This document shows positions 1 through 31,458 of a DNA stretch of 31,458 nucleotides, one piece after another (the first letter of the stretch is position 1; each line of letters begins with the position of its first letter). Made by a program: the position numbers and the translations under genes. The DNA lies in IMG/VR virus record IMGVR_UViG_3300009506_000132, positions 1 to 31,458 of that record; one strand, given 5' to 3'. Under the pieces are notes generated by a model. That model did not search any database. It was not told where the DNA came from and saw nothing but the letters and a program-made list of their open reading frames with translations. This DNA comes from a virus.

Positions 1-134
1 AGCCACCCACCGTCGAGTATCTGGTTAATCCCTCCTCCTAGGCGCTTCAGTGGTGACGTCTCCAGCTCCCCGGTACATCCTAGTACCGCCACCGCTCCAT
101 TGAGCCCGGGGTCCACCGCTGCCTCGACAATCAT
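1..134 (-). CDS. RuvC-like Holliday junction resolvase, N-terminal fragment
   Basis: An open frame begins with ATG at 134 and runs off the left edge (44 complete codons, no stop). The product starts MIVEAAVDPGLNGAVAVL, matching the first strand of RuvC-type resolvases (usually G-D-P-G-x-x-G-A-x-A-V), with the expected catalytic aspartate at residue 8. Such enzymes cut four-way junctions during phage recombination and before packaging. A GGAGG and an AGGGAC lie just upstream of the ATG, supporting the start. It follows the GapR-like gene and fits the recombination set (ERF, YqaJ exonuclease) upstream. Only the first fold strand is visible, so family membership rests on one motif; another RNase H-like resolvase is possible. 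Confidence 0.72.
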   Translation of the reverse strand, partial: MIVEAAVDPGLNGAVAVLGCTGELETSPLKRLGGGINQILDGGW

Positions 135-162
135 GTCCCTAATCCTCCTTGTTGGTTGAGAA

Positions 163-187
163 GGCCGCCGACCTTATGCCGGCGGCC
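163..187 (-). terminator. Intercistronic hairpin between the GapR-like and ruvC-like genes
   Basis: An 8-bp perfect inverted repeat (GGCCGCCG at 163-170, CGGCGGCC at 180-187) with a 9-base loop lies after the GapR-like stop and before the RuvC-like start. On the minus transcript it is followed by TTCTC rather than a U-run, so it may be an attenuator or RNA-stability hairpin more than a full terminator. The hairpin at 6757-6778 has the same GGCC stem end and the same TTCTC tail. Confidence 0.4.
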
Positions 188-207
188 CGTCAGTTCCATC
201 CCTCGCC

Positions 208-654
208 TCAGTGCGGGGCGGGGGAGCCCTCGTGCGTCGGCATCTGGACGACGTTGGCATCGTCGGAGGGCTCGGCCCCCTTCTTCGCCTTCGCCTTCTT
301 CGCCGACTTGGCTGGGGCCTCGGTCTGCTGGCTGGCCATGGCCTGCGCCAATGGCGTCTTGTCCCAGCTGGCGATGCTGTCGATGTAGGCGAGGTACGTG
401 TCGGTGTCGTCGGTATCGAGTTTCTCGACCTCAGCACCCGCCTTCCGCTGGAGGGACCGGACCTTGACCGTCGCCTTCACCGCCCGGGTCACCAGCCCTT
501 GGTTCTTGGCCGTCTCCAGAATGTCCTTCTTCTCCTCGCGGACGCGCTTGCACTTCTCCATGTGCTCCGCCTTCAGCGTCTCCAGTTCCTGATCGCACTG
601 CTCCAGCGCCTTGATCGTCTTCTGCAGCGCTGTCGTGGGTATCTTTCCGTCCAT
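208..654 (-). CDS. GapR-like (DUF2312-type) DNA-binding protein with basic tail
   Basis: 148 residues. Residues about 10-70 form a charged coiled coil ending in EEKKDILETAKNQG followed by a basic stretch (VTRAVKATVKVRSLQRK). This resembles the GapR/DUF2312 pattern of a helical core, then 'AEAKGxGFDxKALRxxxRLR'. GapR is an alphaproteobacterial chromatin protein that binds overtwisted AT-rich DNA. The protein is longer than host GapR (about 90 residues) because of an Ala/Lys-rich tail (residues 112-130). The ATG at 654 has a GAGAGGA ribosome site. Its first 224 bases overlap the 3' end of the gcrA-like frame. The link to GapR is by pattern only; a generic phage coiled-coil DNA-binding protein is the alternative. 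Confidence 0.6.
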   Translation of the reverse strand: MDGKIPTTALQKTIKALEQCDQELETLKAEHMEKCKRVREEKKDILETAKNQGLVTRAVKATVKVRSLQRKAGAEVEKLDTDDTDTYLAYIDSIASWDKTPLAQAMASQQTEAPAKSAKKAKAKKGAEPSDDANVVQMPTHEGSPAPH

Positions 655-1291
655 GCTGTCCTCTCTCGTGAGTGTGGTGGTTGTGGTAGATGCAGTACGA
701 GGTCAGGCGATCGTCGCCGTTGCTCATCTTCTGCAGCTCCCGTGGAGCCCCGCAATATCGGAAGTCCTCTTCGCGGGGGTCGCCGATCGGATACCTGCAG
801 TCAGCCTTCTTCAGATGCATGGTGGCTGCGAGGGCTCCCGATACGGGCGATGGTGGGGGAACGAAGTCTGGGTCGACCCGCTCCAAAATTGGCCTAGCAT
901 ACTTGGCCGGCGATCGCCTCGTCTTCGCGCGGCTCCTTGCCTTCCAGTCCTTGGTTGCCCGTACGTCTCGCTGTCGCTTCTCCTCCTTGCACTCCGGGCA
1001 CTGGTCCGGCAGCGTGCCGAGCACACCGCACATCCGGCACTTGCGCCGCATGATCAAGACGCCATGCCGGCACTCCTTCGACCTCTCCGGGGCGTCGGCC
1101 CACGCCGGATGTGTGCACCCCTTCTTGCCGCTATTGATGCTGATGTTCATGCGATGCGATTTGCCGATGACGGCGTTGCGCGTGGTGTCGTCGTTGAACT
1201 CCTTCGACAGCTTATTGGCTATCTCCGAGCACGACATCCGTAACCCGGCCAGCTCTCTCAGGCGCTCTACTTTGTTGGGTGGCCAGCTCAC
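431..1291 (-). CDS. gcrA: GcrA-family cell-cycle regulator with inserted zinc ribbon
   Basis: Begins MSWPPNKVERLRELAG and continues through TRNAVIGKSHRM (residues 38-47), the GcrA N-terminal helix-turn-helix signature. The C-terminal GcrA motif is also present: CRYPIGDP (165-172), FRYCG (177-181) and SYCIYH (198-203). GcrA binds sigma70 holoenzyme and activates promoters, often at GANTC methylated sites in Alphaproteobacteria. Between these parts lies a CxxC...CxxC zinc-ribbon candidate (C85, C88, C98, C101). The GTG at 1291 is chosen because it overlaps the upstream stop as GTGA, has GAGGAG upstream and gives the family's MSW start; an in-frame GTG at 1300 is possible. The frame runs about 75 residues beyond the last conserved motif, into the downstream gene in another frame. 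Confidence 0.88.
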   Translation of the reverse strand: MSWPPNKVERLRELAGLRMSCSEIANKLSKEFNDDTTRNAVIGKSHRMNISINSGKKGCTHPAWADAPERSKECRHGVLIMRRKCRMCGVLGTLPDQCPECKEEKRQRDVRATKDWKARSRAKTRRSPAKYARPILERVDPDFVPPPSPVSGALAATMHLKKADCRYPIGDPREEDFRYCGAPRELQKMSNGDDRLTSYCIYHNHHTHERGQHGRKDTHDSAAEDDQGAGAVRSGTGDAEGGAHGEVQARPRGEEGHSGDGQEPRAGDPGGEGDGQGPVPPAEGGC

Positions 1292-1833
1292 TTCATGCAC
1301 TCCTCACAGACGTCGCCCACGATGACGTTCTGGTTCAGTCGTGGCTCAAACCGGGTGCGCACGCCATAGGGTGGATCACCGTGGGGTCCGGTGGTGAACT
1401 CCCTGCCGCAGTCAACGCACTTCCACGTCGGCTCGATACTCTCGACCACCTTCTTGAAGGCCTTGAGCTGCTCATCGCGGATATGCTGCGGCACGGAGAC
1501 CTTTGCCTGCTCGAACCAATCCTGACCGACTTCCGGGATGTCGGTCAGGTCCGGCTTCGCCTCCTCCCAGCGGCGTATTATGTGGGCCGCCCGACTGATG
1601 GCCTGCCAGTGATCGCGGATGAGCTGATAGATGCCGCCGATCGTCGGCGGCGTCCGCTTGGCCATGTTCACTAGCACGTTCGCCGCCCGCTCTACCTCGG
1701 CGTACTGAGGCATGGGCGGCTGGGTCTCGTGCAGCCGCTTGTCGGAGAGCTGGACGGTCAGGTCCAGCATCTTCACGGGGTCAGGATACGCCCGGCGTAT
1801 CTGTTGGAGCCCAATCAGGATGTAGTCGTGCAT
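1288..1833 (-). CDS. Hypothetical protein with C-terminal zinc-ribbon cysteines
   Basis: 181 residues, mostly helical by composition, with no recognised domain in the first 130 residues. The C-terminus holds two cysteine pairs, CVDC (around residue 138) and CEEC (close to the end), as expected for a zinc ribbon. The end is coupled to gcrA: the stop TGA overlaps the gcrA GTG. The ATG at 1833 follows AAAGGGAC, the ribosome-site form used repeatedly in this genome. Position between unknown small genes and gcrA suggests a regulatory or accessory role, but no function can be assigned. Confidence 0.7.
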   Translation of the reverse strand: MHDYILIGLQQIRRAYPDPVKMLDLTVQLSDKRLHETQPPMPQYAEVERAANVLVNMAKRTPPTIGGIYQLIRDHWQAISRAAHIIRRWEEAKPDLTDIPEVGQDWFEQAKVSVPQHIRDEQLKAFKKVVESIEPTWKCVDCGREFTTGPHGDPPYGVRTRFEPRLNQNVIVGDVCEECMK

Positions 1834-1858
1834 GTCGTTGTCCCTTTCTTTGGTTAGG

Positions 1859-2113
1859 CTACGGTAGCAGCTCTCCTCGCTCTGCCCTGTCGGACAGCTC
1901 GATCACTTTGACGGCGGTCATGACGATCGCCACCAGCTCATCGTGCTTCAGACGAAACTTCTCGCCCTTGCGCATTGAGAGATTAATCTCTGCCAGTCTG
2001 CCGGGCGCTAGGCCATGTGGCCGGAGGCGCTGGAGGTCAGCTATCACTGCCTTCTTGATCGTCTCGTACTCCGCCCTCATCGCCTCCAGCTTCTGGTGCG
2101 CTTCCCTGTCCAT
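1859..2113 (-). CDS. Hypothetical small helical protein
   Basis: 84 residues, charged and probably all-helical (starts MDREAHQKLEAMRAEYETIKK). No family recognised. The ATG at 2113 has GGAG about 8 bases upstream. Its first 77 bases lie inside the 3' end of the preceding gene in another frame, so one of the two tails may be incidental. It is one of four short genes between the HNH gene and gcrA. Confidence 0.6.
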   Translation of the reverse strand: MDREAHQKLEAMRAEYETIKKAVIADLQRLRPHGLAPGRLAEINLSMRKGEKFRLKHDELVAIVMTAVKVIELSDRAERGELLP

Positions 2114-2309
2114 CTGACATCTCCGTCTTGATCGCCTGCAGAGTGTCGACCGTCTCCTGCAGAAGCCCTATCCATTGATCAATCAACACCAGACGAAGCT
2201 TACCCTTCGCCACCATCAGATTGATCTGCCCCACGACCACCGCCATGTTGGCGGCGGCGTCCATCATCGCCTTCTTGATAGGCGACACCTTCTCCTTAGC
2301 CTTCGTCAT
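2037..2309 (-). CDS. Hypothetical small protein
   Basis: 90 residues. The first about 65 residues look like a real helical protein (lysine-rich start, then alternating hydrophobic helices such as WIGLLQETVDTLQAIKTEM). The last about 25 residues are Gly/Glu/Asp-rich and coincide with the next gene read in another frame. The ATG at 2309 overlaps the end of the preceding gene by 14 bases, suggesting translational coupling. No family recognised. Confidence 0.58.
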   Translation of the reverse strand: MTKAKEKVSPIKKAMMDAAANMAVVVGQINLMVAKGKLRLVLIDQWIGLLQETVDTLQAIKTEMSDGQGSAPEAGGDEGGVRDDQEGSDS

Positions 2310-2592
2310 GGGCGTCGCCGTAGAACTTCAGCAGCTCCTCGATCGCATCGAAGGGGTCCATGTCGAGGGCAGTGTAGTAGGTAGCAGCCATCTCCCTGCG
2401 CCCGCGCATGTAATAGTAACGCTGCCGCCTGTACCTCTCTCTGTCGACCACCGCCTCTGTCGGCACTGTCTCCTCCGGGTCGAAGCAGCAGGTCTTTGCC
2501 TCCTTCTGCGGGACCATCACCTCGACAGTCTCCAGCGTGGTTGGCACGTAGTGCCAGCCGGGTGCCCGGCCACCTATGAACACGCATTCCAT
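2296..2592 (-). CDS. Hypothetical protein
   Basis: 98 residues. It starts MECVFIGGRAPGWHYVP and has an aromatic and arginine-rich centre (DRERYRRQRYYYMRGRRE) and an acidic end. Adjacent cysteines (KTCCFD) lie near residue 35. The ATG at 2592 has a strong AAGGAGG ribosome site formed from the last codons of the HNH gene, which ends 3 bases upstream. No domain recognised; the context is the early accessory block. Confidence 0.65.
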   Translation of the reverse strand: MECVFIGGRAPGWHYVPTTLETVEVMVPQKEAKTCCFDPEETVPTEAVVDRERYRRQRYYYMRGRREMAATYYTALDMDPFDAIEELLKFYGDAHDEG

Positions 2593-2595
2593 CCC

Positions 2596-2991
2596 TTACC
2601 TCCTTATCGTGACCCACCGCTGGGTCTTCCTGTCGTAAGCCCGCTTCCACTTCGAGCCCTTCCCACCGGGGAACGGTCGTCGCTTCTGCGTCTCCGTCTT
2701 TAGCCCCAGCTGATAGGCCTGCTTGCGATTTGCCTCAGCCCTCTGTGTAGCTTCCCCTGCCGTCTTTTCGGACGCGCAGGGGGAGACACACCATAGTTCG
2801 AGGTTGCTCTCCCGGTTCTCACCGCCGTCCCATAGCGGCTTGAGGTGCTCCCGGATGAAATGGCCGGGCAGCAGTTTGCGGCCACACTTGCCGCATCTGC
2901 CGCCCTGTTTCTTGGCTAGCCGTAGGACGACCGACTTTGGAGGCATGGCGTCGTCAGTCTTGCCTATCCACTCGTCGATCGTCCTCGGCAT
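2596..2991 (-). CDS. HNH-family endonuclease-like protein, final His absent
   Basis: 131 residues from ATG 2991. Residues about 33-36 (CGKC) form a zinc knuckle, followed by EHLKPLWDGGENRESNLE (48-65), which matches the HNH core 'D-H-x-x-P-L-x-x-G-G-x-x-x-x-x-N-L'. His49 and Asn63 are present. The usual C-x-x-C-H-x-x-K-T ending appears as CVSPCASEKT, with Ala73 where the last histidine is expected. HNH proteins nick or cut DNA and in phages act in packaging or homing. The ATG at 2991 is preferred over an in-frame start at 3117 because it sits 2 bases after the upstream stop with GGGAGCC before it; the longer form would overlap that gene by about 120 bases. Confidence 0.75.
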   Translation of the reverse strand: MPRTIDEWIGKTDDAMPPKSVVLRLAKKQGGRCGKCGRKLLPGHFIREHLKPLWDGGENRESNLELWCVSPCASEKTAGEATQRAEANRKQAYQLGLKTETQKRRPFPGGKGSKWKRAYDRKTQRWVTIRR

Positions 2992-2993
2992 TG

Positions 2994-3809
2994 TCAGAGG
3001 CTCCCGTCGTAGGCTGGGCTGATCCACCCGTAGCGGCCATCCCATATGTCCCCGCTCGTCAGAAGGATGATGGGGTGCCTCACCAGCTCGTCCGCGTCCC
3101 CATTGAAGGCGCTCCACTTGACGCCAAACGCCTCCTTGGTGGCAAGCACCTCCTTCGGGTCAACCTCGCGGCCGCTGAGGCTGACCGTCACGCGGCCCTC
3201 CTCCGGCCAAGACTGCGTCCGCCACCGGCCAAGGACGAAGTCGAGGACCATGCCGTTGGAAAAGAACACGATGGCCGGGCGTGTCCTCGTAGTGAACTCC
3301 ACCCATGGGAAGACCTTGCCGCCCTCATGGATGCAGAAGGCCACCGGGTCCGGCATGCCGGTCTCAGTCGTCGCCTTGGCGAGCACATCCTTCATGGTGT
3401 GCATGCGTTCGAAGACGTCGTCGGTGACGGACTGCGGCTCACCGGCATGCGCCGGGGTGAAGGGTTGCCAGCCCTCCTCCGGCTCGATCGTGTTGAGCGG
3501 GATGTCGTCTGCCTCGCCTTGGGTCACTGCGTCCGGCAGGTCGAGGAGCCGATCGCCCTTAGCGTCGGGCTTCTTGCACTTGTCGGCGTTCTTGATGCGC
3601 CACGCACGCACCCGGCCCGCCATGCGGTTGACGGCAGCGAGCTGCTCGTAGTCGCAGCCGAGGGAGTAGCAGTAGCGGACGTAGTCCTCTAGCGCGAGGG
3701 CGAAGCAGTCGTCCTTCGCGAGGAAGACCACATACTCGTCCGGGGGCACGGGCTCCCCGTTCTTGACCTTGAAAATATCGCCAGTGAACTTGGCATCTAG
3801 CTTGTCCAT
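2994..3809 (-). CDS. Hypothetical protein (271 aa)
   Basis: No recognised family. The N-terminal part (residues about 20-80) contains an Ala/Tyr-rich helical stretch (ALEDYVRYCYSLGCDYEQLAAVNRM). The C-terminal half looks beta-rich with many Trp and Gly residues (VLDFVLGRWRTQSW, SAFNGDADELV). There is no signal peptide, membrane segment or clear metal site. The ATG at 3809 follows AAAGGGACTGAC, similar to other starts here. It lies between the ParB-like gene and the HNH gene in the same direction. Confidence 0.65.
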   Translation of the reverse strand: MDKLDAKFTGDIFKVKNGEPVPPDEYVVFLAKDDCFALALEDYVRYCYSLGCDYEQLAAVNRMAGRVRAWRIKNADKCKKPDAKGDRLLDLPDAVTQGEADDIPLNTIEPEEGWQPFTPAHAGEPQSVTDDVFERMHTMKDVLAKATTETGMPDPVAFCIHEGGKVFPWVEFTTRTRPAIVFFSNGMVLDFVLGRWRTQSWPEEGRVTVSLSGREVDPKEVLATKEAFGVKWSAFNGDADELVRHPIILLTSGDIWDGRYGWISPAYDGSL

Positions 3810-3838
3810 GTCAGTCCCTTTCTTGGTTGAGGGGGCAG

Positions 3839-4711
3839 TCAGTCTAGGTTGACGGTCAGCGCCGTGTCGGGCTCTTCCTTCTTGCCCAGCCTTGGTGCCA
3901 GCATGTCACCGCCCTGCCGCCGGCCAGACTGAAGCATCTTCAGCGTGCGCCCTTCCTTCCGCGCGTTCCACGCCCTCACCACGAGGTTCATTGCGACGAT
4001 CGACGTCACCTTGTGACGGGGGTCGTTCGAGTGCTTGCGGGCGAGGAGCCGCTCGCGGAGCTTGAGCACCGGGTCGCCAGCATCGAGGTTAGCGCCGCTG
4101 GCCACGTCGTCGATGAATGCGTCAGCCTCCTCGGGGCTGTGCTCGGAGATGAGATAGTGGAGAGCTGCAAACACCGCAGGGAACCCGACCGTACGCAGCT
4201 TCATGCAGTACGATACGCTCTCACTGAGACGCGGCTGGTAGGAGGCCACCAGCTGCAGCAGTTGGTCCTGCATCAACTGTAGGCCGGCGGTCCCTGCCTT
4301 GTGCTTTGCCTGCTTGGTCTTGAACCCGTAAATCCATCGAGCGGCTGCCGTCTGGATGTTGGCGTTCTTGTAGCCGGCAATGCCTACGACGGTGGCGGCG
4401 TCGCGGGGGAGGCCGGTGTCGATCGTCGAGAAGACCTCGTCAGCCAGTCCGGTGACAAGATACGTCTTGAAGTCGGTCTCCGCCTCAACGCATGCCCAGA
4501 GGCGGTGCTGGCCATCGAGGAGCCGGCCAGTCTTCGAGACCTTGATGCTCTCGCCGTTCACCACCCAGCGCCCCTGCTTCATCGAGGTGGCGTACTGGGT
4601 CACCTTGTGGTCCCGGATGTTGCGGTTGAGAGAGTTGCTCTCAAGCAGCTCGTTTGCGTAGGCCGGTGAGATTGTCACCAGCTCGATCGTGCGTTCAGTC
4701 GTTATGGTCAT
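3839..4711 (-). CDS. ParB/Srx-like DGQHR-domain protein
   Basis: 290 residues. Residues 25-75 contain NRNIRDHKVTQYATSMKQGRW and then LLDGQHRLWA (D66-R70), the DGQHR motif of the ParB N-terminal/sulfiredoxin-like fold common in phage proteins annotated as ParB-like. A helical C-terminal region follows (about 110-250). In this fold the motif can bind or hydrolyse nucleotides; the role in phages is unproven. The ATG at 4711 follows AAGGGAC and overlaps the DUF1367-like gene by 17 bases. It may act in DNA transactions given the neighbouring recombination genes, but plasmid-style partition is not implied because no ParA is visible. Confidence 0.75.
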   Translation of the reverse strand: MTITTERTIELVTISPAYANELLESNSLNRNIRDHKVTQYATSMKQGRWVVNGESIKVSKTGRLLDGQHRLWACVEAETDFKTYLVTGLADEVFSTIDTGLPRDAATVVGIAGYKNANIQTAAARWIYGFKTKQAKHKAGTAGLQLMQDQLLQLVASYQPRLSESVSYCMKLRTVGFPAVFAALHYLISEHSPEEADAFIDDVASGANLDAGDPVLKLRERLLARKHSNDPRHKVTSIVAMNLVVRAWNARKEGRTLKMLQSGRRQGGDMLAPRLGKKEEPDTALTVNLD

Positions 4712-5177
4712 GTCCCTTACTCCTCAATGCCGGCGCTCTGCGCTGGCGGTTCCTCGCCCACACCTCGCGAGCGAGGTCTTCCACGTCCATCCCGATGCGC
4801 TCGGAGAACAGCGTCATCGCCCTGTCGTAGAACTTCTTGAACTCAGGCTCTCCCATGCTCTCGACGTTGATGGACTTGACGCGGATGAAGGTGCGAACCT
4901 CTCCATCCGCCTCAACTACTTCGTAGGAGCGATGCATCCACGGTATGTGGACCCGCACCCAGTGGTCGGCGTCGTCGCGGTCATCGAACGCAGGGTCCGC
5001 GTCCGCGACGACTGAGCAGATCGACCAATACTTAGCCAGATGCTCCCGGTTCCGTGGCTGGTGAACCGTCACCACCACCGCCCGGTCCTTCGGCAGCCGG
5101 TCCATTATCTCCCAGCTCTCGTTGCCATCCGGTCTCAGGGCTCCGCCCACCTTGCGCATCACCATTTGCGCTTTCAT
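4695..5177 (-). CDS. DUF1367-like phage protein
   Basis: 160 residues from ATG 5177. Residues about 30-60 read KDRAVVVTVHQPRNREHLAKYWSI, resembling the DUF1367 core (x-V-x-I-x-x-P-R-N-x-x-x-H-K-K-x-F-A-L), a family found beside phage recombination and NinB-type genes. The start is chosen for its GGAGA ribosome site; an in-frame upstream start at 5297 would add a Ser/Arg/Gly-rich segment that overlaps the exonuclease gene. The exonuclease frame still overlaps this gene by 146 bases. The function is unknown; context suggests recombination or replication. Confidence 0.62.
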   Translation of the reverse strand: MKAQMVMRKVGGALRPDGNESWEIMDRLPKDRAVVVTVHQPRNREHLAKYWSICSVVADADPAFDDRDDADHWVRVHIPWMHRSYEVVEADGEVRTFIRVKSINVESMGEPEFKKFYDRAMTLFSERIGMDVEDLAREVWARNRQRRAPALRSKGHDHND

Positions 5178-5925
5178 TGTCGCTGTCTCCAAGCCCAGTC
5201 TCGATGCCGGTGAACCCCTCGATGGACCGCAGCCACTCGACCTCGATTTCGGCGAACCTCTGGTCGAGCCGGTTGCGGAACGTCCGGGCAGTTTCACCCC
5301 GCAGCTTGAGGCACGTCGCCTCCACCTCGGCGTTAAACGCCTTCAGCTGAAACTGCAGGTTCGTCATGTATTCCCGGTCTGGCAGGACGCGCCGGACGAA
5401 GGGATCATGCCCACGGCTATAGACGCAGATGTCCCACCACTTGCGCCCGCTGACCAAGAGGTTCCCCATGATCTGCGGGATGTGCTCCTTGGGGACGTCC
5501 GGGTTTTCCAGTAACCCGACCATGTCATGGCCGATGAGGGTCTTGACCTCGACGCCGCCGTCTTCGCCGATGAGGGCGTCAGGCGAGCAGCCGGCCCATA
5601 GGTCCTCGCGACGGAGGAAGGCCGGACGCTGCACGATGTCGTAGTTAATGCCCTGCACCGCGAGGTACGCCTCGAAGGCCTCAGCCTCCTGCTCGTTGCC
5701 TCGCTCCATGTACTGGTTCTTGTAGGTCTCCGTGGGGATTTGCGTCATCAGCTCGTGGGCGCACTGTCGACGAAGACGGTCGCGCTGGACGCTCTCGCTG
5801 CCGCCTCTCCCCTTCGCCAAGACGATCTTGAAATTGCTCGACGTCGGAATGCCCATGTGGAGGAAGAACCACGGGGGCGTCCGTTGCTCGAACCGATCAA
5901 ACACTCTCAGTTGTTTGTTTGGCAT
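5032..5925 (-). CDS. YqaJ-type recombination exonuclease
   Basis: 297 residues. The YqaJ/lambda-exonuclease core is visible: an early glutamate-rich helix (GNEQEAEAFEAY, about 77-88), then GCSPDALIGEDGGVEVKT (112-129) with Asp116 and the E-V-K triad at 126-128. The family degrades one strand from double-stranded ends to give single strands for annealing. It directly follows the ERF annealing protein, overlapping it by 29 bases, which is the standard phage two-component recombinase. AAGGAGA precedes ATG 5925. The last about 50 residues are Gly/Pro/Glu-rich and overlap the next gene out of frame, so they may not be functional. Confidence 0.88.
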   Translation of the reverse strand: MPNKQLRVFDRFEQRTPPWFFLHMGIPTSSNFKIVLAKGRGGSESVQRDRLRRQCAHELMTQIPTETYKNQYMERGNEQEAEAFEAYLAVQGINYDIVQRPAFLRREDLWAGCSPDALIGEDGGVEVKTLIGHDMVGLLENPDVPKEHIPQIMGNLLVSGRKWWDICVYSRGHDPFVRRVLPDREYMTNLQFQLKAFNAEVEATCLKLRGETARTFRNRLDQRFAEIEVEWLRSIEGFTGIETGLGDSDNESANGDAQGGRSPETGWQRELGDNGPAAEGPGGGGDGSPATEPGASG

Positions 5926-6721
5926 TGCGTTTCTCCTTCGGTTTTGCCTGCTTGGTGGCGGCTACCCGGGCGGCTGTCGCCCGGAGCCATGTCCGGCACC
6001 GATCGAACTCGGTGGCCGGTATCTCTGCGAAGTCGGAGACCCCGACCTTCTCGCAGAGGATAGACTTGTCGACTTCGCCCTGATCGCAGAGGCGGTCCAG
6101 CTCCTCCACCTGCGTGGGGGAGAGGGTCTTGACGCCGGCAGCGTTGCCGTCGTCGTCCTTGGCGATGGCGACGTTGAACGCCATGCCCAGCGAGTAGCGC
6201 TTGCCATACGACAGCGCCGACGCCGAGGCGTGCGTGGGCGTCATCACCTGCCCGCCACGGGCTCCTTGCGTGGACATGGCGATGTCGACGGACGACGTGG
6301 TCGACCATGCGCCCCGGGAGACGATGCAGTCGACGCGGACCCACTGCGGCCCGCGCTCGGACAGCCCGCTGGTGAACTGCACCATGAACCCGTGCGCGAC
6401 GTAGTGAGGGCGCAGGGCGAGGTCGAGGGCGGCATAGGTGGCGTAGCGGGAGCTGGTGTGCGTGTTGGCCGCGTCCGTGGCTATCTGGTTAATCTCTCCC
6501 TGTAGGACGGCCATGTGGTACGTGAAGTCACGGTGGTCCCTATCCACCTCCAGCTCCTTGTGGAGGCTCACCAGTGCCTGCATCTTGGCCACGTCGACGT
6601 TCGGGTCGCTGGCTGCACTGGCGATGGTGGCGAGGAGGTTGACGGTGGCCCCGGTATCGACCTTGGCAACCGCCTTCGAGCGGCTGGGGGCCTTGCGCTT
6701 GGCAACTGTCTTCGATGCCAT
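5897..6721 (-). CDS. erf: ERF-family single-strand annealing protein
   Basis: 274 residues. ERF signatures are visible: SSRYATYAALDLALRPHYVAHGF (90-112), an aligned beta region with GPQWVRVDCIVSRG (124-137), and SALSYGKRYSLGMAFNVA (168-185), matching the family's 'G-S-A-x-S-Y-x-x-R-Y'. ERF proteins form rings that anneal complementary strands. A basic N-terminus (MASKTVAKRKAPSRSK) and a lysine-rich end flank the core. The ATG at 6721 follows AAGGGATTAATCAC, a variant of the 14-bp motif seen at other starts. Coupled to the YqaJ exonuclease. Confidence 0.9.
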   Translation of the reverse strand: MASKTVAKRKAPSRSKAVAKVDTGATVNLLATIASAASDPNVDVAKMQALVSLHKELEVDRDHRDFTYHMAVLQGEINQIATDAANTHTSSRYATYAALDLALRPHYVAHGFMVQFTSGLSERGPQWVRVDCIVSRGAWSTTSSVDIAMSTQGARGGQVMTPTHASASALSYGKRYSLGMAFNVAIAKDDDGNAAGVKTLSPTQVEELDRLCDQGEVDKSILCEKVGVSDFAEIPATEFDRCRTWLRATAARVAATKQAKPKEKRNAKQTTESV

Positions 6722-6756
6722 GTGATTAATCCCTTCGTGGTTCCTGAGACGGAGAA

Positions 6757-6778
6757 GGCCGGGGGTTTCCCCCCGGCC
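6757..6778 (-). terminator. Hairpin between DUF932 and erf genes
   Basis: A perfect 9-bp GC stem (GGCCGGGGG at 6757-6765, CCCCCGGCC at 6770-6778) with a 4-base loop lies after the DUF932 stop and before erf. On the minus transcript it is followed by TTCTCCGTCTC, weakly T-rich. It could lower read-through from the strongly expressed first gene. It shares the GGCC-TTCTC end with the hairpin at 163-187. Confidence 0.5.
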
Positions 6779-6805
6779 CGTTGTGGCGACCTTGGCGGCT
6801 GGCGC

Positions 6806-7921
6806 TTACGCCTCGATCTGGAGCAGCTTGCCCGCCTGCTTCTCCAAGTCGACCCGGGTGTCGCTGTTCGGTATGTCCCGGGCGATGGCGGTGGCGGCGG
6901 TGACGGCGTCCCAGATCGTCTCGATCGGGCGTCCCTCCTCCAGCTCGTGGACGGTCTTCATGGAGGACACCAGACCGCGCGAGAACCGCTTCGCGAGGAA
7001 CTCGTCGACCTTATCCTCCAGCTTGGCCTCCTTGGCCTGCTCGATGGCCTGAGTGATGCCGGTGGTGGAGGCGTCGCGGAGCCGCTCGACTGCCGGGGCG
7101 ACCTCTTCGAGGAAACGGTCAGGCGCACCAGCGGTGTGCCGGATGGTGATTTCCTCGTAGCCGTCCATGCCCCAGATGATGCGGTTCATGCAGACGAAGT
7201 CGAACAGGAAGGTGCCGACGCCGAAGGACGACTTGCCGACTTCGCTGTTCCACATGAAGAACCCGCGAGCGAGCTGACCCGGCTGGCCGTTGCGGCGGTT
7301 CGGGACTTCGATGCGGTTCTTCTCGTCGCAGAGGAACACGAACATGTCGCGGTCGCTTGCGTACAGGGTCGTGTTTGACTTGGTGATCGGCACGTCCTTG
7401 CCGAACTCGCCCGGCACCTTCCACGCGGAGCCGTCAGTGCCGTCGCCAACGCCGAAATGCTTGATGAGGGCGGAGACGACGTCGACGTTCCAGATGCGCC
7501 CGTACTTGGGTCCGGTGGCCGCCGCCAGCTCGCCGGGGGAGCCGTCCGAGTTGAAGCGCACCAGCGTCCCGACCTCTTCGATGTCACGGGTGAAGAGACC
7601 GTAGTTGAGGCAGTCGGCCGCCAGCGGAGCTGGTATCTTGCGGAGGTACGACGGGGGAGCACCGGCCAAGGCCGCGAGCTGACCAAACGCCCAGTTCGTG
7701 GGATCGGTGATACCGACTGCGTCGTGGTTTCCTTCGATCAGCAGCCCATCACGACCGACCGGCTTCGCTTCGAGGCGACGGTTGGCGAGGACGGCGGAGC
7801 GGGAGCGAGAACGGAGGTCGAGGAAGTGGTCCTGCATCTCAATGAGGTTGACGAAGCGCTCGTCGGCAGGACGGCTGGCCCACTGAGTATGGGCGCGAAG
7901 TTCGGGGGCTTTCGTAAGCAT
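6806..7921 (-). CDS. DUF932 family protein
   Basis: 371 residues, about the usual length for DUF932, a family of phage and plasmid proteins of unknown function often placed near replication or recombination genes. Visible marks include WAFGQLAALAGAPPSYLRKIPA (about 95-116), the central YASDRDMFVFLCDE (about 206-219) and FFMWNSEVGKSSFGVGTFLF (240-260), typical of the family's conserved core. The gene is the first of the left-hand operon; the promoter at 7973-8001 would give a leader of about 45 bases. AAAGGGAC lies upstream of ATG 7921. Confidence 0.85.
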   Translation of the reverse strand: MLTKAPELRAHTQWASRPADERFVNLIEMQDHFLDLRSRSRSAVLANRRLEAKPVGRDGLLIEGNHDAVGITDPTNWAFGQLAALAGAPPSYLRKIPAPLAADCLNYGLFTRDIEEVGTLVRFNSDGSPGELAAATGPKYGRIWNVDVVSALIKHFGVGDGTDGSAWKVPGEFGKDVPITKSNTTLYASDRDMFVFLCDEKNRIEVPNRRNGQPGQLARGFFMWNSEVGKSSFGVGTFLFDFVCMNRIIWGMDGYEEITIRHTAGAPDRFLEEVAPAVERLRDASTTGITQAIEQAKEAKLEDKVDEFLAKRFSRGLVSSMKTVHELEEGRPIETIWDAVTAATAIARDIPNSDTRVDLEKQAGKLLQIEA

Positions 7922-7972
7922 GGTGGTATGTCCCTTTGGTTTGACCGAAGCACCTCTTGCAACGGTCCCGAC

Positions 7973-8001
7973 ATAAAATCAGTTTTTTTGTTTCCTTGCA
8001 A
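7973..8001 (-). promoter_or_regulatory. Predicted sigma70 promoter (extended -10) for the left operon
   Basis: On the minus strand TTGCAA (8001-7996) is followed by a 17-base A-rich spacer and TTTTAT (7978-7973), with TG one base before the -10, giving an extended -10 element. Each hexamer matches consensus at 4 of 6 positions. It lies just downstream of the terminator at 8017-8041 and about 50 bases upstream of the DUF932 ATG, in the largest intergenic gap of the window. Confidence 0.55.
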
Positions 8002-8002
8002 G
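7995..8002. promoter_or_regulatory. CTTGCAAG palindrome over the -35 region, half-copy at 7956
   Basis: The 8-bp palindrome CTTGCAAG overlaps the predicted -35 hexamer. CTTGCAA recurs in the same orientation at 7956-7962, 39 bases away and within the predicted leader. Two copies flanking a promoter could be an operator, but eight bases is short and this may be chance. Confidence 0.25.
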
Positions 8003-8016
8003 CCCCCAACGAAAGA

Positions 8017-8041
8017 CCCCCCGGAACAATGTTCCGAGGGG
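8017..8041 (-). terminator. Rho-independent terminator at the end of the late operon
   Basis: An 11-bp inverted repeat (8017-8027 with 8031-8041) encloses a 3-base loop. One position pairs G with U on the minus-strand RNA but would be C against A on the plus-strand RNA, so the hairpin is built for minus-strand transcripts. TCTTTCGTT follows. It lies after the outer-spanin gene and before the left-operon promoter. Confidence 0.72.
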
Positions 8042-8163
8042 CCTCCCGTTTTCAAAAGAGTATGTTTTCCGTTGATGCTTATCACAACATGAGGTCGGGG
8101 TCCCTTTCCAGTGGTTGCCAGCATGCAGAAGCACCATGCTCCTTGCCGGACGACGGAAGGAGA
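8042..8163. other. Gap between spanin gene and terminator
   Basis: These 122 bases hold no convincing gene. A minus-strand frame starting at 8124 reads through the terminator and into the DUF932 gene out of frame, so it is not accepted. Together with 7922-8016 this is the main intergenic space of the window. Confidence 0.5.
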
Positions 8164-8517
8164 CTACCGAGCCTTATGCGCCCCCGTCAAGCAGTAGCTT
8201 GGCAGCTCTGCCCCCTGCAGATCGAGGATGAAGCACTGAGAGTAAACGTAGGTGTCGCGCTGCAGACCGCTGCACTGGGAGAAGGACGCAGCCAGCTTGT
8301 TGGCGTTCTTCTTCGGGTTCCCGGGGGCCAGCTTCGGCTCGTACGGGGCGCAGCCCTCGGCGTACACCTGCGGAAGACCGATCGCTCTCTCCGGCTGCGG
8401 CTTACCTTTGACGGAGGGTGTCGTACAGCCGCTTAACGTCATCGACAGTGTCGCCGCACACAGCGTCACAGTCCACAGCGCCCGGCGCAGGCGGAGCCTG
8501 TCCAATCGTTGCCTCAT
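8164..8517 (-). CDS. Outer-membrane spanin lipoprotein (Rz1-like), nested in the inner-spanin gene
   Basis: 117 residues from ATG 8517. It has a basic start (MRQRLDRLRLRR), a hydrophobic segment (ALWTVTLCAATLSMTL) and a lipobox LSGC with the lipidated cysteine at residue 31. The mature part contains several prolines and four more cysteines. Outer spanins pair with an inner spanin to fuse the membranes at lysis. The gene begins inside the preceding spanin frame and overlaps it by 116 bases in another frame, the arrangement known for lambda Rz/Rz1. AGGCAGGA lies upstream; an in-frame start at 8637 would add a basic segment that masks the signal peptide. It is longer than most Rz1 proteins. Confidence 0.75.
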   Translation of the reverse strand: MRQRLDRLRLRRALWTVTLCAATLSMTLSGCTTPSVKGKPQPERAIGLPQVYAEGCAPYEPKLAPGNPKKNANKLAASFSQCSGLQRDTYVYSQCFILDLQGAELPSYCLTGAHKAR

Positions 8518-8830
8518 TGCTGTCCTGCCTTTCCCTGATGGCGCGGTCTCGGGCAGCTCTCGCGAGGGCGAGCTGGCTTTCGAGTGACAGCGCTTGCGTC
8601 TTTGCCTCTTCACGTTCGAGCCTCTCCTTGGCGACAATCGCCTGCCAGTACGACCGCTCTTCGCTAACTCCCCATTGGTACAGCGCCCCGGAGTATAGAT
8701 GCGCAGCCGCGAGCAGAGCGATTACCATACCGGCGCGGAGGCTGAACTTGAGCCCGACAAGGACGGCGATCGACAGGAGCCCGGCAGCGCCGAGGCCGAT
8801 GCCCCACCATGAAAGCAGCGCGGTGATCAT
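8402..8830 (-). CDS. Inner-membrane spanin-like protein (Rz-like)
   Basis: 142 residues. Two hydrophobic segments (about 4-27 and 33-55) precede a charged coiled coil (about 57-100, SYWQAIVAKERLEREEAKTQ), then a short Cys-containing end (DCDAVCGD). Rz-type spanins normally have one membrane helix followed by a periplasmic coiled coil; the extra hydrophobic segment is unusual. The link to spanin function comes from the coiled coil, the place after the endolysin, and the lipoprotein gene nested in its 3' half. It overlaps the endolysin end by 4 bases (ATGA). Confidence 0.72.
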   Translation of the reverse strand: MITALLSWWGIGLGAAGLLSIAVLVGLKFSLRAGMVIALLAAAHLYSGALYQWGVSEERSYWQAIVAKERLEREEAKTQALSLESQLALARAARDRAIRERQDSNEATIGQAPPAPGAVDCDAVCGDTVDDVKRLYDTLRQR

Positions 8831-9975
8831 GCTGTCCTCGCCGCAATCCAGCCGGCAATCGGCTTACGGAAGAGGATGACCAGACCAATCGCGATGACGA
8901 CTACACCGCCGACGATCGACATGATGGCCCACGGTGGCAGCTGCCCAAGGATAGTGCCGCCCGTGACGTAGCTCGCACCCTCGCCGACCATCGACCAGAG
9001 CTTGCCACTCTTCCATGGAGGCGTCCTGTCCGGCATATCGTACGGGTCGTACGGCGGGTCCTGCTCGGCGACCGCAGCCACCGCCAGTCCCTCCGCCTCC
9101 TGTGGCACAAACGGCAGCGCCGGGGCCGCCGGCTGCGCAAGCATGCGCTCGATCGCCGGCAGCGTCTCCTTGGCTCCGGCAATGCCGTCTGCCTTGAGGC
9201 CAGCCGAAGTTTGGAACGCGGCGACAGCATGGGCAGTCATCCGCCCGTAGTCTCCGTCTGCGGTGAGCGGCCCGAACCCCAGCTTCGACAGATCGCGCTG
9301 CAGCTTCTCGACCTCGGGACCCTTGTCGCCGATCGACAGCATGCCATCGTCGAGCGCACCGGCCGCGAGACCAGAAGCCCGCTTCAGATACGCGGTCCCC
9401 AGCTTCGTGTCGTAGCGGTTCTTCTTGTAGCCCTTGCCGTTGTAGAGCAGGGCGAACGTCTTCCAGTCTTTCCCCTTGAGGGCCTTCAGCATGCGCTTGT
9501 TCGCCATGATAAACCGCGCCATGGCGTTCAGCTGCGCACGCTCGCTTCCCTTGAAGGCCTCGAACATGTCGCGGGCCGAGCTGAACCCGCAGACCTCGTA
9601 GTTGAAGCCCATCATCTGCGGCAGACCGTATGAGCAGAACTCGTAGGCCTTGTCGCCACAGATTTCGATGTACTGCTCCAGCCGGGCGTAGCGCTCCGGC
9701 ATCGTCTTCGGGTAAGGCCGATCGCCCCAGTTCGGCCACGCCAGCCGCTTGGACACGAGACGCTTCCGCATCTCGCCGGAGGTGCGGGCGTAGGCGATAT
9801 GCCCCTCCGGGAGCATCACCGGGGCCTTGTCGTAGAAGCCCTTGGCCCGGGCCTCGACGTCGACTACAGCCTGAAAGGCCGCCAGCTCGACGCCCATCAT
9901 TGCCGCGACTTCGATAAAATCCGAGTGAGATGCGGTAATCGCTGGCCCCTTGAACTTGGCCTTGATGCTGCTCAC
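8827..9975 (-). CDS. Endolysin: N-acetylmuramidase (DUF3380) plus peptidoglycan-binding domain and C-terminal membrane helix
   Basis: 382 residues from GTG 9975, which overlaps the preceding stop as GTGA. Residues about 20-200 match the N-acetylmuramidase family: VELAAFQAVVDVEA (29-42) with Glu41, LPEGHIAY (55-62), SYGLPQMMGFNYEVCGF (115-131), and LLYNGKGYKKNRYDTKL (176-192). Residues 213-280 form a PG_binding_1 domain (LSIGDKGPEVEKLQRDL and AFQTSAGLKADGIAG). A Pro-rich linker leads to a hydrophobic helix at about 349-368 followed by basic residues. The enzyme would cut glycan strands. The terminal helix is not typical and suggests membrane tethering or an added holin-like role; no dedicated holin gene is recognised nearby. 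Confidence 0.88.
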   Translation of the reverse strand: MSSIKAKFKGPAITASHSDFIEVAAMMGVELAAFQAVVDVEARAKGFYDKAPVMLPEGHIAYARTSGEMRKRLVSKRLAWPNWGDRPYPKTMPERYARLEQYIEICGDKAYEFCSYGLPQMMGFNYEVCGFSSARDMFEAFKGSERAQLNAMARFIMANKRMLKALKGKDWKTFALLYNGKGYKKNRYDTKLGTAYLKRASGLAAGALDDGMLSIGDKGPEVEKLQRDLSKLGFGPLTADGDYGRMTAHAVAAFQTSAGLKADGIAGAKETLPAIERMLAQPAAPALPFVPQEAEGLAVAAVAEQDPPYDPYDMPDRTPPWKSGKLWSMVGEGASYVTGGTILGQLPPWAIMSIVGGVVVIAIGLVILFRKPIAGWIAARTA

Positions 9976-10487
9976 TGGTTAATCCCTCGCTGTAGGATGA
10001 GGCTGTGCCACGATCTATCCTCCTCCCTTATGATCCTTAGCTGCAGCTGGTCAAGCTCTCTGCGCATGCTGCTGAGGTTGTCCTCGATGCGGCTGGTGTT
10101 GGCGTCGACCTTGTTGACGACGGAAGTCGGGTGCCCGTCGTTCAGGTGGGAAGCGACGGTCTGTTGCGTCGCCTTTTCCAGACCCTCTACGTTGTTGATC
10201 TTCGCATTGATGCCAACCGACGCCAGCGTGCCGATCGCGATGATGGCGGCGAGCATCACCGACAGCATTGCCCACTGCGGGCGACCCACGGACACGAGCT
10301 GCTTCTCCATGCCCGCCATACGCCGCTCCATCCCATCAAGGACGGTAACTACTCGCTCCAGCGTCTTTTCCGTGTTCGAGATGGCTTCCCATTGCTGACG
10401 CTCGATGCTTTCGAGAACTTTGTTGACATCTTCTGCCACTTTTAACTTTCCCCTTAGCCGGGAGGCTTCTGTAGGTTTTCGTTGCAT
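9972..10487 (-). CDS. Membrane-anchored coiled-coil protein of the lysis region
   Basis: 171 residues. A charged helical N-terminal half (ESIERQQWEAISNTEKTLERVV) is followed by one transmembrane segment near residues 73-95 (WAMLSVMLAAIIAIGTLASVGI) and a polar C-terminal helix. The shape (coiled coil, one helix, coiled coil) is common in podovirus proteins encoded between tail fibre and endolysin, whose role is unknown; a holin or anchoring function is possible. The ATG at 10487 follows GAAGGGAC. The stop is coupled to the endolysin start. The last codons (RGINQ) are encoded by the 14-bp repeat motif. Confidence 0.68.
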   Translation of the reverse strand: MQRKPTEASRLRGKLKVAEDVNKVLESIERQQWEAISNTEKTLERVVTVLDGMERRMAGMEKQLVSVGRPQWAMLSVMLAAIIAIGTLASVGINAKINNVEGLEKATQQTVASHLNDGHPTSVVNKVDANTSRIEDNLSSMRRELDQLQLRIIREEDRSWHSLILQRGINQ

Positions 10488-10532
10488 GTCCCTTCAACCA
10501 TCCCCCGAACCCAGCGGGTTAAGTCACAGGCA

Positions 10533-11690
10533 TCAACTTAGTTTGCCTCGGTCGTCATACCAGCCCCTGCAGTACACGATGCATTGATCGATGAAGGTCA
10601 GCCCCAGATAAATCTGGCCTGACGTGTTCGTGTACAGGTCGCTAACCACTATCGACTGCTTCGCATTGTAGAAGAGGGTGAATGCTGGGCTGGTGCTGGA
10701 CTGGTCCCCACTGTCGAGCTGCAGGGTATCTGGACTACTGTTGGCGTCGACGTAAATCTCGACGACCGGCCTGACCCTCACTCCTGTCGGACATTGGTCG
10801 AGCGTCAAGAGCGAGTAGGTTCTGGCGGCGCTGATCGCATTGAGCGATGCGGAGAGTGCCGTAGAGGTAAATCGGAACAGGTCGCCTCGCTGGACGAAGT
10901 CAACGATGTTGGCCGAGGCGTCGGTGACAACGCAGCCAATGCGCCGCTTGAGGTCGTAGTTCGACGGCATCGTCGGGGAGCTTGCGCTCGTCGAAAACAG
11001 TGCGTCCACGACACCAGTGTCGCTGCGCTTGATCAGCCAGACATGATAGGTGGTGTCCGCCGCAACTGTTCCGGTGTCGAGCCCTCCGGCAGCGCTGCCT
11101 ACGGCCCAGACGGCGTCGATCTGCTTCGTCAGGGAGGACGTGAGCACCATCATGTCGATGCCACTGCCGTCGACAGCCTGCCCCGCCGAGATGTCGATGT
11201 CGTGATCCCCATCAGTGGCGTTGTTTGCCAGCTCGCAGCCAAATAGATGACCCTTCGGCAAGGTCGTCGAGACGTTGCCAATTGCCTCGAAGTAGTCCCC
11301 ATCGACGTTCGGCAGGACTAGCAGCTGCATACCCGCTCGAAGCTCACCCGAGGCGAACTGCGACAGCGCACCGTCCTTATAGAGGCTCTTCGCGCCGATG
11401 CTGTCGACGTTCAGCGTCGCGCTGTCAGTATTGGCCCGGTCGATCGTGATCGACATGATCGGCAGCTGCGCCATCGACGTGAACGTGTTGTTCGTCGTTA
11501 GCGTGTAGGCGTTGCCGGTGCCGGCTGTGGTCAGCGACCCGTTCATGTCGAGGTGCATGCGCTTCAGCGCACCCATGATGGCACGGATCGTGTCGTTCAC
11601 CTTCCCGGGCAGCATGCCCTCCGGCGCACCCGCAGGCGGGGCGCTGTTATTGTTCGCGTCGGCGACGTCCCACGTCGGGAGATTGGTCAT
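10533..11690 (-). CDS. Tail fibre protein
   Basis: 385 residues. The start (WDVADANNNSAPPAGAPEGMLPGKVNDTIRAIMGALKR) is a common N-terminal module of phage tail fibres that attaches to the virion. It is followed by beta-rich Ser/Thr/Asn/Asp-rich sequence, as in fibres. The last 100 residues (IYLGLTFIDQCIVYCRGW) probably form the receptor-side end, though no known lectin or hydrolase motif is seen. The gene is coupled by ATGA to the preceding ejection-type protein and precedes the lysis block. Confidence 0.75.
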   Translation of the reverse strand: MTNLPTWDVADANNNSAPPAGAPEGMLPGKVNDTIRAIMGALKRMHLDMNGSLTTAGTGNAYTLTTNNTFTSMAQLPIMSITIDRANTDSATLNVDSIGAKSLYKDGALSQFASGELRAGMQLLVLPNVDGDYFEAIGNVSTTLPKGHLFGCELANNATDGDHDIDISAGQAVDGSGIDMMVLTSSLTKQIDAVWAVGSAAGGLDTGTVAADTTYHVWLIKRSDTGVVDALFSTSASSPTMPSNYDLKRRIGCVVTDASANIVDFVQRGDLFRFTSTALSASLNAISAARTYSLLTLDQCPTGVRVRPVVEIYVDANSSPDTLQLDSGDQSSTSPAFTLFYNAKQSIVVSDLYTNTSGQIYLGLTFIDQCIVYCRGWYDDRGKLS

Positions 11691-12955
11691 TGCAGCTGCT
11701 CCAGCTCTTTGAGGAAGTAGTCGCCGCCCTTCTCTATGGCACCGTTCAGCTTCCTGATTTGATCAGCAGACAACTCGCCCGCCCTATCCCCAAGAGTTGA
11801 CACCTTGTCGATGAGAGCCTTCCGCTCTTCGGGCGGGCGGCCGAGGATGGCAGAGATGGTAGACGTCAGCGCGTGGCGCGGTGCGCTGGTGATGGCGTCC
11901 ATAAACTTCGGGGCCAGAGCTGAGAACCGATTGCTCCGAGCCCGTCCGGCGACAAGGCCGGAGGCAAGCCCGACGCTGACAGCGTAGATGCCCTTCTTCA
12001 TGGCCTTGTCGAGCGCTTCGTAATCCTTCAGATCGTCCTCGCCCGGGAGTACGCCGTCGAGTACGAGAAGCGAGCCAGCCATGATGGCGGAGTTGGTAAC
12101 GAACCGCGCCACCGGGTTTTTGATGTTGACGAAGTGCGTCTGAGCAGCCCCCTTGAGGATGCCCGCCCCGGCATTCGCCCCAGCCGTCCACCCGGCCAGC
12201 TCGACGGGGTCCTGCCCTTTGATCAGGCCGAGAACCGCGCCCTCAGCAGCCGCCTCCCCGGTGCGCCCGGCCCAGCGCCTGATCTTCTGCACCGTGCCAG
12301 ACTTGCCGAAGGACGCCAGCGCCTCATCAGGAGCCTCCGGCGAGAAGAACTTTCGCTCGGCATGCGCCGCGCTTGAGATTTTCTTCTCGCGCCTAGCCGC
12401 GCGAGCTGCCGCGCCCTTCGAGAACGGAGCCTTGCCGATTATCAGCGAGGCGGTGTCTCCCGCCATTTCTCCAAGCGCAGTTGCCGTGGGGAACTCGGCA
12501 GACTGAGCTGCGTCGACTGCGGCAATATCCTCCTCAGTGGGGCCGCCATACAGCTTGCCGACCAGCGCCGCGAGACTGGCGGTCGTCGGCCTCGGCGTTA
12601 CCTGCAGTGGGGCGGAAAACATGGGGGCCTTCTTCGGCCCCTTGGTGGCGGTGTTGAAGATGTCCCTGACCGGGTACGTCAGAACGTCCGTCATCGCCGC
12701 TGGCGTCGCCAGAGCATTATCCGCGAGGGTGCGCCAGAAGTTCTCGTTGGCCACGCTTGTGGCCGGGCGCTTCGCCACCTCCTTGCGGAGCTGATCACCC
12801 TCTGCTGGCGCGGTCAGCTGGTCGTACGTCTCCATCGCCTTACGCAATAGCGGCGTTGCGCTGTACGCCTCGCCACCCTTCGGCGCGATAGTCATGCCGC
12901 CCGGCTCCGGCGTGATCTTGAAGGCCGGCTCCGGCGTGATCTTGAACCCTGCCAT
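11687..12955 (-). CDS. Ejection-type internal virion protein (422 aa)
   Basis: Ala/Gly-rich helical protein with semi-hydrophobic stretches near residues 160-175 and 290-345 (for example SAIMAGSLLVLDGVLPG and AVSVGLASGLVAG). No enzymatic motif is recognised. Its N-terminus carries a short tandem repeat (FKITPEP twice). Place after two other large helical proteins and before the tail fibre fits the third of a podovirus set of internal or ejection proteins that form a DNA channel across the cell envelope. Its start overlaps the preceding stop (TAATG) and its end is coupled to the tail fibre. Confidence 0.6.
   Translation of the reverse strand: MAGFKITPEPAFKITPEPGGMTIAPKGGEAYSATPLLRKAMETYDQLTAPAEGDQLRKEVAKRPATSVANENFWRTLADNALATPAAMTDVLTYPVRDIFNTATKGPKKAPMFSAPLQVTPRPTTASLAALVGKLYGGPTEEDIAAVDAAQSAEFPTATALGEMAGDTASLIIGKAPFSKGAAARAARREKKISSAAHAERKFFSPEAPDEALASFGKSGTVQKIRRWAGRTGEAAAEGAVLGLIKGQDPVELAGWTAGANAGAGILKGAAQTHFVNIKNPVARFVTNSAIMAGSLLVLDGVLPGEDDLKDYEALDKAMKKGIYAVSVGLASGLVAGRARSNRFSALAPKFMDAITSAPRHALTSTISAILGRPPEERKALIDKVSTLGDRAGELSADQIRKLNGAIEKGGDYFLKELEQLQ
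12901..12946. repeat. 22-bp perfect direct repeat, 24-bp period
   Basis: CCGGCTCCGGCGTGATCTTG plus AA occurs at 12901-12922 and again at 12925-12946. It encodes the duplicated FKITPEP peptide at the start of the 422-residue protein. Identity of all 22 bases indicates a recent slippage duplication or one kept by selection. Confidence 0.9.
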
Positions 12956-14172
12956 TACTGGGGCTCCACTCGCATGCGCTGGCCGTTGAGCATGATGACG
13001 ACCCCCTCGGGCGGCACCTGCAGCAGGCCGCTGGAAATGGCGTCGTACACCGCCTGCTCACTCGCAAAGGAAGGAGTGTTCGCGATGTCTTTCAGTTCGT
13101 TCACCAGACGGTCTCGCTCTTCCTTCGGCAGGACCCGGCTGGTGTCCTTTGTCTGTTTGACGCTGGACTGGTTCGGTGCCGGCTTCACGGCGTTGTCCGG
13201 GATGCCCTTGTTGACATCCAACGGAGGTGGCGTCGTGGGCTGCCCTTTGGTGTAGCGCTTGTCGTCGGCGATGAGCCGCTCGTGTAGAGCCTGCACCTCA
13301 TCCCAGTTGGCGACCTCACTCTCAGCCCCTCGCGCCTTCACGTCGCTAATGATTTCCCCGAGACGCTGGGCAACCACCCGGCGCTTCGCCGGCCACGGCA
13401 TGCCAGCGCCTAGCGCCTTGTCCAGCTGTTGGATGGCGGTCGCTGATCGCGACCCGGTCGGGGCCGCCTGCTGGAGGTTTGTCACCAGCGCCGCAGTCGC
13501 CTTCTGCACGGTCAGCGCATCGTTGACGTTGCGCATGGCTTGGTCGGTGAACGTGGTCCCGAACCCCGAGGCGTTCATTGCCGATAGCCCGGCAGCAGCC
13601 GCCTCTAGCCCCCCGAGCTGCTCGACAAGGCCGCCCGGGGCGAACAGGGACTTGTTCTCATCCAGCCGCTCAGCCGCGTCGACAATCGAGTTAATGTTGC
13701 CGATCGCGCTCTCCGTCGTGGCCGTATTCGACCCAGCTTCGGCGGCAAGGGCTCTCGATAGCTGATCGATTTGCAGCGTGGTCAGCTTGTTCTGCAGCTG
13801 CGTGCTGGGGTCAGGGAACAGGCTGGCCATCACCGCCGGCAAGGTAGCCTTTGGGAATGCCTTGAGCCACGGCACCATCTCCGGCGGGAGGCCGGGAAAG
13901 TCGCCGCTGCCGAGCTGGTCGATAAGGGCCTGCTGGTCCTTTGCCGACTTCAGCTCCATGCGCTTCATCTCGTTGCGTAGACCCGCCTCGCCGCGCTGTT
14001 GTGCGTAGTCGTTGGCTGCGGCAAGACGCTGGCCGAACGACACCGGCAACTGAGTGGGGCCGCTGTTCGCCAACAGCCCCATGCCAAAGTTGAATAGCGG
14101 GTTCTCAAAGAGCCCGCCGCCACTGTCCTTGGAGAGAAACAGCTTGGAGGCGATGTCGTCTAGTCCGGTCAT
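12955..14172 (-). CDS. Ejection-type internal virion protein (405 aa)
   Basis: 405 residues from ATG 14172, which has a perfect AGGAGG ribosome site 6 bases upstream; an in-frame start at 14226 lacks this and would overlap the previous gene. The protein is largely helical and rich in Ala, Gln and Leu (residues 40-260), with a Pro-rich linker near 310-335 (TTPPPLDVNKGIPDN) and a compact end (PPEGVVIMLNGQRMRV). No enzyme motif is seen. Position and composition match podovirus internal virion proteins. Confidence 0.6.
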   Translation of the reverse strand: MTGLDDIASKLFLSKDSGGGLFENPLFNFGMGLLANSGPTQLPVSFGQRLAAANDYAQQRGEAGLRNEMKRMELKSAKDQQALIDQLGSGDFPGLPPEMVPWLKAFPKATLPAVMASLFPDPSTQLQNKLTTLQIDQLSRALAAEAGSNTATTESAIGNINSIVDAAERLDENKSLFAPGGLVEQLGGLEAAAAGLSAMNASGFGTTFTDQAMRNVNDALTVQKATAALVTNLQQAAPTGSRSATAIQQLDKALGAGMPWPAKRRVVAQRLGEIISDVKARGAESEVANWDEVQALHERLIADDKRYTKGQPTTPPPLDVNKGIPDNAVKPAPNQSSVKQTKDTSRVLPKEERDRLVNELKDIANTPSFASEQAVYDAISSGLLQVPPEGVVIMLNGQRMRVEPQ

Positions 14173-14182
14173 CAGACCCCTC

Positions 14183-14800
14183 CTATGAGAACAGCCCGCC
14201 GATACCCCCGAGGAGGGCACCGCCAACCGCGCCGATGCCGGTCCCGATGCCGGGAACGATGCTGCCTAGTTTGGCTCCTGCCCCTGCCCCGGCGAGCGCC
14301 CCGCCGGCCGCTCCAGCAAATGGAGACCCCGGTGTGTAGCTGGGGTATCCCTTGCCTTGGGTGTAGGTCGACATGAACGGAGACAGTAGCGGCATGCCTG
14401 CGGTGAAGGGCGAAAACGCCAGCCCCGGGAGGTTGGCGGCGGCATTGAGTTGATTGCCGCGCTCTGCCCCATACAGGGCAGCGAACGGCTCAGTGAATGC
14501 CCGGGTCACCGCCTCTCTCGCAAGGCCGCTGTCGATGCCACCGCCACCAGCTCCCGCAAAGGCAGACTGGACAATCGGCCGCCCTTTGTTAAAGGCCGCT
14601 TCGACCGCTTTGTCGAAGGCCTCGCCGCCGAAGAGGTAGTTGCCAGACGCCGTATCCATCAGCGTCTGGATCGCCTGCTGAAACGCCGGGTTGTCCGGGT
14701 TGATGTTGGCGTAGTTTTCCTTCAGCGAGTTCGACACCCAGTCCGGCATTATGGTCTTGGTGGTGCTGTAGGTCTTCTCAGGTTTCGGCGTCTTGGCCAT
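14183..14800 (-). CDS. Glycine-zipper internal virion protein
   Basis: 205 residues. The N-terminal 130 residues are soluble and helical. The last 45 residues are almost all Gly, Ala, Ile, Val and Leu (GAAGGALAGAGAGAK, then GTGIGAVGGALLGGIGG), a glycine-zipper pattern able to insert into membranes. Small podovirus ejection proteins share this layout and are thought to form part of an envelope-spanning tube after injection. The ATG at 14800 has GGAG upstream and overlaps the previous gene by 23 bases. Confidence 0.62.
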   Translation of the reverse strand: MAKTPKPEKTYSTTKTIMPDWVSNSLKENYANINPDNPAFQQAIQTLMDTASGNYLFGGEAFDKAVEAAFNKGRPIVQSAFAGAGGGGIDSGLAREAVTRAFTEPFAALYGAERGNQLNAAANLPGLAFSPFTAGMPLLSPFMSTYTQGKGYPSYTPGSPFAGAAGGALAGAGAGAKLGSIVPGIGTGIGAVGGALLGGIGGLFS

Positions 14801-15293
14801 GGTAGCTTTTCTCCATCAGGACAGCCCGCTTCTTCCAGCCGTTGCCGGCGAGCCATTTGGCACTAGCAAGTCTCGCCAGCGTCTCCATGCTGTCGCAACC
14901 TGCCGACCTTGCTTCTTCGTCGAGATGCCGCTCCATCTCCACTTGCCATTTCGCTCTGTCGTACCCAACCAGACCGATGACCGAAAGAACCAATGTCCCG
15001 TTGCGCCGCTCGTCGAACTCGTAGATGGCGCATGCGATCGGGCTCTCGCCCTCCCATGCGACCGACATCTTGAATTGACCCGAAGCGCATCGCTCTAGCA
15101 TCTCCCGCTCGTTGAGGCAGTCACCCGGTGCCCACTTCAACATCTTACGCAACTGGCCCTGAAGGGCCGACCAGATTACCGGCAGCTCGTGCGGGGGTGC
15201 GAGCCTAACTAATAACGGCGCGGTCTGTGAACCGTCTCCAGTCGGTTCCGTCGCTGAAGGCCATGACCGCTCCGCCTGTTTCGTCACTAACAT
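14778..15293 (-). CDS. GNAT-fold-like phage virion-region protein
   Basis: 171 residues. Residues about 28-165 read like an acetyltransferase-type fold: LVRLAPPHELPVIWSALQGQL, SVAWEGESPIACAIYEFDERRNGTLVLSVIGLVG, then LARLASAKWLAGNGWKKRAVLMEK, similar to the family's ending in which the protein passes from a helix to 'GWxxxxxxMxK'. Such GNAT-like proteins are found between nozzle and ejection genes in other podoviruses. Whether it is catalytic is unclear because no clear acetyl-CoA loop (Q/R-x-x-G-x-G/A) is seen. It overlaps the upstream gene by 89 bases. Confidence 0.58.
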   Translation of the reverse strand: MLVTKQAERSWPSATEPTGDGSQTAPLLVRLAPPHELPVIWSALQGQLRKMLKWAPGDCLNEREMLERCASGQFKMSVAWEGESPIACAIYEFDERRNGTLVLSVIGLVGYDRAKWQVEMERHLDEEARSAGCDSMETLARLASAKWLAGNGWKKRAVLMEKSYHGQDAET

Positions 15294-15486
15294 AGATCGT
15301 TGCGCCTTCCCATAGCGTGGCGTCAGGCACCGTAGCTACCGTATAGCTCATATGCTTTAGAGGGGCCACCATCCCCTCCGTCCCGTCCTTCATGAAGGCG
15401 GCGTTGACGCGGATGGAGATGAGGCGAAGGTGTTCGGTCTGATCGTGGTGTTGTATCGGTACGATCGGCCTTGATTGATCAGCCAC
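15205..15486 (-). CDS. Conserved small virion-region protein
   Basis: 93 residues from GTG 15486. The C-terminal half (YTVATVPDATLWEGATIYVSDETGGAVMAFSDGTDWRRFTDRAVIS) matches a short beta-rich module often seen at the end of phage tail fibres and in small stand-alone phage proteins. It follows the nozzle-like gene with an 8-base overlap. It could be a fibre or nozzle accessory; the function is unknown. Confidence 0.62.
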   Translation of the reverse strand: MADQSRPIVPIQHHDQTEHLRLISIRVNAAFMKDGTEGMVAPLKHMSYTVATVPDATLWEGATIYVSDETGGAVMAFSDGTDWRRFTDRAVIS

Positions 15487-16963
15487 GCCGGCCTCCAGAG
15501 GCTAGATGCTTGCGCTCCACCATCACGCCGACAGCCTTCGACCAGTCGCCTGAAATAGTAAGCTCAAACCTGTTGTAGCGAGCGTTAACCCTGCACGGGA
15601 TGCGACCGCCACGCTTTGACAGTGGCTCAGTGTAGGAGACAACATCAGAGACATCGTTCCTTGAGCCGACGCGGGCTGACAGGGTGACGTCGTCGCCTTC
15701 GACGAAGGGCCTGAACCCCTTCACCTTGCTTCTTACGTCCGCAGAGAACATGAACTCTCCGGTCTCGATTAGGGCTTCACGGGCGGCCCCATCAAAAAAA
15801 CCGTGCTTGTAATTTTCGTCGAACATAGAAACGCCACGCTGGCCACCAACCCACGTCGGGCTGTCGAGCGAGATGTCCATGTCGTCGATCGACGAGTAGA
15901 GGCTATCGAGCCCTTCAAGGGTGACCGCAGAACTGGATGCCTCCCACAGCAGCTCATGCACCTGCGCAATCTCAGACCACTTCTGTCTGCCAAAGTCATA
16001 GCAAACAATTTTGTTCGGCTGCCCGGAGATACTGCCCTGCCCCGGGTAGCCCCAGAAGATGCGATGACCGCGAGGATCAGCCACCGCCGTGATGCGGTAG
16101 GAGTATGTGGCGTCGATGTCAGCAAGCACGGTGTCGTCGACTTGGTTCAGGCCGATCGGGTCGGCCCGGGAGCCGGACGTGAGCTGGAAGAAGCCCTTGC
16201 TCGACAGGAAAAAGATGATGTCATTCGCACGCACCGCCGCCCCGGGCGCGAGCAGCCCCAGACCGGGCACCGTCTCGTCCAGCTGGAATATGGTCGGTGT
16301 GCCCACATACTGCGCCCGCGTGATGCTTTCGTCCTGCATGATGACACCATACTCACCACCAAAAATCCGCTGGATTTTGCGCTGAGTAAGATCCCGGTAA
16401 TCGGCCTGCGTGGCAGCTGAGACGGTCCAGTCAGTGGGGTCGCCGATAGCTGGCCAGCGGACGCGCCACGGCACCTCACCATCTGTGGCGTCGTTGGTGT
16501 AGCCCGCGAAGACGAAGTCGCGAACGACGGCAATGTGCTTGAACTTCAGCGCCGTTGTCAGGTCGGCAAACGTGGAACCGCCAAGATCAATCGTCTGGGG
16601 ATTGTCGGCGTAGTTTGTGGCAATCACCGTCCCCTTCCACCGGCCAAACTCCCAGCGCTCACCAGTCGCAGTCGAGTAGCCGCCGACCTTCGAGCTATCC
16701 GTCCATGTGTCGGAGACGTTGCGGTAGAGCTTCGAGGCGTCACCAGCATATTGAAAGACGGCGTCGGTGTCGTCGCGCGTCTGCACCGCTCCGCGAGGAT
16801 ACGCCGTTAGTGCCGAGGACACCGAGTTGAATGTTTTCCAAGGGGCGTACCCCGACGCCGCCGGGATAACATTGAGGGCTCGCAGTACGCCCTCGGAAAC
16901 GGTCATGTCTGCCTTGTCGGGCATCCATGGCCCGAACTCGAAGACCTTCGGCGGGATGTTCAC
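15479..16963 (-). CDS. Tail nozzle / packaged-DNA stabilisation protein
   Basis: 494 residues from GTG 16963, coupled to the adaptor stop as GTGA. It is beta-rich throughout with repeated blades (for example WKGTVIATNYADNPQTIDL, FKHIAVVRDFVFAGYTND, IFFLSSKGFFQLTSG, IVCYDFGRQKWSEI), as in the beta-propeller nozzle proteins of podoviruses (T7 gp12 and P22 gp10 types). In the virion it would form the tip of the short tail and hold packaged DNA. Its place directly after the adaptor supports this. Confidence 0.74.
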   Translation of the reverse strand: MNIPPKVFEFGPWMPDKADMTVSEGVLRALNVIPAASGYAPWKTFNSVSSALTAYPRGAVQTRDDTDAVFQYAGDASKLYRNVSDTWTDSSKVGGYSTATGERWEFGRWKGTVIATNYADNPQTIDLGGSTFADLTTALKFKHIAVVRDFVFAGYTNDATDGEVPWRVRWPAIGDPTDWTVSAATQADYRDLTQRKIQRIFGGEYGVIMQDESITRAQYVGTPTIFQLDETVPGLGLLAPGAAVRANDIIFFLSSKGFFQLTSGSRADPIGLNQVDDTVLADIDATYSYRITAVADPRGHRIFWGYPGQGSISGQPNKIVCYDFGRQKWSEIAQVHELLWEASSSAVTLEGLDSLYSSIDDMDISLDSPTWVGGQRGVSMFDENYKHGFFDGAAREALIETGEFMFSADVRSKVKGFRPFVEGDDVTLSARVGSRNDVSDVVSYTEPLSKRGGRIPCRVNARYNRFELTISGDWSKAVGVMVERKHLASGGRRG

Positions 16964-17577
16964 GGCGTAGCCCCCAGAACGCGCTCTTGCGGGGCTGACC
17001 CGCGCATAGACTTCATGTGGCTCATGTTGGCGTCAGCAAGTCCAGTGTCGAACGCCGCACGCCACGTCGGCAGCCGCTCGTCATTGTCGAGGAACGTCTC
17101 TGCCTCCAGCAGTGCGCCGTACAGGTAGAGGTCCGGGCACTCTGTGAGGATGCCGTTGGATTGATTGGTCGAGCTGAGGGTGGTGACCTTGGCGTAGTAG
17201 ATCATCTCCACCGAGTAAGCGCTGTCCGGGACCTTGTCGAACTCGATTTCTTCATGGACGGTGTACCAGCCCGGCTTGCCGCTCGCGGAGCTAATCTTCG
17301 AGGTCATATCGTCAAGCGAGGTGTATTTCAGCCTCGTGACCGGGTCGGTAATGAGCCGGCAGATTTGCATCTGCAGATATTTTTCAGGAAGGGCCAGATA
17401 CCGAGCGCTCGTGCTCGCCGATGCCTGCCCCCTCTTAATCATCCCCCTGATGCGCAGCTTGCGCTGTATCTTCGCCTCGGCGAGGGTGATGAACCCGGGG
17501 ATGCGTGCCGTCAGATCGTCGCGGTCGAGCCACTCAGCGATCTCTGTCTTCAGGTCGTCGTAACTGTCAAAGCTCAT
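16960..17577 (-). CDS. Head-tail adaptor protein (SU10/T7-type)
   Basis: 205 residues. It begins MSFDSYDDLKTEIAEWLDRDDLTARIPGFITLAEAKIQRKLR, the usual helical start of podovirus adaptors (P22 gp4, T7 gp11, SU10 adaptor). The end contains DLYLYGALLEAETFLDNDERLPTWRAAFDTGL, the conserved closing helix pair. The protein would sit as a ring below the portal and receive the nozzle. The next gene is the nozzle-like protein, as expected. Confidence 0.82.
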   Translation of the reverse strand: MSFDSYDDLKTEIAEWLDRDDLTARIPGFITLAEAKIQRKLRIRGMIKRGQASASTSARYLALPEKYLQMQICRLITDPVTRLKYTSLDDMTSKISSASGKPGWYTVHEEIEFDKVPDSAYSVEMIYYAKVTTLSSTNQSNGILTECPDLYLYGALLEAETFLDNDERLPTWRAAFDTGLADANMSHMKSMRGSAPQERVLGATP

Positions 17578-17589
17578 GGGAAGGCCCCC

Positions 17590-19458
17590 TCAGCAGCAAT
17601 CATCTGAGCCCGTTTGCTCGGTCTGTTCATCAAACACATTCGTCTGCTCACCCTGCTCGGACCAGCCGTCGCTCCCTTCCGACTGTTCGCTAAACGCAGT
17701 CATACCATCTTCAGCCTGATCGGACCATGTCCCAGTGTCCTCCGTCTGCTCGGTGTAGGAGCCTGTCTGCTCTGCGCGGCAAACGAAGCGCACCACCTGC
17801 GCAATCGACGCGGCAATGGATGCTGAGACCGACAGCGTCAGCGTTTTGGCCGCAGACACCGTAAGCGCCGCAGAGGCGGAGACTGAATGCGTCACGCTCT
17901 TGACTGCCGACACCGTTGTAGCGACAGCCGCGCTGATGCCGAGCGCTACAGATCGAGCGATCGATACCGTCGCAGTCACAGGAGCCGTTGCGATTTTCCC
18001 GACCGTAGCCGTCGACGAGGCAACCGCAGAAACTGCAGCTGACACGTTCTGCACCGTCACCTTGACGGCGGTGTTCACCACCGTCAGCAGGGCGCTGGCG
18101 GAGACCGACTTCGATACACTCTTCAACGCCGCCACCGTCGCGCCAATCGCAGCCGAGACGTTTTTCGCCACCGACTTGACGGTGCTCACGGTCAGAGACG
18201 CGGGTGCGCTCGCTTTCTTCTGAACTGACTTCACCGTGCTTGCCGTCAAAGATAGCGCCGCTGAAACTGACTTGTTCGTTGTCGACCCGCCCGTCGTGTA
18301 AACGATGTCCAAGGTCGCCACGTTTGAGGCACCGGCACTGTAGTCGTATAGGCCGATTGAATTGGCACCAGTGCCCGCAGCGACGATGAGCGCAGCAAAG
18401 CGCATCGCATTGCTCGACGACCACCCAGACCGATCCACTAACTCTTGGATGACGGTTTGGACATCAATAGCTGGAGTTCCCGACGCCGTTCCAGAGGGGA
18501 CACTGAACTGCCCGTAGGCGGTTGTCGTTGTTATATGCTGAGGGCCATTGCTGGTCGCCCACGCCGAAGCATTGTCAACATCATCCCCCCGGATGCGAAA
18601 CGTGCGAGGCGAGTTGGTGATGTTCCTGTAGACTACATGCAGGGTCAAAGTCGCAGATGAGATCGTCGCCCCTTGCGGCACTGCGACGGTCGTGAACCTC
18701 CACCCAGCTCGGAAAAAACCGAGGGAGGGAGACCACCCAACAAAATCGGAATTGCCGGCAGTGCCTATTGAAGCGTAGCCGACATACCCCCATGCATCGT
18801 CTCCAGTTGCGACGATGCTCTCATTGACTGTTGGGTCAATGCGCACTGGGTAGGCGACGCCTTGGTCTGTCCAGCTCTCATCGCCGCGCAGTTGGCTGCG
18901 AAGATATCTCCGGTCTGTAACCCTCCCCGTCCACTCGACAACGAGGTCATCACCATCCCATGTCTGCGTGATCTCGCAGAACTTCCCCTCTGCATCCTTC
19001 GCGACGATGGGGCTGATTAACTCGCGCCGCCCAAGGATTGTCCACCGCCATGACCGTTGGGCGCTCGCGGACTTGAGGACGAGGTTCGCTAAAACACCGA
19101 TCCCGGCCGGGACCAGCTCCCAATCGACGTCAGGGGCTATTTCTCGATAGACATACCCTCGACCCTCCGGCACCGGAGGTATTGGCCGGGAGCTGCCCGT
19201 CTGCAGCTCAACCGATACCTCGGCCCCGGTTGTGCTTGTGTACCGATAAGCTGGAGCCGTCCTCGATATGCGGAGCGCGTATGGAGCTTGATCTATGAGT
19301 AAATCGCCGCGATCAACGCGAGCCTGCATGTTGCGCTCGCGCCATACACCATTCGCGTCGGCATAATGCTGCCCTCGCTGCAGACGCAGAAGAAAGCGTC
19401 CGTCTCCGAGGTCAAATGTTTTGCTGTCGCGCCTCCGCTTCTCGACTACCTCCCTCAC
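17590..19458 (-). CDS. Repeat-containing tail fibre / adhesin-like protein with DNRLRE-type domain
   Basis: 622 residues from GTG 19458, chosen because it overlaps the sulfotransferase stop as GTGA and follows GGGGAG; a TTG at 19530 is possible. The N-terminal part (FDLGDGRFLLRLQRGQHYADANGVWRE) is typical of phage surface proteins with a DNRLRE-like beta-sandwich, here about residues 208-390 (ATISSATLTLHVVY, AIDVQTVIQELVDRSGW, then LIVAAGTGANSIGLYDY). Residues 396-551 hold about nine degenerate 18-residue repeats of the type K-S-V-x-x-x-V-S-A-x-x-x-x-T-V-x-x. Residues 563-618 hold about six acidic 10-residue repeats with EQ and one aromatic. The protein ends in Cys-Cys. Probably a virion surface fibre. 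Confidence 0.7.
   Translation of the reverse strand: MREVVEKRRRDSKTFDLGDGRFLLRLQRGQHYADANGVWRERNMQARVDRGDLLIDQAPYALRISRTAPAYRYTSTTGAEVSVELQTGSSRPIPPVPEGRGYVYREIAPDVDWELVPAGIGVLANLVLKSASAQRSWRWTILGRRELISPIVAKDAEGKFCEITQTWDGDDLVVEWTGRVTDRRYLRSQLRGDESWTDQGVAYPVRIDPTVNESIVATGDDAWGYVGYASIGTAGNSDFVGWSPSLGFFRAGWRFTTVAVPQGATISSATLTLHVVYRNITNSPRTFRIRGDDVDNASAWATSNGPQHITTTTAYGQFSVPSGTASGTPAIDVQTVIQELVDRSGWSSSNAMRFAALIVAAGTGANSIGLYDYSAGASNVATLDIVYTTGGSTTNKSVSAALSLTASTVKSVQKKASAPASLTVSTVKSVAKNVSAAIGATVAALKSVSKSVSASALLTVVNTAVKVTVQNVSAAVSAVASSTATVGKIATAPVTATVSIARSVALGISAAVATTVSAVKSVTHSVSASAALTVSAAKTLTLSVSASIAASIAQVVRFVCRAEQTGSYTEQTEDTGTWSDQAEDGMTAFSEQSEGSDGWSEQGEQTNVFDEQTEQTGSDDCC
17611..17772 (-). repeat. 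Acidic 10-residue peptide repeat region
   Basis: About six tandem units of the form E/D-Q-x-E-x-x-x-x-W/F/Y-S/T/D (for example EQTEDTGTWS, EQSEGSDGWS, EQGEQTNVFD). They are strongly acidic and carry one aromatic residue per unit. They close the adhesin-like protein just before its terminal Cys-Cys. Confidence 0.8.
17806..18273 (-). repeat. 18-residue Ser/Ala/Val/Lys repeat region
   Basis: About nine degenerate tandem units averaging 18 residues (KSVAKNVSAAIGATVAAL, KSVTHSVSASAALTVSAA and relatives). Each has a KSV start, a VSA core and a TVxx end, with no charged residues other than the lysine. The pattern suggests a fibrous stalk of alternating beta strands. Confidence 0.82.
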
Positions 19459-20114
19459 CGGACGCTCCCCCCGAACCGAATATTCAGTCGGTTCGGCACC
19501 GATGCTGCGGCGTCTGGATCGACCGGCCAACCATGGTTGCGAAGACGTTTGAAGGTGGCTACTGGGTTCTTCATCACGTCACCCAGCCAGACTTCGTCGA
19601 CAGACAGAACCGACCTGCGATCCCGTAAGCAATCTATGACGCGGCGCAGGCGCTTCTCAAAATGTGGGTCAGCGGTCTCTTCCTGCATGCCGAAAGCAGC
19701 AATCATTGAAGCCCGTATCTCTTCTGTGGGGCGGCGCATGAAGATGATGCGATACCGGAGCGTCGGCAGCATTCGATCCACCGCGCCCCACAGGCATTTG
19801 ATCAACTTCCCCTCGAACTGGGCAGGGAAATCGTGAGCCTGATAATCGGCTGTGTCCAGTTCGTAGTAGTCCTCGTTGGGAACATACCCATCAGGGACAT
19901 CAGCCTCGCCCCACATGGCATTCATGCGCTGGTCACGCTCTCGACTGAAGGATGCGTCCATGCCCCCGGCGATGAGAGAACGCATCATCATGCTCGTCCC
20001 AGAGCGCATGTACCCTGAGACGACGTAGGTCGTGACCTCGCTGTTGCTCGATGGAGCTAGCGAAGCCTCATTACCCTTGGTCGAGAACCACGTCGAAGGT
20101 GAAAGCAATCGCAT
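19455..20114 (-). CDS. Sulfotransferase-family protein
   Basis: 219 residues. YVVSGYMRSGTSMMMRSLIAGGM (30-52) matches the 5'-phosphosulfate-binding loop of bacterial sulfotransferase-like proteins (V-S-G-x-x-R-S-G-T-S-M-M). YRIIFMRRPTEEIRASMIAAFG (about 119-140) matches the 3'-phosphate-binding region (V-I-F-M-R-R-x-x-x-E-x-x-x-S). Such enzymes transfer sulfate from PAPS to sugars, peptides or small molecules; a P-loop kinase-like activity is an alternative. It lies in the structural operon between a small virion gene and the adhesin-like gene, overlapping the first by 44 bases and coupled to the second. Its target may be a virion or cell-surface component, but this is inference. Confidence 0.8.
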   Translation of the reverse strand: MRLLSPSTWFSTKGNEASLAPSSNSEVTTYVVSGYMRSGTSMMMRSLIAGGMDASFSRERDQRMNAMWGEADVPDGYVPNEDYYELDTADYQAHDFPAQFEGKLIKCLWGAVDRMLPTLRYRIIFMRRPTEEIRASMIAAFGMQEETADPHFEKRLRRVIDCLRDRRSVLSVDEVWLGDVMKNPVATFKRLRNHGWPVDPDAAASVPNRLNIRFGGSVR

Positions 20115-20439
20115 CGCCGTTGCTCAAATTGATCACCGTGAAGTCGGCGTATGCCTTCATCACCGCGCCGGTCGCGGCGGAAAAGAGACCCACCTCGGTG
20201 ATTGCTCTGGCGGCGGTTGCGGTGATTGTCCCCGTCACCCGCATCGTGTCGTCGGTAGTGTTGGTGGTCGCAGCTGCCATCGTCCCGGCAGTGCGGGTCT
20301 CAGCGGAGGCGGTCGCTAGATCGGTCGCGGTCGCGCCCTGCCCAGAGCCCGTGCCCCAGCCGAGATGGCGGACGGCATTGTCCGCCACCATCGCATCGAC
20401 AAATGACTTTAGGCCTGTATTAGTGACTGTCGACGCCAT
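20071..20439 (-). CDS. Conserved small structural protein
   Basis: 122 residues. It begins MASTVTNTGLKSFVDAMV and has a Ala/Thr-rich centre and a beta-rich end (ITEVGLFSAATGAVMKAYADFTVINLSNGDAIAFTFDVV). This layout is common to small phage proteins encoded between capsid and tail genes and probably belonging to the virion or tail fibre base. The start has GGAGG upstream. No precise role can be given. Confidence 0.65.
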   Translation of the reverse strand: MASTVTNTGLKSFVDAMVADNAVRHLGWGTGSGQGATATDLATASAETRTAGTMAAATTNTTDDTMRVTGTITATAARAITEVGLFSAATGAVMKAYADFTVINLSNGDAIAFTFDVVLDQG

Positions 20440-20618
20440 TGCCTAAACCTCCAATAAGGGCGCTTCACGAAGATCAGCACCGGGTGCTTCAGCGTGTAGA
20501 GCTGCTTTTGCAGCCAGCTCTTGTGGGCAAGCCTGCCCCAGTTCTCCACGTTTCCATTTGCCCTTGTGATTACTGCGTCAGCGTTGACGACGCGCTTGGT
20601 GACGGTCGACTGCCTCAT
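20409..20618 (-). CDS. Small basic phage protein (69 aa)
   Basis: 69 residues with a strong AAGGAGA ribosome site and an ATGA overlap with the preceding stop. It contains ADAVITRANGNVENWGRLAH, a pattern seen in small phage proteins between capsid and tail genes, and ends in aromatic and arginine-rich sequence (VKRPYWRFRQWRRQ). It overlaps the next gene by 31 bases. Function unknown. Confidence 0.65.
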   Translation of the reverse strand: MRQSTVTKRVVNADAVITRANGNVENWGRLAHKSWLQKQLYTLKHPVLIFVKRPYWRFRQWRRQSLIQA

Positions 20619-20986
20619 GCTGTTCTCCTTAGATCAACTCTTCCGGGGGCGGTGCGAAACTTGCTCAAGTCGGGGTTATTGAGCAGCTTGTTCCAGAGGT
20701 CCTTGGACCTGTCAGTCTTCGACAGCATCAGCTCCCGAAAACTAATCTTGTGGATGCGGCATACCTCCATGAGGACAACGCCGGGGATAGACGCCACCTT
20801 CCGGCCGAAGATGGGGTGGTCGTTCTTGCGGTCGAAGTCGTTCAGCTCCTTCCGGTTGGTGTCCAGTATCGGCTCCACGTCCTCGACGGTTTCGACGGTG
20901 ATCTTCTCCCGCCCATCGTCGCCAACGTGGAGCCAATACCGATCGATGCGGTGGCCCGACCTCTCCTGTCCGAGCAGCTTGGCCAT
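20615..20986 (-). CDS. Conserved phage head-tail region protein
   Basis: 123 residues from ATG 20986, 2 bases after the upstream stop. An in-frame start at 21079 would add an Arg/His-rich segment that is the neighbouring gene out of frame. Features include RYWLHVGDDGREKITVETVEDVEPILDTNRKEL, IPGVVLMEVCRIHKIS and a closing NNPDLSKFRTAPGRVD. Proteins with this 'N-x-P-x-x-x-K-F-R-T-x-x-G-R' ending are conserved in phage structural operons near the capsid gene; their role is unknown. Confidence 0.7.
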   Translation of the reverse strand: MAKLLGQERSGHRIDRYWLHVGDDGREKITVETVEDVEPILDTNRKELNDFDRKNDHPIFGRKVASIPGVVLMEVCRIHKISFRELMLSKTDRSKDLWNKLLNNPDLSKFRTAPGRVDLRRTA

Positions 20987-20988
20987 GG

Positions 20989-21324
20989 CTAGAGCGTGTA
21001 CCCAGCCATGTTCACGGCAGACAGCACGCTGGTGCCGCCGGCCGCGACAGTGACGGCGACGGTGTCGCCGGCACTGCACTCGATCGGAGCTGAGAAGTCG
21101 ATGAACATCTGGACCGTGACGTACCAGCTCATCACAACGGCATTGTTGATCTTGAGCTGGACAAGCACGCCAGTCGCCGTCTCCGCCGCCGCCCCGAACG
21201 TCACGCTCAGATGCGTGACGAAGTGGCGGTTGGCCCCGTCTGCTGCGGCCTTGGTGACGGTCTGGGCGGCGTTGGCTGAGCTGACGCCCGTCTCAATCCA
21301 GTCTGCGGGCTTGTGCCTCAGCAT
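20989..21324 (-). CDS. Small beta-rich virion protein (candidate capsid accessory)
   Basis: 111 residues. It is beta-rich and Ala/Thr/Val-rich with few charges (ATGVLVQLKINNAVVMSWYVTVQMFIDFSAPIECSAGDTVAVTV). It has no membrane or signal segment. It follows the 124-residue beta-rich protein by 2 bases; the two lie directly after the capsid gene, where decoration or head-fibre proteins are usual. No sequence family recognised, so the role is positional inference. Confidence 0.62.
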   Translation of the reverse strand: MLRHKPADWIETGVSSANAAQTVTKAAADGANRHFVTHLSVTFGAAAETATGVLVQLKINNAVVMSWYVTVQMFIDFSAPIECSAGDTVAVTVAAGGTSVLSAVNMAGYTL

Positions 21325-21326
21325 GG

Positions 21327-21701
21327 TTAGGTGGCCTCCAGCTCCAGCGTGACCACTACCTTCACGGTGTTGGTGGACGCGCCGTTCGTTTCGATTTCGA
21401 TGGCTTGCCCTTCCGTGAAGGAGTTGAGAGCTGTTGGCGTTGCGCTGTCGACGTCGCCGGCAGCGGAACTGGCGGTGGCAATGGTGACCGCGCCGCCGGT
21501 AACCGCCACGCCACCAATCTTGGCGGTGAGGACAGCGTTGGCGGTGGCGATCGCGCCATTGAGTGCCGTCCAGATTTTCTTGATCTTCCCACGGAAGCCC
21601 GGGACAACGTAGACCTGCCCGGCGGTGGAGACGTCGTCAATCTCGACGGTGATGAAGCGGGACGTGAGCCGGACCTGCTTCGGATAAGTGCTATCAGTCA
21701 T
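21327..21701 (-). CDS. Small beta-rich virion protein (candidate capsid decoration)
   Basis: 124 residues. Beta-rich pattern with RFITVEIDDVSTAGQVYVVPGFRGKIKKIWTALNG at the start and a Thr/Val-rich closing strand. It begins with the 14-bp motif GAGGGATTAACCAG directly before the ATG, giving a strong ribosome site. It is separated from the capsid gene by about 120 bases that include a hairpin, suggesting separate tuning of expression. A decoration or head-fibre role is inferred from position. Confidence 0.65.
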   Translation of the reverse strand: MTDSTYPKQVRLTSRFITVEIDDVSTAGQVYVVPGFRGKIKKIWTALNGAIATANAVLTAKIGGVAVTGGAVTIATASSAAGDVDSATPTALNSFTEGQAIEIETNGASTNTVKVVVTLELEAT

Positions 21702-21715
21702 CTGGTTAATCCCTC
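21702..21715 (-). promoter_or_regulatory. 14-bp start-site motif, copy 3
   Basis: GAGGGATTAACCAG on the minus strand touches the ATG of the 124-residue gene. Identical copies are at 21-34 (inside the ruvC-like frame), 9975-9988 (at the endolysin GTG) and 27222-27235 (6 bases before the 177-residue gene). GAGGG can pair with 16S rRNA, but the conserved ATTAACCAG spacer is more than a ribosome site needs. Confidence 0.6.
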
Positions 21716-21766
21716 TTGCTCAGACGTGCCTCTGGTTCGCTTGCTGGCGGTGCCCCTATGCGAGGA

Positions 21767-21794
21767 AGGGGGAAGGGTCTAGGCCCCTCCCCCT
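21767..21794 (-). terminator. Hairpin downstream of the major capsid gene
   Basis: An 11-bp stem (21767-21777 with 21784-21794) with a 6-base loop. One position is G-U on minus-strand RNA and C-A on plus-strand RNA, so it fits minus-strand transcripts. No U-run follows, so partial termination or RNA stabilisation of the capsid message is more likely than full stop. Confidence 0.5.
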
Positions 21795-21824
21795 CCGTCT
21801 CTGGGCGCTCGTCGGCTGGCGTCC

Positions 21825-22772
21825 TTACGAGGTGGTCAGGTCACGAATGACGAACGAGGACTTCTCGTTGCAGGCCTCCAGAGTGTACTCCGAGAGGATT
21901 TGCTTCCGATCAGTGTCGCCGGTTTTTGCCAGCTCCTCGGTCACCATGTTTCGGCCCGGGAGGAATGCGACCTTCCAATACTCCATGTCCAGCCCGAACA
22001 CGTTGCTCGCGCTGGTGAAGCGATCGGGCACCAGCTTATAGTTCCCGAAGTCACCTTCATAAATATCGAAGGTGGCATGGAGGGTCTTGTCCTCCGCCTT
22101 CTGAACCTTGGTGCCGCCGCCGAAGGTGGAGGCAATCTGCCGGTTGAAGGAGCCGCTGAGCAGGATGCCCGGGTTGCCACCGTTGTCCCAGCAGGTCTTG
22201 CCGACCGTCTTGAGCATGTCCTCGGTGAACTGGCGGGCGGTGCCGGCGACGTAGGCGTCGGTGCCGTCACCCGTGGGCTCGGTGCCATCGCCAGCGTTGC
22301 TGACGGCGGTGATGATCCACGAGGGAACACCCGCCAGCTCGCGCGGCGTGGTGTCGTTGCCGGCGACACGGGCGTTGTCCGCGAGGAGCATCTTCTCCAT
22401 GTCGCGCTTCAGCTCACGGGCACGCTTGAGCATCTGATAGTCCATCTCGTCGGCGCGGCCGGCGGTGGTCACAGAACGAGCGGTGCCGGTCACGCGAGCA
22501 ACCTTGTCGGAGATTTGCGTATAATTTCCCCGGCGGGTGGTCGGTGAGCTGGCGTCAGTGGTGGCGTCGTCACCTTCGATAACGACGTTGGTGCCGGACG
22601 CAGCGGCGAGGCTGTCGACCTGCCATTCGTGGTAGGTGTTGGTAGCCTCGTTATGGGCCGCCATCGACAGGAACGGCACCTCCACGGGGGAGACGTCGTA
22701 AATGACATCAGAAAGGTCTTCTCTGATACCGACCATATCGTTGGTGGCGTAGGTATTTGACGGCTGAGCCAT
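21825..22772 (-). CDS. Major capsid protein (SU10/DUF5309-like)
   Basis: 315 residues. Begins MAQPSNTYATNDMVGIREDLSDVIYDVSPVEVPFLSM, the typical start of the SU10-type (DUF5309) HK97-fold capsid family. It is followed by ATNTYHEWQVDSLA, GNYTQISDKVARVTGTAR (about 93-110) and a long spine helix (MDYQMLKRARELKRDMEKMLL, about 119-140). The end is beta-rich. Length fits the family. The preceding gene is the scaffold and the portal lies upstream, the standard head order. It is followed by a hairpin, as often seen after capsid genes. Confidence 0.87.
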   Translation of the reverse strand: MAQPSNTYATNDMVGIREDLSDVIYDVSPVEVPFLSMAAHNEATNTYHEWQVDSLAAASGTNVVIEGDDATTDASSPTTRRGNYTQISDKVARVTGTARSVTTAGRADEMDYQMLKRARELKRDMEKMLLADNARVAGNDTTPRELAGVPSWIITAVSNAGDGTEPTGDGTDAYVAGTARQFTEDMLKTVGKTCWDNGGNPGILLSGSFNRQIASTFGGGTKVQKAEDKTLHATFDIYEGDFGNYKLVPDRFTSASNVFGLDMEYWKVAFLPGRNMVTEELAKTGDTDRKQILSEYTLEACNEKSSFVIRDLTTS

Positions 22773-22776
22773 CTGA

Positions 22777-24018
22777 CTAGGCCTTTCGTTTTGCTTTCAC
22801 AAGCGCGAGGGCGTCGTCGATCGAACCTGTCTGTTCGAGGTTCTGACGAGCCTTCTGTTGGGCTTGGAGATTGACGACTTGCGCCCCACGAGACGCCCCG
22901 GGCTTCATGACCCGAGGGACCTTGCGGATGCGCTGGCGGGTAACATCAAGCTTGCCTTGTGCAGCGTCGTATAGCCGTGCCTTCTCAAGAGTGATGAGCA
23001 TGCGATGGTCCACCGTGTTAGCTAGCTCCTCCTTCGTGTAGCCGGAGCTGATCGCATAGTCTGCCAGCCGCGTCTTGGCGGCCTGAAGCTTCTGCGGATC
23101 ACCCCAGTCGGGAGAAACTTTCGGCATGGTTGAAGCAAGGAGCCCGCGCTGGTGTTCCACGTACTCTTTCTGCTTCTCCTGCAGCTCGTTCTGTTGCTGG
23201 GTCATCCACTCGCGATAACCCTCAACAACCTTGTTCTTGAGTTGCTCGATGGCCCCCTTCCGCTCGGTGAAACGCTGGCGCTCGGCGGCCCATCTTCCGG
23301 GGTCCTCCTGACGCAGCGCGTCCCAATCGACTTCGGCCATCTCGGATAGCAACATCGTCTCTGCGGCCTCGGCGGCTTGAGCGGCGATGTTGAACTGCAC
23401 CTCAAGCGCAGCGGTCTGCCGCGCTTGTAGTTGAGCTGCCTCTGCAGACTTGGTTTTAGCCTGTTCGAGCCGCTCGTCGGCTGCTTGGTTGGTCTGGTAG
23501 TTCGCCACCAGATCGCGGAGAGGCACTTGGCTGGTTTTGCCGTTGACCTCCACATCCATTTGAAGGCCGCCGAGCCATTCGTCGTCGGCCTCCAGATGCT
23601 GTCGCAGCTCGGCGAAAGTCGAGATTTCGACTTCGTCGTCTGCCCCGGTGTCACCTTTGTCGTCGTCGTCGGTCTGGTTTTGGCCGTCGTCGTCGTCGGT
23701 GGTTCCCGCCTCTGCGGCGGCTGCAGCAGCTGCAGCAGCGGCGGCTTCGTCGTCGGCATCACTGCCGGCGTCATCGTCGGCTTCACCTTCCTTGCGGACG
23801 GTGTCCCCGAGCAATCCTTCGGTGGGCTTCACCTCACCGTGAAAGTTTTGTCCGAAAGCTTTTTGCGCCAGCTCTGACAGTGAGGGGCGCTTCTCAGCGC
23901 CGGCCTCATCTGCTGCAGCAGCGGCGGTATTGGTGGTGGTAGCGGGGTTACCGTTTGTTTCCTCGGGCACTGGGCTCATCCTCTGTTCGAGCCAGCAGCG
24001 CATCCGCTGCTTGGCCAT
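22777..24018 (-). CDS. Scaffolding protein
   Basis: 413 residues in the longest form. It has an Ala/Thr start, a very acidic low-complexity region (about 70-130, with a run of alanines between Asp-rich stretches), a charged coiled coil (about 165-300) and a basic C-terminus (residues about 365-413). This layout and place between portal and capsid genes match phage scaffolds, whose basic end binds the capsid protein. An ATG at 23979 gives MSPVPEETNG, a more usual start, with AGAGG directly before it; the ATG at 24018 has AGGAG 11 bases upstream. The choice is unresolved. It overlaps the preceding gene in either case. Confidence 0.75.
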   Translation of the reverse strand: MAKQRMRCWLEQRMSPVPEETNGNPATTTNTAAAAADEAGAEKRPSLSELAQKAFGQNFHGEVKPTEGLLGDTVRKEGEADDDAGSDADDEAAAAAAAAAAAEAGTTDDDDGQNQTDDDDKGDTGADDEVEISTFAELRQHLEADDEWLGGLQMDVEVNGKTSQVPLRDLVANYQTNQAADERLEQAKTKSAEAAQLQARQTAALEVQFNIAAQAAEAAETMLLSEMAEVDWDALRQEDPGRWAAERQRFTERKGAIEQLKNKVVEGYREWMTQQQNELQEKQKEYVEHQRGLLASTMPKVSPDWGDPQKLQAAKTRLADYAISSGYTKEELANTVDHRMLITLEKARLYDAAQGKLDVTRQRIRKVPRVMKPGASRGAQVVNLQAQQKARQNLEQTGSIDDALALVKAKRKA

Positions 24019-24286
24019 CTACGAGGATGCTCCTAAACCTCTGCCGCAAATCGACGACTAGTCGATGCAGCAGATACGCCCGTTCCCTTGCCTCGGTTTC
24101 CTCCGCAGAGGTCTCCTTCCAGCCCTTTTCTATGGTTTTCTCGATTGCGTCAAGACCCTCCTGCAGAAGAGGGTTCTTCATGAGAAGGTCCGCCTGCCGG
24201 GCTCGCTCCTTACGAGCCCGGAGTGCGCGAGTGTCGCGCTTCGGCGTCGGCGGTATTACGACTTCGACATCTTCGTTCTTTGCCAT
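23948..24286 (-). CDS. Small charged coiled-coil protein after portal
   Basis: 112 residues from ATG 24286, one base after the portal stop; an in-frame start at 24319 would overlap the portal gene. It is basic at the start (TPKRDTRALRARKERARQADLLMKNPLLQEGLDAIEKT) and helical throughout (LHRLVVDLRQRF). Short helical proteins of this type commonly follow the portal gene and are uncharacterised. Probably a head-assembly accessory protein. Confidence 0.65.
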   Translation of the reverse strand: MAKNEDVEVVIPPTPKRDTRALRARKERARQADLLMKNPLLQEGLDAIEKTIEKGWKETSAEETEARERAYLLHRLVVDLRQRFRSILVDGQAADALLARTEDEPSARGNKR

Positions 24287-24287
24287 C

Positions 24288-26372
24288 TCACACCTTTGCT
24301 CCGGGGACGTTTTGGCCATACTTCAGCTCAAACTCGGTGAGCTGGTTGGCGAGCTTCTCCATGGCAATCGTGAAGTCGTTCTCCATGCGCTCGCGTTCGG
24401 TTCGAAGGGTCTCGATTTCGCGAGCATGGGTCGCCTGCATCTCTGCGGCGTCCTGCTGCATCTTGAACATCTTCTGCTGGGCGTCGAGCATCTGGCGCTG
24501 CTGCTGTAGCTGGTTGCGCTCCGCTTCGATCTTGAGCAGACCTTCCTGCAGCTGCTTCTCGCCATCATCCTGCGGCACCTCGATGTCCCCGGGGTCAGTG
24601 AAGTACAGCGACGGATGCTTCAGCCGGGCGTTCTTCACAAACTGCTCGGCGGTGTGGAAGATTTGCTGTGGCTTCACGATCGTGCCGAGGCCGCCGTTGG
24701 CCACGATGTCACGCTGCTTGGCCCAGATCGCTTCGAGGTGCATCAGGTTGGTGTCGGCGTTACCGAGGCCTAGGCCGATCGAGCAATTCATATCGGTGCG
24801 ATCGTGCCACTCCGCCGGGTTCACTTCGACGAACTTGCCGCCGCGCAGCCTGACCGTCATCTTCTTGGTCTGGTGCTTCAGGAGCATCTCGTGGATGTGG
24901 AGCATCAGCGTCTTGATGCCGGTCTCCGCGCAGATGCGGGCGATCATTTCGATCTTGCCCTGAGACACGTCCAGCGCCCGGGCGAGCACCGACTGCTGGA
25001 TGTTCTTCAGCGCCTCTGGCGTCAGACCCTCTGTCTCCTGCGTAATGCCAGTCCGGTTCTTCTTCAGCTTGTCGAAATACTCCATCGCCCCGAAGGCCTC
25101 GCCGGCAACAAACGGAACCGTGATCGGCATGTAGCTTTCCTGCGGCGGCCGGGCGAACGTGACCACGCGACCGACACGGGACGTCAGCAGGTCCTCCATG
25201 GTGCTCTCGCCCATGCCCTGTTCCCAAACGCCATGCCCCGGGTTGTTGGAGCGATAGAGATTGTCCAGCACCTGCCGGAGCAGGGTGGTGTTAATCTCTT
25301 GAATGTCCATGATCAGGTCGGCGATCGACCGGCCGAAGTGCTTGTGCGGCAGCGGCTTTGCCGAGAGGACATGGAAGGGGTCCCGATCAACCTCCTCGTT
25401 GCCGAGAAGCACGTTGCCGCACATAAAAATCTGACGCAGCTCGGCGACGCCGTCCCCATCGTAATCAACCTTCATGTACGCCTCCCGTAGGAGGATGTTT
25501 TCCATGGAGGGATCGCTCGATGTACTGGTCTTCTGTTCCTCTGCCTTGCGCCTCCGGGCTCGGCGCTCCTCGCCGGTAGTGTTGCCTTGGCTGCTCATGG
25601 GCAGCCCCATGACGGTGGCCTTGTTAAAGCCCATCTCGATGGCATCGCTTCGCGTCACCTCGCGCTCGTGCCCAACCATGCGAGCTGACGACGGGTAAAC
25701 CGAGTTGGCGTCCGAGCTGATGCGATACTCCTCCGGTGGGACGCCCTCGATCTTGACGCGACCCTTCTTTGTGATGCGCCTGAACATGACGTCGTAGACC
25801 GTGGTCGGCTTATCGATGAACCTGATGCCGCCTGTAGTCTCGTCCAGCTCCTCCTGCGGGAGCATGATCGTGCGCTCGTTCTGCTCGACTGCTTCCAGCT
25901 CTTCGTCTTCCATGAGCTGGGTCAGGCCCTCGATCGTTAGGCCCTCATAATTTTCAGTGGAGACGTGCCGGGAGGTGTCCCACCATGCCTTCACGATACC
26001 GTTCTTCTGGATGAAGGTGTCCATGAACCATGTGTAAAGGATCATGAACGCCGGGTTGCGCTTCCAGAAGACGTAATTGACGGCGTCCGTCTCCTGCTCC
26101 GCCTTATCGATGTCGTCCTCACCCTCGGGCTCGAACTCGGCGAGATTGTCGGAGGTGCTAAAGATGCGCAGCATGGACGGCATAATACCGTCGATGACAT
26201 CCGATACGTCGCTAGTCTTCGCCTTGCTTGAACCGTCCACCTCGTTGCCGAGGGGGGCAGACATATAGAAATCATACGCCTTCGCCCGCTCGGCCGAGAT
26301 GGAGTTCCCTTCCCGGCCCATCGCGCTGTCGAACTCGGCGTTGACGATAGCAACCAGCTGCGTGTCGTCCAT
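24288..26372 (-). CDS. Portal protein (P22/SU10-type)
   Basis: 694 residues, in the size range of podovirus portals. Early region: DVIDGIMPSMLRIFSTSDNLAEFEPEGEDD (about 58-87), followed by NYVFWKRNPAFMILYTWFMDTFIQKNGIVKAWWD, both typical of this family. The middle contains VGHEREVTRSDAIEMGF and HVLSAKPLPHKHFGRSIADL. The last about 100 residues form a Gln/Glu-rich coiled coil, matching a barrel-type extension. It forms the 12-fold ring through which DNA enters and leaves. GGAGGTG precedes the ATG. Placement between terminase and scaffold genes fits. Confidence 0.88.
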   Translation of the reverse strand: MDDTQLVAIVNAEFDSAMGREGNSISAERAKAYDFYMSAPLGNEVDGSSKAKTSDVSDVIDGIMPSMLRIFSTSDNLAEFEPEGEDDIDKAEQETDAVNYVFWKRNPAFMILYTWFMDTFIQKNGIVKAWWDTSRHVSTENYEGLTIEGLTQLMEDEELEAVEQNERTIMLPQEELDETTGGIRFIDKPTTVYDVMFRRITKKGRVKIEGVPPEEYRISSDANSVYPSSARMVGHEREVTRSDAIEMGFNKATVMGLPMSSQGNTTGEERRARRRKAEEQKTSTSSDPSMENILLREAYMKVDYDGDGVAELRQIFMCGNVLLGNEEVDRDPFHVLSAKPLPHKHFGRSIADLIMDIQEINTTLLRQVLDNLYRSNNPGHGVWEQGMGESTMEDLLTSRVGRVVTFARPPQESYMPITVPFVAGEAFGAMEYFDKLKKNRTGITQETEGLTPEALKNIQQSVLARALDVSQGKIEMIARICAETGIKTLMLHIHEMLLKHQTKKMTVRLRGGKFVEVNPAEWHDRTDMNCSIGLGLGNADTNLMHLEAIWAKQRDIVANGGLGTIVKPQQIFHTAEQFVKNARLKHPSLYFTDPGDIEVPQDDGEKQLQEGLLKIEAERNQLQQQRQMLDAQQKMFKMQQDAAEMQATHAREIETLRTERERMENDFTIAMEKLANQLTEFELKYGQNVPGAKV

Positions 26373-26402
26373 TTTCTCAGCACCTCCGCTAAAGGGACCA
26401 GC

Positions 26403-26672
26403 TCACCTCTTGGCGCTGGCCTTTTTCCGCGATGACTTGCGGGCGGGCTTCGCCGCCGGCTCGTCGGCTTTGTTCGGGTCCTCCGCCGCCGGCTTCTCAG
26501 CCTTGGCAGCCTTACCCTCGGCGAAGCTCTTGAACTTCTCCTGAAGCTCCTTCACCTCGCCCCGCAGCTCGGTCATCACCTTGCCGCCTCCGCCGAGGGC
26601 CTCGACCTTCTTGGCGAGGGCTTCGAGGCCCTCCTTCAGTTCCCCGACTTCGCGGGTTAATTTCATCGACAT
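26403..26672 (-). CDS. Small coiled-coil protein with basic tail
   Basis: 89 residues from ATG 26672, which has AAGGAGA 8 bases upstream; an in-frame start at 26690 would place the ribosome site inside the gene. Residues about 5-50 form a leucine/lysine coiled coil (LTREVGELKEGLEALAKKVEALG), and the end is Ala/Lys/Pro-rich (KPARKSSRKKASAKR). It may bind DNA or a virion protein. It lies between the terminase-like gene and the portal; no family recognised. Confidence 0.62.
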   Translation of the reverse strand: MSMKLTREVGELKEGLEALAKKVEALGGGGKVMTELRGEVKELQEKFKSFAEGKAAKAEKPAAEDPNKADEPAAKPARKSSRKKASAKR

Positions 26673-26682
26673 GTCCGTCTCC

Positions 26683-27216
26683 TTACACAATCGCCACTCT
26701 TGGGAAGTTCACTTGGTTGCGTCTCCGCAGGCGGGTGGCTTTCGCCCAGCTGAGCTTCGCGATGGCGTAGCGCGTTGCCGCCATCAATGGGTGACTGTCG
26801 ACCGGGACCTTGGCGTTGTCGTCGTAGAAGAACGTCTTGTACTCATCCCTCCACTCCGCCGCCCTCTCGCTTACCCGGAACGTCTGGGACAGCATACGCG
26901 ACACCAGCTCGTTGGTGATTGCCGCAGCAAACGCTGGGTCCTCGACCACCGGCTCCGGGATGATGTTGGCCCCTCGCTCCGCTAGAGTGTCGATAAGTGA
27001 CTTGGCAGGCTTTGACCATGCAATCGGGATGTCCCTCCCCCGAGCATTGATGCCCTCGCAGATCACCGGGAACGGCTGGTCGCGAAAGAACGCACTATCA
27101 GTCAGCCTGATGTAATCCGTGTCTTTGTCGTAGGAGAGCCAGACGCAGCCAACGTCGCCGACCTCGGTGACATGTAGCCCGCATATGCGTCGCCAGCTCT
27201 CAGGGGTCTCTTGCAT
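26683..27216 (-). CDS. Stand-alone terminase-nuclease-like protein, probably degenerate
   Basis: 177 residues. It resembles the C-terminal RNase H-like nuclease domain of large terminases: WRRICGLHVTEVGDVGCVWLSYDKDTDYIRLTD (about 8-40) parallels 'G-x-D-W-G-x-x-x-x-A-x-V-W-x-x-x-D-x-x-x-x-x-x-x-Y', and WRDEYKTFFYDDNAKVPVDSHPLMAATRYAI (122-152) parallels the closing 'D-E-x-x-x-Y-x-x-D-x-x-G-x-x-x-x-x-D-D-x-x-D-A-x-R-Y-A'. The first catalytic Asp is replaced (GLH) and no ATPase domain precedes it. A complete large terminase is encoded just upstream. It may be a packaging cofactor or a relic of a second terminase. The 14-bp motif lies 6 bases before the ATG. Confidence 0.55.
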   Translation of the reverse strand: MQETPESWRRICGLHVTEVGDVGCVWLSYDKDTDYIRLTDSAFFRDQPFPVICEGINARGRDIPIAWSKPAKSLIDTLAERGANIIPEPVVEDPAFAAAITNELVSRMLSQTFRVSERAAEWRDEYKTFFYDDNAKVPVDSHPLMAATRYAIAKLSWAKATRLRRRNQVNFPRVAIV

Positions 27217-27298
27217 GCTTACTGGTTAATCCCTCGTCTCAGGAGCGTCTCACAGCTCGCTCCGTGGGGCGCTGGGGAGTTGGGTGCCTTCCTAATCC

Positions 27299-27487
27299 CT
27301 AGCGTTTCCTTGGTGGCACCTTGGCCCCGCGCTGCCGGGCTTTGTTGAGGGCAATGGCTGTCCGTTGCTTCTCAGCCGCTTCCGGCCCCTTTGAAGTGAA
27401 CGTCTCGAAGACGCTCTTCGGCATATTTCGGTGAACCTCACGGAAGGCCCGATTGATCGCCTTGCGCGACTTCGTCAGCTTCTTCAC
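27299..27487 (-). CDS. Small basic protein after terminase
   Basis: 62 residues from GTG 27487, coupled to the terminase stop as GTGA. It is strongly basic (KKLTKSRKAINRAFREVHRNM; KARQRGAKVPPRKR). The 'EKQRTAIALNKARQRG' segment resembles small phage proteins of the DUF6496 type ('K-Q-A-I-A-I-A-L-S-x-A-R'). Probably nucleic-acid binding; the role is unknown. It is followed by an 82-base gap that contains the 14-bp motif. Confidence 0.62.
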   Translation of the reverse strand: MKKLTKSRKAINRAFREVHRNMPKSVFETFTSKGPEAAEKQRTAIALNKARQRGAKVPPRKR

Positions 27488-29094
27488 GCCGCCGCCCTTT
27501 CCAGTATCTTGTTTGGGTCAACCTTGGCGAAGATGTGCTTCTCATGTGAGTTGGTGTCGGCTACGCCAACCGCTTCAGCAAGGGCAGTCATCCCGTCAAT
27601 CCTTCCACGCGATCGGCTCTTGTCGAGCTTGCGGTTGCCAGCTGCGTCCATCTTGGTGACGGCATTGCCGGCACACATGGTCAATACTGGATGCATGCCA
27701 TGACGAAGCTTTTCATTCAACAGCAAACCCTCCAGCGCCCTTAGTGCCGGAGCCATCGATACGAAGCCCTGACCGAAGTCGACAAAGACGTTGTCGACCT
27801 GCGCCTCCGTCAGCCCAGCCTTGATTAGCCACGGGCGAAGATGGCGCATGTTGTAGCGGTCAAACCCGATCTTGCGGATGTCGTACTTGTTCATGGCGGC
27901 CACGATGCGCTCGGCAACGTAGCTGTACTCGATGCTCTTGCCGGGAGTGAGCTGCAGGTAACCCTGCTTGGCCCAGACATCGTATTGAACCCGGTCCTTC
28001 CGCGACCGCTCTTCGATGCCATGCTCAGGCAGCCAGAAGGTGGCCTCGACGTCGTAGAACCCCTTGCCGGCCTCACCGATCAAAACAAATGCCGTGAGGT
28101 CGTTCACCTCCGATAGGTCGAGCCCACCATAGGCGACGCGAAGCTTCTGTGGTTTCGCCCCGTTGGCCTTCCAGACGCCGATGCTGACGAACGGATTATA
28201 GGCCTCGACGCGCTGGTTCAGGATGAGGTTGCGGAACTCCGCCTCCCGCGCCGGCATGCGCTTGGCAGCCTGCGCCATGTCCATAATCTCACGCTCGTTC
28301 TGGAAGTCGCCAAATGCCGGGTTTGCCAGTCTGATGGTCGCTTCCTTGAACGGGTCGAGATTGTCCGGGGCGGTGTAGAGGGAAATCACCGTCCTCGGGT
28401 CCTGCCCGGTCAGGGCATCGTCTATGAGCACGGACAGTAGGTCGTTGGCAGCTGGTGCCTGCGTGGAGATGATGATCGACAGCGGCGCGTCGTGGGCCGA
28501 GGTCGCCGTCTCCAGCGCATCGTACAGCGCATGTTTTGGGCCGCGCACCTGCCCCAGCTCGTCATGGACGAGAAAGATGGGCGACTTGCCCATGGCGGTG
28601 CTGGCGTCCGCGCTGAGGGCCGAATAGACCGTGCCACGCACAGGGCAGTAGATTTGCTTCACCGTCTCCCGGATGTTCACATACGGCGGACGCAGCGTCG
28701 GCGACATCCGAGCCATCTTGGCGGCCAGCTGAAAGAGCAGCGCAGCCTGATCGCGAGATAGGGCGGAGCTGTATAGCTCGGTGTTGATGACGCTCTCAGG
28801 ACCGCAGAGGTGCAGCAGGAGCAGAGCAGCCGCAAGTGCGGTCTTCCCGTTCTTGCGGCCGAACGACAGGATGGCCCTGCGCGTCCCGGCCGGGTTGTCG
28901 TAGATTTTCACCATCTCTCGGCGCTGCCACCCCCGCAGGAGGAACGGCTGTCCGGCGTGACGCCCGACCGGGATAACTACGTGGTCCTTGATCCAATTGA
29001 TGTTCCGCTCGGAACGCCAATTGTCAGGCTTCCCACGGCTGCTTTTCGCGGCTGCTCGTGCGGGTCGTTTCCGGGTCGTCATTATGTCGGCCAC
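27484..29094 (-). CDS. terL: Terminase large subunit
   Basis: 536 residues from GTG 29094 (ATG at 29082 is also possible). ATPase domain: Walker A GRKNGKT (79-85), Walker B IFLVHDE (173-179) and coupling motif ISTQAP (209-214). Nuclease domain: YGGLDLSEVNDLTAFVLIG (322-340) with catalytic Asp326, and VGFDRYNM-type segment near residue 415. This is the HK97/P27-associated Terminase_1 type. It powers DNA translocation into the prohead and cuts concatemers. It overlaps the small terminase gene by 59-71 bases and is coupled to the next gene. Confidence 0.93.
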   Translation of the reverse strand: MADIMTTRKRPARAAAKSSRGKPDNWRSERNINWIKDHVVIPVGRHAGQPFLLRGWQRREMVKIYDNPAGTRRAILSFGRKNGKTALAAALLLLHLCGPESVINTELYSSALSRDQAALLFQLAAKMARMSPTLRPPYVNIRETVKQIYCPVRGTVYSALSADASTAMGKSPIFLVHDELGQVRGPKHALYDALETATSAHDAPLSIIISTQAPAANDLLSVLIDDALTGQDPRTVISLYTAPDNLDPFKEATIRLANPAFGDFQNEREIMDMAQAAKRMPAREAEFRNLILNQRVEAYNPFVSIGVWKANGAKPQKLRVAYGGLDLSEVNDLTAFVLIGEAGKGFYDVEATFWLPEHGIEERSRKDRVQYDVWAKQGYLQLTPGKSIEYSYVAERIVAAMNKYDIRKIGFDRYNMRHLRPWLIKAGLTEAQVDNVFVDFGQGFVSMAPALRALEGLLLNEKLRHGMHPVLTMCAGNAVTKMDAAGNRKLDKSRSRGRIDGMTALAEAVGVADTNSHEKHIFAKVDPNKILERAAA

Positions 29095-29452
29095 CCAAGC
29101 TTGTGCGAGCGATGCCCAGACGGACGCCGAAGGACGCCAGCGTCTTGGTCTCCCGATTGAGCATCGAGAGCAGCTGGCTGAACTCCTTCACGTCCGGGTC
29201 CGACTTCTTGGCAGTGATCTTGTCGATCATGTTGCCAATGCGCCGAGCGTTGACGGCGTGCCTGCAGTAGGCCTCCAGCATTGGCCACGTCGCCCGGGGG
29301 AACCGATCGCTTGGATAGGCCGCTACAATTTCCGTCCACTCTTTCTTCTCCGAGGCCGGCAGGTAGCTGGGGGGTTTGGGGGCTCCAGCCGGCACCTTTA
29401 TCGCTGCAGCCACTTCCATCTCGGCTGCGGGTTTCTTCCCTCGCGCTCCCAC
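29024..29452 (-). CDS. terS: Terminase small subunit (P27 family)
   Basis: 142 residues from GTG 29452 with AAGGAGA 7 bases upstream. It matches the P27/Terminase_4 pattern: basic start, PPSYLPASEKKEWTEIVAAYPSDRFPRATWPMLEAYCRHAVNARRI (about 27-72), and a helical oligomerisation region (EFSQLLSMLNRETKTLASFGVRLGI). It recognises the packaging site and recruits the large subunit, encoded next. The end overlaps terL out of frame. Confidence 0.88.
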   Translation of the reverse strand: MGARGKKPAAEMEVAAAIKVPAGAPKPPSYLPASEKKEWTEIVAAYPSDRFPRATWPMLEAYCRHAVNARRIGNMIDKITAKKSDPDVKEFSQLLSMLNRETKTLASFGVRLGIARTSLGGRHNDDPETTRTSSREKQPWEA

Positions 29453-29495
29453 GTCACTTCTCCTTCAGATTAATCGCTGTGTCTAGGAGGGGGGT

Positions 29496-29538
29496 GAGGG
29501 AGGGGGCGTGGCCAAGGAGCAACCCAACCCCCTCCCTC
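29496..29538. repeat. Perfect 11-bp inverted repeat upstream of terS
   Basis: GAGGGAGGGGG (29496-29506) and CCCCCTCCCTC (29528-29538) are exact complements with a 21-base spacer. It lies in the 147-base gap between the Acb2-like stop and the terS start. It could terminate or attenuate the accessory genes before the late operon, or be part of a packaging site. Confidence 0.6.
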
Positions 29539-29563
29539 GTGTCGGCGGAGCCGCAGCCCCCGC

Positions 29564-29588
29564 AGCGGCTCGACGCTAACGAGCCGCT
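29564..29588. terminator. 9-bp hairpin with T-run on the plus strand
   Basis: AGCGGCTCG (29564-29572) and CGAGCCGCT (29580-29588) enclose a 7-base loop and are followed on the plus strand by TTTTA (pairing with the hairpin's last T). This favours termination of plus-strand transcripts, for example antisense RNA, though the stem would also form in minus RNA right after the Acb2-like stop. Confidence 0.45.
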
Positions 29589-29599
29589 TTTACCATCAA

Positions 29600-29830
29600 C
29601 TACTCTCCGGGGTAAGCCTGCGCCTTGACGGCCCACATGGCTGCATCCTCGAAGTTCGTCAGGGCGATCTGACGGCGTCTGCCTCTCGTTACGTTCTTCT
29701 CAATGTAGGCCATCAGATCATCTGTCTTGTGCTTGATGGTGCTGATGACCGGGTCGCCGGATGGATTGAACTCCGGCTTGGTCGATGTGTTGGGGCCGCG
29801 AGCGGCCCCGGGCGCTGTTGCTTGTGACAT
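29600..29830 (-). CDS. Acb2/Tad1 hairpin-domain protein (anti-CBASS / anti-Thoeris sponge)
   Basis: 76 residues. After a Pro/Thr-rich start (PNTSTKPEFNPSGD) comes a helical hairpin: VISTIKHKTDDLMAYIEKNV then RQIALTNFEDAAMWAVKAQ. The second helix matches the family ending 'R-x-x-x-x-A-x-T-x-x-E-x-A-x-M-W-A-V-K-A'. Acb2 and Tad1 proteins bind cyclic di/trinucleotides or gcADPR, blocking CBASS and Thoeris signalling. Length fits the family. The ATG at 29830 has AGGAGAG upstream, 7 bases after the Tad2-like stop. The identification is by motif; binding specificity cannot be read from sequence. Confidence 0.75.
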   Translation of the reverse strand: MSQATAPGAARGPNTSTKPEFNPSGDPVISTIKHKTDDLMAYIEKNVTRGRRRQIALTNFEDAAMWAVKAQAYPGE

Positions 29831-29837
29831 GGCTCTC

Positions 29838-30089
29838 CTATGCCGGTTGGTAGTGGCGGCTGGTTTCGCACCAGTCGTTGGCGAGGGCGTCTGCCTGAGA
29901 CGCCTGCCAAGGGGTGACCTCGCCTGTCGCCGTCTTCATCGCGATGAAGGGGACATGGACGAGGTGCGAGTGCCCATCTGCTGCGGCCCACGTCAGAATT
30001 TTGAAGAGATACATCCCCTTCCCATTCCAGCCAGACCGCGAGACGAAGCGCCCCGCGTTGAGCAGTTCGATTGCTTCACCGAAAGTCAT
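29838..30089 (-). CDS. DUF2829 / Tad2-like anti-Thoeris protein
   Basis: 83 residues from ATG 30089 (an in-frame start at 30128 overlaps the upstream gene by 53 bases). The product MTFGEAIELLNAGRFVSRSGWNGKGMYLF matches the DUF2829 start ('M-x-F-G-x-A-x-x-x-L-x-x-G-x-x-V-x-R-x-G-W-N-G-K-G-M'), and IAMKTATGEVTPWQASQADALANDWCE matches its end ('I-x-M-K-x-A-x-G-x-x-x-P-W-x-x-S-Q-x-D-x-L-A-x-D-W'). Tad2, the characterised member, sequesters gcADPR-type signals of Thoeris and in some variants CBASS dinucleotides. It overlaps the preceding gene by 14 bases and immediately precedes the Acb2/Tad1-like gene. Confidence 0.88.
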   Translation of the reverse strand: MTFGEAIELLNAGRFVSRSGWNGKGMYLFKILTWAAADGHSHLVHVPFIAMKTATGEVTPWQASQADALANDWCETSRHYQPA

Positions 30090-30369
30090 AGTAGATTTTC
30101 TCCCCATTAACCCGATAAGGCCGCGCACCCTTGAGAGAACACGGGGCCGTCTGTTTGCCGGCGTGCTCGCCCGATAGGATGGTCACGACCCGGTAGTTGT
30201 GCCTGTAGACCTCCGACTTGATCATGCCGGCTTTCCATAGCGCCGTCATGCTGCCGGCGTGGATGGGTCCATGGGGATTGCTCTGTGGGCAGCGCTCGCC
30301 CTTGACAGCGGCGTCGACCAGAAGCTGGAAGTCATCCCATTGGGTTTTGTCTAGATCAGTAATGCTCAT
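30076..30369 (-). CDS. Hypothetical protein of the anti-defence block
   Basis: 97 residues. MSITDLDKTQWDDFQLLVDAAVKG is followed by ALWKAGMIKSEVYRHNYRVVTILSGEHAGKQTAPC, which may be a small alpha/beta domain. No family recognised. The ATG at 30369 follows AGAAGGGAC. It overlaps the Tad2-like gene by 14 bases and so is probably co-translated with it; a defence-related role is possible by association only. Confidence 0.68.
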   Translation of the reverse strand: MSITDLDKTQWDDFQLLVDAAVKGERCPQSNPHGPIHAGSMTALWKAGMIKSEVYRHNYRVVTILSGEHAGKQTAPCSLKGARPYRVNGEKIYYDFR

Positions 30370-30379
30370 GTCCCTTCTC

Positions 30380-30844
30380 CTACTCTCGCCACGCGACGCA
30401 GCCCTGCGTGTCGCATGCTGCCATAACGTGGCCGTTCAGTCGGCTGACCGTGTACCTGACGGTCCCGACCTCGCACACGGGGCACGGGAGTGTGCCCTCG
30501 TATCGCTGCTCGCGCTCGATGCGCTCGGCGATGTGTTGGCGGACGACGAGGACGTTCTCGACCAGCAGCTCGGTGCGCCGGCTACTCTCGGCCGCCTGCT
30601 CGTCCGTGAGGTGCTTGTACTTGGGGCAAAGCTTCGCGGCCATCTCCGGCGTAGGCTTCCCGAGGCAGGGTATCTTCTCCATGTAGCCGTCGATGATCTT
30701 GCCGTCCTTGTCGAACCGGAACTTGCTGTTGTAGTCGATGCCGGCGCGGCAGACCGGGTGCCGCCGATCGTCGAACGCCGTCCGATACCAGCACCAGTAA
30801 TTCCGCTCGCCCTTCACGAGCACCTTCTTGCTGAAGTCCTCCAT
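30380..30844 (-). CDS. Hypothetical protein with C-terminal zinc ribbon
   Basis: 154 residues. The N-terminal part is Trp/Tyr- and Arg/Lys-rich (KGERNYWCWYRTAFDDRRHPVCRAG). A helical middle (EQAAESSRRTELLVENVLVVRQHIAERIERE) leads to CPVC...CDTQGC, a zinc ribbon (about 121-149). The start overlaps the previous stop as TGATG. No family recognised; the ribbon suggests nucleic-acid or protein binding. Confidence 0.68.
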   Translation of the reverse strand: MEDFSKKVLVKGERNYWCWYRTAFDDRRHPVCRAGIDYNSKFRFDKDGKIIDGYMEKIPCLGKPTPEMAAKLCPKYKHLTDEQAAESSRRTELLVENVLVVRQHIAERIEREQRYEGTLPCPVCEVGTVRYTVSRLNGHVMAACDTQGCVAWRE

Positions 30845-31179
30845 CAGAGCCGTAGCTCCCTGATCGCCTTCTCCGCGAAGACGTCCACCGCCATGCCGAA
30901 CGTCAACACGCGGGCTCCGATGCGCTGGCGAAGGACGCGGACCTCCTCCACCGTCATCGAGCCGATCAGCTCATCTGGGGCGTACTCCTTGCCCACCTCA
31001 TAGCGAACGACGTCGGCGAAGGCGGCCGGCGACATATCCTCCCGGAAGACGCCCCGCCTGCGCATCTCGTCCATCAGCTTCCTGATGCCCGGACCCCAGA
31101 AATCGCCCGGTGCCGGCCGCTCGCGCCGCGCACCTGCAATCGCCTCCTTGAGGCCTTCGATGATTTTCCTACCCGACAT
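30844..31179 (-). CDS. Hypothetical protein (111 aa)
   Basis: 111 residues from ATG 31179, which has GGAG 7 bases upstream; a TTG at 31185 is the only longer start. It is helical and charged (GLKEAIAGARRERP; MTVEEVRVLRQRIGARVLTFGMAVDVFAEKA). No family recognised. It overlaps the upstream gene by 11 bases and is coupled to the next. Part of the small-gene block preceding the anti-defence genes. Confidence 0.65.
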   Translation of the reverse strand: MSGRKIIEGLKEAIAGARRERPAPGDFWGPGIRKLMDEMRRRGVFREDMSPAAFADVVRYEVGKEYAPDELIGSMTVEEVRVLRQRIGARVLTFGMAVDVFAEKAIRELRL

Positions 31180-31423
31180 GACCAAACTCCACGTCAGCGA
31201 TGAGCTGAAACCCTCTGTACAGCGTCAGCGCGACGTTGCTCACCTCAGCCTTCTCACCCATGCCGAAGACATCGACGCGGTTCACGCCCTCCGCCTGCAG
31301 CGATAGGCCAACGCATACGACGTGGCCGAAGTCGCCGTTCTCAATCTCATCCGCTAACACGCGCAGAGCCGCGACGGGGTCCCTGTAGTTCGAGTGATAT
31401 AGCTCCACGACTTTTGCTGACAT
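31169..31423 (-). CDS. Hypothetical protein (84 aa)
   Basis: 84 residues with AAGGAAA upstream of ATG 31423. Sequence (VVELYHSNYRDPVAALRVLADEIENGDFGHVVCVGLSLQAEGVNRVDVFGMG) suggests an alpha/beta fold with a helix followed by strands. This looks like a conserved phage unknown but no family name can be given. The 35 bases upstream contain GATTAAT-type sequence resembling the 14-bp motif but not identical. Confidence 0.65.
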   Translation of the reverse strand: MSAKVVELYHSNYRDPVAALRVLADEIENGDFGHVVCVGLSLQAEGVNRVDVFGMGEKAEVSNVALTLYRGFQLIADVEFGHVG

Positions 31424-31458
31424 TTGTGTGATTTCCTTGCGATTAATGGATCGGAGGG

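Follow-up and report, generated by a model that had tools for sequence, protein, structure and literature searches.

The window analysed here is an entire IMG/VR record of 31,458 bases, possibly itself a genome fragment. Two short neighbouring genes on its minus strand encode P0001, a member of the Tad2-like (DUF2829) sponge family, and P0002, a hairpin protein of the Acb2 type. The features of this region, in the direction of transcription, are the following:

30076..30369, minus strand: 97-aa ORF with no family assigned (sequence, profile searches); upstream gene in the same run
30090..30105, minus strand: Shine-Dalgarno sequence GGGGAG 5' of the Tad2-like gene (sequence)
29838..30089, minus strand: Tad2-like (DUF2829) sponge family protein P0001, 83 aa (PF11195, 87.1 bits; AF2 model, pLDDT 90.6; Foldseek)
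29831..29837, minus strand: 7-bp intergenic gap (sequence); the AGGAG Shine-Dalgarno of P0002 spans this gap and the TAG stop of P0001
29600..29830, minus strand: Acb2-type hairpin protein P0002, 76 aa (PF24729, 37.4 bits; IMG/VR relatives; AF2 hairpin)
29024..29452, minus strand: terminase small subunit, next downstream gene on the same strand (phrog_12559, 87.9 bits)
27484..29094, minus strand: terminase large subunit, TerL (PF20441/PF03354, phrog_9)

The translated ORFs read MTFGEAIELL... for P0001 and MSQATAPG...MWAVKAQAYPGE for P0002, and the sequence bears out the position and 7-base spacing given in the preliminary description, with both ORFs on the minus strand. Each gene has its own Shine-Dalgarno sequence, GGGGAG for P0001 and, for P0002, a site within TAGGAGAGCCATG, whose AGGAG overlaps the stop codon of P0001. 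The 3' end of the 97-aa ORF, relatives of which are absent from the fetched loci, overlaps the start of P0001 by 14 bp, while the two genes sit directly upstream of those for the small and large terminase subunits. Judged by this geometry, the arrangement of P0001 and P0002 is operon-like. Family searches of the full 31,458 bases found no second copy of either family, and PADLOC returned nothing. A synteny comparison showed that the TerL neighbourhoods of relatives of the window TerL are without the Tad2-Acb2 pair. The phage itself is mosaic: its TerL, at 48-59% identity, is closest to those of PAJU2 and HK022-type phages, and its major capsid protein (21825-22772) to Sinorhizobium and Bradyrhizobium phages (45-47% identity).

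P0001 matches the Pfam family PF11195 (Tad2-like) with an E-value of 1.2e-24 and 87.1 bits, against a cut-off of 25. An AlphaFold2 (AF2) model, for which 60 window and locus sequences served as input, reaches a mean pLDDT of 90.6, and a Foldseek search of the PDB with this model returned 24 chains at E<=2.3e-6, every one named Tad2 or AcrIIA7; among them are structures solved with gcADPR, His-ADPR or cGG as ligand. The TM-scores of these top 24 matches, normalised by target length, range from 0.60 to 0.86; nothing else was found at E<=0.001, and the next PDB match has an E-value of 0.7. The residues that are invariant in 60 aligned Tad2s (R18, G20, W21, M26, P60, W61, S64, Q65, D67, D72 and W73) are all present in P0001, and in the model G20, W21 and M26 lie in the β1-β2 loop (19-26), and P60, W61, S64, Q65 and D67 in the β4-α3 loop region, which includes the stretch 61-67. 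The gcADPR pocket of Tad2 is made up of the β1-β2 and β4-α3 loops (sponge review, PMC12043709); alignment and model together indicate that P0001 keeps the invariant residues in the loop regions named there as the ADP-ribose pocket. The insertion between β2 and β5, which bears a separate cyclic-dinucleotide site in some Tad2s (PMC12043709), is short in P0001, with 33 residues from the GM motif to the PW motif, against at least 43 in most Tad2s with a long loop. By profile match and predicted fold, P0001 is a Tad2 family member with the Tad2 fold; it is a putative sponge for ADP-ribose signals.

P0002 matches the Pfam family PF24729 (Acb2_Tad1_hairpin) with an E-value of 3e-9 and 37.4 bits, against a cut-off of 27 (37.1 bits in the search of its own record). 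At least 152 relatives are present in IMG/VR. P0002 is divergent, with 33-46% identity to relatives. AF2 predicts a hairpin of two helices (27-46/50-72) with a very short inter-helix turn, but not the short N-terminal helix that comes before the two long antiparallel helices in Acb2; the first ~20 residues are of low confidence and predicted to be disordered. No strand is predicted in the 76 residues, so the N-terminal β-sheet domain of Tad1 is absent. The earlier assignment to an Acb2/Tad1 hairpin is therefore narrowed: the hairpin stands and the Tad1 type falls away, since P0002, as far as profile and model tell, is Acb2-type, consisting of the hairpin only. With both proteins above their Pfam cut-offs, and with a Tad2 fold modelled for one and a helical hairpin for the other, the description of two unrelated folds encoded by adjacent genes holds, here with an operon-like layout, as does that of the 83-residue product as Tad2/DUF2829, whose fold matches Tad2- and AcrIIA7-named structures only.

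Residues F21, N22, P23, K33, R51, A56 and E61-K69 are invariant in all 53 aligned sequences of the P0002 family. In T4 Acb2, the exchange Y8A abolishes binding and T68M lowers it (PMC12657230). The counterpart of T68 in P0002 is the conserved T58. The position of Y8 lies 15 residues before the conserved lysine in canonical-type Acb2s; P0002 has no tyrosine there, and its nearest aromatic residue is the invariant F21, 12 residues before K33 and so three residues closer than the Y8 position. Because the tyrosine is absent and Phe21 is shifted by three residues, the dinucleotide site around this position may differ or be lost in P0002, while the hairpin appears intact. Fold comparisons of the hairpin with the PDB (Foldseek, VIA-align) gave no Acb2 match and generic helical hairpins only, which is uninformative for such a simple fold, and a phmmer search of the PDB with P0002 gave no match. 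The P0002 family profile reaches T4 Vs.4, Tad1 and Acb2 homolog 43 at weak E-values only, and no match to P0002 was found in plasmids.

How often the two families adjoin in other phages was analysed in 400 IMG/VR loci, fetched with five queries and scanned with profiles built for this analysis; direct adjacency was defined as a distance of <=150 bp, and the record sets of the queries overlap in part. As each query contributed its best 80 matches, the prevalences are rough: directly adjacent pairs were found in 2/80 and 3/80 loci for two Acb2 queries, in 6/80 with the window Tad2 as query, in 0/80 for a long-insertion Tad2 query, and in 25/80 for a short-insertion Tad2 clade, the last enriched by choice since its seed was a paired member. 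About 3-8% of the loci not chosen for pairing are directly paired, and pairing is thus not obligatory. Where both families co-occur, they are close together. After removal of duplicates, the two genes are no more than 150 bp apart in 24 of the 27 Tad2-anchored loci with an Acb2-like gene (expected 1.1) and in 5 of 10 Acb2-anchored loci (expected 0.4), the expected counts assuming even placement in a model that ignores phage operon structure, with some relatedness remaining. The pairs occur in both gene orders, frequently with start/stop overlaps of 4 (ATGA) or 1 bp. The Acb2 partners of Tad2 span at least four subtypes, most of them confirmed by Pfam and one by profile-profile comparison; the latter (SYGKRLVGF..., the L147-type) falls below the Pfam cut-off and was matched at 99% probability. 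On the Tad2 tree, which has weak branch support, the paired/unpaired state changes at least eight times. The compact cassette of the preliminary description thus gains support beyond what was given there, since the pairing comes back elsewhere with its gene order and partner varying from phage to phage.

The short Tad2 insertion was considered as a marker of pairing and rejected: raw counts were 24/81 against 3/114, yet p was 0.04 at 80% clusters and 0.36 at 70%. On the Tad2 tree, its link to pairing has one supported independent contrast only, and the hint of complementarity, significant in the raw counts, fades after correction for relatedness. Among 24 short-Tad2 loci of bacterial genomes, one has an Acb2-like gene, about 250 bp off.

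A second CBASS sponge also adjoins Tad2. N4 gp48 is Acb4, shown experimentally to be a sponge (PMC12657230), and Acb4 corresponds to PF13876 (PMC11722364). N4 gp48 scores 119.5 bits against this family and gp49 84.4 bits against PF11195, and the two genes overlap by one base. In all 8 of 8 distinct Tad2 loci holding an Acb4-like gene, it lies within 650 bp (expected 1.2 with even placement), whereas Acb2 and Acb4 are neighbours in 0/3 cases among the fetched loci, a comparison of small numbers. Three single ORFs score above the cut-off for both PF13876 and PF11195:

L434, 798-1352: Acb4-Tad2 fusion, ORF47 of Pasteurella phage Pm86
L140, 4599-5267: Acb4-Tad2 fusion
L413, 7680-8264: Acb4-Tad2 fusion, Campylobacterota MAG

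In Alcaligenes phage QDWS595, an Acb4-Tad2 fusion is followed by a separate Acb4 gene and this by the terminase small subunit, a gene order that resembles the layout of the window. No description of this pairing or fusion was found in the open-access papers covered here, and an earlier mention elsewhere is possible.

Other domain combinations were seen in these loci. An N-terminal domain with the pattern YIGTK...RGW..P...EGYLVEY...GYISWSPK..FE..Y precedes the Tad2 domain in N4 gp49 (L432, 1255-1734) and in L098, L410 and L433, and comes after Acb4 in L091; no Pfam match is reported for this extra domain of gp49. Two ORFs with two DUF2829 halves (L021, 3916-4380; L037, 2396-2806) precede an Acb2-like gene by about 400-600 bp, and the second half of the L037 ORF looks degenerate. 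In Aeromonas phage Ahp1_CNU-2021 (L430, 2968-4896), a short Tad2-like gene is directly upstream of one for nicotinamide phosphoribosyltransferase; this enzyme salvages NAD+ and could likewise act against defences that deplete it. The 188-aa protein SUFG_00048 of Sulfitobacter phage phiCB2047-B (L431, 2617-3183) joins an RyR domain (PF02026, 40.5 bits) to a PF24729 hairpin (33.4 bits), a possible composite nucleotide binder. Curiosium gp3 and gp5, encoded beside the Tad2 of this phage, have no Pfam match.

The TerL-portal gap was compared in a podophage group defined by TerL proteins that are 74-100% identical. The gap holds Acb2 alone in L229, L186 and L231, Tad2 followed by Acb2 in L147, L156, L252, L262, L269, L272 and L275, and Acb2 followed by Tad2 in L299 and L249. 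In L248 (4527-5251), it holds an Acb2-Tad2-Acb2 triplet whose gene ends overlap or almost do so and whose two Acb2s belong to different subtypes. In L311, TerL is preceded by Tad2 and followed by a canonical Acb2. Going by gene order, the sponge genes of this group are swapped as units at one site.

P0001 and P0002 probably form a two-gene counter-defence module, with Tad2 directed against the ADP-ribose signals of Thoeris and Acb2 against the cyclic oligonucleotides of CBASS (rough probability 0.7). What is observed is the membership in the two families, the Tad2 fold, an operon-like geometry, and a pairing of Tad2 with Acb2 or Acb4 that recurs, varies in gene order and in some cases takes the form of a fusion. 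By analogy with the named families, nucleotide binding, the exact ligands and phage protection would extend to P0001 and P0002. A single mRNA would then yield both sponges: the Tad2-like protein would sequester gcADPR or His-ADPR from TIR proteins, such that the Thoeris effector stays off, and the Acb2-type hairpin would lower the free cyclic oligonucleotides, such that CBASS effectors stay off. Two alarm chemistries would be blocked at once. More broadly, the repeated pairing of Tad2 with Acb2 or Acb4 points to phages that package inhibitors of two different immune alarms together. A tentative generalisation, with odds slightly below even, is that Tad2 frequently serves as half of a dual-signal module, overlapping or fused with Acb2 or Acb4 and selected to blunt Thoeris and CBASS together, with the fused chain serving as a two-chemistry sponge.

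The main alternative is that both sponges merely share an anti-defence island or hot spot, as neighbours without a functional link. Acb genes are known in such islands (PMC11722364), the TerL-portal gap of one phage group accepts varied sponge combinations, and pairing is the minority state overall. However, co-occurring Tad2 and Acb2 genes are adjacent far above the even-placement expectation and have stop-start overlaps in both orders. A purely random island is disfavoured because Tad2 joins either CBASS sponge, with Acb4 even in one chain, while Acb2 and Acb4 are not neighbours (0/3, small numbers), and the island explanation is considered rather unlikely. It is distinctly less probable that the pair is redundant, with both sponges binding cyclic dinucleotides, which would raise the dose or widen the affinity range against CBASS. 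Such redundancy would fit those Tad2s that also bind cyclic dinucleotides through the β2-β5 insertion (PMC12043709) and the two Acb2 genes flanking one Tad2 in L248, but the insertion of P0001, at 33 residues, is short, and 3'3'-cGAMP is not a ligand of SPO1 Tad2 (PMC11722364).

The least probable explanation, and a very doubtful one, is that P0001 is an anti-CRISPR protein (AcrIIA7-like) or has another phage job, and that P0002 no longer binds a ligand. The Tad2-fold proteins of PDB entries 8kbi and 9kzr bear the anti-CRISPR name AcrIIA7, yet the AcrIIA7/HgmTad2 chain was itself solved with 1',2'-cADPR and cGG, which shows that the Tad2 fold binds nucleotides. Loss of binding would be in line with the divergence of P0002 and its disordered N-terminus, but P0002 has kept all residues that are invariant in its 53 relatives, including K33, R51 and EDAAMWAVK.

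Sponges are usually studied singly. If a recurring module of Tad2 and a CBASS sponge, extending to fusion in a single chain, is real, phages would encounter the two defences within one cell, and the two blockers would be inherited as a unit. The pair of tiny genes makes layered evasion of nucleotide signalling by one phage directly testable, and the genes beside Tad2 offer a search rule for new sponges.

Among known systems, Tad2 (DUF2829; SPO1 gp34.65, HgmTad2, ModTad2) corresponds to P0001 in PF11195, fold and the invariant GWNGKGM and PW..SQ.D..DW motifs; P0001 differs in being shorter, with a reduced β2-β5 insertion. Functional Tad2s are tetramers that bind gcADPR or His-ADPR and act against Thoeris, and functional Acb2s are hexamers that bind cyclic di- and trinucleotides and act against CBASS. 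P0002 corresponds to Acb2 (PaMx33/PaP2 gp24, T4 Vs.4, Acb2 homolog 43) in the PF24729 hairpin, size, conserved threonine and ExAxMWAxKA helix, and differs as an FNPS-type protein with no tyrosine at the place of T4 Acb2 Y8 and a very short inter-helix turn. The C-terminal hairpin is common to Tad1 and Acb2, but Tad1 has an N-terminal β-sheet domain where P0002 has only ~20 disordered residues. Like the window phage, SPO1, which carries Tad2 and Acb4, and T4, which carries Acb1 and Acb2, have several nucleotide-signal inhibitors per phage (PMC11722364); that paper describes no adjacent pair or fusion. In N4, as in the window, a Tad2-like gene (gp49) adjoins a CBASS-type sponge gene (gp48, a proven sponge of CBASS signals), the two N4 genes overlapping by one base; the N4 sponge is Acb4 (PF13876) where the window has Acb2, and gp49 carries an additional domain at its N-terminus.
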